DNA of 64,000 nt from Veillonella rodentium (GTDB lineage: Bacteria; Bacillota; Negativicutes; Veillonellales; Veillonellaceae), in contig NZ_LT906470.1 of NCBI RefSeq assembly GCF_900187285.1, forward strand, positions 231,501 through 295,500, read 5' to 3'. Position numbers and translations under genes: made by a program. Below the pieces are notes generated by a model. The model was not told the origin of the DNA, did not search any database, and was given only the letters and a program-made list of their open reading frames with translations. Positions 1-64,000 of the stretch are shown in pieces (position 1 is the first letter of the stretch; the number at the start of each line of letters is the position of its first letter).

Positions 1-45
1 TTAGGTATCTCCATGCCAGAATAATTTGCAAGTGATTAAAATTCC

Positions 46-441
46 TTGATTTTCATTTTATAGGAATCGTATAATCTAATTATAATTTTATACTCGCTTG
101 AAAGAAACCGATGAGGTGGAGATAAAAATAGGAAATGCACTTATAGAGAGCGGGACTAGCTGAGAACCCGTAGTACGCAGCTTATTAAATGGACCACCGA
201 GGGTGGAGTGAACAGATTGGGCTGACCGGTTGTCATGGCCGTGCGTAGATTCCCGATCTCAGTATTCTCCAACGTTATACGAGCGTTAATCGTGAGGGAT
301 ATGTTAGTATCCTGCGAAAGGGGAATGCAATGCATTCAAACAAGGTGGTACCGCGATTTATAGAGCACTACAATTACATTGTAACGATAGAACTATAGAC
401 TCGTCCTTGACGTCAATTGTCATGGGCGGGTTTTTTGTTTG
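46..441 (+). promoter_or_regulatory. Tryptophan T-box leader, copy 1 (orphan), with promoter
   Basis: A sigma-70-like promoter (TTGATT at 46-51, 18-bp spacer, TATAAT at 70-75) precedes a T-box riboswitch. The conserved T-box sequence AAGGTGGTACCGCG lies near 342-355, and a terminator hairpin plus T-run lies at about 401-438. The likely specifier codon is TGG at 190-192 followed by A, which would mean Trp tRNA. The element is a near copy, with roughly 20 differences over 390 bp, of the leader before trpE at 4782-5172. Here it is followed not by trp genes but by a truncated toxin gene, and homology with the trpE leader stops in the terminator T-run at about 435-442. Readthrough under Trp starvation would therefore transcribe the toxin/immunity region (inference). 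Confidence 0.9.
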
Positions 442-2486
442 TTGTCTTTAAAGTTATTGCCAACGTAGGTGGTAATTTATATATTCAAAGTTTACAGGAT
501 AAAGAGACCTATGTGGGGAAACAGAAAAATACAGGATTTAGTGTTTCTACAAATGGAACTCAATTAGGTAATATTTTCGGTGAGCATTCTAAAGGAGATA
601 TGCGTAGCAACTATGCCGGTGTAACGGAGCAAGCCGGTATCTTTGCCGGTAAGGATGGTTATACAATTACTACAAAAGGTACTACCACATTAGAAGGGGC
701 CATTATTGACAGTAAAGCTGCTGCAGAAAAGAATACAGTATCTACCGGTCGCTTAGCGATGAAAGATATTGAAAATACGGCTGAGTACTCCTCGAAGAAT
801 ACAGGTGTGAGTTATAATCATATAGGAAACTTTAAGTCGCTAAGTCAAGCGGGACAAGATGCGGTATATAATTCGCTAGGACTTTTACCGAAATTATTAC
901 CTGAATCTAAGGATTCCGCACATAGCACTACCAAATCTGCTATTGCTGATGGTACAATAACTGTACATGATGAATCTGTAGATATACGTTCGATTTCTAG
1001 AGATACCGCTAATAGTCTAAATAAATTGGACAAAATCTTTGATAAGAAGAAAGTAGAGGAACGACAGGAATTAGCTCGGCTCTTTGCTAAAGATGCATTT
1101 GAACAATTGCATTATTGGGAACCGAAAACTAAAGAAGAGAAAGTGGCTAAAGCGATTGCTCATGGTGTAGTGGCGGAAGTATCCGCTCGAGTTGCCGGGA
1201 ATAAACCAGGTAGCGGTTTCTATGCGGGAGTTACCAATGAGGCACTAATTGGTGAAATTCAAAAAGTGGCTAAGACAAATCCTGCTGTGGCACAATGGCT
1301 CAGTGCCGGGGTAGGAGCAGTAGTAAATGCCGGATTAGGAAAACCTGTTATTACCGGAGCGGCTGAAGCGCAGTATGGGACTAGAGATAATGCATATGGT
1401 AGGATGAAACAGCCTGATGAGCTATCTGAGCTTAAATCTTCTTATTATTATATTATTGCTTTAGATGGTGGCGTGTATAAGAGAAGTAGAACTGGTGATG
1501 AACTGGTGGATCCATCTGTATTAAGTACTGATTTTATTTCTGGCGTTGTTGTACAAAATCCTGAAAAAGGACATCAATTAGAAGGACAGGAAGTCTTAAT
1601 TAATTCGGATCTGAGTTGGACTAATATTGATGAACCTATGGGAAAAGTTCATGTTGGAACTGCAGATTGGGCTATAAAGGATACTTCTTCATGGGATAAT
1701 CCTAGTGTAAATAATCCTACTGTAATTGAAGAAATCCCAAGAGTCATAGATGAGTGGCCAGAAAAATCTACAGGTAAAATTTATAGGGTTTATAGTAATA
1801 GTTCAGAACCAGTATTTACAGGCGAATATCAAGGAAATAGAAATGTTTTAGCTGGTATTCCTGTAGTATCAGATCCGACAAGAAAATATTTTATGTCTGG
1901 TAACTATATGATTTATGATGATGGGACCCCTGAAATTCAAAATATATTACGGATAGCTGAAATGAATATGGTTATGGATGATGTTGTTAATACACCAGGC
2001 ATGATGTTTGCTAATGGTGATATGGGACGCATTAAAACTGGATTCCCTAGTAACATGAGCCCTATAACACAAACCGTAGAACCCGTATATAGAAAAAATA
2101 ATATTATTAGTCAAGTTGATTTTGATTATGATCCATTTAAAAGTAAAGGCTTACTTTATCCTATTTCTGAAAAATCATACGGAGATCTGAGTAAAATATT
2201 TAATACGTATAAGCCAAATAATTGGAACTTTTTTGATTCTAGATCTATTAAAACTGATAAACCAGGATTTATACATGTAAAAGACAGTAATAAAGTAATG
2301 AGATATAGAGTGGACCCACCTGATAATATTACTCAATATGAACATATACATTTTTATGATAAGAATGGAAATGCATTAAATGAACGTTATAAAATTACCC
2401 CAAGTGATAGTCCTGATTCGCATATAAAAATAAAACAAGGTGAAAACTCGATAAGTAATACAGAGTACAAAAATGAAAGGAAATAA
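417..2486 (+). CDS. 5'-truncated CdiA/haemagglutinin C-terminal fragment with toxin end
   Basis: The open frame (689 codons) begins inside the T-box terminator with TTG and has no Shine-Dalgarno sequence. Sequence resembling CdiA starts only around codon 14, so this is probably a gene fragment and not an intact start. The first ~120 residues resemble filamentous-haemagglutinin/CdiA repeats. Residues ~200-330 look like the pre-toxin region that precedes polymorphic toxins (AGVGAVVNAGLG near 295). The last ~250 residues are a variable toxin domain of unidentified type, with YRVDPP and HIHFYDKNG motifs near the C terminus. The immunity gene follows immediately, the usual order in contact-dependent inhibition loci. 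No N-terminal secretion domain or CdiB is in the window. It may be a silent or donor cassette. The toxin activity cannot be named from sequence alone. Confidence 0.65.
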   Translation: MSWAGFLFVVFKVIANVGGNLYIQSLQDKETYVGKQKNTGFSVSTNGTQLGNIFGEHSKGDMRSNYAGVTEQAGIFAGKDGYTITTKGTTTLEGAIIDSKAAAEKNTVSTGRLAMKDIENTAEYSSKNTGVSYNHIGNFKSLSQAGQDAVYNSLGLLPKLLPESKDSAHSTTKSAIADGTITVHDESVDIRSISRDTANSLNKLDKIFDKKKVEERQELARLFAKDAFEQLHYWEPKTKEEKVAKAIAHGVVAEVSARVAGNKPGSGFYAGVTNEALIGEIQKVAKTNPAVAQWLSAGVGAVVNAGLGKPVITGAAEAQYGTRDNAYGRMKQPDELSELKSSYYYIIALDGGVYKRSRTGDELVDPSVLSTDFISGVVVQNPEKGHQLEGQEVLINSDLSWTNIDEPMGKVHVGTADWAIKDTSSWDNPSVNNPTVIEEIPRVIDEWPEKSTGKIYRVYSNSSEPVFTGEYQGNRNVLAGIPVVSDPTRKYFMSGNYMIYDDGTPEIQNILRIAEMNMVMDDVVNTPGMMFANGDMGRIKTGFPSNMSPITQTVEPVYRKNNIISQVDFDYDPFKSKGLLYPISEKSYGDLSKIFNTYKPNNWNFFDSRSIKTDKPGFIHVKDSNKVMRYRVDPPDNITQYEHIHFYDKNGNALNERYKITPSDSPDSHIKIKQGENSISNTEYKNERK

Positions 2487-2490
2487 TAGT

Positions 2491-2928
2491 ATGGAAAAAG
2501 AACTAATAGAGAAAGAACTTTTAAAACTACGTTATCCAGATCAACGTGTTTTAGATATAAATATTATGGATTTGGGTAGTACAACTAAATTGGCTGCTGA
2601 AACATTTATAATTGAATTTTATCATTGCTCATTTATAAAGATAGATAATGATTTAATGAATTTTGAAAATATACAGCAGTTTAAAAATGGTAATACAGGA
2701 TTATTTCTACAGAATATATCTGTTGATAATGTGACTATACAATCAAGAACTGGTGTATCCAATAATATAGTGAAATGTGGTTATGCTTATGCTCATGGTA
2801 AACGATTTGAAATTATGTGTACTATGATGGATATAGTTATTGAATGTTTAGATTTTAAAATTATAAAGAAGAGTGATTTAGAAAGAAATATTGAATCGTT
2901 AATACATTATAAAGAAAAAGATCAATAG
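2491..2928 (+). CDS. Probable CdiI-type immunity protein
   Basis: A 145-aa acidic, cytosolic protein without a signal peptide. I chose ATG 2491 because AAAGGA (2477-2482) sits 8 bases upstream. An in-frame ATG at 2473 overlaps the toxin stop and has no ribosome site. No family is recognised. The role is inferred from position: it begins 4 bp after a CdiA toxin end, in the place of the immunity partner, and shares its low GC content. Because it has its own ribosome site, it could be expressed even if the truncated toxin is not. Confidence 0.6.
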   Translation: MEKELIEKELLKLRYPDQRVLDINIMDLGSTTKLAAETFIIEFYHCSFIKIDNDLMNFENIQQFKNGNTGLFLQNISVDNVTIQSRTGVSNNIVKCGYAYAHGKRFEIMCTMMDIVIECLDFKIIKKSDLERNIESLIHYKEKDQ

Positions 2929-2959
2929 TTGATAAAATATAATTGTGCTTAATTGTAGA

Positions 2960-3576
2960 ATGAAATTGAACACATAAAAAGTCCATAGTGAACCTATGTT
3001 ATGATTTAAGTGACGAAACATAATCTAACGAGGTAATCACTATGGACTACACTAATCATAACACGATATTACAAACAAACACTTAAACTTTGAAGAACGC
3101 TTTTATGTGGCTTGAATTGCTGCTGGTGATTCTATTACTTCTATTGCTACCGTATTAGGGCACTCAAAACTACCATTTATTCAGAGATAAAATGCGGTTC
3201 TGTTGTTCAAATTCGACAAGGCAAAGCCTGTATTGTATATGTAGCAGATTCCGGACAATTAACATATGAACAGCGACGTCTGGGTTCATTTAATACAATG
3301 AAGATCGATGACATCTGAACTTGAAGATGAAATACTATCTATCTATTTTGCGCATCCCTATTCGGCTTGGGAAAGCGGTTCTGATGAACGGAAGGTCTGT
3401 TTCGCCGCTTTATTCCAAAAGGGAATCGAATAGAAAATGTCTCAGATGATACACTCCAACGAGCCCTTCACTGGTGTAATAATTCGCCACGCAAGATATT
3501 ACATTACAAAACACCACAAGAGGTCTTTTTAGAAGAAGTAAGTAAAGCAGTAAATCTAAGTACTGTTCAATTTCAT
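2960..3576 (+). mobile_element. IS30-family remnant, internally deleted
   Basis: Perfect 13-bp terminal inverted repeats (ATGAAATTGAACA at 2960-2972, its complement at 3564-3576) bound a 617-bp element. Full IS30-type elements are usually a little over 1 kb, so the middle is missing. It contains recognisable N- and C-terminal parts of the transposase in broken frames. It lies just downstream of the immunity gene and may mark how the toxin segment arrived or was rearranged. Confidence 0.75.
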
Positions 3577-3588
3577 ATTGAAATTTAA
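3042..3588 (+). pseudogene. Degenerate IS30 transposase
   Basis: Starting at ATG 3042, conceptual translation across several frames gives an N-terminal helix-turn-helix typical of IS30 (LNFEERF, then ITSIATVLGHSKST). It then gives a C-terminal part reading LFRRFIPKGNRIENVS and WCNNSPRKILHYKTP. The central DDE region is absent and multiple frameshifts and stops interrupt the frame, so no active transposase can be made. Confidence 0.75.
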
Positions 3589-3842
3589 GGTTTTTATTTT
3601 GATAACAATTTTTCTTTTGTTATATCCAATACTATATTTACTTTAATGTTAAGTCGAGTTTTAATAATTTTTTGGATAATAATACTAAATAAATCTCTTT
3701 ATATTTCTTCTCGAATTGTAATAAGTAATGCGACAAAATTAAATTAATTTTCTAATCTCATATTTTACAATTCACCACATAATCTATATTAGAATAAAAA
3801 GGATTAGAAAATTGTTATGAGAGCGTAGCGAGAATTATAATA
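3589..3842. other. AT-rich intergenic gap
   Basis: About 250 bp between the IS30 relic and the next gene, very AT-rich. An imperfect inverted repeat is visible (TTTTCTAATC near 3750 and GGATTAGAAAA near 3800), which could act as an operator or a weak hairpin. No gene was found. Confidence 0.4.
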
Positions 3843-4772
3843 ATGTGGTTAGATAATGAATTTTCACTATTTAAACAAAATATAGAGATATTACGAGTGA
3901 ATCAACGCATAGGCAGACTAGCATATTTGTGGGCTGTGTTTGGATTAGTGATTAGTAAATTTTTAGTTTATCTTATATTTGTTGTATTGATAGGGCTTAT
4001 TCAAGGGACTCCGCTTCAAGGTAGTCAATATTTGTCTTATATTTATTTTGGAAGTCTACAGATTATACATATAGTTGCAACTATTTTTATACTTAAACGT
4101 AGACTAAATGATTGTGGTTCATCCTTGTGGTATATGATCTTGGTCCCCATAGTGTACATAAGCTTATGGGTGTATTGGGGGATGAGTTTTAGTTGGGCGT
4201 CTATATCCGAGACTATTGTAAATGCAAGCTTTTATTGGGATGGGTTCTTTTGGCAGTATTTCATTTTAGCTTGCTTTGCCTTGCCTCTCAGCGTGCCAGA
4301 TTCTAATGAGTATGGTTTAGATGAAGGTCGAGATAGATATAATAACTACATTATTGCTTACGTTCGAAGTTCTACCATTAGTGAAGATAAGGATGCTGGC
4401 AAATTTGACTATGTGTGCAGTTGTATATGGGATGTTCTATTTGCTAGGATTTTTGATATTAAGGGAAGGACTTCCGTATCAGCCTTTTGGGTTGGCCTTG
4501 TAGGATCTCGCGCTTTCATGGATATTATTATGTATATGATTATAGCAGTAGTATCGTTAATTGTTCAGCTGGATATCCCTCTTTATATACCACGTTGGAG
4601 CTTTATGTCTATCCTAATATGGCCAGCCATAGCTATGATTACACTAGGTATACGTAGACTTCATGATTCTCTATTAAGCGGGTTATGGATTATTGGCCTT
4701 TTTATTCCATATATCAATATTTTTGTCAGTTATCAATTGTTGTTTAAAAAATCTTGGTATATTGAAAGTTGA
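3843..4772 (+). CDS. Tandem DUF805-like integral membrane protein
   Basis: A 309-aa hydrophobic protein made of two DUF805-like halves. The first has RIGRLAYLW near residue 22 and RRLNDCGSSLWY near 90. The second has KGRTSVSAFW near 205 and RRLHDSLLSGLW near 275. In this family, a GR..R..YW motif before the first membrane helices and an R(R/L)HD.G.SGW motif before the last ones are characteristic. Six to eight transmembrane segments are visible. The function of DUF805 proteins is unknown. Three more DUF805 genes lie at 13.4-15.9 kb. No good ribosome site precedes the ATG, so the start is uncertain. The gene lies inside the segment bounded by the duplicated T-box leaders. Confidence 0.75.
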   Translation: MWLDNEFSLFKQNIEILRVNQRIGRLAYLWAVFGLVISKFLVYLIFVVLIGLIQGTPLQGSQYLSYIYFGSLQIIHIVATIFILKRRLNDCGSSLWYMILVPIVYISLWVYWGMSFSWASISETIVNASFYWDGFFWQYFILACFALPLSVPDSNEYGLDEGRDRYNNYIIAYVRSSTISEDKDAGKFDYVCSCIWDVLFARIFDIKGRTSVSAFWVGLVGSRAFMDIIMYMIIAVVSLIVQLDIPLYIPRWSFMSILIWPAIAMITLGIRRLHDSLLSGLWIIGLFIPYINIFVSYQLLFKKSWYIES

Positions 4773-4781
4773 GATTTATCC

Positions 4782-5172
4782 TTGACTTTCATTCTATAGA
4801 AACCGTATAATCAAATTATAATTTTATACTCGCCTGTTAGAAACCGATGAGGTGGAGATAAAAATAGGAAATGCACTCACAGAGAGCGGGACTGGCTGAG
4901 AACCCGTAGTACGCAGCTTATTAAATGGACCACCGAGGGTGGAGTGAACAGATTGGGATGACCGGTTGTTATGGCCGAGCGAGATACCCGATCTCAGTAT
5001 TCTCCAACGTCACACGAGCGTTAATCGTGAGGGATATGTTAGTATCCTGCGAAAGGGGAATGCAATGCATTCAAACAAGGTGGTACCGCGATTTATAGAG
5101 CACTACAATTACATTGTAACGATAGAACTATAGACTCGTCCTTGACGTCAATTGTCATGGGCGAGTTTTTTT
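4782..5172 (+). promoter_or_regulatory. Tryptophan T-box leader, copy 2, upstream of trpE
   Basis: Promoter TTGACT (4782-4787), 18-bp spacer, TATAAT (4806-4811), then a T-box leader. The T-box core AAGGTGGTACCGCG is near 5078-5091. The terminator stem pairs CTCGTCC with GGGCGAG and ends in a T-run at 5165-5172. The putative specifier codon is TGG at 4926-4928, consistent with control of the downstream trp operon by uncharged tRNA-Trp. It is nearly identical to the leader at 46-441. Confidence 0.93.
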
Positions 5173-5199
5173 GTTGGCAAATGCCGAATGGAGGTTCTT

Positions 5200-6669
5200 A
5201 TGATGTTTCCTACTCTTGATCGTGTAAAAGCCGTCGCACCGGGGTACGATATCGTGCCGGTGTACGTGGAGCTTTTATCCGATGTACGTACACCGATTAG
5301 CGTGCTGAAAGCGTTAAAACAGGTGAGCAGTCATACATATCTGCTTGAAAGTGCGGATAACAGCAATCATTGGGGCCGTTACTCCTTCTTGGGCTACGAT
5401 CCTAAGATTGAGTTGTTTTGTAAAAACCATCAAATGACGATTAAAGACGGGACGATTCGTACCTTTGCCTGTTCGGATCCTGCCGCTGAAATTCGTCGCA
5501 TCTTGCATCAATACAAGAGCCCGCGACTCGAAGAATTGCCGACTTTCACAGGTGGATTCGTAGGGTATTTCGCATGTGAATATATTCGTTACATCGAGCC
5601 GACCCTTGATGTGCCGGTCCCGGATGATGATCCGGCGATGGTCAACGATGTGGATCTGATGCTATTTGATAAGGTTATCGCCTTCGATCATTACAAAAAT
5701 AAAATCTATTTAATCGCCAATATCGGCACCGAGGATCTGGAACGGAACTATAACAAGGCCGAACTTGAGCTGAATGCATTGGCAGACCTCGTGCTTCATG
5801 GTAAGGAGGCGGATGTGCCGAAGGGCCTGCTGCAGTCCGATTTTACATCAGAGTTTACAAAGGAAGAGTTTGAAGCGGTCGTTACAAAGACACAGCATTA
5901 CATCAAGGAAGGGGATATCTTTCAGGCCGTTGTGTCGAATCGGCGCGAAGCGAAGTTTGAAGGCAGTCTTTTGAATGCGTATCGCGTGTTGCGTATGCTG
6001 AATCCTTCGCCGTATATGTTTTACCTGTCCGGCGGTGATGTGGAAATGACCGGCGCATCGCCCGAAACATTAGTGAAACTGACGGATGGCACGCTTAACA
6101 CATTCCCGATTGCGGGAACGATGCCTCGCGGTAAAAGTGAAGCGGAGGATCTTGCTATCGAGGAAAAACTCATCAATGACGAGAAAGAGCTGGCGGAACA
6201 TAATATGCTCGTCGACTTAGGTCGTAATGATTTGGGTAAAATCTCCAAATTCGGTTCCGTGAAAGTAGAGGCTTTACATATGCTGCAGCGCTTCTCTCAC
6301 GTCATCCATATCACCTCCACCGTAAGCGGTGAAATTCAGGACGGTAAGGATGCATTGGACGCCATCGGCGCTACATTGCCGGCAGGGACTTTATCCGGAG
6401 CGCCGAAGATTCGGGCGATCGAAGTTCTGCATGAGCTTGAAAAGAGTCCGCGCGGTGTATACGGCGGTGCCGTAGGCTATATCGACTTTTCCGGTAACAT
6501 GGACGTATGTATCGGCATTCGCATGGCGATGAATAAGGCCGGCAAGGTATATGTTCGGGCCGGTGCCGGTATTGTACGCGACTCCGTTCCTGAAAGTGAA
6601 TATAATGAAACGATTTATAAGGCGCAGTCCATGGTGAGCGCTATTACAAAGGCACAGGAGGTGGAATAA
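5200..6669 (+). CDS. trpE: Anthranilate synthase component I
   Basis: TrpE makes anthranilate from chorismate and ammonia supplied by TrpG, the first step of tryptophan synthesis. The ~489-aa product has the N-terminal TrpE region (residues 1-150) and the chorismate-binding domain, with the conserved C-terminal segments GASPETLVKL, PIAGTMPRG, RNDLGKIS, TLPAGTLSGAPK and RAGAGIVRDS. GGAGG at 5190-5194 points to ATG 5200 or the adjacent ATG 5203. The longer frame starting in the T-box terminator has no ribosome site. It is the first gene of the operon and its stop overlaps the trpG start. Confidence 0.96.
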   Translation: MMFPTLDRVKAVAPGYDIVPVYVELLSDVRTPISVLKALKQVSSHTYLLESADNSNHWGRYSFLGYDPKIELFCKNHQMTIKDGTIRTFACSDPAAEIRRILHQYKSPRLEELPTFTGGFVGYFACEYIRYIEPTLDVPVPDDDPAMVNDVDLMLFDKVIAFDHYKNKIYLIANIGTEDLERNYNKAELELNALADLVLHGKEADVPKGLLQSDFTSEFTKEEFEAVVTKTQHYIKEGDIFQAVVSNRREAKFEGSLLNAYRVLRMLNPSPYMFYLSGGDVEMTGASPETLVKLTDGTLNTFPIAGTMPRGKSEAEDLAIEEKLINDEKELAEHNMLVDLGRNDLGKISKFGSVKVEALHMLQRFSHVIHITSTVSGEIQDGKDALDAIGATLPAGTLSGAPKIRAIEVLHELEKSPRGVYGGAVGYIDFSGNMDVCIGIRMAMNKAGKVYVRAGAGIVRDSVPESEYNETIYKAQSMVSAITKAQEVE

Positions 6670-7235
6670 TGGTACTCCTCATCGATAATTACGACAGCTT
6701 TTCCTTTAATTTGTATCAACTGGTGGGATCCGTTGATCCGGATATCAAGGTGATTCGCAGTGATGAACTGACGGTTGATGAAATAAGAGCGTTGAAACCG
6801 GACCATGTGATACTTTCACCGGGACCGGGCAGGCCTGTCGACGCAGGCGTATATGAAGACCTGCTGCGCGAATGCAAAGGAGAATTTCCGATTCTCGGCG
6901 TGTGTCTCGGACATCAGGCCATCGGCGAAGTATTCGGCGGCACCGTGTCCTATGCAAAGCAGGTGATGCACGGTAAACAAAGCGTGGCGAAACAGGTGCG
7001 TCTGTCAAAAATCCTCAAAGATGTGCCCGAAGAATTTGAAGTGGCAAGATACCACTCCCTGGCGATTATTGATGAAACAATTCCGAGCGATCTCATCATT
7101 ACATCCGTTACAGCGGATGGCGAAGTGATGAGCGTGGAACATAAGGACTATCCGATTTACGGCGTGCAGTTTCATCCGGAGTCGATCATGACGCCGAACG
7201 GGGAACAAATGATTCGCAATTTCTTAGGCAAGTAA
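6669..7235 (+). CDS. trpG: Anthranilate synthase component II (glutamine amidotransferase)
   Basis: A 188-aa class I glutamine amidotransferase that feeds ammonia to TrpE. The nucleophile elbow GVCLGHQAIGE (Cys near residue 79) and the His/Glu pair in QFHPESI are present. The ATG overlaps the trpE stop by one base (TAATG), and AGGAGG lies just upstream, so the two subunits are translationally coupled. The length fits a stand-alone TrpG/PabA. It is followed by an unusual 560-bp gap before trpD. Confidence 0.95.
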   Translation: MVLLIDNYDSFSFNLYQLVGSVDPDIKVIRSDELTVDEIRALKPDHVILSPGPGRPVDAGVYEDLLRECKGEFPILGVCLGHQAIGEVFGGTVSYAKQVMHGKQSVAKQVRLSKILKDVPEEFEVARYHSLAIIDETIPSDLIITSVTADGEVMSVEHKDYPIYGVQFHPESIMTPNGEQMIRNFLGK

Positions 7236-7254
7236 AACGGTTATAAATCGGCGC

Positions 7255-7425
7255 TAGGGGCTATTTTGAAATAATTTCTTGTAGCAACAATAAGGTCTTT
7301 CGGAACTCCGAAGGCCAACCACCCCTTTCGGGGCCGCCAAGTCGTTCCTCAAGACCTTATTGCTTGCATAGAATAAGAAATTTTGATTTTCAAAGCCACC
7401 CGCTTCGCGCGCTAAGTCGTTTGTG
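7255..7425. repeat. Palindromic repeat A with conserved core, plus partial core A'
   Basis: An imperfect long palindrome. The inner arms are AATAAGGTCTT (7289-7299) and AAGACCTTATT (7351-7361), with weaker pairing further out to about 7255 and 7400. Between them lies a core with the two small hairpins CCCC-TTTC-GGGG and GGAACTCC. Its hallmark GCCAAGTCGTT is at 7336-7346. A second, diverged core (CCACCC...GCTAAGTCGTT) follows at 7395-7421. The same core recurs at 7.67 kb and several times at 30-30.6 kb, each time inside different arms. Confidence 0.75.
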
Positions 7426-7647
7426 AGCGCTCCTTTATGCCGTTCTAAGACGGTTACTACAAGCCTAAGGTATTGCGAATCAGATCCCCTTATCTCGGGA
7501 GGGGGCGTGTAGCGTCTTTCCAGGTGAAGCGCATGTTTTGGGGCATGAATCTGTGCGTTACGGCATACAATGCGCAGGTTCAGTGGTTAAATGTTAATAT
7601 GAGGGATACTTCTAGCAAATTGATATGATTGTTTATATGCATATAGG

Positions 7648-7733
7648 GACGATTGGTATATGGCCGAAGCCGACTTGGCGGCCCCGAATAGGGGTGGGTG
7701 GCCTCTGGAGGCTGAGGCCATATGCCAATCGTC
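7648..7733. repeat. Palindromic repeat B with conserved core
   Basis: Arms GACGATTGGTATATGGCC (7648-7665) and GGCCATATGCCAATCGTC (7716-7733) pair at 17 of 18 positions. They enclose the core CCGACTTGGCGGCCCCGAA...GGGGTGG...GGCCTCTGGAGGC. The core matches repeats A, C and D4, but the arms are unrelated to theirs. It ends about 60 bp before the trpD start and creates a spurious in-frame ATG upstream of trpD. Confidence 0.8.
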
Positions 7734-7794
7734 ACCGGATCGTGTTCGTATAGGTATCAATTTGCTAGAAATATTCCCAAAAGGAGATATAAAA

Positions 7795-8805
7795 ATGATA
7801 AAAGATGCATTATATGCTGTAACGCATGGTCAGGATTTATCCTATGACCTTGCAAAGGATACGATGAACAAAATTATGAGCGGCGATGTATCGGAGATTC
7901 CGATAGCCGGTTTCTTATGTGCTCTTGCGGCCAAAGGCTCTACGGTAGACGAGGTGACCGCTTTTGCAGAGGTTATGCGCGAGAAGGCGGGCTCCGTACC
8001 TCATAACGGCACGGTTGTGGAAATTGTAGGCACCGGCGGTGATGAAGCGAATACGTTCAACATTTCCACTACTTCCGGGTTTATCATTGCCGCTGCCGGC
8101 ATACCTGTCGCAAAGCATGGTAACCGAAGTGTATCCAGTAAATGCGGTGCTGCGGACCTCATCGAAGCGTTGGGGGCTAAATTGGAACTCGATGGCGCGC
8201 AAAATGAGCAGGTGTTGGATAAGGCGAATATGTGCTTCATGTTTGCCCCCGTATATCATCAGGCCATGAAATATGCCGGCCCCGTGCGTAAAGCCTTGGG
8301 CGTTCGCACCGTGTTCAACATCCTCGGACCTCTTGCGAATCCGGCAGGGGCTACCGTTGAATTGATGGGCGTTTACGATAAAGCGTTGGTAGAGCCGTTG
8401 GCGCGTGTATTGTCCAATCTCGGTGTAAAGCGCGGCGCCGTAGTGCACGGTTTTGATGGTCTCGATGAGATTACGGCTACGAATAAGACGTACGTATGTG
8501 AAATTAATAACGGCGCTTTCACTGGTTACGAACTGGATCCTAAGGATTACGGATTTGACTATGCCGACAAAATCGAGCTTGAAGGCGGCGATGCAACAGT
8601 GAATGCGGAGATTACACGTCGCGTCCTCGGCGGTGAGCAAGGCGGTAAGCGCACCGCGGTTCTCCTCAATGCGGGTATGGCGATTTATCTGGCCAAGGAC
8701 GGTCTTACATTGGCGGACGGAATCAACGAGGCGAAATCGATGATCGACTCCGGCAAGGCGCTGGCGACGATGGAACGATTTGTGAAAGTAACGCAAGAGG
8801 TATAA
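7795..8805 (+). CDS. trpD: Anthranilate phosphoribosyltransferase
   Basis: TrpD transfers phosphoribose from PRPP to anthranilate. The 336-aa product has the glycine-rich PRPP site GTGGDEANTFNIS (near residue 78), KHGNRSVSS and the later NILGPLANP segment, as expected for the family. The start is ATG 7795, with AAGGAG at 7781-7786. A longer in-frame ATG at 7660 would translate palindromic repeat B and is rejected. trpC follows after 3 bp. Confidence 0.95.
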   Translation: MIKDALYAVTHGQDLSYDLAKDTMNKIMSGDVSEIPIAGFLCALAAKGSTVDEVTAFAEVMREKAGSVPHNGTVVEIVGTGGDEANTFNISTTSGFIIAAAGIPVAKHGNRSVSSKCGAADLIEALGAKLELDGAQNEQVLDKANMCFMFAPVYHQAMKYAGPVRKALGVRTVFNILGPLANPAGATVELMGVYDKALVEPLARVLSNLGVKRGAVVHGFDGLDEITATNKTYVCEINNGAFTGYELDPKDYGFDYADKIELEGGDATVNAEITRRVLGGEQGGKRTAVLLNAGMAIYLAKDGLTLADGINEAKSMIDSGKALATMERFVKVTQEV

Positions 8806-8808
8806 CCG

Positions 8809-10275
8809 TTGATTTTAGATAGAATTGTAGAGGCCACCGGGATTCGGGTGGCTCGAGAAAAACAGGAGAAATCCCCGGAGTCCGTGAAAGCGGCCGCATC
8901 AGCGTTGCCTGCTGATACGGGATTTCCGTTCGAGGCGGCCTTGCGCCAGCAGGATTTTAACTTTATCTGTGAGGTTAAAAAGGCGTCGCCATCAAAGGGA
9001 ATCATCGCTGAGCACTTTCCGTACCTGGATATCGCCAAGGAATACGAATTGGCCGGCGCGGCGGCTATTTCCGTGCTGTCGGAGCCGGATTTTTTCAAGG
9101 GCGATAAACGATACTTGCAGGAAATTGCGAATACTGTTAAGATTCCGGTGCTTCGGAAGGACTTCATCATCGATGAATATCAGATTTACCAGGCTAAGGT
9201 CTGGGGCGCATCGGCAATCCTTCTGATTTGTGCCTGCCTCGATGTGCCTACATTGATGAAGTTCCGCGAACTGGCGGATTCATTGGGGCTGTCCTCTCTG
9301 GTGGAGGCTCATGATGAACATGAGGTGCAGATGGCCATTGAGTGCGGGGCGCGTATCATCGGCGTCAATAATCGGAATCTGAAGGACTTCACGGTGGACG
9401 TTCAGAACAGCGTGCGCTTACGGAATCTGGTGCAGGACGATGTAATTTTCGTATCTGAAAGCGGTCTTGAAACGCCGCAGGACATTCAGGTGCTGCGGGA
9501 CAATAACATCGGAGTTGCGTTGATGGGGGAAACATTCATGCGTGCTCCTGACAAGGTTGAAAAGCTGGCGTATCTTTACGGACCGACATACTATACGCCG
9601 AAAGTCAAGATGTGCGGTATTTATGATGTGAAAACGATTCCCGCCATAGTAGAGGCAAAGCCGGATTACATGGGTCTCGTGTTCGCACCGAGCAGGCGCC
9701 GGGTAACCGTTGATCAGGCGAAGCAACTTGTGGACGGGCTTCATAAGCAGTATAGTTATTCTCTAGCTATTACACAGGATGGTATTGCGAGCGCTGAGAA
9801 TAACGACTTCGGTATTAAAACGGTAGGCGTATTTGTTAATGAATCCATTGAGAACCTGGTGAGCATCTCCGGCGAGGTCGGCCTTGATGTTATTCAATTA
9901 CATGGTGATGAGGATGAATCTTTCATCAAAGCATTGAAGGAACAAACAGATCTGGAGGTGTGGAAAGCTGTTCAGATTCGCAGTGCCGAGGATGCACAGG
10001 CGTGGCTTGACAGCGGAGCGGATATGCTCCTGTTTGATGCATATCACGGGATTGAGCGGGGCGGTACGGGTGAAGTGTTCGACTGGTCCTGCTTAGATGG
10101 ATTTGAACGACCGTTCATGCTGGCCGGCGGTATCGACAGCACCAATGTGGCCCGCGCCATTCGCACGGTGCGGCCTTATGGTATCGACATCAGCAGCGGC
10201 ATAGAAACAGAGGGCGTAAAAGATGAGGAAAAAATCAAAACTTTCACAAAGATGGTAAGACGCATCGCCTATTAA
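8809..10275 (+). CDS. trpCF: Bifunctional indole-3-glycerol-phosphate synthase / phosphoribosylanthranilate isomerase
   Basis: A 488-aa fusion carrying two consecutive steps of the pathway. Residues 1-~258 are TrpC (CEVKKASPSKG, LRKDFIIDEYQ, EAHDEHE, GVNNRNLKDF, VSESG). Residues ~265-488 are TrpF (KMCGIYD, MGLVFAPSRRRV, QLHGDED, LLFDAYHG, AGGID). The start is TTG 8809, preceded by AAGAGG at 8795-8800 and 3 bp after the trpD stop. The fusion order C-F is the same as in enterobacteria, whereas many Firmicutes keep them separate. It is followed by 175 bp with no evident feature before trpB. Confidence 0.94.
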   Translation: MILDRIVEATGIRVAREKQEKSPESVKAAASALPADTGFPFEAALRQQDFNFICEVKKASPSKGIIAEHFPYLDIAKEYELAGAAAISVLSEPDFFKGDKRYLQEIANTVKIPVLRKDFIIDEYQIYQAKVWGASAILLICACLDVPTLMKFRELADSLGLSSLVEAHDEHEVQMAIECGARIIGVNNRNLKDFTVDVQNSVRLRNLVQDDVIFVSESGLETPQDIQVLRDNNIGVALMGETFMRAPDKVEKLAYLYGPTYYTPKVKMCGIYDVKTIPAIVEAKPDYMGLVFAPSRRRVTVDQAKQLVDGLHKQYSYSLAITQDGIASAENNDFGIKTVGVFVNESIENLVSISGEVGLDVIQLHGDEDESFIKALKEQTDLEVWKAVQIRSAEDAQAWLDSGADMLLFDAYHGIERGGTGEVFDWSCLDGFERPFMLAGGIDSTNVARAIRTVRPYGIDISSGIETEGVKDEEKIKTFTKMVRRIAY

Positions 10276-10450
10276 TCACGGAGTTCACATAGATGTATCC
10301 TATAGTATAGATGGTTTATGATGCGATTCATCACAGAGTAGAGTAAATGATAGTATCAGATAATTCTATTATGGGAGGAACCTGTTATCGGGAAATCTTA
10401 TGTTGGAATTTGAATCATTATATAAATGAGTCTCAAGAAAGGTAAGTTAT

Positions 10451-11647
10451 ATGAGTAAGCAAGCAAGACATGGCTATTTTGGCTCTTTCGGAGGTCAATT
10501 TATGCCGGAAACATTGATGAATGCAGTCATCGAATTGGAAGAGGCGTACAACAAATATAAAGACGATCCCGAGTTTGTACGTGAGCTGGAGGATTTACAT
10601 CGCAACTATACCGGCCGTCCGTCCCTTTTGTATTATGCGAAGCGTATGACAAAGGATTTGGGTGGTGCCAAGATCTACCTTAAACGGGAAGACTTGAATC
10701 ACACCGGTTCTCATAAGTTGAATAATGTACTCGGTCAGATGCTGCTCGCGAAACGGATGGGTAAGACCCGCGTTATCGCCGAAACGGGTGCCGGCCAACA
10801 CGGTGTGGCGACGGCTACCGTAGCGGCTTTGATGGGTATGGACTGTGAAGTGTTCATGGGTGCAGAGGACTGTGAACGCCAGGCGCTCAACGTGTACCGG
10901 ATGGAACTGTTGGGGGCCAAGGTTCATTCCGTAACGAGCGGTACGGGTACATTGAAAGATGCCGTGTCGGAGGCGATGCGCGAGTGGACGAACCGCATGG
11001 CGGACACGCATTATGTGTTGGGTTCCGTTATGGGGGCGCATCCATTTCCGCTAATCGTACGTGATTTTCAATCCATCATCAGCCGTGAAGCGCGTGAGCA
11101 GATTCTGGCGGCGGAGGGTAAACTGCCGACCGCTGTTATGGCCTGTGTTGGGGGCGGCTCCAATGCGATGGGCATGTTCTATAATTTTATTCCTGATGAA
11201 AGCGTGCGTCTCATCGGCTGCGAGGCTGCCGGACGCGGTATCGATACGGAAGAACATGCAGCGACAATGTCGAAGGGCAGTGTAGGTATCTTTCACGGTA
11301 TGAAATCCTATTTCTGTCAGAATGAAGACGGACAAATCGCGCCGGTATATTCTATCTCGGCCGGTCTTGATTATCCGGGCATCGGACCGGAACACGCATT
11401 CCTGCACGATAGCGGTCGTGCCGAATACGTGCCTGTAACGGACGATGAAGCGGTGGATGCTTTTGAATACTTATCCCGGTTAGAAGGCATTATTCCTGCT
11501 ATCGAGAGTGCGCATGCGGTGGCGCATGCACGCAAAATCGCCCCTACCATGAGTAAGGACGATATCATTATTATTTGTTTATCCGGTCGCGGTGATAAAG
11601 ATGTGGCGGCTATGGCGAAATACAGAGGGGTGGATATTCATGAGTAA
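10451..11647 (+). CDS. trpB: Tryptophan synthase beta chain
   Basis: A 398-aa PLP enzyme that joins indole and serine to tryptophan in the alpha2beta2 complex. The PLP-lysine motif [11 protein letters not shown] (near residue 85), the phosphate loop [12 protein letters not shown] and C-terminal LSGRGDKD are present, which fits the standard TrpB1 type. GAAAGG lies before the ATG. The 3' end overlaps trpA by 8 bp. Confidence 0.96.
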
Positions 11648-12425
11648 GATTAAAGACGCTTTCAAAAAGGGCAAGGCATTCATCCCGTTCATCAGCGCCG
11701 GGGATCACGGCATTGAGACGACGGAGCGCTATATTCGCATTATGGTTGCGGCCGGTGCGGATATGGTGGAAATCGGTATTCCCTTCTCGGACCCTACGGC
11801 GGAAGGGCCCGTTATTCAGGAGGCGAGCACCCGTGCATTGTCGACAGGCGTAAAAATCAACGATATCTTCGATATGGTGCGTCGTTTGCGCTCCGGAGAT
11901 GATGCGGTGACGGCGCCTCTCGTGTTCATGACTTATTTGAACCCGATTTATGTATTCGGCCGTGAAGCATTTTTTAAACTCTGCGAAGAAACGGGTATTG
12001 CAGGCATCATCGTGCCGGATATGCCGTACGAAGAAAAAGGTGAGCTGGCAGGTATTGCACATAAATATGGTGTTGAAGTGGTATCGCTCATCGCGCCGAC
12101 ATCCGAAAATCGCATTGAAATGATCGCGAAAGATGCGGAAGGTTTCGTTTACTGTGTATCGTCTCTCGGCGTTACCGGTATGCGCAGCGAAATCAAGACG
12201 GATATTAAATCCATCGTCGAGTCGATTCGCAAGTATACGGATATTCCGATTGCCGTCGGATTCGGTATTTCCACGCCGGAGCAGGCGGCGGCTATGGCAT
12301 CCGTTTCGGACGGTGCTATCGTGGGCTCCGCCATCGTTAAGATTATTAAGGACTACGGAGAATCGGCCGATGAGGCTTTGTTTGAGTATGTCAAAAAAAT
12401 GAAAGCCGCTGTAAGTGAGCAATAA
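11640..12425 (+). CDS. trpA: Tryptophan synthase alpha chain
   Basis: A 261-aa TIM-barrel protein that cleaves indole-3-glycerol phosphate and channels indole to TrpB. The catalytic Glu lies in [20 protein letters not shown] and the catalytic Asp region in [11 protein letters not shown]. The phosphate-binding GFGIS and GSAIV segments are intact. ATG 11640 lies inside the end of trpB, with a GAGGGGTGG ribosome site, giving coupled translation. It is the last gene of the operon and a strong terminator follows directly. Confidence 0.95.
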
Positions 12426-12457
12426 AAAAATCCCTCGGTATCGAGGGATTTTTTTAT
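12424..12457. terminator. Bidirectional terminator after trpA
   Basis: Hairpin TCCCTCG-GTAT-CGAGGGA (12431-12448) with an A-run before and a T-run after. It can end the trp operon on the plus strand and the convergent small gene on the minus strand. Confidence 0.92.
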
Positions 12458-12464
12458 GTAGACC

Positions 12465-12728
12465 TTATCTTGGCATATCAGGCTGTTGCGGTTGTTTCGG
12501 TGCATTTTGATGATGGTGGGAAGGCGCCTTTTTTACTTTTTTGTGTTTCTTTTCTTTAGGTGGTTTTGGAGCAGGTGGTTGATCCTTTAATTCTTTATGA
12601 TGTTGCTGAACCTCTTGTGGAGGCGGCGGATTATCGAACGGTTGTTTATCAGCCGCACTTGCCAATCCTGCTGTTAAAAACATACTCATAGTTGTTAATA
12701 AGAGAGCTTTTTTGAAGTTTACTTTCAT
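12465..12728 (-). CDS. Small secreted Pro/Lys/His-rich protein
   Basis: An 87-aa protein with a clear signal peptide (KKALLLTTMSMFLTAG followed by an ASAA cleavage site near residue 26). The mature part is almost entirely proline, lysine, histidine and glutamine, with PPPP, KPPKEKKHKK and HHH runs. No family is recognised. A low-complexity basic, His-containing periplasmic protein could bind metal or a surface polymer, but that is speculation. AAGGAG precedes the ATG. It may form a pair with the next minus-strand gene, which is similar in style. Confidence 0.75.
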   Translation of the reverse strand: MKVNFKKALLLTTMSMFLTAGLASAADKQPFDNPPPPQEVQQHHKELKDQPPAPKPPKEKKHKKVKKAPSHHHQNAPKQPQQPDMPR

Positions 12729-12765
12729 AATATGTCTCCTTGCATTTTACAAATTCTAATGTTAA

Positions 12766-12811
12766 TAGTCAGTACATAGTGTTATCCGGAATTTACATCA
12801 TGTACTGACTA
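12766..12811. repeat. Perfect inverted repeat between two small secreted genes
   Basis: TAGTCAGTACAT (12766-12777) and ATGTACTGACTA (12800-12811) are perfect 12-bp arms separated by 22 bp. The repeat lies downstream of the 12850-13167 gene and upstream of the 12465-12728 gene. It could be an operator, an mRNA 3' hairpin or a weak terminator. There is no adjacent T-run. Confidence 0.6.
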
Positions 12812-12849
12812 TAATGTAATGCAAGGTAGTGAAAGTAATATGAAAAATA

Positions 12850-13167
12850 TCAGCCGTTTGTAGATTCCGCTCTCATATGAGCATGGCTGCGTTCCGCTTC
12901 GCTCTTGTTATCGAACTGGCCCCAGTAGGAATGTCTCCGCTTCTTATTCTTTTTAGCTTTTCGTTCTTTCTTTTGATGAAGGGGTTGCCATGTGCTGCGA
13001 TGATTATGATTTTTATCGTAGGAACCGTCTTTATATGTATGGGATTCATATGGCTCGCCGATTTTATAGCGATATTCTTTTGCCTGTGCTGCATTCGATC
13101 CGATGCCGGCAACTAAAAATGCGGCTAATCCTGACATGGCGATTGCTTTGATCAATTTAGCTTTCAT
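12850..13167 (-). CDS. Small secreted basic protein
   Basis: A 105-aa protein with a signal peptide (LIKAIAMSGLAAFLVAGIG, cleavage near NAAQAKE). The mature part is basic and rich in Tyr, His and Lys (EYRYKIGEPYESHTYKDG; KKERKAKKNKKRRH). No family is recognised. ATG 13167 is preferred because AGGAGA lies just upstream. An upstream in-frame ATG at 13191 lacks a ribosome site. Confidence 0.7.
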   Translation of the reverse strand: MKAKLIKAIAMSGLAAFLVAGIGSNAAQAKEYRYKIGEPYESHTYKDGSYDKNHNHRSTWQPLHQKKERKAKKNKKRRHSYWGQFDNKSEAERSHAHMRAESTNG

Positions 13168-13266
13168 AATGTTTCTCCTATACAAATACAAAATTAATTG
13201 TGTAATTTTTAGTTTTGAAAAACTTTTTAATAGTATATGCAGGTTTAATGAAGAAATGATGAGTAT

Positions 13267-13294
13267 TTGTCACTTCCTTAGAACATAGTATAAT
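13267..13294 (+). promoter_or_regulatory. Promoter for the DUF805 cluster
   Basis: TTGTCA (13267-13272), 16-bp spacer, TATAAT (13289-13294), about 70 bp before the first DUF805 gene at 13368. Confidence 0.6.
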
Positions 13295-13367
13295 AGTTAT
13301 AAATTAATTTATAAATGAGTTTGTTGATATACGGATATATTGTATCGCGATTGATATAAGGAGCATT

Positions 13368-14417
13368 ATGAAAGAGAACATATATAGTATCCTCTACAAT
13401 GAGTTGGTACTGAATTATGCGAACGGCAAAGGACGTACAAATCGGCGGGATTTTTGGCTAACTAAGGCCTCTATAGTCTTTTTATATGGATGTATTACTT
13501 TACTTATGGGACTGGTGGCCGTCTTTACGCCAAATCATTTTATATATGTCGTCGGATTTGAAAAAGGTTTATTAGTCTGTTTAACATTACTCTTGTGCCT
13601 ACCTATGATCATGCTGATGGCACGGCGATTACGGGACTCCAATAACTCCCGTGAATTACTTGTTTTGATACTGGTGCCCATACTGGGCTGGCTACTGTTA
13701 ATCTTTTTCTTTTGTAAGAAAAGCCAGCCGTATGCCCTCAATACCGAAACGGATTCGAATGTTGGCACCGTTTCTAATGCGGAATCTGCTTCTAATACTG
13801 AATTTGCTCCTGATTCGGATCCCGGCTATATTTCTGGAGGTGATTTCGTTTCCGAAGTCGCCTCTGAACATCATTCTGTTTCGGCAAGTGTTTCTGGCGC
13901 TGAAAGTGTGGCTGCTCATAATGTGCCGATCATTATAACGATTGCGTTATTGGCGGTCGGTTCTATTTGCAATTATTTAGGTATGTCTCTCGTTGACCGT
14001 GCCTATGAGAGGGAGTTATCCGCCTATGCCGCATTGCAACCGAGTTCTTTTACCACAAAAGCGGCTATAGAATTGAGAAATCCGCAAGCTACGGCGGACG
14101 GACGCAAGGTGATCGAACTGTATTTTGATGCTCTTGCGAAAGGAGATTACAGGACGGCATATCGTCAATTAGCACCTCGTGAAATGGAGCGATACGGTGA
14201 TTTTGAGACATGGAAAAACAAGGTGAACAAGCAGAATTATGCGGTTGAAAATATTTCACTGGACTTTGTCTATCGCAGTGAGGACGATGAACCGATTAAG
14301 GAATATATGAGTTATGTTGTCACTTTCAAAGGCAATAGACGGAGCATGGCTGTTAATATGTATTATACGGGAACCGCGTGGGTGATTTATTCTGTAAAGC
14401 CCGCTGAAAAGGAGTAG
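13368..14417 (+). CDS. DUF805 membrane protein with extracytoplasmic NTF2-like tail
   Basis: A 349-aa protein. Residues 1-~125 form a DUF805 domain (GKGRTNRRDFW near 21 and RRLRDSNNSRELL near 88, with membrane helices between and after). Residues ~125-180 are a Ser/Ala/Glu-rich linker with repetitive SNAESASNTE-type sequence. A further transmembrane helix follows at ~185-205. The C-terminal ~120 residues (VIELYFDALAKGDYRTAYRQLAP) resemble SnoaL/NTF2-like domains that often sit outside the membrane. The first gene of a three-gene DUF805 run, transcribed from the promoter at 13267-13294. The function is unknown. Confidence 0.75.
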   Translation: MKENIYSILYNELVLNYANGKGRTNRRDFWLTKASIVFLYGCITLLMGLVAVFTPNHFIYVVGFEKGLLVCLTLLLCLPMIMLMARRLRDSNNSRELLVLILVPILGWLLLIFFFCKKSQPYALNTETDSNVGTVSNAESASNTEFAPDSDPGYISGGDFVSEVASEHHSVSASVSGAESVAAHNVPIIITIALLAVGSICNYLGMSLVDRAYERELSAYAALQPSSFTTKAAIELRNPQATADGRKVIELYFDALAKGDYRTAYRQLAPREMERYGDFETWKNKVNKQNYAVENISLDFVYRSEDDEPIKEYMSYVVTFKGNRRSMAVNMYYTGTAWVIYSVKPAEKE

Positions 14418-14423
14418 GTGAAT

Positions 14424-14993
14424 ATGCGATCAGTAAATATATATGATTTAAATTATACCGATGCGTTCCTCTTGGGGGTCAGGAATTTTGTAAATTTTAA
14501 AGGCCGTGCAAGTCGTAGTGAATATTGGCGTTTCATAGCGTGTATCATGATTATGCAAGGTATCGTGGAGGTATTTCTTTTTCTCTGTCATGAAATGGGT
14601 TTTTATCAGGCTTTTGACAGCTTTCAATATGTCAGCATGATCGTGAGTCTGTTTTGTATATTGCCTAATCTGGCCATCACGACGCGTCGTATGCATGATA
14701 TCGGGCGAAGCGGATGGACACAGTTATTGGGATTTATTCCGATTATCGGGGTATTTATGCTGCTCACCTATGAATTGCGCCCCGGTGATAAAGGCGTCAA
14801 TGTCTATGGTGAACGAACCGGTTATATTACGGTGACGCCTGAATTGAGTCAAACAATCGGTGTGGAAGCAACGCCTACACGACGCCAGGACTGGCTCATG
14901 GGAACAGTGGCATTCCTGTTTGAGGTAATTTCTATGACCTCGGTCGTCATCAATCTGCTTTGGGCATTTGTTAATTTTAACGGTTACTTTTAG
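14424..14993 (+). CDS. DUF805 family membrane protein
   Basis: A 189-aa compact DUF805 protein: NFKGRASRSEYWRF near residue 25, RRMHDIGRSGW near 88, four predicted transmembrane helices, and the typical post-domain phrase PGDKGVNVYGERTGY. ATG 14424 is chosen because AAGGAG lies ~9 bases upstream. A GTG at 14418 would be too close. It begins a few bases after the previous stop, so it is probably co-transcribed. Confidence 0.8.
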   Translation: MRSVNIYDLNYTDAFLLGVRNFVNFKGRASRSEYWRFIACIMIMQGIVEVFLFLCHEMGFYQAFDSFQYVSMIVSLFCILPNLAITTRRMHDIGRSGWTQLLGFIPIIGVFMLLTYELRPGDKGVNVYGERTGYITVTPELSQTIGVEATPTRRQDWLMGTVAFLFEVISMTSVVINLLWAFVNFNGYF

Positions 14994-15271
14994 ATACCAT
15001 GAATGACTGCTTTTAATACATATTTGTTCTTGGTGTTTAGTAATCAGATAATAGGTGCTCAATATAATCGGTGAGTTTATATTAATTTATGAAAGTTTAA
15101 CAACTCCTTTATAGACAATATAAGACTTTGTAGTAAGATGAATATAAGATGAAATTAAAAACATCTTGTATGGAAATCAAATATGATTCCCTTACTATCA
15201 TGTGCGTATATATCTATAGGTATAGTCTGTTCATATACAAATATATGAATTGTCGAAGAAAGGAGTTATCC

Positions 15272-15898
15272 ATGAGGATGTGTCCATATTGTGGACACGA
15301 GGGGTTGAATAGCGGCTCATACTGTTCATACTGCGGTCGTATTCATAATGTATCAACCTCGTTAGATAAATATAATTTAGGATTGATCGAGAATTGTAAG
15401 AGATGTCTCATTTATAAGTATGCCGATTTTGAAGGCCGTGCAAGTCGTGGTGAATACTGGCTTTTTTTATTGATGTATCAGCTGCTCTTTGTGGCGACTC
15501 TCTTTATCTGTGCTTTTTTGAGTTATATTAGTCCATTGTCCAGCATCGTCGGTGTAGGGGTAGGATTAGTGCTGTTAGTGCTTATATCCGTGGCCGTAGC
15601 GATTCCCGGCGTTGCCGTTGCTGTCCGTCGTCTTCATGATCAGGGACGTTCGGGCGTTTTTGTGTTTATTAATATTATACCGTTAATAGGAACGGTGATT
15701 TTCTTTATCCTGATGGCCATGCCCGGTGAAAGTACAGAGAATCGGTTCGGTATGCCGACCGGTTATATGCGGATGACGAAGCGGATGGCGCATGAGATGG
15801 GGCTTATAGACTCATCGCCGACAATGAACCTTATCGTAGGAATCATCTGTACGATTGTTGTGCTGTGGTTCTTTGTGGATCGGTTAATTATGGCTTAG
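15272..15898 (+). CDS. Zinc-ribbon DUF805 membrane protein
   Basis: A 208-aa protein with an N-terminal zinc ribbon (Cys 4, 7, 18 and 21 in CPYCGHEGLNSGSYCSYCGR) fused to DUF805 (DFEGRASRGEYW near 57, RRLHDQGRSGVF near 123). A last C-terminal helix follows. AAGGAG lies 7 bases before ATG 15272, and the longer upstream frame has no ribosome site. Zinc ribbons on membrane proteins often mediate assembly, but the role here is unknown. Confidence 0.8.
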   Translation: MRMCPYCGHEGLNSGSYCSYCGRIHNVSTSLDKYNLGLIENCKRCLIYKYADFEGRASRGEYWLFLLMYQLLFVATLFICAFLSYISPLSSIVGVGVGLVLLVLISVAVAIPGVAVAVRRLHDQGRSGVFVFINIIPLIGTVIFFILMAMPGESTENRFGMPTGYMRMTKRMAHEMGLIDSSPTMNLIVGIICTIVVLWFFVDRLIMA

Positions 15899-16014
15899 AT
15901 TTTAATCAATCGTTTGAAACATTATATTTTGCTTTAAAATTAAAAATTCTTGAATTGCTTAAAATACAATATGCAATTGGACAGTATTTAGATCCACTAT
16001 TTTAGTTAAATTGT

Positions 16015-16058
16015 AAATTGCACCTTCAAAAGTAAGTTAAATTTTGAAGGTGCAATTT
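16015..16058. terminator. Terminator between the DUF805 cluster and the RiPP locus
   Basis: Arms AAATTGCACCTTCAAAA (16015-16031) and TTTTGAAGGTGCAATTT (16042-16058) are perfectly complementary, with a T-rich end. It can work on both strands and separates the DUF805 genes from the next locus. Confidence 0.85.
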
Positions 16059-16188
16059 TATGTTGAAATAGGATGGTGAAAAATGTAAATTTGTTGTACA
16101 ATTTAATAATTGAAGCATGTATCTATAGATGTTTAGATAGATGTTTTCTTTTATTTGACTAAAAAAATAATAAATTTTAAATTAATGC

Positions 16189-16290
16189 TTGCATTATAAA
16201 AACAAAAGCAGTATAATCAACTTAACAAAAAGTAAAGTAAATTTTACATAAAGTAAATTAAAGTTTACTAAAAGTAAATTTGATTTAACT
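16189..16290 (+). promoter_or_regulatory. Promoter and repeated AAAGTAAA operator-like array
   Basis: TTGCAT (16189-16194), 17-bp spacer, TATAAT (16212-16217). Directly downstream (16227-16290) AAAGTAAA/TTTAC motifs recur at least four times, some as small inverted repeats (GTAAATTTTAC; GTAAATTAAAGTTTAC). The array lies in the 5' region of the Xre-type regulator gene, so autoregulation is likely (inference). Confidence 0.6.
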
Positions 16291-16341
16291 GAACGTGCAA
16301 TAGACTTTTCCGGATGCAAATTTTTATTTTATTGTAGTAAA

Positions 16342-16416
16342 TGTAAGACGTGTTGTATCGAATGTAAGCCGTGTTGTGTTGTATGTAAGGCGTGTTGTAT
16401 TGAATGCAAGAGTGTT
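16342..16416 (+). repeat. 21-bp tandem repeat encoding Cys-rich heptads in frame with the regulator
   Basis: About 3.6 copies of a 21-bp unit (TGTAAG(A/C/G)CGTGTTGTAT...). In the frame of the downstream helix-turn-helix gene they read as CKTCCIE, CKPCCVV, CKACCIE, CK. The frame is open from 16252 into the regulator but contains no ATG, GTG or TTG before 16462. Either it is untranslated DNA, or translation begins at a non-standard codon. Confidence 0.65.
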
Positions 16417-16488
16417 GAAGTCTGTTTTGAAATAGCAGATAGGTTTATTTCAAAACGACGGATGAGTAAAAGGGAGCAGTGGGAGAAA

Positions 16489-16683
16489 ATGGCAAACAGA
16501 ATAAAGCTTTATAGAACTATGTTGGGCTTATCTCAGCATGAATTAGCAGAAAAAGTAGGTGTTACTCGAGCGACTATCAATAGTATTGAAAATGGGAAAA
16601 CGATTCCTAGCTTAAAATTAGCTAATGATATAGCCGTAGTTCTCGGTAGAAGCATAAACGATGTATTTCATACATTGAACTAA
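16489..16683 (+). CDS. Xre/Cro-type helix-turn-helix regulator
   Basis: A 64-aa single-domain DNA-binding protein: NRIKLYRTMLGLSQHELAEKVGVTRATINSIENGKTIPSL, typical of small YgzD-like regulators of the Xre family. Homologous proteins start at about MxNRIK, matching ATG 16489 (GGGAG a few bases upstream). ATG 16462, in frame, is an alternative start. It lies 170 bp before the first peptide precursor and downstream of the AAAGTAAA array, so it is the likely regulator of the RiPP locus. Confidence 0.82.
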   Translation: MANRIKLYRTMLGLSQHELAEKVGVTRATINSIENGKTIPSLKLANDIAVVLGRSINDVFHTLN

Positions 16684-16771
16684 AAACGGAGATTAAATTT
16701 AATAACTGGTAGATAATAAACCTGCATTACTCATGACCACCGGGCAAAGGGCTGTTTCATAATATGTCAGC

Positions 16772-17048
16772 ACATATCTTTGTGAGATTTTTATGCTCGC
16801 AAGGAATATGTATAAAGCCTTGGATGTTGGAATACTGTGTGAATGGAGGTTTTATTATGTTATTTGCAAAACTTACTAACTCTGGTAACTGTTTCTCTAC
16901 TAAGTATGGTCTTATTATTATTAGCTATGGCGTACGTTGGCTTGGCTAAGAAGGATGTAATTTTAAACTTATTTGATTAGTTGAAGAAGGCTTAGTGAAT
17001 TATTATTCTAACGAGTTTACTGATTGAATGAGAGCCAACATCCAAGGC
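16772..17048 (+). other. RiPP unit 1: structured 5' hairpin plus ORF-enclosing helix
   Basis: A 5' hairpin is formed by ACATAT + CTTTGTGAG (16772-16786) pairing with CTCGCAAGG + ATATGT (16796-16811). It is followed by GCCTTGGATGTTGG (16817-16830), which is perfectly complementary to CCAACATCCAAGGC at 17035-17048, 204 nt further on. The precursor ORF lies inside this long-range pair. The same architecture recurs in units 2 and 3 with compensatory changes. Confidence 0.75.
16857..16949 (+). CDS. RiPP precursor peptide 1
   Basis: A 30-aa peptide with a strong ribosome site (GGAGG at 16845-16849). It starts MLFAKLTNSGNC and ends SYGVRWLG. The block MLF(S/A)KL..SGNC, a variable hydrophobic centre and SYG..W are shared with the other two precursors. 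It lacks their final AKGF, so it may be a variant or a decayed copy. It probably has a short leader of ~11 residues and a Cys-containing core. The radical SAM maturase downstream is the likely modifying enzyme. Confidence 0.75.
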   Translation: MLFAKLTNSGNCFSTKYGLIIISYGVRWLG

Positions 17049-17158
17049 ATCTTATTATGGCTTTATAGGATATCGATTTGACTCTTAGCACATAATGGTT
17101 TGCTATAGGTATAAGAAATTAGTGAGTAGTAAAATTATTTATCTCATATTATTTTGAT

Positions 17159-17432
17159 CATACTCTTTGTGAACTTTAAGTTCATAAAGAATATGCATAT
17201 AAGGTCTCGGATGCCGGAACACTGTGTGAATGGAGGGTTTACTATGTTATTCTCAAAACTTTTTAAATCTGGTAACTGTGTTTCTGTTGGTATAGGCATT
17301 GTTGCTGTTAGTTATGGTCCAAGTTGGGCAAAAGGCTTCTAATTGTCAACCTATTTAATCTATTTGATGAATTAAGACTTATAGTAATTTGTTTTAAGAT
17401 TGACTGATTAAATGAGTACTGGCATCCGAGGC
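17159..17432 (+). other. RiPP unit 2: structured 5' hairpin plus ORF-enclosing helix
   Basis: CATA (17159-17162) with TATG (17192-17195) and CTTTGTGAACTT (17165-17176) with AAGTTCATAAAG (17178-17189) form the 5' hairpin. GTCTCGGATGCCGG (17204-17217) pairs with CTGGCATCCGAGGC (17419-17432) over 14 bp including two G-U pairs, with 201 nt between the strands. Relative to unit 1, several helix positions have changed on both strands. Confidence 0.75.
17244..17342 (+). CDS. RiPP precursor peptide 2
   Basis: A 32-aa peptide: MLFSKLFKSGNC, then a Val/Ile/Gly-rich stretch, ending SYGPSWAKGF. GGAGGG precedes the ATG at 17244. The single Cys at position 12 and the C-terminal W-A-K-G-F are the obvious modification candidates. 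W-x-K is one of the tripeptide patterns joined by radical SAM cyclophane enzymes, as in darobactin (W-S-K). A Cys thioether, as in sactipeptides or ranthipeptides, is the alternative. Confidence 0.8.
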   Translation: MLFSKLFKSGNCVSVGIGIVAVSYGPSWAKGF

Positions 17433-17551
17433 ACTTTATTTTAAAATTGAGAGTATATCGGTTAATTTTTAGTAATTGATGAAATTATTATAAGTTATTC
17501 AAGATGAATATGTGTGGTATTTGATAATATTATTCAGTTTATATTTTTGAA

Positions 17552-17839
17552 CATACTCTTTGTGGAGTTTATGTTCGCAAGGAATATGTATAAGGTCTTG
17601 GATGGTAGTAAACACTGTGTGAATGGAGGAGTTTACTATGTTATTCTCAAAACTTACTAAATCCGGTAACTGTGTTTCTGCAGGTGTATGGTTTGTTAGC
17701 ATCAGTTACGGTCCAAAATGGGCGAAAGGCTTCTAATTCTTTATCAGTTTTATATTAGCTTTATATTGATAAGATAATTTATAGTACATTATTTTGATTT
17801 AGGTGTGTATATTGTCAGATAAAAGCTACCATTCAAGAC
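17552..17839 (+). other. RiPP unit 3: structured 5' hairpin plus ORF-enclosing helix
   Basis: The 5' hairpin is CATA (17552-17555) with TATG (17585-17588) and CTTTGTGGA with TTCGCAAGG. GTCTTGGATGGTAG (17595-17608) pairs with CTACCATTCAAGAC (17826-17839), 14 bp with one G-U, and 217 nt lie between. The unit spacing of ~390 bp makes the three units a diverged tandem repeat. Confidence 0.75.
17638..17736 (+). CDS. RiPP precursor peptide 3
   Basis: A 32-aa peptide: MLFSKLTKSGNC, a hydrophobic centre (SAGVWFVSI), ending SYGPKWAKGF. GGAGGAG lies 7 bases before the ATG. It is very similar to precursor 2 at both ends and differs mainly in the centre, as expected for a duplicated precursor family. 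The CPBP protease gene starts about 200 bp downstream. Confidence 0.8.
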   Translation: MLFSKLTKSGNCVSAGVWFVSISYGPKWAKGF

Positions 17840-17938
17840 TCTTCATTTTAATAGTTCTATTCAATGATTATGTTTAGTTTTGTTGATACGTTGATGTTAA
17901 TAATAAAATAAATAGTTTGTTATAAAGGATTGAGATCA

Positions 17939-18556
17939 ATGAATCAAATTAAGGAAGATAAGGAGAAGTTATATATAAATTTTGTTGTTCTATCTGTATT
18001 TCCAGTTGTTTTAACACTTGTTGCAGGTTTAATAATAGATCTTCTTATCGGCGATTTACGATATGGTCACTTCTCCGCTTTGATTACCGTTTGGATAAGT
18101 ATGATTATTGGAATGGTAATTTTCCCGGTGATTTATTTACGCCAAAATGATAAAGAGGTATGTAATTTATCTGATTTAGGGCTAGTTATTGATTTACCGA
18201 TGGATGGTATAATTATAGGTCTTTTGATTGTATCTCTTATAATAGTAAAAACAATATTTTTAGGAGGCGATATTGTCTTTGCCCTTATGCAGAACATACC
18301 GATTGCTTTTTGTGAGGAGTTCTGGAGTAAGGGCGTTCTTTTTACCCAATTAAGACAAATATTCAGGAATGATTATATTGTCATTGGAATAGCGGCAATG
18401 GTTTTTGCTTTTATAACACATATGGGTAATAGCTTTGTAGACAATCTTGTGCTTAGATTTCCTTTCGGATTAATTGCCGGATTCATTTATTATAAAACAG
18501 GAAAGCTAGCGTATCCTGTTTTACTACATTTAATATATAATGCAATGATTGTTTGA
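17939..18556 (+). CDS. CPBP-family intramembrane metalloprotease
   Basis: A 205-aa, six- to seven-helix membrane protein. The family motifs are present: CEEFWSKG (the EExxx(R/K)G pair, residues ~121-128), FAFITHMG (FxxxH) and HLIYNA (HxxxN/D) at the C terminus. CPBP (Abi/CAAX-type) proteases often remove leader peptides or give self-immunity in peptide-antibiotic loci. AAAGGA precedes ATG 17939. A TTG 9 bases earlier in the same frame is less likely. It starts the biosynthetic operon after the three precursors. Confidence 0.85.
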   Translation: MNQIKEDKEKLYINFVVLSVFPVVLTLVAGLIIDLLIGDLRYGHFSALITVWISMIIGMVIFPVIYLRQNDKEVCNLSDLGLVIDLPMDGIIIGLLIVSLIIVKTIFLGGDIVFALMQNIPIAFCEEFWSKGVLFTQLRQIFRNDYIVIGIAAMVFAFITHMGNSFVDNLVLRFPFGLIAGFIYYKTGKLAYPVLLHLIYNAMIV

Positions 18557-18598
18557 TGTAAAATGGTAACCATTATTAATGATTCGAGGAGGCCGATT

Positions 18599-19015
18599 AT
18601 GAAAAAATATGTTTTTATATTGTCTCTTGTATATCTTCTCAGTATATTGGCCCTTACGGTATATACTGATCAATTCAATGGGTTGTCTGTTTTGGGTATT
18701 CTTGTAGCTCAAATTTTTATATCGATTATTCTTTTGTTTCTTTTCAGAAATCAAGCAAAACAACATTTGAGGACATTGGCTGGATTAAATGTTGCTTTTT
18801 TTGCAGTATATAGCATTTTACAGAATTTCTTTATCTTAACAGGCAGCAGACTTGAAACTATTCTGGCAAATAGTAATTTTATAAATAGTAATAATGTGAC
18901 CGTACAAGCTAACAATCCAATAGAAGATACTATTACCGGCATCGTTATTTTCGTGATTTTACATTGGTTTGTTACCTATCGATTAAGTAGAGCAAAGAAA
19001 GATGAAACGGTTTAG
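18599..19015 (+). CDS. Small integral membrane protein of the RiPP locus
   Basis: A 138-aa protein with four likely transmembrane helices (MKKYVFILSLVYLLSILAL; LGILVAQIFISIILLFLF; LNVAFFAVYSILQNFFIL; GIVIFVILHWFVTYRL). No family is recognised. GAGGAGG before ATG 18599 decides the start. Its last 14 bases overlap the ABC transporter gene. Immunity or an accessory export function is plausible from position only. Confidence 0.7.
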   Translation: MKKYVFILSLVYLLSILALTVYTDQFNGLSVLGILVAQIFISIILLFLFRNQAKQHLRTLAGLNVAFFAVYSILQNFFILTGSRLETILANSNFINSNNVTVQANNPIEDTITGIVIFVILHWFVTYRLSRAKKDETV

Positions 19016-20735
19016 CTTACTCTTTCAAAAACCGTTAATGGCGATAAGTTCATTAACGCTAGCCATCCTTTATGCAATTGCGTTGCCGGCATTAGCGCTG
19101 TTAATACAATGGATTACTAATACTTTGGTTGAAAAACAGGAAATCAGTTCCGCTCAGGTAATGATATCTTTAGGATTTGCAGTGGCTGTTCTTGGCATAT
19201 CGGCTTTATATGTATATGTAAAGGATCGATTGATAAATTCTATAATACGAATGGAAAAGAACCGTATTTTTACAGAAGTATTTAGTAAGAATATAAGTGA
19301 TTTCCGTAAGAATAATACATCCGTTTATACATCTGTTCTCAATCAAGATATTTATATTATTGAAGATGATTATTTTGAGACCCTGTATAGTATTGTCGGT
19401 GGCATAGCTACAGTTATTGCTGCATTTGTTATTATGTGGTTTATATACTATAAAATTATCTTTATTATGCTAGGGTTAGTTATAGCAGGCTTGATCATCC
19501 CTAACTTATTAGGCACTAAGATGGGGAAGTATAAGAACGAATATCTCGTCAGTTTTGGACAGTTTAATGGTGTTATAAAGGATTATTTTAATGCTTTTGA
19601 AGTCATCAAGGCTTATCGTGTATTGGTAAATGTTATAAATTCGTTTGGCCGATATAATAATGCACTTGAAAGTAAAAGACTGAAAAGTAAGTTGTTCGAA
19701 GATATTGTTTTGGTTGTTTCTAATTTTGCCGCATTTATGTTGAGCTTGGCAATGTTTCTCATATGTGCCTATTACGTGAGTATAAATGAAATACGTGTGG
19801 GCGATATGGTTGCCGTTGTGCAACTTTCCAACAGTATTATGAGCCCTATTATGATGATATTGTTGTCATTGGGGCGTGTCATTTCGGCAAAAAAAGTATG
19901 GAATAATATCGATGAGATCAAGTTGCGAAAATCTGGTGTTCATGATATTGATATCGATAAACTACATGATACTGATCGGATTCAATTCAGTAAAAGTATA
20001 GAATTTAAAGATGTCAGTTTTGCTTATCCGGGAAAAGAGCAGAATACACTTCAGGATATCAACATAGCATTCGAGAAAGGTAAAAAGTACGCAATCGTAG
20101 GCATGTCCGGAAGCGGGAAAACGACTTTATTAAAGATGATTTTGCGTTATTTTGATAACTATTCAGGCTCTATATCTATTGATGGATACGAATACAGTAA
20201 GATTGATGATGAATCCGTGTATGATAATATCACATATATGCAGCAGCATAGTGTGATGTTCAATGATACGTTGGAATACAATTTAACGTTGGGTAACACG
20301 GTTTCCGATAACTTATTGGATCAGGCTATTGATAAAGCAAATCTGAGAAAGACAGTTGATAAATTAGCTAAAGGACTTAAAACGATTGTTCAGGAGAACG
20401 GAATAAATTTCTCCGGTGGAGAGAAAAAGCGTATTGAAATATGCAGAGCGCTTTTAAAGAAATCGGATATTGTTATAGTTGATGAGTTCTCGTTCGGACT
20501 CGATAATCTTACTGCTAAAATATTGGAACGCGAGCTGGTGGGACTTGATGCAACGGTTATCAATGTTACGCACTTCTTGGATGAAGATATCTTGAGATTA
20601 TATGATGAAATTATTGTATTAGAGGACGGCAGCATTCGAGAAGTCGGATGTTTTGATGAATTGTACGATAATGGGTCTTTATTCTACCGACTAATAGAAA
20701 AAGGAGGAGAAGTGAATGAGCAACATGCTTCATGA
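19002..20735 (+). CDS. ABC exporter (fused membrane and ATPase domains)
   Basis: A 577-aa half-transporter. Residues 1-~300 form a six-helix ABC membrane domain. Residues ~335-570 form the ATPase, with Walker A GMSGSGKTTLLK (~366), signature FSGGEKKRIEICRALL (~469), and Walker B IVIVDEFSFGLD. It has no C39 peptidase domain, so leader cleavage must be done by another enzyme, such as the CPBP protease. It is translationally coupled to the genes on both sides. The likely role is export of the mature peptides or self-protection. Confidence 0.9.
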   Translation: MKRFSLLFQKPLMAISSLTLAILYAIALPALALLIQWITNTLVEKQEISSAQVMISLGFAVAVLGISALYVYVKDRLINSIIRMEKNRIFTEVFSKNISDFRKNNTSVYTSVLNQDIYIIEDDYFETLYSIVGGIATVIAAFVIMWFIYYKIIFIMLGLVIAGLIIPNLLGTKMGKYKNEYLVSFGQFNGVIKDYFNAFEVIKAYRVLVNVINSFGRYNNALESKRLKSKLFEDIVLVVSNFAAFMLSLAMFLICAYYVSINEIRVGDMVAVVQLSNSIMSPIMMILLSLGRVISAKKVWNNIDEIKLRKSGVHDIDIDKLHDTDRIQFSKSIEFKDVSFAYPGKEQNTLQDINIAFEKGKKYAIVGMSGSGKTTLLKMILRYFDNYSGSISIDGYEYSKIDDESVYDNITYMQQHSVMFNDTLEYNLTLGNTVSDNLLDQAIDKANLRKTVDKLAKGLKTIVQENGINFSGGEKKRIEICRALLKKSDIVIVDEFSFGLDNLTAKILERELVGLDATVINVTHFLDEDILRLYDEIIVLEDGSIREVGCFDELYDNGSLFYRLIEKGGEVNEQHAS

Positions 20736-21951
20736 TAGGACTTATTTATTTAATGTCAAAGGTGTAAACATCATCGGCAATGGTGATAATGGTGCAATAA
20801 TCGGTCTGGATGACGAGGGATTAAATTTTATTGATAAAATTAAACAGGGCAAGCTCGGTGAATGTAGTCTAAGTGATAAAGAGAAACAGATTATGACGGC
20901 TTTGAATGAGCTCGGTTATTTTACGAGATCTGCCGGCAACTTGAATACTGCCTATCTCCACGTGACAGATCGATGTAATTTAAGCTGTGTTGGGTGTTAT
21001 TCTTTCATAGAAAATCGTAACTCACAAAAGGATTTATCTACTGAAGAATTATTAAATATTGTCGATCAACTGGCGGAATGTGGTGTCAAAGGAATAACCA
21101 TATCCGGTGGGGAACCTTTTTTGAGAACCGATATGCCACAAATACTCGAACGCATTAAGAAGCATAATATGTATGCTGCAGCGATTACAAACGGTACAAT
21201 GGACTGGGATCGGGTTAAAGAAGCCCTTCCGTACCTTGATGTTTTGAATGTGTCGGTGGACGGATATAATAGGGAAACACGGTTTATCAGAAATGACGGT
21301 ATAATGGATAAGGTATTGGATTTCGTTGAACATTTCAAAGATTTTATCCCTGTCAATCTAGTGTTTACTTTGCACAAGAAAAATGTTGAATATATGAAAG
21401 AATATATTCAACTTGCAAACGAATTAAATGTATCTTCTAATTTTAGTATATTCTCAGTAGACCCGCACGATGAAACGTTTTCCGGTTTCGTTTTAGATGA
21501 AAGTGATCTTGGTAAGATTTCAAAGTTCGTTAATGACGTAGAGGGTGTTTACATTGAAGATAGTGTTATTAACGGACAGAGTGACGGCCTTGACGGATTA
21601 GGATGCAAAGTCGGTTGTGGTCTAGGGTGCGGTATAGTCAGTGTTGCCGCTAACGGAGATGTTTTTCCTTGTCATATGCTACATAAAGAGGAGATGAAAA
21701 TGGGCAGTCTTAAGACTGATTCTTTGAAGAACATTCTTAAGAATAAAGAAGCAAAGTGGTCCGGAATAACGGTAGATGATATTTCAGACTGCAGTGACTG
21801 TGAATATAAATATATGTGTGGCGGCGGCTGTCGCGGCAGATCCTATTTATATCACAAAGCTTTAGAGCATAAAGATCCGTTCTGTACATTGACAAAACTA
21901 TACTTGAATAAACGCACAAAGATTTTTGAACAGATTGCTCAGCAAGCATAA
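20716..21951 (+). CDS. Radical SAM/SPASM peptide maturase
   Basis: A 411-aa protein with three parts. The N-terminal ~75 residues resemble the PqqD-like RiPP recognition fold. The radical SAM core has C87-NLS-C91-VG-C94 (CxxxCxxC for the 4Fe-4S/SAM cluster) and the SGGEPFLR segment. The C-terminal SPASM-type region has many cysteines (GCKVGCGLGC, DVFPCH, DCSDCEYKYMCGGGCRGR and PFC) for two auxiliary clusters. Such enzymes install thioether or C-C crosslinks in ribosomal peptides. It overlaps the ABC gene by 20 bp and ends the operon. Confidence 0.92.
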   Translation: MSNMLHDRTYLFNVKGVNIIGNGDNGAIIGLDDEGLNFIDKIKQGKLGECSLSDKEKQIMTALNELGYFTRSAGNLNTAYLHVTDRCNLSCVGCYSFIENRNSQKDLSTEELLNIVDQLAECGVKGITISGGEPFLRTDMPQILERIKKHNMYAAAITNGTMDWDRVKEALPYLDVLNVSVDGYNRETRFIRNDGIMDKVLDFVEHFKDFIPVNLVFTLHKKNVEYMKEYIQLANELNVSSNFSIFSVDPHDETFSGFVLDESDLGKISKFVNDVEGVYIEDSVINGQSDGLDGLGCKVGCGLGCGIVSVAANGDVFPCHMLHKEEMKMGSLKTDSLKNILKNKEAKWSGITVDDISDCSDCEYKYMCGGGCRGRSYLYHKALEHKDPFCTLTKLYLNKRTKIFEQIAQQA

Positions 21952-21955
21952 AAAT

Positions 21956-21999
21956 ATAGCGGATAGTTGATTATATGTAATCGACTATCCGCTATGTTT
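21956..21999 (+). terminator. Terminator of the RiPP operon
   Basis: An 18-bp hairpin (ATAGCGGATAGTTGATTA at 21956-21973 with TAATCGACTATCCGCTAT at 21978-21995, one G-U) followed by a T-rich tail. Confidence 0.88.
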
Positions 22000-22067
22000 G
22001 TTTGTAAAGAAGAATCCTACTAATTTATACTGGTTTGGGACGTGGATTCAGTACCTGGAGAAAAATT

Positions 22068-22670
22068 TTATTCTGACTGTGTTAGAACCGAGTCATCAAA
22101 TGTGATGTTTCCAAGAGTTACATGATCAGTTAATTTGCTTAGTCCCCGTTCACCGTACTGATGGTATTTTACTTTCAATTCTTGGTTCATTGCAAATTGT
22201 AATTTTTTGAGGACAGTATCTGTAACATTTTTGTCTGTTGCTTTTTTGAAGCGAATGCCGTTAAAAAGTAAAGTTTCATCTTTTTCATTAAAGTATATAT
22301 TACCAAATCCTTTACCTACGATAAGTTGATCCTTATCTTTGTTAAGCTGAGCTGTCGTACTTGATAAGTCTGACTTTTGTTTAGTAAGGATAAAATTAAT
22401 GTCAAAAGTAACATTTTTAGAACGGTCTTCATTAGTAAAAGATGGAAAATACGAATTAGGTCTAGGATAGTCTTTTGCAGGTTTATAGGTATATGCATCC
22501 TCTGTAATGAGGTAAGCATCGCCATTTTCCTGAATAGATAAGTGATACATTGTTTTATTATCATCGTAGCCGACCCAAGTTCCGTCAAAGTTACTTTTTC
22601 CGCAACCTGTAATGATGAATAGAGATGCTATTATAATCATAAATAGGTTAATTTTGATTATGTATTTCAT
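22068..22670 (-). CDS. Lipoprotein, member of a tandem pair (a)
   Basis: A 200-aa protein with a lipobox (SLFIITGC, Cys near residue 22). The mature part begins GKSNFDGTWVGYDDNKTMYHLSIQ and resembles the adjacent gene (GTW.xY...., YxY), so the two are tandem paralogues. The start at 22670 is supported by AAGGAGA. It ends ~70 bp from the RiPP terminator. No known family is recognised. The N-terminal GTW(V/I) segment suggests a lipocalin-like or copper-resistance-like small beta fold, which is speculative. Confidence 0.75.
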   Translation of the reverse strand: MKYIIKINLFMIIIASLFIITGCGKSNFDGTWVGYDDNKTMYHLSIQENGDAYLITEDAYTYKPAKDYPRPNSYFPSFTNEDRSKNVTFDINFILTKQKSDLSSTTAQLNKDKDQLIVGKGFGNIYFNEKDETLLFNGIRFKKATDKNVTDTVLKKLQFAMNQELKVKYHQYGERGLSKLTDHVTLGNITFDDSVLTQSE

Positions 22671-22683
22671 TGTAAGAATCTCC

Positions 22684-23283
22684 TTATTGTGCATTGTCTA
22701 AGATGGAATCATCAAAAGAAAAGTCGAATTGGACTGTTGGCTTTTCAATTCGGCCTTTCATATAGTCGTCGTTTTTCTCGATATTACTATTTTTTATAAC
22801 CGCTTGTATTTTGGGCAAATATGATTTTATAGAATTATCGTCTGATTGTTTGTGAAATACAATATTTTCTATGATTAAAGTATCATCTTTTTCGTTGTAT
22901 AAAATAGACATATTAGCGTTGTCTGTATTGACGTTCAGTCGATTGCCGGTTACAACTCCAATTGCGTTATAAATAGGAGTCTTTTTTTTCTGCAATAGAT
23001 AATCTGCATGCACAATTCCTGTTTCACCGGTCCGTTTAGAAATCTGGGCATGTGATAGTCCGCTGGTAGTAGAGTCCATTAACGCTTTGTATTCATAGGT
23101 AGATAACGAAACAATACTTTCTTTGCCTAAATTTTCAATGGTCAGCTCTGCAACCTGGTCATTTTTTTCATATGCAATCCAAGTACCGTTGAATTTGTTA
23201 TTATCATTATTACTATTACCACAGGCTGTAATGAGCATTATGGTGAAAGTTAATAATAAGCCAATCAATATATTCCTTTTCAT
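22684..23283 (-). CDS. Lipoprotein, member of a tandem pair (b)
   Basis: A 199-aa protein with a lipobox (MLITAC, Cys near 20), then an Asn-rich spacer and FNGTWIAYEKNDQVAELTIE, paralogous to the downstream gene. AAGGAG precedes ATG 23283, and the longer upstream frame has no ribosome site. It is probably co-transcribed with both lipoprotein neighbours from a promoter upstream of 23932. Confidence 0.75.
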   Translation of the reverse strand: MKRNILIGLLLTFTIMLITACGNSNNDNNKFNGTWIAYEKNDQVAELTIENLGKESIVSLSTYEYKALMDSTTSGLSHAQISKRTGETGIVHADYLLQKKKTPIYNAIGVVTGNRLNVNTDNANMSILYNEKDDTLIIENIVFHKQSDDNSIKSYLPKIQAVIKNSNIEKNDDYMKGRIEKPTVQFDFSFDDSILDNAQ

Positions 23284-23293
23284 AGTAATCTCC

Positions 23294-23932
23294 TTATGCA
23301 GCATCGCCATAATATTTACGACGTAGATAAAAATTATAGCCAATTCCACCTATAATGATAATACCTAAAATGATACCAACATAAAGCAACCAGCTATGGC
23401 TTGGCTTGAAGGTGAAGTGGATTTTACTATTTGGAGGGAATGTAACTGTGTTTCCGTTGAGCGCTCCATCTTGAACACTTTCTTTAATGATATCGCCGTC
23501 TACAGTAATTTTAGTTTGTCCCGCAGCTTTACCTAAATCAATGATAAATGCATCATCGGCAGTCTTTTGCAATGCAGGTTCTTTAGAGGTTCCTGAGAAT
23601 CGTGCTGTAATGGCATTACGTATTTGCTCTAATTCTGTGCCATTTGCAAATTTAGTTTCAACTTTCCATACTTTACGAGCTGTAGTGTCAGAATCCTCTA
23701 CGGTAGTCATTTTGCCTTCTGCATTAGGTGCTTTTAATGTATAGTTTTGCACATTATTGTTTGCTAACGTATCAGTGATCATTTTCTTTTCTAATGGACC
23801 TGATTGGGAGCTTACTGTTGCATCCCAGGTACCGCTGCCGTCACGGTTGATGTGTACATCCGAATCGATAGTGGCACATCCGGACAACACTAACATACAC
23901 ACACTTAGAATCATAAGGCATAATCGTCTCAT
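23294..23932 (-). CDS. Membrane-anchored lipoprotein, LppM/DUF3153-like
   Basis: A 212-aa protein with lipobox VLSGC (Cys ~18), then ATIDSDVHINRDGSGTWDATVS. That opening, together with the single transmembrane helix near the C terminus (LLYVGIILGIIIIGGIGY) and a short basic tail, resembles LppM-like/DUF3153 lipoproteins. That assignment is tentative. AGGAG lies before ATG 23932. It is the first gene of a three-lipoprotein minus-strand set. Confidence 0.7.
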   Translation of the reverse strand: MRRLCLMILSVCMLVLSGCATIDSDVHINRDGSGTWDATVSSQSGPLEKKMITDTLANNNVQNYTLKAPNAEGKMTTVEDSDTTARKVWKVETKFANGTELEQIRNAITARFSGTSKEPALQKTADDAFIIDLGKAAGQTKITVDGDIIKESVQDGALNGNTVTFPPNSKIHFTFKPSHSWLLYVGIILGIIIIGGIGYNFYLRRKYYGDAA

Positions 23933-24124
23933 AATACTCCTCACTTTCAAACTACAAATTTAAACTATTTATAAAGTGTTAATTATGATATATTGTACAT
24001 TAATTAAGTAAAATTAATCAATATATTGCTTCAAAAGGGTTTATGAAATGTTAATGAAGTTTTGCTTAATCAAGATTTTTCATAATCGGAATATTATTGA
24101 TATATAAATTTTATCAAAACTGAT

Positions 24125-24487
24125 TTGACAATCATTATATTTCCGCCCTATAATTATCTAGTATATAAGAATATTGCGTTGAAAAAGACGGCACACATCG
24201 GAAGGGTTTAGTAGAGACCGAACTCATGGGCTGAAAGGTTTGGAAATCCGGATGTATGCGGATCACTTTGGAGCAAGCGGCAACGCCGCCGGTGAACACC
24301 GTTATATGTTTAAGAGACTTTCACAATATGAGAGATAAGTTGCGTCTCATGTGTTACAATCATGCGCTCGCATGGTGTGACAACCGCGGAATATGCGGTG
24401 GCGCCGGCTTTCACAAGTAACGAGAGTCAGTAGGGTGGTACCACGGATATGACGTCCGTCCCTTCGGGGACGGGCGATTTTTTTATG
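24125..24487 (+). promoter_or_regulatory. Isoleucine T-box leader and promoter of ileS
   Basis: TTGACA (24125-24130), 18-bp spacer, TATAAT (24149-24154), then a T-box leader. The T-box core AGGGTGGTACCACGG lies at ~24431-24445. The terminator GTCCGTCCC-TTCG-GGGACGGGC ends in a T-run at 24478-24485. The probable specifier is ATC at 24262-24264 followed by A, matching isoleucine and the downstream gene. Confidence 0.92.
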
Positions 24488-24502
24488 TAAAAGGAGCACA
24501 TC

Positions 24503-27337
24503 ATGGATTACGGTAAGACGTTACATTTGCCTGAAACAGAATTCCCGATGCGCGGCAATTTGCCGAAACGGGAACCGGAAATTTTAAAGTTCTGGGAAGA
24601 TAACAAGATTTATCAAAAACGTTTGGAGTTGCGTAAAGACGCAAAGCCATTCATTTTGCATGACGGCCCTCCATATGCAAACGGTAAATTGCACATCGGT
24701 CATGCCCTCAACAAAACTTTGAAGGATATCGTTATGAAATACAAAACGATGACCGGTCATTATACACGCTATATTCCGGGGTGGGATACGCACGGATTGC
24801 CTATCGAGCATGCGGTTATTAAGAACACTGGTCTTAACCGTCATGAAATGGCACCATTAGATTTGCGTAACAAATGTAAGGAATATGCATTAGAATGCGT
24901 AGAAACACAAAAACAGGATTTTATTCGCTTTGGTGTATTAGGTGAGTGGAATCGCCCGTATTTGACATTGCGCCCTGAGTTCGAAGTGAAGCAGCTCGGA
25001 ATCTTCGGCGAAATGGCGAAACGCGGACACATTTACAAAGGGCTTAAAACTGTATACTGGTGTACACACTGTGAAACCGCATTAGCGGAGGCGGAAATCG
25101 AATACGCTGAGAAAAAATCTTTCTCCATCTACGTAAAATTCCCTTACGTATCCGAGAAAAAGGTGACATTGCCGGCAGGTGTAGATCCAAAACAGGCATA
25201 TGCTGTTATCTGGACGACGACACCTTGGACAATGCCTGCAAACGTAGCTATCTCCGTTAATCCTGAACTTGAATACGGCTGGGTAAAAGCCGGCGACGAA
25301 TACTATTTGATGGCGACTGATCTCGTTGATTCGGCTATGAAGGATATCGGTATTGAAGATTACGAAATCGTGAACCGCTTCTCCGGTGCCGATTTGGAAT
25401 TGGCTGAGTTCAAACATCCATTCGTAGAACGTAAATCCACTGTATTATGCGGTGACCATGTAACGCTTGAAGCCGGTACCGGTTGCGTTCATACGGCGCC
25501 TGCACACGGCGAAGACGACTTTAACATCGTTATGCGTTATAACAAGGAAGGCAAAACTGAACTTCCTATCGTATCCCTTGTCAATGAAACCGGTAATTAC
25601 ACGAAACAAGTGGACGACAACCGTTATGGCGATACCGAATTCCCGTTGGCGGGCGTGGAAATTCACGATGCAGAGGTGCCTGTTATTAAAATCTTGGCGC
25701 ATAATAATGCATTGCTTCATAAATCCAGCTTGCGTCACCAATACGCTCACTGCTGGCGCTGTAAAAATCCTGTTATCTATCGTGCGACGGAACAGTGGTT
25801 CTCCTCCGTTGACGGTTACCGTCAACAGGCGCTCGATGCTATCGATAATCAGGTGCAATGGATCCCTAAATGGGGTCACGACCGCATTTTCAACATGGTT
25901 CGCGACCGCGGTGACTGGGTAATTTCCCGTCAACGTATCTGGGGCGTGCCGATTCCTATTTATTATTGTGAAAGTTGCGGTGAACATATCATCAACGATG
26001 ATACGATCAAGGCTTTACAGGAAAAGGTCGCTGTTGAAGGCTCCGATGCATGGTGGGCTCACAGCGCTAAGGAATTGTTGCCGGAAGGTTTCAAATGTCC
26101 TCATTGCGGTCATGATGAGTTCAAAAAAGAAACGGACATCATGGATGTATGGTTCGACTCCGGTTCTTCTTGGGCGGGCGTACTCGAAGTAAACGATCTT
26201 GACGTACCATGCGCTATGTACCTTGAAGGCTCCGACCAACATCGCGGTTGGTTCAACTCTTCCCTGTTGACGGCTGTGGCGACAACGGGTAAGGCGCCAT
26301 ATAATTCCGTATTGACTCACGGCTTCGTTGTGGACGGAGAAGGCCGAAAGATGTCTAAATCCGTAGGTAATACGGTGGCTCCAAGCGATATCATCGACGT
26401 ATACGGCGCTGATGTTATGCGCTTGTGGGTATCCTCCGCGGATTACCAGGCGGACGTGCGTCTGTCCAAAGACATCGTAAAACAACTGTCTGAAGTATAC
26501 CGTAAAATTCGTAATACCTTCCGATTCTTGCTTGGTAACTTGGATGACTTCAATCCGAATACCGATAAAGTGGCGTATAAGGATATGTCCGAATTCGATA
26601 AATGGGCTTTATTGCGCTTGGAAGAAGTGCGTCAAAAGGTTACTGATGCATATGAAAACTATGAATTCCACATGTTGTACCATGCAATCCATAACTTCTG
26701 TACAGTAGACTTGAGCTCCATCTATCTGGACGTGATGAAAGATACGATGTATGCTGAAAGCAAGAATGACGCGGCTCGTCGTTCCGCTCAAACGGCTATG
26801 TATGAAATCCTGAAAACTCTCGTGGCGATGGTGGCACCGGTGCTTTCTTTCACAGCGGAAGAAGTATGGAAATACATGCCGAAGGAAGACGGTATGCCTG
26901 AATCCGTTATGCTCATCGATTGGCCGGAAGGTCATGCGGATCATTTCGATCAGGCATTGGCGGATAAATGGAGTCAATTATTAGACTTGCGTACATCCGT
27001 ACAAAAAGCATTGGAAACCGCGCGTCAAGACAAAACAATCGGTCATCCGTTGGATGCAGCCATCACAGTATACGCTGAAGGTGCCGCTTTCGATGCATTG
27101 CATGCGCTTGGCGAAGAAGGTTTGGCTAAACTTGTTATCGTATCCGAAGCGTACATCGTAAACGGCGCTGCTCCGGCTGAGGCTGTTAAGGACGATGAAA
27201 CCGGCGTTGCTACCGTTGTTGTCGCATCGGGTCTTGAAAAATGCGAACGCTGCTGGATTCACCGCGATACGGTAGGTCAGGACAGCGAACATCCTACACT
27301 ATGCCATCGTTGCGCAGGTGTCGTGAAAAATTTATAA
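24503..27337 (+). CDS. ileS: Isoleucyl-tRNA synthetase
   Basis: A 944-aa class I synthetase that charges tRNA-Ile. The HIGH motif lies in PYANGKLHIGHALN (~57), the CP1 editing domain covers the middle (TTPWTMPANVAIS; GTGCVHTAPAHGEDD), KMSKS is in GEGRKMSKSVGN (~610), and a C-terminal zinc finger has CERCWIHR...LCHRC. These are the features of the bacterial type I (zinc-finger) IleRS. AAGGAG precedes the ATG. Expression is controlled by the T-box upstream. Confidence 0.97.
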   Translation: MDYGKTLHLPETEFPMRGNLPKREPEILKFWEDNKIYQKRLELRKDAKPFILHDGPPYANGKLHIGHALNKTLKDIVMKYKTMTGHYTRYIPGWDTHGLPIEHAVIKNTGLNRHEMAPLDLRNKCKEYALECVETQKQDFIRFGVLGEWNRPYLTLRPEFEVKQLGIFGEMAKRGHIYKGLKTVYWCTHCETALAEAEIEYAEKKSFSIYVKFPYVSEKKVTLPAGVDPKQAYAVIWTTTPWTMPANVAISVNPELEYGWVKAGDEYYLMATDLVDSAMKDIGIEDYEIVNRFSGADLELAEFKHPFVERKSTVLCGDHVTLEAGTGCVHTAPAHGEDDFNIVMRYNKEGKTELPIVSLVNETGNYTKQVDDNRYGDTEFPLAGVEIHDAEVPVIKILAHNNALLHKSSLRHQYAHCWRCKNPVIYRATEQWFSSVDGYRQQALDAIDNQVQWIPKWGHDRIFNMVRDRGDWVISRQRIWGVPIPIYYCESCGEHIINDDTIKALQEKVAVEGSDAWWAHSAKELLPEGFKCPHCGHDEFKKETDIMDVWFDSGSSWAGVLEVNDLDVPCAMYLEGSDQHRGWFNSSLLTAVATTGKAPYNSVLTHGFVVDGEGRKMSKSVGNTVAPSDIIDVYGADVMRLWVSSADYQADVRLSKDIVKQLSEVYRKIRNTFRFLLGNLDDFNPNTDKVAYKDMSEFDKWALLRLEEVRQKVTDAYENYEFHMLYHAIHNFCTVDLSSIYLDVMKDTMYAESKNDAARRSAQTAMYEILKTLVAMVAPVLSFTAEEVWKYMPKEDGMPESVMLIDWPEGHADHFDQALADKWSQLLDLRTSVQKALETARQDKTIGHPLDAAITVYAEGAAFDALHALGEEGLAKLVIVSEAYIVNGAAPAEAVKDDETGVATVVVASGLEKCERCWIHRDTVGQDSEHPTLCHRCAGVVKNL

Positions 27338-27342
27338 TCGGT

Positions 27343-27470
27343 TGATTGCATGATTGCATGATTGCATGATTGCATGATTGCATGATTGCATGATTGCATG
27401 ATTGCATGATTGCATGATTGCATGATTGCATGATTGCATGATTGCATGATTGCATGATTGCATGATTGCA
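27343..27470. repeat. Octanucleotide tandem repeat, 16 perfect copies of TGATTGCA
   Basis: 128 bp of uninterrupted 8-bp repeat, followed by one broken copy (TGATGCA). It starts 6 bp after the ileS stop. Perfect copies of this length usually change number by slippage. There is no gene over it. The minus-strand frame through it is just repeat translation. Confidence 0.97.
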
Positions 27471-27544
27471 TGATGCAGATTAATCGTTATAAAAAATTTT
27501 AGAGAATAGATTAATATCAGTTACTCTTATTCTGATGTATATAG

Positions 27545-27589
27545 AAAAAGGCTAGCTTACAGACTTGTAGTCTATAGGCTAGCCTTTTT
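27545..27589. terminator. Bidirectional terminator between ileS and the Sel1/TPR gene
   Basis: AAAAAGGCTAGC (27545-27556) pairs with GCTAGCCTTTTT (27578-27589). An inner AGACT/AGTCT stem extends it. A-run and T-run on both sides serve both convergent genes. Confidence 0.9.
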
Positions 27590-27590
27590 G

Positions 27591-29960
27591 TTACTGTAAA
27601 TCTTTAGGAACTCTCAGTTGTTTCCACTGATCAAGGTCAGGTATTTCCAGCGTATTAATGGTTTTTTGAATCCAATAGTTTAACGATATTTCGTTATCGA
27701 AGTAGTGCTCAAATAGATATGCGTTTCCCGGAGTATTCTGTTGTTCACCGTTTTCGTCGATGTGATGGCGTACGGATTCTTTCAGATACAGCTGCACCCT
27801 GAACGGATGAGCGGAATTGCCGCGAAAGATGAAGTACGACGGTCCGATGAAGTCATGCGTGCGGATGTTGATTTGCTTATACTGTTTATCGTTGAGACCT
27901 TGCAGTGCCGTTTGAATCATGGCGCCGGCGTCGTCGTATTCTTCGAGCAGAAACGGTTCCTGATCCACATCAAGCACATAATGCCAAGTCGGTTGCGATT
28001 TTTCGCTTTCAAGGGCCCACTCGTCGGATAATGCGGCTATGGTGCGATCTTCATAGATCGTGTGTAGAAGTGTCCGCACCGATTCGATATCCAGCACGGC
28101 CTTATAGGTGATTTCCTGACCTTCCGTTTCTGTATAACCGTGTAATCGCACCTGATACTTGTTATTCGGGAGAGGCTGTGCCTCCAGTTTATTAAGGTTG
28201 CGGAGCATATTCGGAATGGATAGGAAATGATTGTAAAAGCTGAGCATCATGCGTTGATGTTTCTGTAATGCTGTCTCAATCGTATTCCAATCGTATAATG
28301 TGGTCTCCCAAGGATAATCGTCCGTATCGATGGCAAGGCGTGCTCCGAACTGCGGCCATGCTGCAGGGGCCGGACGTGCGGGCGACGCGGATTCCGTGTA
28401 ACCTTCCCTGTAGAGCCGATACCCGTCAATTTCTTCAAAGGCCTGCAGGCGATCCGCCGCTTCATCATCGACGGGAAAACTCCGCATTTCTTCATCGCAA
28501 TTGGCCTTGTGGGACAGGATGTACTGATGGGAGCTTTCATAATAGTGAACGGCCATATCAAGATCAGGGGTGCCCGTAACATATCCTTTTTCATAAGCGT
28601 AGCCGAGGGCGACACGCGTCAAGGCGCGGGTAATGTCGTAAAAGAGAACGCGATCCTCTTTTTCAAGGGCGCGGGTTTCCTCCTCCAAGACGCGCAGCAA
28701 TGACTGGACGGCGAATCGGGTATTTTGCGAAACGCCCAATCCATGCAGCCGTATATAGGTTATGTAGGGCAGGGCGAAGACGAACCGTTCCTTCGTGGCC
28801 GCCGTATGGGTTAAATCCGCAATGAGCCCCCAGTCCAACGGCAGATGTCCTATGTGAAAGATATATCCGAAGGCCGCCTGCAGCGCCGCATAGCCGGCAT
28901 CGTTGAAGTTTTTGGCGGCCGCCTTTCGATAGAGGCCGATGGCTTTAATCGGGTCGTAGGGAATCGTGGCTCGGAGATCTTTCGCATCGTAGAAATGGTA
29001 ATAATAGTCCGCCAATTCGGCGATGCACTCCGGTTGTCCCAAGGCGGCACCCTTCGTAAACCATGTGAAAGCATCTTCGTAGCGGCCGTTTTCGTGACAG
29101 TCGAGACCCGTATAGAGCATCATTGTCGGGTTTCCCAGCTCCGAAGCGGTTCGCGCAACACGCCGTGCATTGTCATGGTCACCTTCGTCGATGTAAATAT
29201 TCCTTAGATTGCCCTGAAACATGGCCAGTTTATTATCTAAGGCCTTGTTGAACCAGAACTTCGCCGCATTCAGGGCTTTTGCATGTAATGCTTTGTCCGT
29301 CATGATTCCTTGCAGCGCCGCGATACCGTCCTGAATATTGCGACTCTGAAAGACCCGCTGTAATCGATTAGACCACTTTGAATCTGTGGGCTCCAGTAAT
29401 GTTCTGGCCGCATCGATACGCCTGTCATCGCGCCAGAAAAATACGTTGCCTATGACGTACTGGCAGTACGCATCGCCTTGCTGGGCGTACTCGTATACGA
29501 TGTTGAAAGCATCATCAAAAGACAGCTCCATATCCTTTTTTACCGTAGGCGTGATAGAGCCGGCAATGCGCAATGTCTGTAGGGTACCGATAGGACTATG
29601 TCGGCGAATGCTGTCATGAAGGCATTGGTATGTACGCATATTGTCCTCGGGAAATCCGGATTCCTCCCATGTAAAGTGAGGACCTGCATAGACTCTGGCC
29701 AGTAACGCATAAGCATCACCGAGTTCGCGCGTCTCCGGATTTTTCAGTATGGTATATAATTCCTGATCGGTTAACTCGGTTGACTCCGCAGGTGTCGGCC
29801 CGTCACTTCGTAAACTGTGATGCGTTGTATAACTGTCTGTATTTTGATTATTTACAATTAACTCCAACCGGCGCAACCCCTCTTGAGCGGCCTTTTGATC
29901 GTAAGACGTAAAAATCATGTGGAAGACCTCTTGCAGGCGGTCTGTGAAATATTGCCCCAT
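27591..29960 (-). CDS. Large Sel1/TPR-like repeat protein
   Basis: A 789-aa cytosolic protein without signal peptide. Residues ~60-470 contain repeated helix pairs of Sel1/TPR style (GDAYALLARVYAG; GDAYCQYVIGNVFF; GNPTMMLYTGLDCHENGRYEDAFTWFTKGAALGQPECIAELADYYYHF). The C-terminal ~300 residues are a mixed alpha/beta region of unknown family. AAGGAGTCC before ATG 29960 sets the start. A longer frame reaching 30008 would run into palindromic repeat C. Such proteins are often scaffolds. No function is assigned. Confidence 0.78.
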   Translation of the reverse strand: MGQYFTDRLQEVFHMIFTSYDQKAAQEGLRRLELIVNNQNTDSYTTHHSLRSDGPTPAESTELTDQELYTILKNPETRELGDAYALLARVYAGPHFTWEESGFPEDNMRTYQCLHDSIRRHSPIGTLQTLRIAGSITPTVKKDMELSFDDAFNIVYEYAQQGDAYCQYVIGNVFFWRDDRRIDAARTLLEPTDSKWSNRLQRVFQSRNIQDGIAALQGIMTDKALHAKALNAAKFWFNKALDNKLAMFQGNLRNIYIDEGDHDNARRVARTASELGNPTMMLYTGLDCHENGRYEDAFTWFTKGAALGQPECIAELADYYYHFYDAKDLRATIPYDPIKAIGLYRKAAAKNFNDAGYAALQAAFGYIFHIGHLPLDWGLIADLTHTAATKERFVFALPYITYIRLHGLGVSQNTRFAVQSLLRVLEEETRALEKEDRVLFYDITRALTRVALGYAYEKGYVTGTPDLDMAVHYYESSHQYILSHKANCDEEMRSFPVDDEAADRLQAFEEIDGYRLYREGYTESASPARPAPAAWPQFGARLAIDTDDYPWETTLYDWNTIETALQKHQRMMLSFYNHFLSIPNMLRNLNKLEAQPLPNNKYQVRLHGYTETEGQEITYKAVLDIESVRTLLHTIYEDRTIAALSDEWALESEKSQPTWHYVLDVDQEPFLLEEYDDAGAMIQTALQGLNDKQYKQINIRTHDFIGPSYFIFRGNSAHPFRVQLYLKESVRHHIDENGEQQNTPGNAYLFEHYFDNEISLNYWIQKTINTLEIPDLDQWKQLRVPKDLQ

Positions 29961-29989
29961 AAGGACTCCTTTCGTTTTTATCATTTCAT

Positions 29990-30138
29990 ATTTATTATAT
30001 ACCGTCATAGAAAAACGTAGAAGTAGAAGAAACCAACCTGTTCAAAAAGCCTCCGAGGCCAACGCTACGCCGCCAAGTCGTTTTTTGAACAGGTTGGTTC
30101 CTCTCTCTTGGTACGCAATCTGACGGTATATAATAAAT
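29990..30138. repeat. Palindromic repeat C, 149-bp near-symmetric element
   Basis: The outer arms ATTTATTATATACCGTCA (29990-30007) and their complement (30121-30138) are perfect. The inner arms AACCAACCTGTTCAAAAA (30031-30048) and their complement (30082-30099) are also perfect, with imperfect pairing between them. The centre holds the shared core (GCCTCCGAGGCC...GCCGCCAAGTCG, with GCCAAGTCG at 30072-30080). It lies directly upstream of the Sel1/TPR gene. Confidence 0.85.
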
Positions 30139-30470
30139 AATTTATCTAAAAATCGGTGCCATGCCCGACCGTCGGGGAGAAACGCCAAGTCGTTTTTAGA
30201 GAGAACCCCATCACTGCAAACTACGGTTGGAGTTGCAGTAAATAATAAATATAAAATTTCTAAAGACCGTCGGGAGAAGCGTATTAGCGATACAAACAAA
30301 ATAAACCTTTAGCGGTGGCCGTAGGTAGATAGAAAAATAAAGACACCTTTTGAAAAATGACTTGGCATACCGTTTTTCCTCCTATACAAAACAATAACCC
30401 TATTTGCTGTAGTTTGTAAAAAAAATAAATCCTCGAGGAAAACGACTTGGCGGCTCCTAAAAACGCGTTA
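30139..30470. repeat. Degenerate repeats D1-D3 with the same core
   Basis: D1: arms CTAAAAA/TTTTTAG (30146-30152, 30193-30199) around GCCAAGTCG at 30184-30192. D2: core TGACTTGGC at 30358-30366, keeping a left arm TAAAGACACCTTTTGAAAA but no matching right arm. D3: core CGACTTGGC at 30443-30451. A separate small hairpin ACTGCAA/TTGCAGT is at 30213-30239. No gene is present. Confidence 0.7.
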
Positions 30471-30551
30471 GCGATACAAACAAAATAAACCTTTAGCGGT
30501 GGTCATAGGTAGATAGAAAAAATAAAGACACCTCTTGAAAAATGACTTGGC
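30279..30551. repeat. 88-bp direct repeat (two copies)
   Basis: The segment 30279-30366 (from GCGTATTAGCGATACAAAC to the core CTTGGC) recurs at about 30464-30551 with only a few differences. Both copies end at the palindromic-repeat core, so the pair looks like a duplication that carried the left half of repeat D4. Confidence 0.8.
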
Positions 30552-30593
30552 GCCGAAGGGGTGGCCTCGGAGGCTTTTCAAGAGGTGTCTTTA
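30523..30593. repeat. Palindromic repeat D4, probably also the terminator of the binding-protein gene
   Basis: 19-bp perfect arms TAAAGACACCTCTTGAAAA (30523-30541) and complement (30575-30593) enclose TGACTTGGCGCCGAAGGGGTGGCCTCGGAGGC. Read on the minus strand it follows the 30624-31406 gene and ends in TATTTTTT, so it can act as a terminator. Confidence 0.85.
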
Positions 30594-30623
30594 TTGATAG
30601 CGTACTAAGCGCACGTTAAAGGG

Positions 30624-31406
30624 TTATTTTTTTGTATAATCTCCGAACCATTTGTCGTAGATTTTTTGGTATGTGCCGTCTTCTTTAAGTTCTTTGAGGG
30701 CTTTGTTAACAGCTTGCTGCAGTTCGGTGTTGCCTTTTTTCACGCCCAGTACGATGCCCGGGGATTGTGTAGGTTGACCTACGAGTTTAAGGTCTTTGTC
30801 GGCGCCTTGTTTCAGGTAGTACATGGCAACCGCGTTGTCGATGATAGCGCCGTCAATGGTGCCGGCTTTTAATTCCATGAAGATATTCGCATTGGAATCG
30901 ATTTCTTTTACCGTCGTTCCCGGAATTTTATGTGCCATTTCTACAGGAATGGTACCGATCTGAACACCTACGGTTTTATTCGCCAATTCATCCATGTTGT
31001 GAATTGTGTCGTTGTCTTTGCGTACGACCGTGATAAAGCCGCCCTGATCAAAGTAAACATCGGAGAATTCCAATGCTTTTTCGCGTTCAGGAGTAGCGTT
31101 GATACCTGCCGCAATCATGTCGATATCGCCGGATTGAACAGCCGGAATCAAAGCGTCGAAGCCCATGGACTTGAATTCCATTTTCATGCCCAGTTTTTTA
31201 GCGATTGCTTCGGATAGGTCAACGTCAAAGCCCACATATTTATCGCCTTCCGTAAATTCAAACGGCGGGAACGTTGTTTCGGAACCTACACGTAACACAC
31301 CTTCCTGTTGGGTCATTTTACCTTTTTCGTTGCCGCAACCGGCCAGAATTCCCATTGCCGCTACAGCTACGAGGGCGAGGGCAGTCAATTTTTTGAACTT
31401 GAACAT
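30624..31406 (-). CDS. Amino-acid ABC transporter substrate-binding lipoprotein
   Basis: A 260-aa SBP_bac_3 family protein with lipobox GILAGC (Cys ~23). The mature part begins LRVGSETTFPPFEF and continues GFDVDLSEAIAKKLG, DMIAAGINATPEREKALEFSDVYF and the C-terminal YQKIYDKWFG, all typical of polar amino-acid (GlnH/FliY-like) binding proteins. AGGAGG precedes ATG 31406. No permease or ATPase gene is adjacent, so the partner must be encoded elsewhere. It faces a divergent M20 peptidase gene 130 bp away. Confidence 0.9.
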   Translation of the reverse strand: MFKFKKLTALALVAVAAMGILAGCGNEKGKMTQQEGVLRVGSETTFPPFEFTEGDKYVGFDVDLSEAIAKKLGMKMEFKSMGFDALIPAVQSGDIDMIAAGINATPEREKALEFSDVYFDQGGFITVVRKDNDTIHNMDELANKTVGVQIGTIPVEMAHKIPGTTVKEIDSNANIFMELKAGTIDGAIIDNAVAMYYLKQGADKDLKLVGQPTQSPGIVLGVKKGNTELQQAVNKALKELKEDGTYQKIYDKWFGDYTKK

Positions 31407-31536
31407 AATATCCTCCTAAACCATGTCATAAACGTCGGTTTTTACAAATCTGATTATATTGTACGGAATTTTGTAACAATAGGCAATAACATTGTATAAT
31501 TAAAGGTATTAAATCACGATTTTTCAGGAGGTTCAT

Positions 31537-32718
31537 ATGTCCCGTATCGATACGTTCCGTTCCGCTTGTGAAAGCTTTGCGCAGGATGCTTTCACGATCA
31601 ACTATACATTGGCGAAGAATCCGGAGATTTCCGGCCGCGAGTTTGAGTCCGTTAAAACCATTGGCGCTGCTCTGGAGAAACACGGTATTCCTGTTACCTA
31701 TGAATTCTGTAATTTACCGACCGCGTTTAAGGCGTCCGCTGTGAAAGTGGAGAACCCTCAGGGACGTCTGGCGATTCTCTGTGAATATGATGCGCTGCCC
31801 GAGGTGGGTCATGCGTGCGGCCATTGCGCCAGCGGGTCCATGAGCATATTGGCGGCGCTAGCGTTACATAAAATGCACGAGGACGGCGCGGCTTTCACCA
31901 TGGATATCGATATTATCGGGACCCCTGACGAGGAGGCGAAGGGGTGCAAGGTCGATATGTGCAATGCTGGCGTGTTCAAGGAATATGATTTGGCGATTAT
32001 GGTGCATCTTGATGGAATGGAAACGCGGCCGAACTCGCAGTTTCTCGCCCTTGACTGTTTCCGTGCTCAGTTCCACGGTAAGCCGGCTCATGCGGCAGAG
32101 GAGCCTTGGAACGGCGTTAATGCGGTGAACGGTGTGCAGCTGGCGATTCATGCGATGGATATGCTGCGTCAACAGGTGCGGCCGGAAACGCGTATCGGTA
32201 CATGGATTATTTCCGGCGGTACCGCATCTAACGTGATTCCTCCGTTCGGTGAGCTGGAGGTAACGGTACGTCATACGGAGCGGGATTACCTGAACGGCGT
32301 ATCCCGGCAGATTCAACAGATCTTTGAAGGGGCGGCGCTCTGTACGGGAACGACCGTGGATTATGCATTTTACGGCAATTCCTATGACAGCATGAATCAG
32401 AATGCGCGGGGTACGCATCTCATCGAAGAGGTGATGGAGGAGCTCGGCATTGATTTCAAGCCGGGACCGGCCGATATCGGGGGCAGTTCGGATATCGGTA
32501 ATGTGAGCTTTCAATGTGCGGCCTTTCATCCTAAACTTCGCCTGGCCGGTGAGGAGAAGGTGTGCCACTCGAAAGAATTTGCAGCGGCCATGCTGGATTC
32601 GACCATTGAAAAAACAATCCTCGATGGCGCTGGCATTATCGGTGGAACATTGCTGCATATGATGGATGATCCGCAGATACTGGCGGATATTGTAGCGGAG
32701 TTTAGGGAGGTCATATGA
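31537..32718 (+). CDS. M20 family amidohydrolase/peptidase
   Basis: A 393-aa metallo-hydrolase of the M20D type (aminoacylase/p-aminobenzoyl-glutamate hydrolase group). Metal-site motifs are ILCEYDALPEVGHACGHCASG (~85-105), GTPDEEAKGCKVDM (~128) and the late PADIGGSSDIGNVS. The dimerisation domain lies in the middle. AGGAGG precedes the ATG. The stop overlaps the next gene by 4 bp, so the two are one operon. It probably releases amino acids from N-acyl or aminobenzoyl conjugates. The exact substrate is unknown. Confidence 0.88.
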   Translation: MSRIDTFRSACESFAQDAFTINYTLAKNPEISGREFESVKTIGAALEKHGIPVTYEFCNLPTAFKASAVKVENPQGRLAILCEYDALPEVGHACGHCASGSMSILAALALHKMHEDGAAFTMDIDIIGTPDEEAKGCKVDMCNAGVFKEYDLAIMVHLDGMETRPNSQFLALDCFRAQFHGKPAHAAEEPWNGVNAVNGVQLAIHAMDMLRQQVRPETRIGTWIISGGTASNVIPPFGELEVTVRHTERDYLNGVSRQIQQIFEGAALCTGTTVDYAFYGNSYDSMNQNARGTHLIEEVMEELGIDFKPGPADIGGSSDIGNVSFQCAAFHPKLRLAGEEKVCHSKEFAAAMLDSTIEKTILDGAGIIGGTLLHMMDDPQILADIVAEFREVI

Positions 32719-33806
32719 TTCACTCAAACAATTTAACGGTTCAAAACTATATTGGCCTCACCGGTGACAAGCCGATCCGATTCATCGTTTCCGATGTGGA
32801 CGGTACCTTGGTCAATGATGCGAAGGCGATTGCCCCGGAGGTGGTGGACGCTGTTCGTGCCGCCCGTGAAAGCGGTATTCGTGTTGCCATCGCCAGCGGC
32901 CGCGCGTGGAATGAAATGCATAATGTTATCGACGCATTGCCCTGCCTGCGGTACTTTATGTGTACCAACGGGGCGTACGTCATTGATAAGGATGAAAATA
33001 AAAATTTGTTTCATATCGCCTTCGATAAAGAGCAGACGCTATATTTGTTGCGCAAACTCCTTGCGTACGGCGTGTACGTGGAGGCTTATGTGAAGGACCA
33101 AATCTTCGGCATGTATCCTCCGTCGCGTTGTATCACGCCTGAACGGTTAACCTCGTGCATTTGTGATCGTGGTGATGAATCGGCTGACACAGTATCCGGC
33201 ACATCGATAGACGAGAATCAATCCATATCCGTCGGAGATAATTGCAATCCGGTGAATGGAGGATTGTCGGAATGCGAAACGGAGCAGTCCACGTTCTTTT
33301 TCCGACCGAATATCCGGCCTTTTATTCTGGCGACGCGCACCATGGTCTGTGATTTACCGGTCCATATGGAATCCCTTGATGAAGGCCCTGAGAAAATACA
33401 GATTTTTTATGGCGATGAACCGATGCGTCAGCGCATTTTACAGGACCTGCGTGACGACTATCAGGGATTGGCTCATGACGGAGCGGGGCGGGAGCGCTTT
33501 TACGATGTGCTGTTATCCAGTGAGGGAAATTTAGAATTCGTGTTGCCTCATACGACAAAAGGTACGGCTGTGGAGGCGTTGACAAAGCACTGGAACTTCA
33601 GCCCTGACGAAGTGATGACAATCGGCGACAGCGAAAATGATCTGTCCATGTTGCGCTTTGCCGGTGCCGGTGTGGCCATGGGCAATGCAAATGCTAATAT
33701 AAAAGAAGCGGCCCGCTATGAAACGACGGATAATAACCATCATGGAGTGGAAAGAGCCATCTATTCAGCGATTGCATATAATGAGGCACTTCATAAAACG
33801 CGATGA
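32715..33806 (+). CDS. Cof-type HAD-superfamily phosphatase with insertion
   Basis: A 363-aa HAD hydrolase: motif I DVDGTLVND (~28), motif II ASGRAW, motif III Lys near TTKGTAVEALTKH, and motif IV GDSENDLSMLRFAG. This is the class IIB (Cof/YidA) layout. Unusually, the cap carries a ~45-residue Ser/Asp/Glu/Cys-rich insertion (residues ~147-192: DESADTVSGTS and beyond) without recognisable structure. It is coupled to the M20 gene by ATGA-type overlap. The substrate is unknown (sugar phosphates or nucleotides are usual). Confidence 0.88.
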   Translation: MIHSNNLTVQNYIGLTGDKPIRFIVSDVDGTLVNDAKAIAPEVVDAVRAARESGIRVAIASGRAWNEMHNVIDALPCLRYFMCTNGAYVIDKDENKNLFHIAFDKEQTLYLLRKLLAYGVYVEAYVKDQIFGMYPPSRCITPERLTSCICDRGDESADTVSGTSIDENQSISVGDNCNPVNGGLSECETEQSTFFFRPNIRPFILATRTMVCDLPVHMESLDEGPEKIQIFYGDEPMRQRILQDLRDDYQGLAHDGAGRERFYDVLLSSEGNLEFVLPHTTKGTAVEALTKHWNFSPDEVMTIGDSENDLSMLRFAGAGVAMGNANANIKEAARYETTDNNHHGVERAIYSAIAYNEALHKTR

Positions 33807-33938
33807 AATGTGATGATTCGCAATCGTCACGGATAAATTGATTTCCACTAAATAATTGGTGTCTGCTCATCGGAATTAATTGTTTTGAGTAAGCGTTATA
33901 GGAACGGAAGGTAGAAGTTGACTGAAAGGAGGCAGCGC

Positions 33939-34151
33939 ATGGAAGAAATAAAATTCCATATTGATGATACCTGTGTCAAATGTGGCGCCTGTGCTGTAGA
34001 CTGCCCCGTTCAGTGCATAACGGAAGGTGCTGTTAAGTTTATCATTGGCAAGGGTTGTATCTCCTGCGGGGACTGTTATTCCATCTGTCCCGTAGGGGCC
34101 GTTAAAATGGTAAAACATAATAATGATAAGAAAAAAGACAGTGAAAATTAG
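33939..34151 (+). CDS. 2x[4Fe-4S] ferredoxin
   Basis: A 70-aa ferredoxin with two CxxCxxCxxxCP clusters (C12/C15/C18/C22 and C40/C43/C46/C50) in the classical bacterial arrangement, with an extra Cys at 26. AAAGGAGG sits 7-8 bases before ATG 33939. A longer frame from 33918 is not needed. It is a low-potential electron carrier for anaerobic metabolism, and the CooS enzyme at 55 kb is one possible partner. Confidence 0.93.
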   Translation: MEEIKFHIDDTCVKCGACAVDCPVQCITEGAVKFIIGKGCISCGDCYSICPVGAVKMVKHNNDKKKDSEN

Positions 34152-34348
34152 ATGCTGACTATTAGATGTTAGAGCTTATATATTAGTAATTAGAAGTAAA
34201 AATTAATTGTTACACTACATAAACGTATTAAGACAAATCTGAATGTTTAAAAGCTTTGTGAAACTTTTATTCGGAATATATAGAGGCGTATAAGTTCCTA
34301 TGCTATAATGAAATATAAACGTAAAACGTTTCAAATGAGGTGATAATA

Positions 34349-35215
34349 ATGGAATATGCAACCCTCAATACCGGTGCTCGGATGCCAATGTTGGGATTTG
34401 GCGTTTTTCAAGTTACTGATTTAATGCAATGTAAACAGATTGTACTTGATGCAATTGATGTAGGCTATCGTTTGTTTGATACAGCAGCTGTATATGGAAA
34501 CGAAGCGGCCGTAGGTGAAGCTATTGCGGAAGCAATTGCTATGGGCAAAGTAAAACGTGAAGATTTATTTATCACATCCAAGTTGTGGGTGCAAGATATG
34601 AATGCCTATGATGTGGATGAGGGGATTGATCAATCGCTAAGGAATTTAGGGATCGAGTATATTGATTTATATTTATTGCATCAAGCCATGGGAGACTATT
34701 TTAGTGCTTGGCGTGGATTAGAACAAGCTTATCGTGATGGTCGCTTAATGAATATTGGTGTAAGTAATTTCTATCCTAATATTTTGACGAATTTTTGTGA
34801 AAGCGTAGATATAAAGCCAGCAGTAAACCAAATCGAGCTACATCCTTACTTTCAACAACCGGATGCGTTAGATACGATGAAGTATTATGATGTTGTGCCT
34901 GAGGCATGGGCACCATTAGGCGGCGGGCGATATAGTCCATTTGAGGAGAAACTCTTACAAGATATTGCAGAGACTCATGACAAAACGGTTGGGCAAGTGG
35001 TGTTACGGTGGAATATTCAACGTGGTGTTGTTGTCATACCTAAAACGACTCATAAAGAACGAATGATTGAAAATATAAATGTATGGGATTTTGAACTTTC
35101 ACAAGATGAGATGGAATCTATTTCAACACTTGATTTGGGATATGGTGAATCTAGAACAAAACATTTTGATCCGGAATTTGTACGATCGGTATTAGGTGTA
35201 GAAATTCATGGCTAA
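34349..35215 (+). CDS. Aldo/keto reductase
   Basis: A 288-aa NADPH-dependent AKR of the AKR5 (2,5-diketo-gluconate reductase-like) group. The catalytic tetrad is visible: Asp in LFDTAAVYGNE, Tyr in the same segment, Lys in ITSKLWVQ and His in YLLHQ. The C-terminal cofactor motif IPKTTHKERMIEN is present. ATG 34349 follows GAGG by 8-9 bases. It is a single-gene unit, with TATAAT at 34304-34309 as the possible -10. The substrate cannot be told. Confidence 0.9.
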   Translation: MEYATLNTGARMPMLGFGVFQVTDLMQCKQIVLDAIDVGYRLFDTAAVYGNEAAVGEAIAEAIAMGKVKREDLFITSKLWVQDMNAYDVDEGIDQSLRNLGIEYIDLYLLHQAMGDYFSAWRGLEQAYRDGRLMNIGVSNFYPNILTNFCESVDIKPAVNQIELHPYFQQPDALDTMKYYDVVPEAWAPLGGGRYSPFEEKLLQDIAETHDKTVGQVVLRWNIQRGVVVIPKTTHKERMIENINVWDFELSQDEMESISTLDLGYGESRTKHFDPEFVRSVLGVEIHG

Positions 35216-35302
35216 TTTTGGCAGATAACGTAAATAAAGTTAATTTGTAAATATATATGTGAAAGTATTGTAAAATACAACTTCTTGCTTAATGGAGGAA
35301 TT

Positions 35303-36838
35303 ATGGGAAACAGGGAATTTGTTATTGTTGTTGACTTCGGAGGTCAGTACAATCAGCTGATCGCTCGCCGCGTTCGTGAAAATCACGTATACTGCGAAGT
35401 ATATCCATACAACAAAGCATTGGAAAAAATTAAGGAACTGAAACCGCAAGGGATTATCTTTACGGGCGGTCCTAACAGCGTGTACGAAGAAAATTCCCCG
35501 AAAATCGACAAGGAGATTTTTGAACTTGGTATTCCTGTCCTCGGCATGTGCTACGGTATGCAATTTATGGCGTATACATTGGGCGGCGAAGTTAAATCTG
35601 CGGAAAACCGCGAGTTCGGTAAAACTCCGACTAAGGTGGACACTACATCTCCATTGTTCAAAGGCTTGGAAGAAGACCAAGTTGTGTGGATGTCTCATGT
35701 TGACTATGTAGAAAAGGTTCCTGAAGGCTTTGAAATCGTAGCACATACTAAGGATTGCCCTGTTGCATCCATGCAAAATAAAGAACGTAAACTATATGCT
35801 ATGCAATACCATGCAGAAGTGTTACACACTGAACATGGCAAAGAAATGCTTCACAACTTCTTGTACGAAGTGTGCGGCTTCACAGGCACATGGACAATGG
35901 CAAACTATGCAAAAACTGCTATTGAAGACATCCGCAACACTGTAGGCGATGGCAAAGTATTATTGGCATTGTCCGGTGGTGTAGATAGCTCCGTTGCAGC
36001 AGCTCTTATTTCTAAAGCTGTAGGTGACCAATTGACTTGTATCTTCGTTGACCACGGTTTAATGCGTAAAAACGAAGGCGACGAAGTAGAAGCAGCTTTC
36101 AAAGATTCCGGCATGCATTTCATTCGCGTCGATGCAGAAAAACGTTTCTTAGATAAATTGGCTGGTCTTGAAAATCCAGAAGCTAAGCGTAAAGCTATCG
36201 GCGAAGAATTCATCCGCGTATTTGAAGACGAAGGCCGCAAAATCGGTTCCGTTGACTTCTTAGCGCAAGGTACAATCTACCCTGACGTTATTGAGTCCGG
36301 TACTGGCGAAGCTGAAGTTATCAAATCTCACCACAACGTAGGTGGCTTGCCTGCAGTGGTAGACTTTAAAGGTCTTATCGAACCATTGCGTAATCTCTTC
36401 AAAGACGAAGTGCGTGAACTTGGTTCTGAATTAGGTTTGGCTGATTACCTCGTATGGCGCCAACCATTCCCAGGTCCTGGCCTTGCTATCCGTGTAATGG
36501 GCGAAATTACGAAAGATAAACTCGACATCTTGCGTGATGCGGACTACATCTTCCGTGACGAAATTGCAAAAGCTGGCCTTGATCGCAGTATCAACCAATA
36601 CTTTGCAGTATTAACATCTACACGTACCGTAGGCGTTATGGGTGACTTCCGTACATACGATTACACATTAGCATTGCGCGGCGTAACAACAACAGACTTC
36701 ATGACTGCTGACTGGGCGCGCATCCCTTACGACGTATTGGACACAATCTCCCGTCGTATCGTAAACGAAGTACAACACATCAACCGTATCGTGTACGATA
36801 TTACATCTAAACCACCTGCTACGATTGAGTGGGAATAA
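35303..36838 (+). CDS. guaA: GMP synthase (glutamine-hydrolysing)
   Basis: A 511-aa enzyme converting XMP to GMP. The N-terminal glutamine amidotransferase has Cys in GMCYGMQ (~81) and His/Glu in [10 protein letters not shown]. The ATP-pyrophosphatase domain has the P-loop [11 protein letters not shown] (~220), and the C-terminal dimerisation domain ends [15 protein letters not shown] precedes ATG 35303. Codon usage is strongly biased, consistent with high expression. Confidence 0.97.
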
Positions 36839-36949
36839 AAAGAAATATTAATTTTAAATTCATTAACTAAACTTTTGAGTATTACTAACTTTAACTGAAA
36901 GGTAAAAGAATAGGGGTGAAAGGGAGAGTTTTGAATTTAAAGAGCGCAT

Positions 36950-36984
36950 AAAAGCCTCCTATCATTTTGATGGGAGGCTTTTAT
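36950..36984 (+). terminator. Terminator downstream of guaA
   Basis: AAAAGCCTCCTATCA pairs with TGATGGGAGGCTTTT around a TT loop, with A-run and T-run. Confidence 0.88.
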
Positions 36985-37086
36985 TTATAGTGTAAAGGCG
37001 TATAGTACAAGTTAATTCTATAACTTTGAAGTAAGACAATTTAAACATTATAAGGGGATTTTTTAGTATTGATAAGGAGTGATTAA

Positions 37087-38055
37087 ATGGCAAATTCTAT
37101 TGAACGTGAAGGGGTGTATCATTGTGGGAAACTTGCTGCACATTATAAGTGGATGTTTAGAGAACAACCTATAGATGATGTAGGTATTGATGCTCATATG
37201 GAATTTACTGAAGTGAATGGTGAGGTGAGTCAGTTATTAGGGTTGCAAATAAAGTCGGGACAAAGTTGGTTTAAAGAGCGGAAAGGGGAGTATATAATAT
37301 TTCGAGATATTAGTGAACGCCAATATAATTATTGGACTACTAATTCCCTTCCTTGCATCATAGTTTTATATAATCCTGATAATGATGAGTGTATTTGGGA
37401 AAAATTAACAGTTAAAACTATAGAAAAAACAAAAGGAGGTAAAGGAAAAGGTTTTTTCGTTAAAATTCCATTAAATCAATTGTTTTTGGATAAATTTTCA
37501 CATCAAAGCCTATTGGCTTTTACAAAATTGCCAGAACATATTATGAATTATAATTTTTTACTATCTCAAAAGAGTTTTATGCAGATTATTCAAAGAGGTG
37601 GCATGATTAGACTTCACTCTGAAGAGTGGGTTAATAAATGTAGTGGAGCTGGCACCATAGAATTAATCATCAATGATAAGAACGGAGAAAGTAAGTACTT
37701 ATATCCATATCGCTTTCCATATACGTCTTATACTGAAGTTTTTCCTAAATTATTTCCGTGGGCAGACTTCATTGCTGATCCAGATTTTTATCAAAGCGAG
37801 GATGAAAATTTATGGCTTGAAGAAAACTGCTATTATGATCGAGAGGAGAAACGGTGGATTGTTTGGGGGGATAGCTTTGAAAACTTTCGTAAAAAGCTAG
37901 ATCCTATGCGTAGTATTAATCATTATAATGAAGTTGCAGAGTATATGTTAATTCTTAGTTTGAATGAATTAGGTAAATCTTTCTTGACAATAGATAATTA
38001 TGTTACTCAAAGCCAAGTGTATGTATCAGCAAGACCTCAAAATAATACTTTATAA
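37087..38055 (+). CDS. DUF4365-domain protein
   Basis: A 322-aa protein. The N-terminal ~150 residues match DUF4365: DDVGIDAHMEF (~30-40), QIKSG (~55-59), then a YW...P..V.LYN segment. The D...QxK pattern is that of restriction-endonuclease-like folds, so nuclease activity is possible. The C-terminal half has no recognised family. AAGGAG precedes the ATG. It is AT-rich, unlike guaA, and starts a probable defence island. Confidence 0.75.
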   Translation: MANSIEREGVYHCGKLAAHYKWMFREQPIDDVGIDAHMEFTEVNGEVSQLLGLQIKSGQSWFKERKGEYIIFRDISERQYNYWTTNSLPCIIVLYNPDNDECIWEKLTVKTIEKTKGGKGKGFFVKIPLNQLFLDKFSHQSLLAFTKLPEHIMNYNFLLSQKSFMQIIQRGGMIRLHSEEWVNKCSGAGTIELIINDKNGESKYLYPYRFPYTSYTEVFPKLFPWADFIADPDFYQSEDENLWLEENCYYDREEKRWIVWGDSFENFRKKLDPMRSINHYNEVAEYMLILSLNELGKSFLTIDNYVTQSQVYVSARPQNNTL

Positions 38056-38266
38056 AAATTTCTTCAGTATCTTTTTATCGTGGTTGAACTATTTGTCAGG
38101 AAACTTTTATGGTAATAAATTGAGCGGTAGAGTTTCCTGGTTTGCAGATATTTTAGGTATTGTTATATCGATTAAATAAATTGAATACTAAAAAGTAGTA
38201 TAAGTATATTGTTTAAATTATTTTGATGCATATTGTAATAGCTTTACACAGGGGAGGTGTTAATGT

Positions 38267-40540
38267 ATGAAATTTGATTTACATATTCATTCTTATGCTA
38301 GTAAATATAAAGAAAGTAAGGGTATTGTTGATGAATCTACTGTTGACAATGTTGATGTTTTATTAGATAAATTACAAAAACATAATGTGGGGCTGTTTTC
38401 TATTACGGATCATAATAGATTCGATGCAGAGCTATATGAAAAATTAGATAGCATAATAAAGTCAAAGTCATATAGTAATGTGAGAGGACTAGTTGCTGGT
38501 GTTGAATTTGATGTTCAAATAGATAGTGATATGGGGAAGTGTCATATTATTACAATCTTTGATGCTAAAAACAATAGTGATAATTATAGAAAAATTGAAA
38601 CATGTATTTGTAATGATTTATTACAAAGTAAGGAGGAATATTATACAAAAGAAAGATTTGAAACACTTCTAAGAACGATAGGCCTTGACGTAATATTAAT
38701 AGCCTGTCAGAGAAATAGTTTAGATAGGCAAGGAGGGAAACACAACTCGTTGAGTGAATCTGCTAAGGAGCCAATAGACTTAATAAAAACAGGTTATATA
38801 AATGCTCTGGAATTTCAGCGCCCTAACGTGGAAGGTATTCTAAAAAACAATTTAAAAGATGTTCCAGCGAATATTGGATTGGTAATGGGTAGTGATTGCC
38901 ATGAATGGGCCGCCTATCCAAACCATGACCATGGGAATAAAAATAAAAGTTTTACTCATTCACGAGCTAAAATATTACCAACATTTAAAGGACTCTTAAT
39001 GGCAGTTACTTCTCCTGAAACTAGAATTAATCAACAAGAAAACAGCAACGTTAATTATATTGAAGCATTTAATATAGGGAAACAAGTGATTCCTTTAGTG
39101 AATGGTATAAATGTAATAATTGGAGAAAATGGATCGGGAAAATCTACTTTATTAAAGCTTTTAGCTGATAAGGCATCCTCTCCAGCATATATAAAAGCTT
39201 TGGTTAACGAGAATAAGTTATGTTGTAATCATAATGATTCATTTTGTAAGCTTTTTATTGGACAAGGGGAAATAATAAAAAAGTTTGATTCAAAGACCTT
39301 ATTTACTAATGATAACTTTTATACTGTAAACCATTCGACATTTAGAGAAATATATGAATCTTATGCAAAGAATCTATTTACCTATATTAAAACTAATATA
39401 GAACGAAAGATAGAGATTGATAATTTAAAGCAAAAATCTCTTACATATAATGTATCAAATAATAATCCTACTTATTTTTTAGAGATTCATTGTGATGAGG
39501 ATTTTGTAGATATAGAAAATATACATGAAAAGTATAAAAATGATGTATCTGATATAGTAGATAAACTTGAAACTTTATTGAACGATGTATATTTTGATAA
39601 ATTTACAAATGAAATTAATAGGGCTTTAAGTTTATTGGTTCCAATCCGAGATGAGATTAAAAATAATTTTGATACAATTGAAGTCGAAAAGAATTTACGT
39701 AATATAATCTCATCTGAGATATCTGAATATAGTAGAAAAGTCGGTGAAGCTTCATCATCTCAAGATAGAGATTCAACTGCTTTTCGAAAGAAAAGAAATA
39801 AGTTTATAAAGAGTATTATTGATGCTGTATGTAAAAATATTAGAGAAAATATATTTCCTGAAAAGCCGAAAAAGTTAAAAGGAGATAGTAAAAAGCCTAG
39901 TTGTGGGTTTAACTTTAATTCTGAATCAAATTATCATGAAAAAGACGTACACGACGATTTTATGCGAGCTATGTTTAATCAAAGTTATTTAGATATAGAA
40001 AAACTAAAAAGTATTGAAGATTGGAATAGTTTGGTGGATGCAATTAGAGGATGTACTTCTTATGAAAAGATAGATGAAATCTACCGGGAAAATTTAAAGA
40101 AATTTCTTGATCAGATGTGTGAATGTAAAAATTATATAGTTGACATATCGAATGGTGAAGCGCAACTGGGTAGTACATTAGGAGAGCAGTCGCTAGCATA
40201 TTTTAAATATATATCAGAATTTGAAACTAATAAAAGTATTTTTCTTATCGATCAACCAGAAGATCATATTTCAAATAATAATATTAGTAAGAAGCTTATA
40301 AAGTATTTCAACTCTATAAGGAATCAGAAACAAATAATTATTGTCACACATAATCCACTATTAGTTGTTAATTTAGATGTAGAACAAATAATTTTTGTAG
40401 AAAAAAATAATAATATGATAAAGATAAAAGCTGGATGTTTAGAGTTTGAGGATACTGAAGTTAATATGCTAAAGCTTGTTGCTGATAATATGGATGGTGG
40501 AAAACTGGCTATTGAAAAGAGGTTAAAGGTATATGGATAA
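38267..40540 (+). CDS. PHP-domain plus SMC/ABC-like ATPase (TrlF/ppl-like)
   Basis: A 757-aa fusion. Residues 1-~235 form a PHP phosphoesterase domain with metal ligands in DLHIHSYA, ITDHNRFDAE, GVEFD and GSDCHEW. Residues ~270-757 are an SMC/ABC-type ATPase: Walker A GENGSGKSTLLKLL (~285), a helical, coiled-coil-like middle, signature-like SNGEAQLGS, Walker B FLIDQPEDHISN (~661) and switch His THNPLL. PHP-ATPase fusions are known anti-phage candidates (named ppl or TrlF in surveys, from memory). GGGGAGG precedes the ATG. It overlaps the next small gene by 8 bp. Strongly AT-rich. Confidence 0.85.
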   Translation: MKFDLHIHSYASKYKESKGIVDESTVDNVDVLLDKLQKHNVGLFSITDHNRFDAELYEKLDSIIKSKSYSNVRGLVAGVEFDVQIDSDMGKCHIITIFDAKNNSDNYRKIETCICNDLLQSKEEYYTKERFETLLRTIGLDVILIACQRNSLDRQGGKHNSLSESAKEPIDLIKTGYINALEFQRPNVEGILKNNLKDVPANIGLVMGSDCHEWAAYPNHDHGNKNKSFTHSRAKILPTFKGLLMAVTSPETRINQQENSNVNYIEAFNIGKQVIPLVNGINVIIGENGSGKSTLLKLLADKASSPAYIKALVNENKLCCNHNDSFCKLFIGQGEIIKKFDSKTLFTNDNFYTVNHSTFREIYESYAKNLFTYIKTNIERKIEIDNLKQKSLTYNVSNNNPTYFLEIHCDEDFVDIENIHEKYKNDVSDIVDKLETLLNDVYFDKFTNEINRALSLLVPIRDEIKNNFDTIEVEKNLRNIISSEISEYSRKVGEASSSQDRDSTAFRKKRNKFIKSIIDAVCKNIRENIFPEKPKKLKGDSKKPSCGFNFNSESNYHEKDVHDDFMRAMFNQSYLDIEKLKSIEDWNSLVDAIRGCTSYEKIDEIYRENLKKFLDQMCECKNYIVDISNGEAQLGSTLGEQSLAYFKYISEFETNKSIFLIDQPEDHISNNNISKKLIKYFNSIRNQKQIIIVTHNPLLVVNLDVEQIIFVEKNNNMIKIKAGCLEFEDTEVNMLKLVADNMDGGKLAIEKRLKVYG

Positions 40541-40835
40541 AACAATTGAAGTTATAATGGAAGAAAATAAAGACATTACCTTACGTTGTAATAGTAAAGA
40601 GTCGATAATAATAAAATCTAATTTAAGAAAACTAGAAGCAGAAGATATTTTTAAACTTTTAGACTATTCAAAAGGAGATACATATACTATATCCAAAATA
40701 AATGAAAAGGAACATGATTCTCAGGTCATGGATTTTTTTTGTGAGTTATTAATAGAGATTACTACTAAATTGTCTAATAAATTAGATGAAGATCTTGATT
40801 CTACTGCAAATAAAACTGAGAATTTAGTTTTATAG
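40533..40835 (+). CDS. Small protein of the PHP-ATPase cassette
   Basis: A 100-aa acidic protein without known family or signal peptide (LRKLEAEDIFKLLDYSKGDTYTISKINE). The ATG overlaps the PHP-ATPase stop, so it is translationally coupled and likely acts with it, for example as an inhibitor, adaptor or effector subunit. The function is not known. Confidence 0.7.
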   Translation: MDKTIEVIMEENKDITLRCNSKESIIIKSNLRKLEAEDIFKLLDYSKGDTYTISKINEKEHDSQVMDFFCELLIEITTKLSNKLDEDLDSTANKTENLVL

Positions 40836-40890
40836 AATATGTTGTTAGGTGCTCTTCTATTTTGGTATAAATATATTCTAGGAGATGTAA

Positions 40891-41922
40891 ATGAGAAAAG
40901 GACCGGCAAGAGGTGCCTTGTTAGAAATAGTATTGGCAAAACTTATTGAGGTTAATGGTTATGAAATAATTAGAAATGAGGATGGTCGAGAGATTGAAAA
41001 GCGGAATAATAATTTAAATATAAAGGGTAGAGGTGGGTATCATCAGTTTGATACTTTAGGGCGGTTTAAAATTACGCCTCCATTTGTATATCCTTTTAGA
41101 TTGTTTGTAGAGGCTAAGTTTTATGCAGAAAATCCTGTAGGTATTGATAAGGTTAGAATGGGTGTTGGAATTTTAGAAGATGTAAATACAAATTATTCAA
41201 CGGTAGATTTAGATGATGATCAATTGTCTATAGAACGATATCATTATCATTATGCTATATTTTCTACTACCGGTTTCTCAGAACCTGCACAACGCTTTGC
41301 TTTAGCTCATAGGATCCATTTAGTAGATTTATCTGGTAAAGAATATTGCCTAATTAGAGCCTCAATTTACAACATTGTAGAATATTTTTCTGTTAATGGT
41401 ATAGAGGATAAGGTACGAGAAGAATTTTTAGAGTTTAAAAAGTGGATAGATCAGGCTTTTGAGAATACACTCTTAAATGCTAATATTAATTTTAATAATG
41501 ATATTAAACTTACTACTATGATAGAAACTTTATTTAAGCGTATTGAGAATAAAGTTATGTATTTAGCCACTATAAATAGCCCATTTATAGTTCCACTATT
41601 ATCGAACGATTTATTTAATGAACTATTGAAAAGAAATCCTCATCAAACAGTTGGAATAAAGTGGCATGATGATGAACCTGATAAGTGGATTATTGTAACA
41701 GAAGCTACTCAATCTAATAATGACATTAGTATTAGTTTTACATTGTCTAATTTACTTAGAGATTATCTGTTATCATCTGATAATATAAATGATATTGCAA
41801 GAGATATTAAAGAGAAAAGAATAGGTACATTTGTTTTTCTTGCATATCTTGATAAGATAAATCCTACACTTTGTACATTAAAATTTAATTGGGATATGAC
41901 TAGAAAGACAGTTTTAAAATAA
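40891..41922 (+). CDS. PD-(D/E)XK-like nuclease of the PHP-ATPase cassette
   Basis: A 343-aa protein. The N-terminal part has the signature of a restriction-like nuclease: ALLEIVLAKLIEVNGYEI (helix with Glu), GRGGYHQFDTLG (catalytic Asp ~54) and FRLFVEAKFY (ExK ~73-75). This arrangement is common in Mrr/REase-like effectors. The C-terminal half is unassigned. AGGAGA precedes the ATG. It lies 55 bp after the small gene in the same direction. An ATPase plus nuclease pair is a typical defence layout (inference). Confidence 0.72.
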   Translation: MRKGPARGALLEIVLAKLIEVNGYEIIRNEDGREIEKRNNNLNIKGRGGYHQFDTLGRFKITPPFVYPFRLFVEAKFYAENPVGIDKVRMGVGILEDVNTNYSTVDLDDDQLSIERYHYHYAIFSTTGFSEPAQRFALAHRIHLVDLSGKEYCLIRASIYNIVEYFSVNGIEDKVREEFLEFKKWIDQAFENTLLNANINFNNDIKLTTMIETLFKRIENKVMYLATINSPFIVPLLSNDLFNELLKRNPHQTVGIKWHDDEPDKWIIVTEATQSNNDISISFTLSNLLRDYLLSSDNINDIARDIKEKRIGTFVFLAYLDKINPTLCTLKFNWDMTRKTVLK

Positions 41923-42015
41923 TATAATATAATCGGGTTAAAGAGTCCTTTTCTAATAATTATTATTGATATTGATATTGATATTGTTAATTGTGCTGAT
42001 TATATATAGGAGAAT

Positions 42016-42426
42016 ATGAAAACAACTAAATCTTTTGGCAATCATCCCAAATATTCTCTCCATGATGCAAGGGTACAGAAAATAGAATACGTAGACGATA
42101 ATTTGATCCTTACTTTTGAGTACATTTTCTCCCATGAGAACGGTGTTGAGCAAACTCATAAGGCTCAAGTTGTATTTGAGATGTGCGATATAGATTTTTT
42201 TGAAATTCTCGTGTTTAATATTACAATACTAGATACTTTCACAGGTAAAAGAATTGAGTTACCTCAGTATCAACAGGATTATAGTGAAAGTGAGTTTGAG
42301 GTCATTACGGAGACCTATAATTGGGGACACGCTGTATTCCAGGGTTGGTTATGGACCGAAGGGAATCCCGTACACTGTATAATGAACATATACTTTAAAG
42401 GTGATATGGTATATGTAGTTGAATGA
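42016..42426 (+). CDS. Hypothetical protein, possibly immunity-like
   Basis: A 136-aa cytosolic protein beginning KTTKSFGNHPKYSLHDARVQKIEY, rich in beta strands. The LHDARV...I.. opening resembles small immunity-type proteins found near polymorphic toxins, but I do not recognise a defined family. AGGAGA precedes the ATG. Its stop overlaps or adjoins the next gene, so the two are a pair. Confidence 0.6.
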   Translation: MKTTKSFGNHPKYSLHDARVQKIEYVDDNLILTFEYIFSHENGVEQTHKAQVVFEMCDIDFFEILVFNITILDTFTGKRIELPQYQQDYSESEFEVITETYNWGHAVFQGWLWTEGNPVHCIMNIYFKGDMVYVVE

Positions 42427-42434
42427 GGCGCAGA

Positions 42435-42758
42435 ATGAGTAATTTAGATTTTACTATTGGCTGCACAGTTACATTCTTCAGTAAGAAGAGAACGAGTCTA
42501 CCGAATTTAAATTATGGAATGTACTGTCCTCATTTTGTTATAAAAGGTACTGAGGAATATCTTAGTATTAACTTTATTGATGGTGAAGATGTCATCTTTG
42601 ATAAAGAAATAGGAGCTAATGCGCTGCCACTTTATGAAACTGTAGATTATTCTGCTTTACAAGCAGGTACTGAGTTCTTTATCATGGAAGGTGGCAATGT
42701 TGTTGGTGAAGGGATTGTAAAAGAAATCTTTCAGCATAAGCCACATGAGAAAAAATAA
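42435..42758 (+). CDS. Hypothetical beta-barrel protein with EF-Tu domain III-like end
   Basis: A 107-aa protein: SNLDFTIGCTVTFFSKKRTSLPN, NYGMYCPHFVIKG, and a C-terminal F(F)IMEGGNVVGEGIVKEI, which resembles the third beta-barrel of EF-Tu. Such stand-alone proteins are found near immunity-like genes. GAGG (within the ATGAGG overlap) sits 8 bases before ATG 42435. The alternative ATG 42423 overlaps the previous stop. Confidence 0.6.
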   Translation: MSNLDFTIGCTVTFFSKKRTSLPNLNYGMYCPHFVIKGTEEYLSINFIDGEDVIFDKEIGANALPLYETVDYSALQAGTEFFIMEGGNVVGEGIVKEIFQHKPHEKK

Positions 42759-42788
42759 TTGTAGGGTATTATATCCGTTGGAGGTTAT

Positions 42789-43253
42789 ATGATTCATATT
42801 ATTGATGGCAAACCGTATTTAGATCAAGTAAAAGAGCTAATTCAAGAGTATACGCAGTGGCTTGGTCGCGATTTGTCCTTTCAGAATTTAGATAAGGAAT
42901 TAGCAGATATAGCAGAGAAATATATGGCGCCAAATGGTGAATTATTGGTTGCAATTGATGATAATGATGTGGTGCTCGGCATGGTGGCGTATTATCAGCA
43001 TAGTGATACCCGTTGTGAAATGAAACGCCTATATGTGCGTCCCGAGGGTCGTGGTCATGCTCTCGGTGATCGTCTGATTGAAAGCATTATGGACCATGCC
43101 AAGGCATCTGGATATAAAGAAATGGTGCTAGATACAATTGAACTATTGCAAGCAGCAATCCATCTGTACAAGAAGCATGGTTTTATTGAATGTGAGCCGT
43201 ATTATCATAACCCTATGGATGATGTTATCTATATGAGCAAGGAACTTGTTTAA
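42789..43253 (+). CDS. GNAT-family N-acetyltransferase (1)
   Basis: A 154-aa GNAT protein. The acetyl-CoA loop is seen in MKRLYVRPEGRGHALGDRLIESIM (~73-96; R-x-x-G-x-G/A). The family end motif YKKHGFIECEPY is present. GGAGG precedes the ATG. The substrate is unknown. It is the first of three GNAT genes in 3 kb. Confidence 0.85.
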   Translation: MIHIIDGKPYLDQVKELIQEYTQWLGRDLSFQNLDKELADIAEKYMAPNGELLVAIDDNDVVLGMVAYYQHSDTRCEMKRLYVRPEGRGHALGDRLIESIMDHAKASGYKEMVLDTIELLQAAIHLYKKHGFIECEPYYHNPMDDVIYMSKELV

Positions 43254-43377
43254 TATTATGTGACTATATAGTTATGTAGTTAAATACTTATATAGTCATA
43301 TAGTCATATAGTTTAGTTAACTGATGGATACCATCTCTTTGATAGCATATATCTCGAGATTTATAGGAGGAGCTTTT

Positions 43378-43797
43378 ATGGCGATTACGTATACAGAAGA
43401 AAGAAATTTTACCTCTCAGCAAGTAGCAGAGTTATTTCTGTCTGTTCGTTGGGTAGTAGGTAAATATCCTGATCGATTACATAAGGCTCTTATGAATTCA
43501 TCGCGCGTGATTTCTGCATGGGATGGCGATCGTTTAGTTGGTCTTATTCGTGTCATGGATGATAGCGAGTTAGTGTGCTTCATCAATTATGTACTGGTTC
43601 ATCCTGATTATCATGGCCAAGGTATTGCAGGTCATTTGCTAGAAATGGTGAAAGAGGCTTACAAGTCTTACTTGTACATTAATGTTATGATTGGTGAAAG
43701 TAAGAATGCTTCATTTTATGAAAAGCATGGCTTTAAAATAAAAGATAATTCCTTGCCGATGCAATATCGTAATGTACCTAAATATACGAAAAGATGA
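43378..43797 (+). CDS. GNAT-family N-acetyltransferase (2)
   Basis: A 139-aa GNAT protein with the CoA loop VLVHPDYHGQGIAGHLLEMV (~75-94) and end motif FYEKHGFKIKDNSLPMQYR. AGGAGGAG before ATG 43378 sets the start. A longer upstream frame has no ribosome site. It lies directly left of the IS3-family element. Confidence 0.85.
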   Translation: MAITYTEERNFTSQQVAELFLSVRWVVGKYPDRLHKALMNSSRVISAWDGDRLVGLIRVMDDSELVCFINYVLVHPDYHGQGIAGHLLEMVKEAYKSYLYINVMIGESKNASFYEKHGFKIKDNSLPMQYRNVPKYTKR

Positions 43798-43904
43798 TTG
43801 GTCGGATAATCTGTATAGCAAATAACTGGTCAAATTGTTAATAAAAGGCTACACGTACATAGAGTTACTGATATGTACCCATTTTCCTGGACACATATTA
43901 TTTA

Positions 43905-44705
43905 CTAGCCTAAACACATGGATGCTTTCCTGTATTTTACAGGGGGCATCCATTTTGTTTTTGCTTGAATCCTTTTGTTATTGTAATAGTTAATGTATTC
44001 TTCTATCGCTGCTGCAAAAGCATTAAATGATGAATATTCCCTTTCAAAACCATAATATATTTCCGTTTTCAATCTACCAAAAAAGGTTTCCATCACAGAG
44101 TTATCATAACAATTTCTTTTTCGAGACATAGATTGAATAATACCATGTTCTTTGAGTGTTTTCCTAAAGTACTTATGTTGGTATTGCCAGCCTTGATCAG
44201 AGTGGAAGATTAATCCCGAAAGATTGGTAAACTTCTTAAAGACTTTATCTAACATACGAGAAACTTGCTCTAAGTTAGGTCTTAATGCTAAGTCATAAGC
44301 AACAATCTCATTCGTATTCATATCTAAAATAGGTGACAAATAACATTTTCCCCAAGAGAAGTTAAATTGAGATACATCAGTAGTCCACTTTTGTAATGGT
44401 GCGGTTGTACTAAAATCTCTATTAATAATATTTTCTGCCACTTTACCTACTTGTCCCTTATAAGAGTGATACTTCTTCTTTGGCCGTTTTCCAGCAAGTC
44501 CCATGATATGCATAAGTCTTTGTACTCGTTTATGATTGACTATAAAACCTCGGTTAAGAAGCTCTTGGTATACACGGCGTACACCATACCGGCCTTTATG
44601 TTCTGTAAAAATCTTTTGAATTTCGTTTTTTACTTGTGTATTTCTTCTATCTACAAGATCTACTTTAGAGAGTTCAAAATAATAGGTAGATTTGGACATT
44701 GGCAT
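43905..44705 (-). CDS. IS3-family transposase OrfB (DDE integrase domain)
   Basis: 266 aa from ATG 44705. It has HTH_21-like YGVRRVYQELLNRG and the rve catalytic core with Asp in WTTDVSQF, Asp in IFHSDQGWQY and Glu in SVMETFFGRLK. The frame stays open upstream to the slippery region (GAAAAAG, ~44774-44780), so the true product is probably an OrfAB fusion made by -1 frameshifting. Confidence 0.9.
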   Translation of the reverse strand: MPMSKSTYYFELSKVDLVDRRNTQVKNEIQKIFTEHKGRYGVRRVYQELLNRGFIVNHKRVQRLMHIMGLAGKRPKKKYHSYKGQVGKVAENIINRDFSTTAPLQKWTTDVSQFNFSWGKCYLSPILDMNTNEIVAYDLALRPNLEQVSRMLDKVFKKFTNLSGLIFHSDQGWQYQHKYFRKTLKEHGIIQSMSRKRNCYDNSVMETFFGRLKTEIYYGFEREYSSFNAFAAAIEEYINYYNNKRIQAKTKWMPPVKYRKASMCLG

Positions 44706-44722
44706 AGCTTTCAGAAGATACT

Positions 44723-45292
44723 TTAGTTGATAGCCTTGTTGGCGGAGCGTTTTGATAATCGCTGCTTTTTCGCCTTGAGTCGCGCAGCCTCTTTTTCTTC
44801 TCTCAAGGCAATCTCTTTTTTTATGACTTCATTTTCAGCTTTAATGTAAGCATTTTCAGCTCGTAAGCGAATTAGCTCCTCATATTCACTCTCTTTGAGT
44901 TTTCGAGGTAAGATGGTCTTAGTTGCTTTCATTTTGGAATCCTTTGATGGTCGCCCTTTAGGTTTATTAATAAGACCATTGTATCCCAAAGTTTTGTATT
45001 TATGAACCCATTGATACAGTTGGCCAGTGTTAATTTCAGCCATAACAGATACAGAACGTATAGATTTACCAGATAATACTTGGCATACTAACTCATATTT
45101 GTTCTCTGGAGACCAACGCTTATTATCTGTACGATGCTCATTAATTTCTGGTCCGTTAAACTTTTCTTGTTTAGCCCATTTCCTTATTTGCTCATGAAAA
45201 GTATGAGTCAATACTCCGATTGGTGTCTCCGGCCATTTACCTTGGTAAAACAATTCAATTGCTTTTCTTTTAAATTCATAACTATATCTCAT
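44723..45292 (-). CDS. IS3-family transposase OrfA (helix-turn-helix)
   Basis: A 189-aa protein. Two helix-turn-helix segments are visible (YSYEFKRKAIELFYQG; KSIRSVSVMAEINTGQLYQWV). The C-terminal leucine-zipper-like coiled coil (EELIRLRAENAYIKAENEVIKKEIALREEKE) is typical of IS150-group OrfA. AAGGGGGT precedes ATG 45292. Confidence 0.88.
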   Translation of the reverse strand: MRYSYEFKRKAIELFYQGKWPETPIGVLTHTFHEQIRKWAKQEKFNGPEINEHRTDNKRWSPENKYELVCQVLSGKSIRSVSVMAEINTGQLYQWVHKYKTLGYNGLINKPKGRPSKDSKMKATKTILPRKLKESEYEELIRLRAENAYIKAENEVIKKEIALREEKEAARLKAKKQRLSKRSANKAIN

Positions 45293-45405
45293 GAAAATAC
45301 CCCCTTTACTAGTTGTCCAGTAAAGGGGGTACATATCATACGTGTAGCCTTTGTTATGTAAACGATATATACTAAAACCGATATGTAGATACGATGGAGA
45401 AGGAT

Positions 45406-45894
45406 ATGGATATATTAATACGAAAAGCGACAACCGCAGATTTAGATTTAGTGACACATATAGAAGCAACTTGTTTCCCTCCTGCAGAGGCGGCGCCTCG
45501 TGAGGCTTTTAAGGAACGATTAGACCGTTATGCAGGTCAGTTTTTAATTGCCTTTGATGGAGCTACGCCGATTGGTTTTATCGATGGTTTTGTAACGGAT
45601 GATGAAGTCTTGACGGATGAGATGTTCGCCGATGCTTTCTTACATAATCCCAATGGCGCATGGCAAATGATTTTTGGTCTAAATACGATGCCTGAATACC
45701 GCAATCGCGGTGTAGGTGGTAAGTTAATTGGGGCGTTTATCGACCTTGCGAGAGAGGAAAACCGAAAGGGTATCATTTTAACCTGTAAGGAAGAAAAGCT
45801 GCCTTATTATGCCAAGTTTGGTTTTGTAAATGAAGGAGAATCAGAGTCTGATCATGGCGGTGCTAAATGGTATCAAATGCGGATTGTATTTTAG
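45406..45894 (+). CDS. GNAT-family N-acetyltransferase (3)
   Basis: A 162-aa GNAT protein of the arylalkylamine/spermidine-like subgroup (IRKATTADLDLVTHIEATCFPPAEAA). The CoA loop is LNTMPEYRNRGVGGKLIGAFIDLA and the end is YYAKFGFVNEGESES. ATG 45406 follows GGAGAAGG. ATG 45394 is an in-frame alternative without a ribosome site. A terminator follows. Confidence 0.85.
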   Translation: MDILIRKATTADLDLVTHIEATCFPPAEAAPREAFKERLDRYAGQFLIAFDGATPIGFIDGFVTDDEVLTDEMFADAFLHNPNGAWQMIFGLNTMPEYRNRGVGGKLIGAFIDLAREENRKGIILTCKEEKLPYYAKFGFVNEGESESDHGGAKWYQMRIVF

Positions 45895-45896
45895 AT

Positions 45897-45947
45897 TAAA
45901 AGAAGCTGAAATCTTTGCAGAGCAGCATTGATTTCAGCTTCTTTTTG
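45897..45947. terminator. Terminator between GNAT 3 and the metal ABC operon
   Basis: AAAAGAAGCTGAAATC pairs with GATTTCAGCTTCTTTT around a 16-nt loop. Bidirectional. Confidence 0.88.
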
Positions 45948-45971
45948 TTGGGAAAAGTATTGGTATTGTAT

Positions 45972-47072
45972 TTAAATAATCTCTTTAACTTGTGCTATAC
46001 CCTTATCAGTAAGCACGTAGTGTCCATTTGTCACATATAATAGACCTTGTTTCTTTAGCTGTGAAGCAGCTTGATGAGTATAATCAGGCCTCCAGTTCAA
46101 ATGTTCATGAATGGTACCGATGCCGTTTTCAACGTGCGCGATAGGTGTATTCATATGTGTGTAAATATGGCACAGCATCATCGTTTCCCGATAATGGCGA
46201 CGCAGATGGCGCTGCCGGAGGTATGTGGCGATATAACCGGTCTTCGGTGTAGCGATGACGGCGATAACTAGGCCTATACCGATGGTGGTGGCGATGGAAC
46301 CCGCAATGGACACATCCATGGTGAAAGCAACCTCCGTGCCGATAACGGCATATACAATACCGATGACGATGCTGCTGATGAGCATGGCTTTCACGGAGTT
46401 GGTCCATAAATAAGCGATGACTGCAGGCCCGATCATGAGCCCGATGACAAGGATGGCGCCGACCGCCTGAAAGGAGGCAACTACGGTGAGGGAGACCATG
46501 GTCATCAATACATAGTGGATGAGAATCGGCGTGAAGCCGAACAGTCCCGCCAGCAGCGGATCAAAGGTGGACAGTTTCAGTTCCTTGTAGAACAGAATGA
46601 CCAATAGCAGGTTGACGGCGGCCACCGTGAGTGAAATCCACAGCGATACGGGGCCTAAATCGGTGCCGTTCACAATGAATCTGTCGAACGGCGCAAAGGC
46701 GATTTCCCCGAGTAATGCCGTATCCACGTCAAGATGGGCATTTCCGCTATAGAGGCTCACCAAAATGATGGCGACTGAAAAGAGCAGGGGAAAGATGATG
46801 CCGATAGACGCATCTTCGTTGACGAGATGTGTATTGTGAATCATCTCTATGAGCCATACCGTTCCGACGCCGACGAGCGTAGCCCCGACGAGCAGGAATG
46901 GCGAATTCAAGTCTTCCGTCACGAAGAAGGCAAGCACGATGCCTAAAAATACGGTGTGCGTAATGGCGTCGGCCATCATAGACATGCGGCGCAGTACCAG
47001 AAAGACACCGGGCACGGCGCAGGCGATGGAGACCGCCATAGCGATGAGCAATATTTCAGTGTGAGCTGTCAT
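45972..47072 (-). CDS. Metal ABC transporter permease with C-terminal winged-helix-like domain
   Basis: A 366-aa ABC-3 family (MntB/ZnuB/TroD) permease, residues 1-~280 with eight to nine helices (VLRRMSMMADAITHTVFLGIVLA near the N terminus). The last ~85 residues, after a basic stretch, are soluble: IHEHLNWRPDYTHQAASQLKKQGLLYVTNGHYVLTDKGIAQVKEII. They resemble a DtxR/MarR-like winged helix, a fusion known in TroD/SitD-type permeases. AGGAGG precedes the ATG, and the gene overlaps the preceding permease gene (ATGA). It is the last gene of the operon. Confidence 0.87.
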   Translation of the reverse strand: MTAHTEILLIAMAVSIACAVPGVFLVLRRMSMMADAITHTVFLGIVLAFFVTEDLNSPFLLVGATLVGVGTVWLIEMIHNTHLVNEDASIGIIFPLLFSVAIILVSLYSGNAHLDVDTALLGEIAFAPFDRFIVNGTDLGPVSLWISLTVAAVNLLLVILFYKELKLSTFDPLLAGLFGFTPILIHYVLMTMVSLTVVASFQAVGAILVIGLMIGPAVIAYLWTNSVKAMLISSIVIGIVYAVIGTEVAFTMDVSIAGSIATTIGIGLVIAVIATPKTGYIATYLRQRHLRRHYRETMMLCHIYTHMNTPIAHVENGIGTIHEHLNWRPDYTHQAASQLKKQGLLYVTNGHYVLTDKGIAQVKEII

Positions 47073-48034
47073 AGGGTACCTCCTATATTGCCGCTTTCAG
47101 AGGTTGGTGTGACCGGATCCGACGGCATCGTTTTTTCGGTGGAAGGGCCCGACATGGATTTTAATGCGTATTTCGTCTGACGAACGCGGCGCAGCTGCCA
47201 TAGGAGGCTTCTGTTCGGTGCGAACAGCAGGCTGAGTAATACCAAAATCGACAGAATGACGATAATCGCCGGCCCTGTAGGCAATTTGGAAACAGCGGTG
47301 CTCCACAATGTGCCGCCGATGGCGGAGATCATTCCGAACATGCCGGCCAATATACACATGGTGCCCAGTTTATCTGTCCATTGCCGGGCACCCACGGCGG
47401 GTGCGATGAGGAGTGAGCTGATCAAAATGGCGCCCACCGATTGAATCCCGATGATGATGGTCATAATGAGCAGCGCCCGATATAAAATGAGCGTAAACGT
47501 CACAGGAATCTGTAACGTCCTGGCGTATTCCGGATCAAAGGAAATGAGTTTCAGTTCCTTCCGGAACAGAGCGGTCAGGATCATGATGATAATCGCCGCG
47601 ACGGACGTAATATATACATCGCGCGCCAATATGGTGGCCGCCTGTCCGAATATGAATTTTGAAAGCCCCGTCTGCCCGGCTTTGTTGAGGCTCTGAATAT
47701 AGGTGAGCAGCACCATGCCGAAGCCGAAGAAGGCGGAGAGAATGGTGGCTAACGCTCCGTCGAATTTAATCTTGCTGTTTTCCACGGTAATCGTGACGAG
47801 CCATGCGGCGGCAATCGAGGAAAGGGCGGCACCCGCGATGAGCACCTCTATATTCTTGATGCCGGTCAGCAAAAAGGCGAGCACTACGCCCGGTAATGCC
47901 GCATGGGATAAGCCGTCTCCGATGAGGCTTTCCTTGCGAAGTACCGCAAAGGTGCCTGCGATGCCGCTGGCAAGACCCAATAGAGCGGTGCCGAGCAATA
48001 CCATCTGCGTCGTATAGGAATGGAGTATCGTCAT
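47069..48034 (-). CDS. Metal ABC transporter permease
   Basis: A 321-aa ABC-3 family permease with eight or more helices. The family opening VLRKESLIGDGLSHAALPGVVLAFLL is present, as is FDPEYARTLQIP. The C-terminal ~40 residues are a Ser/Thr-rich cytosolic tail. GGAGGG precedes ATG 48034, and the start overlaps the ATPase gene end by 4 bp. It pairs with the downstream permease to form the channel. Confidence 0.88.
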   Translation of the reverse strand: MTILHSYTTQMVLLGTALLGLASGIAGTFAVLRKESLIGDGLSHAALPGVVLAFLLTGIKNIEVLIAGAALSSIAAAWLVTITVENSKIKFDGALATILSAFFGFGMVLLTYIQSLNKAGQTGLSKFIFGQAATILARDVYITSVAAIIIMILTALFRKELKLISFDPEYARTLQIPVTFTLILYRALLIMTIIIGIQSVGAILISSLLIAPAVGARQWTDKLGTMCILAGMFGMISAIGGTLWSTAVSKLPTGPAIIVILSILVLLSLLFAPNRSLLWQLRRVRQTKYALKSMSGPSTEKTMPSDPVTPTSESGNIGGTL

Positions 48035-48762
48035 AGAATCCCTCCTGTACCATAGGTACGCTCGATCGCTTTCTGAGTGAATGTGTCCAATACAGGACCG
48101 TAAGCGACGGTTTGTTTATTAACCAGTGTGACCCAATCAAAGTATTGGGGTACCGTATTAAGGTCGTGGTGGACGACGATAACTGTTTTTCCGCGATCTT
48201 TCATCTCCTGTAATAATGTGATGATGGCACGTTCCGTCGTCTTGTCTACGCCCTTGAACGGCTCGTCCATGAGATAAATATCGGCCTCCTGAACGAGGGC
48301 GCGCGCCAGAAAGACACGCTGCTGTTGACCGCCGGAGAGCTGACGGATCTGTCTGTCCACATAATCGGTCATGCCCATTTTATCGATCATGGCCAGAGCT
48401 AACTCCTTGTCCTTTTTGGTAGGGCGTTTGAACCAGCCCAGATGTCCGTAACGGCCCATGAGGACCACATCTGACACGGTGGTGGGAAAATCCCAGTCAA
48501 CGCTGCCGCTTTGCGGTACATAAGCGATCTTTTTGTAATCATTTTTGTTGATTGCCAGGTGATGGTCGATGTAAAATTTGACGCTGCCCGAGATGACTGT
48601 CAGCAGACCCAGCATGGCCTTTAATAATGTGGACTTACCGGCTCCGTTGGGACCGACGATAGCTGCCAGTGAACCGATAGGGACCTTCATATCCACGTCC
48701 CATAACACGGGTTTTGTCGTGTAGGCGACGGTCATATCTTCAACTTCTACGGCGCATTCCAT
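48031..48762 (-). CDS. Metal ABC transporter ATP-binding protein
   Basis: A 243-aa ATPase: Walker A GPNGAGKSTLLKA, Q-loop YVPQSGSVDWDFPTTV, signature LSGGQQQRVFLARAL, Walker B IYLMDEPFKGVD, and switch His VVHHDL. The SVDWDFP Q-loop is typical of Mn/Zn/Fe (MntA/ZnuC/TroB) ATPases. AAGGAGG before ATG 48762 sets the start, so the upstream in-frame extension is not used. Confidence 0.92.
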   Translation of the reverse strand: MECAVEVEDMTVAYTTKPVLWDVDMKVPIGSLAAIVGPNGAGKSTLLKAMLGLLTVISGSVKFYIDHHLAINKNDYKKIAYVPQSGSVDWDFPTTVSDVVLMGRYGHLGWFKRPTKKDKELALAMIDKMGMTDYVDRQIRQLSGGQQQRVFLARALVQEADIYLMDEPFKGVDKTTERAIITLLQEMKDRGKTVIVVHHDLNTVPQYFDWVTLVNKQTVAYGPVLDTFTQKAIERTYGTGGIL

Positions 48763-48883
48763 ACATGCCTCCTTGTTATATAAATTTGTTGTATCGACTT
48801 CGTGCTCTATTTTAGCAGGTCTTAATATACATATCTGCAGCACCGACTTCGTTCTCTAATTAACAGGTTTTGAATTAACATTT

Positions 48884-49822
48884 TTATTTAAGTGCCTTCG
48901 CAATGGTATCGATGTTGGCTTTTACCATGCCGATATATGTGCCACCTTCAGTTCCTTCGGAGCCGAGTGAATCGGAATACAGTTCGCCGCCGATGGATAC
49001 GTCCCAGCCTTTAGCCTTGCAGGCTTCCTGAACGGCCTCAATCGTTTTATGCGGTACCGATGACTCCACGAAGATGGCTTTGATTTTGTGATCCACGATG
49101 AATTGGACGAGCTCGTTCATATCCTGCGTGCCGGCTTCCGTAGCGGTGCTTACGCCCTGTAAACCTTTGACTTCAAATCCGTAGGCCCGTGCAAAGTATT
49201 GGAATGCATCGTGCGCCGTTACGAGAACGCGGGACTCTTTAGGAATGGATTCGGCCTGTGTTTTAATGTAGGCATCCGCTTCATCTAATTTGGTGAGGTA
49301 GGATTCATAACGTTTCTGAAAGTTTTCCTTATGTGCAGGATCGGCTTTGGACAAACCTTCATAGACCGCTTTTGCGGCCAATTTCCAGTTGGCTACGTCA
49401 AACCAGATGTGCGGATCCTTTGCGGATACGCCGTCTTCTTCGAAATCGAGCAGTGTGGACGGATCGATAGCGTCGGATACGCGAATGGTCGCTTTGTTCT
49501 GTTTTGCCAAATTGTCAAAGATGGAGCCCATTTTTCCTTCCAGGTGAACACCGTTGTATACGACAATATCCGCTTTTGACATGGCCGTCACATCACCTGC
49601 GCTGGCCTGATAGAGATGGGGGTCGACGCCGGGGCCCATGAGACCTTGGACTGAAACATCATCGCCGCCGATTTCTTTCACCAGGTCCGTCAACATCGTC
49701 GTAGTTGCCACGACCTGAAGTTTCTTTTGCCCGTCCCGGGCGGAGTCCTTTCCGCAACCGGTCAGAGCCAGCATCATGACGGTTAACGATAGAGCGATTA
49801 ATACAAGTCGATTGAATTTCAT
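48884..49822 (-). CDS. Metal ABC transporter substrate-binding lipoprotein (ZnuA/TroA/MntC type)
   Basis: A 312-aa cluster A-I binding protein with lipobox MLALTGC. The metal ligands are seen as His in GVDPHLYQAS, His in AKDPHIWFD, His in VLVTAHDAFQYF and Asp in GGELYSDSLG. The short region after the first His lacks the long His-rich loop of ZnuA, so Mn or Fe is at least as likely as Zn. GGAGG precedes ATG 49822. It is the first structural gene of the operon, behind a candidate attenuator. Confidence 0.92.
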   Translation of the reverse strand: MKFNRLVLIALSLTVMMLALTGCGKDSARDGQKKLQVVATTTMLTDLVKEIGGDDVSVQGLMGPGVDPHLYQASAGDVTAMSKADIVVYNGVHLEGKMGSIFDNLAKQNKATIRVSDAIDPSTLLDFEEDGVSAKDPHIWFDVANWKLAAKAVYEGLSKADPAHKENFQKRYESYLTKLDEADAYIKTQAESIPKESRVLVTAHDAFQYFARAYGFEVKGLQGVSTATEAGTQDMNELVQFIVDHKIKAIFVESSVPHKTIEAVQEACKAKGWDVSIGGELYSDSLGSEGTEGGTYIGMVKANIDTIAKALK

Positions 49823-49839
49823 AATAAACCTCCCGTATA

Positions 49840-49903
49840 AAAAATACAGAAAAATAGCCGCTACCAACGTAGCGGCTGGGGCAGAACTGTCGTACTTCTG
49901 CCG
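49840..49903 (-). terminator. Candidate attenuator upstream of the metal transporter operon
   Basis: On the minus strand a hairpin GGCAGAA...TTCTGCC (49880-49903) is followed by AGCCGCTAC-GTTG-GTAGCGGCT (49856-49877) and then ATTTTTCTGTATTTTTT. This is a good intrinsic terminator between a leader ORF and the binding-protein gene. Confidence 0.65.
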
Positions 49904-49917
49904 AGGTCATGAATTCT

Positions 49918-50013
49918 TTAGTGTATGAATGATTGCAGCTGGTCCGGCCCGATGAGGGCTACGATACCGAGTATCATCATGACCTTCATTTGAATACGCT
50001 TTCTACGTTTCAT
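49918..50013 (-). CDS. 31-aa leader peptide or small membrane protein of the metal operon
   Basis: A short ORF with an excellent ribosome site (AAGGAGG, spacing about 6). It encodes MKRRKRIQMK, then a hydrophobic segment (VMMILGIVALIG) and PDQLQSFIH. It sits between the operator/promoter and the candidate attenuator, so it may be a leader peptide whose translation affects termination, or a small membrane protein that assists metal homeostasis. No homologue is recognised. Confidence 0.55.
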   Translation of the reverse strand: MKRRKRIQMKVMMILGIVALIGPDQLQSFIH

Positions 50014-50087
50014 GAAGAACCTCCTTGTTTATTTTTTATGTTACACATCGACATGATGTGTGATGGCCGATCGATTACTTTAATTAG

Positions 50088-50116
50088 ACTATATCATAAA
50101 TGAGATTAAATCTCAA
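50088..50116 (-). promoter_or_regulatory. Promoter with palindromic operator for the metal ABC operon
   Basis: Minus-strand -35 TTGAGA (complement of 50111-50116), 17-bp spacer and -10 TATAGT (complement of 50088-50093). The perfect 15-bp palindrome TGAGATTAAATCTCA (50101-50115) overlaps the -35 and spacer, which is the right place for a metal-dependent repressor (MntR/DtxR/Fur class). Confidence 0.7.
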
Positions 50117-50204
50117 TAAGAAAAATGATTAATTTCTTCATTTCTTCATATTAATTTAGTATGATAATATCCATAGATTAAGAGAACCAAGGAGGACTTA
50201 TATC

Positions 50205-50588
50205 ATGAATAGAATTATTCGCTATACCGCTGCGGCTGTACTTGCGGCATCATTCGGGATGTTTGGAAATTATACGGCAAACGCGGCGGGTTTTATTTCA
50301 CCCCCTAAAGAGGTTACCATCGTGAAACCTGAAATGCCTGAGATCCCTCAGACAGCTAAGGTGGCACCGAATATGAGGGTTCGATTTTTGATTGATAAAC
50401 AGGGCGCTGTGAAGAAAGTGTTCGTGGAACAGTCTTCCGGATATGCACCGGTCGATGAGGCTGTAAAAGATGCCATTATGAAATGGAAATTCACACCTGC
50501 CATCGGCAACGATAAGAAACCGCATGAATCTATTATTGGTATGACGATTACATTACCTAAGAAGGTTGTAGGTCAATCTGCTAAATAA
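50205..50588 (+). CDS. Secreted TonB C-terminal-domain protein (a)
   Basis: A 127-aa protein with a signal peptide (RYTAAAVLAASFGMFG, cleavage near TANAA). The rest is a TonB C-terminal fold: VRFLIDKQGAVKKVFVEQSSGYAPVDEAVKDAIMKWKFTPA. It lacks the Pro-rich spacer and ExbB/D-linked helix of a true TonB, so it is a free periplasmic domain. AAGGAGG precedes the ATG. It is divergent from the metal operon and may be connected with outer-membrane uptake (inference). Confidence 0.82.
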   Translation: MNRIIRYTAAAVLAASFGMFGNYTANAAGFISPPKEVTIVKPEMPEIPQTAKVAPNMRVRFLIDKQGAVKKVFVEQSSGYAPVDEAVKDAIMKWKFTPAIGNDKKPHESIIGMTITLPKKVVGQSAK

Positions 50589-50599
50589 GGAGAATGATG

Positions 50600-50947
50600 A
50601 TGAACAAAGTGTTGCGTTGTATAACATTAAGTGCATTGGTCGCTGCCGGCTCCGTGACGGCGGCCCTGGCTGCGCCGTATGAACCGCCTGTAGCTGTGTC
50701 TACACCGGCTGTTGATTCGGCGGTTTTGGATGCTTATTCCGGCGACATACATGGCATTGATGTACAATTTACCATTAAGGAAAACGGAGCGGTAGACGAC
50801 GTAAAATTACTTACATCCAGCGGGGATGCCGCGGTAGATGCGTCTATTGTGGACGCTGTATCATCTTGGCGATTTAAGCCCGCTTCCGATTCCGATGGAA
50901 AGCCGGTAGAATCTTTTAAAACAGAATTTATTGATTTTAAAAAATAA
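50600..50947 (+). CDS. Secreted TonB C-terminal-domain protein (b)
   Basis: A 115-aa protein with a signal peptide (TLSALVAAGSVTAALAA) and a TonB-like domain (VQFTIKENGAVDDVKLLTSSGDAAVDASIVDAVSSWRFKPA). It is a paralogue of the preceding gene, which ends 11 bp upstream. Three consecutive ATG codons exist (50594, 50597, 50600). The third has the best spacing to AAGGAG. Confidence 0.8.
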   Translation: MNKVLRCITLSALVAAGSVTAALAAPYEPPVAVSTPAVDSAVLDAYSGDIHGIDVQFTIKENGAVDDVKLLTSSGDAAVDASIVDAVSSWRFKPASDSDGKPVESFKTEFIDFKK

Positions 50948-50956
50948 GATACGGTT

Positions 50957-50994
50957 TTAAGACACCTTCACATAGTTGTGAGGGTGTCTTTTTA
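50957..50994 (+). terminator. Terminator after the TonB-domain pair
   Basis: AAGACACCTTCACA-TAGT-TGTGAGGGTGTCTT followed by TTTATTT. Confidence 0.88.
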
Positions 50995-51170
50995 TTTGTG
51001 TAACTGTTCCTATCAGTTCTTAGTGTATCGGGCGACAGGATAAAACGTGTAGTATATGTATAAAAACTTTCACAAATTATAAAATTGTGCCTGTGGATAC
51101 TGAAAATCACTTTCAAAATGATATAATAAAAACATAGTCATAAACGAGTGAGCTCCTGGAGGTATAAATT

Positions 51171-52784
51171 ATGAATTCCTTAAAACAAGAACTGGATATT
51201 AATAATGAGCGGTATAGAATTATCGTGTCCGTAAAAGAGGATTATTTGGACGGTAAATTGTCACTGGAGGACGGGAATCGTATTCTGAAAGAAAAATTAG
51301 GTACTTGTACGCCTGATGAGTTTGCTTACGCGGAGCAGAGTTTAAAGGGCGTGTATAAGGATGGGGAAATTCTCGACAAGATGGATGATCTGCTGAATCT
51401 GTTTGATGGCGTACTGGTGCGCGCTGAGAATGAATATCCTGAAAATCATCCGCTGTGGGTGTATTTGGAGGAGATCAACGCCGTTGAAAAGGTGGCTGTC
51501 GAGGCCGATGAATTGTTGAAGCAGGATAAATTTATCAAGAATCCGTGGCTCGGTGTTTTTGATTTTCTTGCTCAATGGCGGACTCACTTATCCAGAAAGC
51601 AGAATCAGCTGTATCCGATGCTGGAGGATCATGGCTTTGACCGACCTACGCGCATCATGTGGACATTTGACGATGCGGTGCGTGATGCCATTTCCGCATC
51701 CTATGCATTGCTTCGTGAAGATAAATATGATGAGTTCCTGGCATCTGTACCGGAGACATTGGCTAAGTTACGCGATTTGAATTCCAAAGAGCTGGAAGTA
51801 TTGTTGCCTACATCTTTCAAATTGCTGAGCGATGAAGAGTTCGTGCGCATGAGCAAGAATGACCATGAAATCGGGTACGCTATCATTAAGACTCCGGGAC
51901 TTTATGTGGTGCCGGGCATCAACGATTCCGCTGCGCAACCGAATCAAAGCGGTTCTGCTCGGTGCGGCGCCGTATCTAATGAATTCCTGAATGATTTGGC
52001 AGGGCTATTGTCTAAATATGTAGGTCCTGTAGACGGTGCACCGGTCGGTAAGGATGCCGTTCTCGATGTTGCTACAGGAAAGTTGACCCTGGATCAGATC
52101 AATTTAATCTTTCGCCACTTGCCTGTAGATTTATCCTATGTGGACGAAAATGAACTCGTTAAATTCTACAGTGATACGGCGCATCGGATTTTCCCTCGCA
52201 GTGCCAATGTTATCGGACGCGAAGTGAAGAATTGTCATCCTGCGAAATCTGTACATATCGTGGAGGAAATCGTTGAAAAGTTCCGTTCCGGCGAACAAAG
52301 TCAGGCTGAGTTCTGGATCAATAAACCGGGTTTGTTTATCTATGTTATTTATACCGCTGTGCGTGATGAAAAGGGCAAGTTCCGCGGTGTTTTGGAAATG
52401 ATGCAGGACTGCACGCATATTCGCGAACTGGAAGGTTCCCGCACATTGTTGACATGGGATAAGTCCGATTACGTAGGTGACGGCGGCTCGGAAAAATCCT
52501 TGGCGTTAAAAGCGGCGGAATCGGTGGCAGAAGAACCGTTGGCAGTCGATGCGGGCGGATACGTTCACATCGATGAGAAAACGACATTGTCCAAGCTGAT
52601 CAAACATTCTCCGGATGTGGTGGATTATTTGGTTTCCTTGAATCCTAAATTTGAAAAATTGAAAACCCCTATGGTGAAAGTCATGGCGAAGGTGGCGACG
52701 GTTAAAATGATTGCGGAACGTGGAGATTTTGATGTGAACGACCTGATTGCCAAACTAAATGCATTCATCAATAATAATAGTTGA
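51171..52784 (+). CDS. DUF438/PAS/DUF1858 multidomain protein
   Basis: A 537-aa cytosolic protein. Residues 1-~75 are DUF438. ~80-230 is an HHE/hemerythrin-like helical region (LAQWRTHLSRKQNQLYPMLEDHGFDRPT). ~310-425 is a PAS domain (LPVDLSYVDENELVKFYSDTA; GREVKNCHPAKSVHIVEEIVEKFRSG; FIYVIYTAVRDEKGKFRGVLEM). ~465-537 is DUF1858 (TLSKLIKHSPDVVDYLVSLNPKFEKLKTP). Proteins of this layout are thought to sense redox or nitric oxide via the hemerythrin centre. GGAGG precedes the ATG. Single-gene transcription unit. Confidence 0.88.
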   Translation: MNSLKQELDINNERYRIIVSVKEDYLDGKLSLEDGNRILKEKLGTCTPDEFAYAEQSLKGVYKDGEILDKMDDLLNLFDGVLVRAENEYPENHPLWVYLEEINAVEKVAVEADELLKQDKFIKNPWLGVFDFLAQWRTHLSRKQNQLYPMLEDHGFDRPTRIMWTFDDAVRDAISASYALLREDKYDEFLASVPETLAKLRDLNSKELEVLLPTSFKLLSDEEFVRMSKNDHEIGYAIIKTPGLYVVPGINDSAAQPNQSGSARCGAVSNEFLNDLAGLLSKYVGPVDGAPVGKDAVLDVATGKLTLDQINLIFRHLPVDLSYVDENELVKFYSDTAHRIFPRSANVIGREVKNCHPAKSVHIVEEIVEKFRSGEQSQAEFWINKPGLFIYVIYTAVRDEKGKFRGVLEMMQDCTHIRELEGSRTLLTWDKSDYVGDGGSEKSLALKAAESVAEEPLAVDAGGYVHIDEKTTLSKLIKHSPDVVDYLVSLNPKFEKLKTPMVKVMAKVATVKMIAERGDFDVNDLIAKLNAFINNNS

Positions 52785-52857
52785 CCTTTCGTATTTCCTA
52801 TATTGTATATGTATAGGAGGTACCGTGCTATTGGGAGCGTATGGTATATCCTGGTTA

Positions 52858-52896
52858 CAGCCGCATGTTGGTGTAAGTACTGGCATGCGGCTTTTG
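52858..52896 (+). terminator. Terminator after the DUF438 gene
   Basis: AGCCGCATG and CATGCGGCT arms around a 16-nt loop, followed by TTTTG. The remaining ~180 bp to the pckA start hold no clear feature. Confidence 0.7.
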
Positions 52897-53075
52897 CCGG
52901 TTTAATTATGTTGCACTAATTAATAGTAAATACACAATATTAAGGGCGCGCCGGTTGTTTTATGTATACAAACTTGATAGAAAAGGGTAAAATAAGTATT
53001 AATGAGAGTATTGGCTATTTTCATACTTTCACAGATGAAATCATGTATATATTAAAAGGTGAGGATTTAGATATT

Positions 53076-54704
53076 ATGTCGACGAGACGCGTTTGGAAAC
53101 AAAGTGAAATCAAAACAAACCCATTATTTTCGAAGTTACGCAGTACGATTGAAACCGCATTTTATGGAAATAATGTAGAACCGGTTACCTCTGTGGCACA
53201 AGCGTATCAGCTGGCTTCTGAAGAACCGGGTGTCATCGTCCTCGATATGCCTGTACATAAACCCCTGGAGCAGGGCTTACCGGCCGATGCGAAGGTGCTT
53301 GTTACGAATGACGGCAAGACGACGGGGCGTTACGCAAAGGCTCGTCGTATTATCGGTGATGAAGGTATTGATGAAATCGAACTTGCCAATATTGCGCGTG
53401 ACGCCGTGTATGACAGTCGCGGTAAGGAATGGATTGCTGCACAGGTTATCGTCGGCCTCGATAAGAAATTTACCGCCCGTGCTCACTTGATGATTCCGAA
53501 AGATCATGCATCCATTTTATATTCCTGGGTGATGAACTTTAAATTTTTTGATGCTGCTGTAAAAGAATTCTATAATGAAAGCGAAGATATTCCCGAAGGA
53601 GATATCTATATTTACTCCGACCCTGATTATGTGGTTCCCGGTCATCCGGGCGGACTTGCGATTTTTGATCCTGCTCATAACTGCGCGATGATTCTCGGCA
53701 TGCGTTATTTCGGGGAACATAAAAAAGGCACCCTTACATTGGCGTGGTCTTTGGCGAATCGCTTCGGCTATGTCGCCTGTCATGGAGGTATGAAGCGCTA
53801 TAACCTGGACGGCGGCAAGACGTATACCATCGGTGTGTTCGGTCTGTCCGGTTCCGGTAAATCCACGTTGACTCATGAAAAACACAATGGTCGTTACGAT
53901 ATTTCCATTTTGCATGACGATGCGTATATCATCAATACGAAGGATTTGAGTTCGATTGCGATGGAGCCTACGTATTTCGATAAAATGCAGGATTATCCTG
54001 TAGAACATCCGGCGAATGAATTCCTGTTGACCTTGCAGAATGTAGGGGTGACGATGGATGAAGAGGGCCGCAAGGTCGTATTGGCTGAGGATGTGCGCAA
54101 TAACAACGGTCGTGCCATTAAATCTCAATTCTGGACGGACAATCGCGTAAATTATGTAGGTGAACCTGTCAATGCCATCGTATGGCTCATGAAGGATAAA
54201 ACATTGCCGCCGATTCTTAAGATATCCGACCCTGTGTTGGCGTCCACCATGGGGGCGACGTTGGCGACGCGTCGTTCTACGGCTGAAAAACTCGACGCGC
54301 ACGTGGATCCGGACGCACTCGTTATTGAACCGTATGCAAATCCGTTCCGTACCTATCCATTGGTTCGTGATTATGAAAGCTACAAAAAACTCTTTAAAGA
54401 GTGCGGTGTGGACTGCTTTATCATGAACACGGGATTCTTCCTGGAAAAGAAAATTCCTAAGGAAGTGACGTTGAATTTATTGGAACAATTGGTGGAAGGC
54501 AATTTGGACTTTAAACCGTTCGGTGCGTATGAAAATCTTTCCTACGTTGAGATACCGGGCTTTGAACCGCCATTTGAAGTGCGTGAATACCATCATCAGT
54601 TACATCAGGCTTTTGAGTTCCGTTATGACTATGTGGAAAAACTCATCGGTCATAAGAACGAATTACCGGAAGAAGTTATGAATGTACTTAAAACATTAAT
54701 GTAA
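53076..54704 (+). CDS. pckA: Phosphoenolpyruvate carboxykinase (ATP)
   Basis: A 543-aa enzyme interconverting oxaloacetate and PEP, central to gluconeogenesis and C4 metabolism in lactate fermenters. The P-loop GLSGSGKSTLTHEK (kinase-1a), the metal-binding HDDAYIINTKD segment and RNNNGRAIKSQFW are present. It is a divergent member of the ATP type. ATG 53076 is chosen since AAAGGTGAGG precedes it. An in-frame ATG at 52962 would add 38 residues and has no ribosome site, but it cannot be excluded. Confidence 0.9.
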   Translation: MSTRRVWKQSEIKTNPLFSKLRSTIETAFYGNNVEPVTSVAQAYQLASEEPGVIVLDMPVHKPLEQGLPADAKVLVTNDGKTTGRYAKARRIIGDEGIDEIELANIARDAVYDSRGKEWIAAQVIVGLDKKFTARAHLMIPKDHASILYSWVMNFKFFDAAVKEFYNESEDIPEGDIYIYSDPDYVVPGHPGGLAIFDPAHNCAMILGMRYFGEHKKGTLTLAWSLANRFGYVACHGGMKRYNLDGGKTYTIGVFGLSGSGKSTLTHEKHNGRYDISILHDDAYIINTKDLSSIAMEPTYFDKMQDYPVEHPANEFLLTLQNVGVTMDEEGRKVVLAEDVRNNNGRAIKSQFWTDNRVNYVGEPVNAIVWLMKDKTLPPILKISDPVLASTMGATLATRRSTAEKLDAHVDPDALVIEPYANPFRTYPLVRDYESYKKLFKECGVDCFIMNTGFFLEKKIPKEVTLNLLEQLVEGNLDFKPFGAYENLSYVEIPGFEPPFEVREYHHQLHQAFEFRYDYVEKLIGHKNELPEEVMNVLKTLM

Positions 54705-54710
54705 TAATAA

Positions 54711-54765
54711 AAGAAGGGCTGTATCGGCTGCGAATGTATCGCAGCCGGTGCGGCCCTTCTTATTA
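54711..54765 (+). terminator. Terminator after pckA
   Basis: AAAGAAGGGC and GCCCTTCTT arms, with an inner GGCTGCGA/TCGCAGCC hairpin, then a T-rich end. Confidence 0.85.
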
Positions 54766-54766
54766 T

Positions 54767-55195
54767 TGTTTATATAATCATATACCCATATATACCCAAA
54801 TTATAGCATTGTATATGCATACCAAAACGATATCATCACATATCAAAAAGATATCATCATATATTGAAACTATATTATTTTACATAATGAATATGGCAAG
54901 GTTAATTCCCTTGGTTTAGTGGAAATTAATTTGTTCACAAATTTATGAATATAAGCTGAATAAAGTGATGCAAAAACATTGTTGTTATCGGATTTATAAA
55001 TGTATATGTGAAAAAATTTTCTCAAAATATAATTGACAAATGTCCGCGCAGAAAATATACTTATAGTAAATTAAAACATATCTATAAGATAGGCTTTAAA
55101 ATCCATGACTATGGTAGTATTAACTATGAATTGTGGTGAGGATTATGTTCCTTATTGTTAATGCTTGGCCTATGTAGGTCACAAGGAGGTTTACT
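54767..55195 (+). promoter_or_regulatory. AT-rich region with cooS promoter
   Basis: 430 bp with no gene. TTGACA (55033-55038), 17-bp spacer, TATACT (55056-55061) form a good promoter for cooS, leaving a ~130-nt leader. Upstream (54820-54875) the segment CGATATCATCACATATCAAA is repeated with small changes (AGATATCATCATATATTGAA), a possible regulator site. Confidence 0.55.
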
Positions 55196-57409
55196 ATGAG
55201 TAAAGATGCAGAAAATAAAAATGCCCATAAACATCAACATTGTCATTGTGGAGGGCATCATCACGGACATGATCATGAAGACCATCATGACCATAATCAT
55301 ACGGACGATCATGAACATGGTCATCAGCATAAGCATGGTCAAACTCATGATGATAGTCACGAACATGTACATAATCATGACCACGATCATGATCATAGCC
55401 ATGCCAAAGCTTTGCCTACGGATAAATGGGTGCCGCATACCCATGAGCCCGGCGTGCCTCATGAACATGGTGTAAACGATTATTTGAAAGCCGTTGCGGA
55501 GTATCGCAAAACATGGCCTACAAAACAGGATGTAATCGAACAGACACCGGATCCGGCGGTTCGTGAAATGATTCTTCGTATGGAGCAGATCGGTTGTGAC
55601 ACGGTTTTCGACCGTTTCGATAAACAGCAGCCGCAATGTGCATTCGGTATTGCCGGCGTATGTTGTCGCATATGCTTTATGGGACCCTGCAAGATTACGC
55701 CTAAGAGCCCTCGTGGTGTCTGCGGCGCGGATGCGGATCTTATCGTTGCCCGTAACATGACCCGTGCCGCTGCAGGCGGGTTGACTCAACATGGTGCACA
55801 TGCGCGCGAAATTTTGATTTCTCTGAAAGCGGCTGCTAACGGTGAATTGGATATTCCTATTTTAGGAGAAGAGAAAATCCGTACCGTATGTAAGGCGTTC
55901 AACATTCCTGAGGAAGGGCGCCCGTTAAATGACGTCGCTAACGATTTGGCGGATGTGTTGCTGGAAGACTTGAGTCGTGCTCTTCCGGGTGAATATAAAA
56001 CGATTACGGCGATGGCACCTGCTGAACGCCGCGAAGTCTGGAAAAATTTGGATATCTTACCTATTTCCGCATACAATGAAGCCTTTGATGCATATCATCG
56101 CACCTGTGTCGGTACGGATGGCGACTGGGAAAGCAACATGAAGCAATTCCTGCGTTGCGGACTGGCTTTCACATTTACCGGTGTAGTGGCGGCGGATATC
56201 GCTACGGATGCGCTGTTCGGTCAAGGCGGCCGTCGTACGTCCAAGGTTAATATCGGAGCCCTTAAAAAAGGTTATGTAAATATCGCCGTACATGGTCATT
56301 TGCCGACGCTGGTATCTCAGATCTGCACGATCGGTGCATCTGAAGAATATCAGGAAAAAGCTAAGGCTATCGGCGCAAAAGGTATCCAGTTCTACGGTAT
56401 CTGCTGCTCCGGTTTGTCCAGCATGTATCGGTATGAAAATGTTATTCCGTTGTGTAATGCTATCGGGGCAGAGCTCGTGCTCGGTACGGGCGCACTCGAT
56501 TGCTGGGTAGCGGACGTACAGGATGTGTACCCAGCTATCATGGACGTGGCGCGTTGTTTTAATACAAAGGTGATTACCACATCCGATGCGGCTCGTCTGC
56601 CGGGTGCGGAACATATCGGCTATGATCACCATCATACGAATTTGGCGGAAACGAAAGCGTTGGCACGGAAAATTTTGGATCGTGCCCTTGAAGCTCATGA
56701 ATTGCGTAAAGGCATGCCGGTATTTATTCCTCCATACGAAATTACGGCTGAGGTCGGCTTCTCTCCGGAATCCACGGTTAAACATTACGGTTCTTTCAAA
56801 CCGTTAGCGGAGGCTTTAAAATCCGGTAAGGTTCGCGGTATCGTCAATGTAGTCGGTTGTTCAAACCCTCGTGTTATTTATGAAAAAGCGACCGTTGATA
56901 TCGTTGATGAACTCATTAAAAACGGCTGTATCATTTTAACGAACGGTTGCGCATCATTCCCGTTGATGAAGCTGGGCTATTGTAATACAGATGCTATTAA
57001 GAAATGTAGCCCTGCGTTGCAGGAATTTCTAGGTGATGATCAACCGCCGGTATGGCATGTCGGTGAATGCGTGGATAATGCCCGTTCATCGGGTATCTTC
57101 GGCGGTATCGCCGCTGAGCTGGGCCTTAATTTGCCGCAGTTGCCGTTTGCCATGTCCAGTCCTGAATGGTCCAATGAAAAAGGTATCGATGCGTCTCTCG
57201 GCTTCCGCTTGATGGGTATCAACTCCTATCATTGCGTTGAACCGCCTACGCAGGGGTCCGATGCCGTTACAAAATGGCTCAAAGAGGATACTAAAGACAT
57301 TTTAGGGTCTGTTATGTATGTAAATACCGATCCTAAGAAGGTAGCTGAAAAAATCTTGGCGGATATCGATGACAAACGTGCCGCTTTAGGTTGGGTAGCA
57401 GTAAAATAG
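55196..57409 (+). CDS. cooS: Anaerobic CO dehydrogenase catalytic subunit with His-rich N-terminal extension
   Basis: A 737-aa Ni-Fe carbon monoxide dehydrogenase. The D/B-cluster region CAFGIAGVCCRICFMGPCKI (~143-162) is followed by GVCGADADLIVARN. Cluster C ligands lie in later Cys/His segments (QFYGICCSGLSSMYR, LGTGALDCWVAD, VVGCSNPR, NGCASFPL, VGECVDNARS). The first ~92 residues form an extra segment with about 30 His and many Asp, an obvious metal-binding tail similar in style to nickel-storage proteins CooJ and HypB. No cooC, cooF or cooJ gene is nearby. AAGGAGG precedes the ATG. Confidence 0.93.
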   Translation: MSKDAENKNAHKHQHCHCGGHHHGHDHEDHHDHNHTDDHEHGHQHKHGQTHDDSHEHVHNHDHDHDHSHAKALPTDKWVPHTHEPGVPHEHGVNDYLKAVAEYRKTWPTKQDVIEQTPDPAVREMILRMEQIGCDTVFDRFDKQQPQCAFGIAGVCCRICFMGPCKITPKSPRGVCGADADLIVARNMTRAAAGGLTQHGAHAREILISLKAAANGELDIPILGEEKIRTVCKAFNIPEEGRPLNDVANDLADVLLEDLSRALPGEYKTITAMAPAERREVWKNLDILPISAYNEAFDAYHRTCVGTDGDWESNMKQFLRCGLAFTFTGVVAADIATDALFGQGGRRTSKVNIGALKKGYVNIAVHGHLPTLVSQICTIGASEEYQEKAKAIGAKGIQFYGICCSGLSSMYRYENVIPLCNAIGAELVLGTGALDCWVADVQDVYPAIMDVARCFNTKVITTSDAARLPGAEHIGYDHHHTNLAETKALARKILDRALEAHELRKGMPVFIPPYEITAEVGFSPESTVKHYGSFKPLAEALKSGKVRGIVNVVGCSNPRVIYEKATVDIVDELIKNGCIILTNGCASFPLMKLGYCNTDAIKKCSPALQEFLGDDQPPVWHVGECVDNARSSGIFGGIAAELGLNLPQLPFAMSSPEWSNEKGIDASLGFRLMGINSYHCVEPPTQGSDAVTKWLKEDTKDILGSVMYVNTDPKKVAEKILADIDDKRAALGWVAVK

Positions 57410-57446
57410 TTTATCCTTTTGATAAATTATAATTTGTAGTTAAGTA

Positions 57447-57512
57447 TAAAAACACCCTCTATAGATCTTGTAGTTATTATGACTATTAGACTTTAGAGGG
57501 TGTTTTTTATTG
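57447..57512. terminator. Terminator after cooS
   Basis: AAAACACCCTCTA and TAGAGGGTGTTTTTT arms around a loop with internal pairing. Bidirectional toward the MBL gene. Confidence 0.85.
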
Positions 57513-57579
57513 TTTGTGGATAGATTTTTTACTAGTCTTGTATTAGCCGTAGTATAATGTACTAATTGTTTTAGACCTA

Positions 57580-58365
57580 TTAAAGTGTGATGGTTTCACC
57601 ATCTTCAGGCACTGCTACATGGCTTTCAATGTTGGTGCCTTTGATAAATTTGTGCACATCCTTACGGCTTGTTGCTGTATGATTAACTGTATCCATGTGA
57701 ACAGCGATGATTTTAGCCTCTGGTTTGCGTACCACCATGCGGCCAATATCTTTTGTACCCATAATAATACTATCTTCAAAGCCTAAAATTTGAGCATATC
57801 CTGTATTCATAATAATAACGTTAGGGTCAAAACGAAGCAGTGCCTTTTCTACATCGCTTGTCCACACTGTATCGCCTACAAGGTAAACTGTTGGTTCGTC
57901 CTGTGCTTCAAAAATAACGCCCATCGCATCGCCTGCTAATGGTGCGAGAATTGGATTCGCATACATTTCTACAGTGCCGTGAGAGCCACCTGTTTTTCTC
58001 AATGTGATACCATTAAACTCTAGATTTTCAAAAATGATGCGTACATCATTAAAGCCTTGTGACGTAATAAGTTCTTTGTCCGCTGTATTTTGTACAAAAA
58101 TAGGAAGTGATTTTGGAATAGATTTAATTGCCGTATCATCCCAATGATCGAGATGTGTATGTGTAACTACTGCTGCAGTTATATCGCTTAATAGATTGTC
58201 TATTGATACAGGCAAATCAACCATAGGCATTCTCTGTTGATAGTTAAATGTTCCTTCAAAGCCAGGATAAGTATCTTTTGGTGCTAAGAATGGATCAATA
58301 AGAAATGTTGTGTTTTTTATTGTTAATTTTCCCGTTGCATTTCGAATGTGAGTATATTGAGTCAT
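57580..58365 (-). CDS. MBL-fold metal-dependent hydrolase
   Basis: A 261-aa metallo-beta-lactamase-fold protein. Metal motif VVTHTHLDHWDD (HxHxDH, ~69-80), His in GGSHGT, Asp in LVGDTVWTSDVE, and a late His in AVHMDTVNHTA. It resembles UPF0173/L-ascorbate-6-phosphate-lactonase-like proteins (UlaG group). A ribosome site (AAGGAGAT) precedes ATG 58365. It is divergent from a TetR gene with a long palindrome between them, so it is the probable target of that regulator. Confidence 0.87.
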   Translation of the reverse strand: MTQYTHIRNATGKLTIKNTTFLIDPFLAPKDTYPGFEGTFNYQQRMPMVDLPVSIDNLLSDITAAVVTHTHLDHWDDTAIKSIPKSLPIFVQNTADKELITSQGFNDVRIIFENLEFNGITLRKTGGSHGTVEMYANPILAPLAGDAMGVIFEAQDEPTVYLVGDTVWTSDVEKALLRFDPNVIIMNTGYAQILGFEDSIIMGTKDIGRMVVRKPEAKIIAVHMDTVNHTATSRKDVHKFIKGTNIESHVAVPEDGETITL

Positions 58366-58397
58366 GGCTATCTCCTTAATTGAATTACTATTGATTT

Positions 58398-58432
58398 AAT
58401 TGAATAGATTACTATTTGTAATCTATTCAATT
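58398..58432. promoter_or_regulatory. Perfect palindrome, probable TetR operator
   Basis: AATTGAATAGATTAC (58398-58412), TATTT, GTAATCTATTCAATT (58418-58432). 15-bp perfect arms in the space between divergent MBL and TetR genes. Confidence 0.75.
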
Positions 58433-58526
58433 AGTGTACCTTGTTTTGTTATACTAGTCTCAACAATAATTAATACTCTGTTTATTAATAGACACATTGT
58501 ATAAAAGTGTCTATATTGGAGGTTTT

Positions 58527-59126
58527 ATGATAACTCGAAAAGAAATGACACGTATGTTGTTAAAAGAAGGGTTGCTTGGCTGTCTAGAGAACCATTCTTT
58601 TGAGTCTGTAACAGTAACATTGTTGTGTAAAACGTCAGGTATAACTCGTTCTACTTTTTATTTACACTATAGTAATATTATGGAAATTGTTGATGATTTA
58701 GTGGATGATGCAATCGCTTATTCAAACTCAGAAATGGTAGATAATAATAATTTACAAACTATAGCTAAAACCTTATCAGCTGCTTCTGATTCTGTTTCAT
58801 TGAGAGAAGCATACGATTCTATTTTTGATAGACTGCCGTTATGTCAGCGTATTATGCGACATAAAAAGTATTTACCCTTATTTTTAGATGAACAAATTTC
58901 AGAATATGTATTACAACGTATTATACGGCGTGAAAAAGATCGGCAAGGGCTCGTTATGGCAGAAGCACTTGGGGTTTCATTTGATGTGGGCGTATCTATT
59001 TTTTTATTTTTAGTACACGGACTATATGCCGTTAATAAAGAATACAAGTGGTCTCAAAGCGATGAGTGGTTAGAAGCTCAGAAAATTATTTTTGAACTCG
59101 TTTATCGTGGTTTACAAAGTAAATAG
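58527..59126 (+). CDS. TetR-family transcriptional regulator
   Basis: A 199-aa protein. The N-terminal helix-turn-helix reads ITRKEMTRMLLKEGLLGCLENHSFESVTVTLLCKTSGITRSTFYLHYSN (residues 1-55), typical of TetR regulators. The C-terminal ligand domain is variable. GGAGG precedes ATG 58527. A longer frame from 58497 has no ribosome site. It likely binds the palindrome at 58398-58432 and controls itself and the divergent MBL hydrolase. Confidence 0.87.
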   Translation: MITRKEMTRMLLKEGLLGCLENHSFESVTVTLLCKTSGITRSTFYLHYSNIMEIVDDLVDDAIAYSNSEMVDNNNLQTIAKTLSAASDSVSLREAYDSIFDRLPLCQRIMRHKKYLPLFLDEQISEYVLQRIIRREKDRQGLVMAEALGVSFDVGVSIFLFLVHGLYAVNKEYKWSQSDEWLEAQKIIFELVYRGLQSK

Positions 59127-59173
59127 TCTTCATATTCGCTTATGTTTTAGTATTCTGTGAAGTTTTTATACAA

Positions 59174-59207
59174 CGAAAAAAGACTCCATACGGAGTCTTT
59201 TTCATGT
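59174..59207. terminator. Bidirectional terminator
   Basis: AAAAAGACTCC-ATAC-GGAGTCTTTTT. It ends the TetR gene on the plus strand and could end the candidate RNA on the minus strand. Confidence 0.88.
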
Positions 59208-59350
59208 AAGGGGAGTGTTAGTATTAATATCAAATGACCTGATGTATTTAAACAAGTAGTAGGTTTGGGGTTAGTATTACTTGTCGGGAGATAAATACAT
59301 CCAAAGTAACCAGGGAATTGTTACCTTCGTCTATCATTTGACATTATTAT
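59177..59350 (-). ncRNA. Candidate structured non-coding RNA
   Basis: A 455-bp gap without ORF contains nested complementary segments: TCAAATGA (59230-59237) with TCATTTGA (59334-59341), GATGTATTTA (59241-59250) with TAAATACATC (59292-59301), ACAAGTA (59252-59258) with TACTTGT (59278-59284), and GTAAC (59306-59310) with GTTAC (59320-59324). On the minus strand a -10-like TATAAT lies just upstream (complement of 59347-59352), and the RNA would end in the terminator at 59174-59207, giving ~165 nt. The elongated rod with one side hairpin recalls 6S-type RNA, but no class is identified. Strand is inferred from terminator and promoter. Confidence 0.5.
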
Positions 59351-59582
59351 AATACGCAATAGAAATGAACAGAAAATGAAAATATTTTAGAAATTTCTTT
59401 TATGTTTTTCATATTTCTTTCATATTTAATAAAAATTGATGATAAATTTTAATCATTGTTGATAAATGGTATCTTCTTTTGGTATTATATAGAAAGGGGA
59501 AAGTCGTATACTTTATAAAGGGTTGATCAGCTTCAGTCTTTTATAAAATATATGGTTCATGTAGTAAGAGAGGAGTAGTCCT

Positions 59583-59945
59583 ATGAGGAAAATATTTACC
59601 ATATTGTCTCTTTTGTGGCTACTCAGTACAGACGGAACTGTTTTGGCAACGGAATGGTACTACGTGGGGGCTGATGCATCCGGTAATCAACTGTTCATTG
59701 ATAATGACAGCGTTCAAAAAAGTAAGTTTGATGCATTGTTATGGTTGCGCGTCAATGAGCTGAGTGGTGACGAATTACGTTATAAAGTGTATATAAGTCG
59801 ATATAATTATACAATGGAGACGATTACGGTGGATGCCTATATGCCTGACGGTACGCCTTATCAGAACGTGAATTATAATGAGGATCCCGAGCCTATTGAG
59901 GGAAATACGAACGGACAGGCTATTTATAATTTATTATGGAATTAA
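59583..59945 (+). CDS. Small secreted protein, surface-adhesin-E-like
   Basis: A 120-aa protein with a signal peptide (IFTILSLLWLLSTDG, cleavage near VLATE). The mature part reads WYYVGADASGNQLFIDNDSVQKSKFDALLWLRVNE, resembling the W..V....Y(I/V)D..S(I/V)......W pattern of surface-adhesin-E-like small proteins of diderm bacteria. The assignment is tentative. GAGAGGAG precedes the ATG. Single gene with its own terminator. Confidence 0.7.
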   Translation: MRKIFTILSLLWLLSTDGTVLATEWYYVGADASGNQLFIDNDSVQKSKFDALLWLRVNELSGDELRYKVYISRYNYTMETITVDAYMPDGTPYQNVNYNEDPEPIEGNTNGQAIYNLLWN

Positions 59946-59963
59946 ACAGGTTTATTATGAAAT

Positions 59964-60008
59964 AAAAGGAATCGTCCGGCACAGCAAGCCGGACGATTCC
60001 TTTTATAT
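59964..60008. terminator. Terminator between the adhesin-like gene and bioB
   Basis: 17-bp perfect arms AAAAGGAATCGTCCGGC (59964-59980) and complement (59988-60004) with a 7-nt loop and T-rich end. Confidence 0.93.
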
Positions 60009-60051
60009 ATGTAAATAATGTATAAACCGGATTTTTTATATCATTGAAGTT

Positions 60052-61080
60052 TCAGGGTTGAGCGACAGTCCGGCTTAAGCCCAAATCCTGAAGCATTTGA
60101 AGGTCGTCTTTCGGAGAACGGCCGCCGGTTGTTAAATAACCGCCTACCATGATACCGTTTAGACCGCCTTTCAATGCATAGGCCTGCAGGTCCCGTAGAT
60201 TTACTTCACGACCGCCGGCAGTGCGAATTAAAGCTTTCGGCAAGATAAATCTGAATACGGCGAAGGTACGTAGGATTTCAAGCGGAGGCAACGCCTCGTT
60301 ACTTTCAAATGGTGTGCCTTTAACAGGATTCAAAATATTTAACGGCACAGAATCAACGCCTAAACGTTTAAGTTCATATGCCATTTCTACGCGTTGTTCC
60401 AGAGTTTCGTTGAGGCCTAGGATGCCGCCGGAGCAGACGCGGATGCCCGCTTTTTGAGCGTTGTTGATGGTGCTCATTTTATCTTCGTATGAGTGTGTGC
60501 TGCAAATATCCCGGAAGTGGCTCGGTGCCGTTTCGATATTGGAGTGATATCGTGTAACACCGACCTTCTTCAATTTGACAGCCTGATCGTAGTTCAATAG
60601 ACCGAGTGAGCAGCAGATTTCAAGACCCATTTCATTTTTGATGCGATCCAGAATGTGTATGATTTGTTCAAATTCGTTGGGGTTATTTGTATTGCGACCG
60701 CTCGTTACGATGGAAAAGCGGATTGCACCGGCCTCTTTAGCTTTGCGTGCCGCGTCGAGAAGGCTTTCTTCATCCATAAACGGGTATTCCTGAACCCCTG
60801 TATTGTGGTGTGCCGATTGAGCACAGAATTTACAGTTTTCGGGACATTTACCGGACCGTGCGTTTACAATGGCGCATACATCAACTGAATTGTCATTGAA
60901 ATGTTGGCGTATTTTATCGGCCATCGCAAGTAGAATCATAGTGTCATCGTCTGAGGTGTGAATCAGTTCTATGGCTTCTTCCCTTGTGATTTCACCGCCG
61001 TTCATGATGCGGTTTGCAATGGTAAGAATTTTTTCGTATGTTCCCGCTTGGGATGATTGTTGAGCTATAGGTAATGCCAT
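60052..61080 (-). CDS. bioB: Biotin synthase
   Basis: A 342-aa radical SAM enzyme inserting sulfur into dethiobiotin. The cluster motif is NARSGKCPENCKFCAQSAHH (CxxxCxxC). Further Cys (CCSLGLL, ICSTHSYEDK) and the conserved Arg-containing C-terminal region LIRTAGGREVNLRDLQ serve the [2Fe-2S] cluster. AGGAGG before ATG 61080 sets the start. The longer frame to 61206 would cover the operator. No other bio genes are in the window. Confidence 0.95.
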   Translation of the reverse strand: MALPIAQQSSQAGTYEKILTIANRIMNGGEITREEAIELIHTSDDDTMILLAMADKIRQHFNDNSVDVCAIVNARSGKCPENCKFCAQSAHHNTGVQEYPFMDEESLLDAARKAKEAGAIRFSIVTSGRNTNNPNEFEQIIHILDRIKNEMGLEICCSLGLLNYDQAVKLKKVGVTRYHSNIETAPSHFRDICSTHSYEDKMSTINNAQKAGIRVCSGGILGLNETLEQRVEMAYELKRLGVDSVPLNILNPVKGTPFESNEALPPLEILRTFAVFRFILPKALIRTAGGREVNLRDLQAYALKGGLNGIMVGGYLTTGGRSPKDDLQMLQDLGLSRTVAQP

Positions 61081-61157
61081 ACTAGCCTCCTGATATATTG
61101 TTAACCTAATTTTAATCGTAAAATATTGACAATTTGATTGTAAACTTTTACGGATAC

Positions 61158-61192
61158 ATTTGTCAACTTTATAAATGAAATAGTTAACAAAT
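61158..61192 (-). promoter_or_regulatory. BirA-type biotin operator overlapping the bioB promoter
   Basis: ATTTGTCAAC (61158-61167) and GTTAACAAAT (61183-61192) are near-perfect inverted half-sites separated by 15 bp, as in BirA operators (TTGT.AAC-N14/15-GTT.ACAA). On the minus strand TTGACA inside the proximal half is a possible -35, with TACAAT 18 bp on. Confidence 0.7.
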
Positions 61193-61325
61193 GTGCAGGA
61201 ATGCATTTTTTATATGAGGAGATTGATAGTTATTTCTAACTAATATCCATCGTTTTATAGTATAATAAAATATTGTAAATATATAATTTTTGACTAATGG
61301 TACTGACACAAAGGAGTGAATATAG

Positions 61326-62597
61326 ATGCAGCCGTTTCGATTTATACACTGTGGTGATCTGCATTTAGGCGCACCCTTTCAATATGCGACCGGTATGAGT
61401 CGTACCGTTGATCGCATGGTGAGTGAGGCGACGTATACCGCCTTTAACAATATTGTAGATACAGCGATTGATGAACAGGTTCACGCCGTTGTTATTGCCG
61501 GCGATATTTATAATAGTGAAGATCATAATCTGGAGGCACAGGTGCGATTTGTGCGTGCCCTTTACAGATTGGCGGAGCATCGCATTCCTGTGTACATGGT
61601 GCAGGGAAATCATGATCCTGCTGAAAGTTGGCAGGCACAACTGCAAATGCCGAATAATGTGCATGTGTTTTCCGATACGCAGGTACAACGTTTTCCGCTG
61701 CTCGTCAATACTATAGAAATCGGCGGTGTTTACGGTATCAGCTGTGGACATGGTAATGAAGGCGATAATTTCGCTAATCAGTATCGTGCGTTTGAACGTG
61801 ATGAATTCTCTCTCGCCGTTATGCATGGTACGGTGGGATCCAGTAAAGGTGCGGAAAATCATGATGTAATCGGTCCGTGCAGCTTAGGTGATCTGGCGGA
61901 GGCTGCCATGGATTACTGGGCGCTCGGTCATATCCATAAAGCACAGGTGCTCAATGAAGAGCCGATGGTCGTGTATGCGGGCAATCCGCAGGGGCTGCAT
62001 CGTAAAGAGGTAGGGCCGAAGGGATGCTATCTGGTGTCCGTATCGCATAACGGTCATTGTGATCTGCGTTTCATCGATACCTGCGCCATTCGTTTTGAAG
62101 AAATCAGAATCGATATCGCAGGCATGCAGAATGAAGCTGATTTCATGGAAATCCTGCGCCGTAAGAAAGATAATTTACGCAAACAGTATAAGAAACCGAT
62201 TTTATTATCTATTGTGTTGACCGGTACGGGACCTTTACATCGCCTTTGCGCTCAGGAGTCGATACGCAAGTTGTGGCTTGAGGAGTCGCAAGGGGAAGAA
62301 CACGGAAAATCCGTTTTCGTCATGCCGTACCGAATGATTCCGAGTACGCGACCGGCCGTTAATTTAGCGCAGCGTCGTATGTTATCCGATGTGGTCGGTG
62401 ATTACTTGCGTGCCTATGACGATATGGTATCTGCCGGCGGTGTCGGCGAGGCGCAACGTATCATGGCGGAACGTCCTGAATTTAAACGGTTGGGACCTTA
62501 TGCGGAACTCTTGACTGATGAATTGTTGCAGCGCGCTTTGAAACGCTGCGAATTGGAAGGTGTTACGGTGTTGATGGGGGCTAACGATGAACATTAA
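61326..62597 (+). CDS. YhaO/SbcD-like metallophosphoesterase (DNA repair exonuclease)
   Basis: A 423-aa calcineurin-like phosphoesterase: metal motifs CGDLHLGAPF (~8-18), VIAGDIYNSEDHN, VQGNHDPAE and ALGHIHKAQVL. The length and C-terminal extension match the YhaO type that works with YhaN, a Mre11/Rad50-like pair. AAGGAG precedes the ATG. Its end overlaps the next gene by 11 bp, so the two are coupled. Confidence 0.88.
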   Translation: MQPFRFIHCGDLHLGAPFQYATGMSRTVDRMVSEATYTAFNNIVDTAIDEQVHAVVIAGDIYNSEDHNLEAQVRFVRALYRLAEHRIPVYMVQGNHDPAESWQAQLQMPNNVHVFSDTQVQRFPLLVNTIEIGGVYGISCGHGNEGDNFANQYRAFERDEFSLAVMHGTVGSSKGAENHDVIGPCSLGDLAEAAMDYWALGHIHKAQVLNEEPMVVYAGNPQGLHRKEVGPKGCYLVSVSHNGHCDLRFIDTCAIRFEEIRIDIAGMQNEADFMEILRRKKDNLRKQYKKPILLSIVLTGTGPLHRLCAQESIRKLWLEESQGEEHGKSVFVMPYRMIPSTRPAVNLAQRRMLSDVVGDYLRAYDDMVSAGGVGEAQRIMAERPEFKRLGPYAELLTDELLQRALKRCELEGVTVLMGANDEH

Positions 62598-64000
62598 ACG
62601 CATACGATTTGATGAATTTGGCCCGTATCGGGACTGGTCGCTTACTGCCGGATCCAATGGGGTTCAGCTTTTATACGGTCCGAATGAAAGCGGTAAAACA
62701 TCCCTTTTGGAGGGGCTTCGTACGCTGCTTTTCGGCGGCACGCATAAAACGTACGGCCCCATGAACGGTTCCGTTGATATAGAACGCGACGGTGAAAGCT
62801 ATTATATCGGCCGTAAGGGTAAAGAATTGAGCTTTTACAGCCCGGGAAATCCGGCCATTCATGAGGAGCCGTCCCAATATTGGTGGCATGGCATCGATAA
62901 GAATACATATAACCGCATATTCGCATTGACCCTTGATGATCTGCAAGGCCTCGATGTATTGCGCGAGGTAGAGGTGCGTTCACGATTTTTCGGCGCCGAA
63001 GGAGGCGAGAACTTGGGCTCTGCCGTAAAGAATGTGGAAAAAGGAGCCACCGATTTGCTGGTTGCGTCCTCAAACGGCAAGCGCCGCATCAATGTTCTGA
63101 TGGATGAACTGAAAGAAAACCGTCAGAAATTAAGTCGGTTGTCTCAGCATGAGGCTCAGTATGTAGCCTTGGAGCGGGAGTTTCACAGTACGGAACAGAC
63201 CGAAGCGGAACTGCAGAGTCAGTTGCAGGAGTGGAAGGATTATCGAGACGGTATTGATGTGGTGTTGCGGGCGTGGGATACATATAGACGCAGCGAAGAA
63301 GCGCGCATGCATATGCAGCAATATAACAGCGATTTGGCGCTCAGCCGGGACGAGTTTCTGCGTATTGATGAAGATATCAGACGGGCCCGGGAGAATATGA
63401 AGTTATGGCAGGAAAAGGAAGCGTCCTTGATGCCGGAGAACTTCAGCCCCGACAGCCCTTTCGGTATATATGGGCAAGATATTGAAAATCTTATCCACCA
63501 AGGTGCTAAATGGGAGCAGTTGCGCAGTGAATGTGAAGAAGGGGATACATACATCCGGAAGGTCAAGGAACAGCTTGAATTTTCCCGCACCTTATATTCC
63601 ACATGGCGCGATGATGAGCCTATGCCGGATACTGTCAACTGGGCTGAGGGTGAACGATTGGCAAGCCGATTGCGTACGGCTAAAGACCAGCTGTTACATT
63701 GGCAGGACCGCAAGCCGTCTGAAGTCGGTGATACATCAGCGCATCTGGAACATCAATCAACATCAGATGACGGTGATGAAAATGCTGCAAAACGAGGAGC
63801 CCTGGAAGCTGAATTACAACGTATTTTGGCGGAGATGGATCTCGTAGATGAAAAGCTTGAAGAGTATGATGGCGAATTACAGCAGACACAATTGCCGAAG
63901 TGGTTGCAACGCATCGGCGGCATCGGTGCCGTCGTGGGCGTTTTGCTTGTCCTGGTCGGTCTGGTGGCGTTGGAATCCGTCTTATATACCGTAGGCGGAT
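62587..64000 (+). CDS. YhaN/SbcC-like AAA ATPase (partial, runs off the window)
   Basis: An open frame from ATG 62587 to the window end (471 codons shown). The N-terminal ATPase half has Walker A YGPNESGKTSLLEGL (~30-44) and a Q-loop region TLDDLQGLDVLRE. A long coiled coil with many Glu, Arg and Gln follows (~165-430). A hydrophobic segment, GAVVGVLLVLVGLVAL (~447-462), is as in YhaN proteins with a central membrane hairpin. The C-terminal ATPase half lies beyond the window. Partner of the upstream phosphoesterase. Confidence 0.88.
   Translation, partial: MNIKRIRFDEFGPYRDWSLTAGSNGVQLLYGPNESGKTSLLEGLRTLLFGGTHKTYGPMNGSVDIERDGESYYIGRKGKELSFYSPGNPAIHEEPSQYWWHGIDKNTYNRIFALTLDDLQGLDVLREVEVRSRFFGAEGGENLGSAVKNVEKGATDLLVASSNGKRRINVLMDELKENRQKLSRLSQHEAQYVALEREFHSTEQTEAELQSQLQEWKDYRDGIDVVLRAWDTYRRSEEARMHMQQYNSDLALSRDEFLRIDEDIRRARENMKLWQEKEASLMPENFSPDSPFGIYGQDIENLIHQGAKWEQLRSECEEGDTYIRKVKEQLEFSRTLYSTWRDDEPMPDTVNWAEGERLASRLRTAKDQLLHWQDRKPSEVGDTSAHLEHQSTSDDGDENAAKRGALEAELQRILAEMDLVDEKLEEYDGELQQTQLPKWLQRIGGIGAVVGVLLVLVGLVALESVLYTVGG

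Follow-up and report, generated by a model that had tools for sequence, protein, structure and literature searches.

The locus considered here, in Veillonella rodentium, carries three tandem small open reading frames (ORFs), each enclosed by a 14-bp helix (P2) formed between a segment of the leader and a segment beyond the stop codon. This raises the question of whether P2 is a selected structure, whether it belongs to the RNA or to the DNA, and what it might do for the genes that it encloses. The window, i.e., the whole 64-kb stretch of DNA that was analyzed, lies in a genome of 2.04 Mb on a single contig; the features described below are all on its plus strand and are given in window positions.

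The gene cluster and the leader hairpin P1

The cluster spans positions 16462–21951 and encodes an XRE-type regulator (HTH_3), the products of the three ORFs, a CPBP membrane protease, a 150-aa protein, an ABC exporter, and a radical SAM/SPASM protein. The three ORFs, recognized from their reading frames and translations, are MLFAKLTNSGNCFSTKYGLIIISYGVRWLG (ORF 1, 16857–16949), MLFSKLFKSGNCVSVGIGIVAVSYGPSWAKGF (ORF 2, 17244–17342), and MLFSKLTKSGNCVSAGVWFVSISYGPKWAKGF (ORF 3, 17638–17736); they encode 30–32 aa each, lie upstream of the CPBP, ABC-transporter, and radical-SAM genes, have MLFxKLxxSGNCxS...SYG in common, and matched no family in Pfam or NCBIfam. A Shine–Dalgarno sequence, GGAGG, is found in unit 1 at 16845–16849, and the leader sequence CTGTGTGAATGGAGG occurs as an exact copy in all three window units. 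The CPBP (Rce1-like) membrane protease gene (17930–18556) was assigned through PF02517 (E 1.4e-14), and the ABC exporter gene (19002–20735) through PF00005 and PF00664, the exporter remaining under the cut-off of each NCBIfam exporter family listed. The radical SAM/SPASM peptide maturase gene (20716–21951) carries PF04055 and PF13186, and its product is 98% identical to a protein of Veillonella denticariosi JCM 15641; the top NCBIfam match, the StsB sactipeptide maturase, scores 122 bits, far under the cut-off of 625 that membership of the Streptosactin/StsB family would require. Judged by its gene content, with short putative precursor ORFs beside radical SAM/SPASM maturase and exporter genes, the locus is organized like a radical-SAM RiPP cluster.

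Ahead of the XRE gene lie two groups of direct repeats (16210–16293 and 16332–16417) with a spacing of exactly 21 bp, i.e., two helical turns; these are possibly regulator-binding sites. The second group, whose number of copies is different in V. denticariosi and in the single-unit relative G012, can equally be read as a CKxCCxx frame rich in Cys. Elsewhere in the window, a perfect 8-bp tandem repeat, TGATTGCA, runs for 16.5 copies (27343–27474) directly after a gene that reads as isoleucyl-tRNA synthetase.

Each window unit contains a predicted hairpin, P1, located 6–8 nt ahead of the P2 5' arm, at 16773–16810 in unit 1, 17159–17195 in unit 2, and 17552–17588 in unit 3. P1 is present in 7/7 units of the comparative set described below and is more stable as sense than as antisense RNA (−13.3 vs −5.7 kcal/mol in unit 1), with unit 2 as a near-exception (−15.1 vs −14.7); the unit 2 hairpin is identical in V. 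denticariosi at 38/38 positions over 17158–17195. The P1 pairs hold mainly by G·U, plus some two-sided changes, as counted on bulge-trimmed arms, hence in a manner that favors structure.

Pairing and conservation of P2

In unit 1, the 5' arm GCCTTGGATGTTGG (16817–16830) and the 3' arm CCAACATCCAAGGC (17035–17048) form 14 of 14 pairs. The same holds for GTCTCGGATGCCGG (17204–17217) and CTGGCATCCGAGGC (17419–17432) in unit 2, with two G·U pairs, and for GTCTTGGATGGTAG (17595–17608) and CTACCATTCAAGAC (17826–17839) in unit 3, with one; the last of these arms is identical in V. denticariosi. The complementary 14-nt segments that the preliminary description had placed upstream of the ribosome site and beyond the stop are thus found in all three units, and each 5' arm is matched by its own downstream strand as claimed, albeit with wobble at positions 2 and 13 in unit 2 and at position 7 in unit 3. 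Helix positions 2, 5, 11, 12, and 13 indeed differ between copies, position 11 being U-A, C-G, and G-C, and position 7, which had been overlooked, varies as well (G-C or G·U). In units 1, 2, and 3, the 5' arm is separated from the AUG by 26, 26, and 29 nt, and the stop from the 3' arm by 85, 76, and 89 nt, so that the arms lie 215–231 nt apart from start to start and enclose a loop of about 201–217 nt.

When the plus strand of the window was scanned exhaustively for helices with 14/14 pairs, at most two G·U, and arms 150–260 nt apart, the three P2 helices ranked 1, 2, and 5 by energy; the two other matches at or above rank 5 lie at 7.55 kb and, within a repeat cluster, at 30.2 kb. The latter region (30028–30595) is an intergenic cluster of direct and inverted repeats with arms of 21–61 nt and is the source of other strong long-range helices. 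The predicted pair probabilities of P2 are 0.88–1.00 when the units are folded singly, and average 0.98–1.00 when the three units are joined as one RNA of 1,089 nt. The 5' arm of unit 1 could also pair 14/14 with the 3' arm of unit 2 (−21.1 kcal/mol), but self-pairing dominates in this tricistronic fold. Predicted folding energies are −73 to −78 kcal/mol for the sense units, with z-scores of −2.6 to −4.5, versus −41 to −56 kcal/mol for the antisense.

The comparative set consists of only seven units in the genomes searched, several of which are close orthologues. P2 is complete (14/14) in six of these, from three species, and three of the six are out of sample: the single unit of G012, whose arms GCCTTGAATGGTGG and CCACCATTTAAGGC form 14/14 pairs with one G·U, and units 2 and 3 of the three in V. 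denticariosi. In V. denticariosi unit 1 (L043:4592–4800), the ORF and the 5' arm are intact and the 3' arm has been deleted, the deletion beginning near the ORF end. The orphan 5' arm, GCCTTAAATGGTGG, is perfectly complementary to the 3' arm of G012, a match suggesting that until recently this unit was constrained to pair; since its ORF is intact without a 3' arm, not every unit can depend on the helix. The loss of the downstream strand in relatives, named in the preliminary description as a refuting observation, is therefore seen in this one unit, with 14/14 pairs in the relatives' other units. The precursor ORFs of V. denticariosi have diverged more rapidly than the CPBP gene beside them (82/99 and 91/99 vs 601/618 identical).

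Over the six complete units, 84/84 cells form standard pairs; seven pairs are invariant, one varies on one side, and six have changed on both sides. The non-Watson–Crick cells number six (five of them independent), and all are G·U on the coding strand, with no A·C, which argues for selection at the level of the sense RNA rather than of a DNA cassette. In shuffles, 0/500 attained the observed number of paired cells, the count of double-change cells, or the covariation score, and 26/500 attained the number of pairs with a double change. Because relatedness between units can by itself resemble covariation, the arms were also simulated without pairing constraint along a tree derived from the remainder of the unit sequences, the extent of change being scaled to that observed and kappa set to 2, 4, and 8; none of 60,000 simulations gave 84/84, the null means being 66–70. 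By plain permutation of the 3' arms, 4/720 orders reach 84. Furthermore, RNAalifold recovered P2 and P1 unaided from the full 325-column alignment, and the 3' arms are identical between orthologues at 27/28 positions, against 128/156 for the stretch from the stop to the 3' arm. The earlier reading of P2 as a selected structure is accordingly upheld, and this extends out of sample to two further species. On these comparisons, P2 is almost certainly a selected structure of the sense RNA, and very probably a working one that protects or controls the message.

Distribution of the element

A radical SAM search of 380 genomes of the class gave three matches, all in Veillonella, and thereby the cluster in two further genomes; the element is known from 3/14 Veillonella species searched and was encountered in no other genome covered by the searches. 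The corresponding search of genome contigs returned one locus, that of viral contigs no match, and that of plasmids one distant match, in Streptococcus salivarius. One precursor sequence, compared with 398 genomes of the phylum, found itself only, and a covariance model of the leader, run on 28 genomes of the family, gave strong matches to the seven known units alone; we take its weaker matches (E of about 0.01 and up) as chance or as antisense echoes of P1. Two further candidates were set aside: 15-mer leader matches in viral contigs, to which the leader model gave no match, and clostridial plasmid clusters with similar exporters, in which no radical SAM gene is annotated beside the exporter.

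The S. salivarius plasmid (NZ_CP018188.1) encodes a related precursor, identical at 14/22 positions over the core, and a related CPBP protein (30%). The precursor relative is an unannotated 36-aa ORF, MLKFSTKKTKKAGCVSVGALVSVSIGHYIKEVKSTV (L069:2583–2693), followed downstream by the CPBP gene, by a radical SAM gene into which lnu(C)/ISSag10 has inserted and which is thereby split, and by ABC genes. No long helix comparable to P2 was found in this plasmid cluster, and P2 thus looks as if it had been added, in Veillonella, to a more widespread type of cluster.

Possible functions of P2

A long helix between the 5'UTR and the 3'UTR of one mRNA, the defining feature of closed-loop mRNAs, is present at 14/14 in six units with covariation. 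In the hbs mRNA of Bacillus subtilis, pairing of 14 nt between the 5'UTR and the 3'UTR is described as blocking RNase Y (Braun et al. 2017, as described in PMC7821165). Given this precedent and the presence of RNase Y and RNase III genes in the V. rodentium genome, the reading that we favor, though tentatively, is that P2 may close each precursor mRNA into a 5'UTR–3'UTR loop that stabilizes or insulates it; this is ranked ahead of translation control, termination, and RNase III processing, in that order. The circularization or stabilization of RNA proposed in the preliminary description is thereby retained, and its alternative of translation control, taken as burial of the ribosome site, proved inconsistent across units.

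In the unit RNA, the 5'UTR and the 3'UTR would pair over 14 bp just behind P1, leaving the precursor ORF and its ribosome site in the loop. Given the size of the ribosome footprint, a ribosome that initiates or terminates on the ORF need not touch P2; with arms 26–29 nt before the AUG and 76–89 nt past the stop, P2 can therefore coexist with translation. P2 would most likely keep RNase Y and 3' exonucleases from attacking the leader and the 3' side, and the outcome would be a stable, insulated precursor mRNA, commoner than the mRNAs of the downstream enzymes; a U-rich tract in some units may add partial termination. The comparisons above show the helix itself, its conservation, the covariation, and the strand specificity, whereas the function of P2, the transcript ends, the stabilization, and the enzymes involved are what we infer. 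The likeness to hbs lies in a 14-nt UTR–UTR pairing on the mRNA of a small protein and in an RNase Y gene common to both organisms. However, the Veillonella helix recurs around each of three tandem precursors of RiPP type, has a hairpin ahead of it, and covaries unit by unit, and protection would here be presumed by analogy. To our knowledge, the two helices are not homologous.

Among the alternatives, it is unlikely that P2 acts in the manner of hok, AapA, or icaR, in which a 5'–3' helix keeps the full-length mRNA translationally silent as long as the helix stays closed and the 3' end untrimmed. The hok/AapA type I toxin mRNAs resemble the Veillonella units in that a short hydrophobic peptide ORF lies inside a long-range helix and occurs in several copies, and the Veillonella ORFs are likewise short tandem peptides, similar to AapA. 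The precedent requires a long 5'–3' interaction (PMC6733600), and covariation has been reported for the hok family (Gultyaev 1997, as cited in PMC6733600). In G012, moreover, the ribosome site is predicted to be fully paired to the 3'UTR, and a YCUY motif in the 5' arm can pair with GGAGG in unit 1 and G012 when the 3' arm is omitted. However, the Shine–Dalgarno sequence is not covered by the P2 arms, and in 5/6 units the ribosome site pairs with the 3'UTR no more than with a shuffled 3'UTR. In hok/AapA, the ribosome site is buried by the helix and there is an antisense RNA, whereas the Veillonella ribosome site lies outside the helix with no conserved burial predicted. With burial in one of six units, and with anti-Shine–Dalgarno pairing not conserved but confined to two leaders, for which reason a switch through the 5' arm was dropped as a general mechanism, there is no support for a hok/AapA-type block as the function shared by the units. 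A search of the window against Rfam at the gathering threshold found no known RNA family. A promoter scan, relevant also to a possible antisense RNA antitoxin, gave promoter-like sites no more often than in shuffles. Staphylococcus aureus icaR and RNAIII (hld) also pair UTR with UTR within one mRNA, and RNAIII encloses a short peptide ORF; icaR, however, relies on an anti-Shine–Dalgarno UCCCC motif and on decay by RNase III, neither of which is seen in the Veillonella units.

Less likely again is that P2 serves as an intrinsic terminator with the whole ORF as its loop, which, with a U-rich tract within a few nucleotides of the 3' arm, would yield much precursor mRNA and little read-through into the enzyme genes. 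Every 3' arm is followed by such a tract, near-identical between orthologues and at the 71st–99th percentile of local non-coding sequence by U-tract score. In unit 2 it is ACTTTATTTTAA (17433–17444; 12/12 identical in V. denticariosi, 96th percentile) and in unit 3 TCTTCATTTTAA (17840–17851; 11/12 identical, only the 71st percentile). No compact terminator-like hairpin was found at 16100–18000, and the S. salivarius relative has a compact hairpin with a U-tract at the same place, between the precursor and the CPBP gene. Of the G+C-rich stem and the directly adjoining run of U that mark an intrinsic terminator, the stem is present, and the U-tracts are interrupted and moderate; a loop of about 201–217 nt is atypical of terminators, which have short loops. 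Furthermore, G012 carries a strong compact terminator between its precursor unit and the CPBP gene (L042:1940–2011; −30.8 kcal/mol, z −7.6, followed by T7), approximately 50–120 nt past P2 and absent from the window; a terminator role for P2 is therefore unnecessary in G012. In some units, P2 may terminate transcription as a secondary function. It is doubtful, and rated below termination as such, that each precursor gene forms an RNA cassette complete in itself, whose single helix both closes the coding region and, with the U-rich tail, ends the transcript. If this were true, the 3' end would be sealed to the leader and the precursor-to-enzyme ratio of the RiPP cluster would be set.

Lower still in probability is a processing stem, similar to those of pre-rRNA, in which RNase III would cut P1 and P2 and free monocistronic precursor mRNAs from a polycistronic transcript. 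The tandem units with a helix each, the RNase III gene, and the prevalence of own-arm pairing in the joined transcript are consistent with it; a helix of 14 bp, however, is short for RNase III, and G012 retains P2 with no second unit to be separated from. Finally, the DNA-cassette boundary raised in the preliminary description, with the arms as inverted repeats bounding a recombining or inverting cassette, is highly improbable, since, although the arms flank each unit and one V. denticariosi unit has been shortened by deletion, at the DNA level the arms of units 2 and 3 deviate from identity at 1–2 positions that are each a sense G·U, as are six of six departures overall, RNA pairing is kept by covariation, and no inverted ORF is seen in relatives.

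Among bacterial mRNAs, few 5'UTR–3'UTR interactions have been described, and their wider applicability to other genes has been called open (PMC7821165). The literature searched contained no paper on this element and none linking such a structure to the expression of RiPP precursors. For the 5'UTR–3'UTR pairing through P2, the comparative support is strong, and the pairing is repeated within one locus in unit-specific sequences, so that compensatory mutants are already suggested by nature. Closed loops between UTRs are known from a handful of bacterial mRNAs; what is new in Veillonella is the setting, in which tandem RiPP precursors are each provided with a covarying helix and a hairpin.
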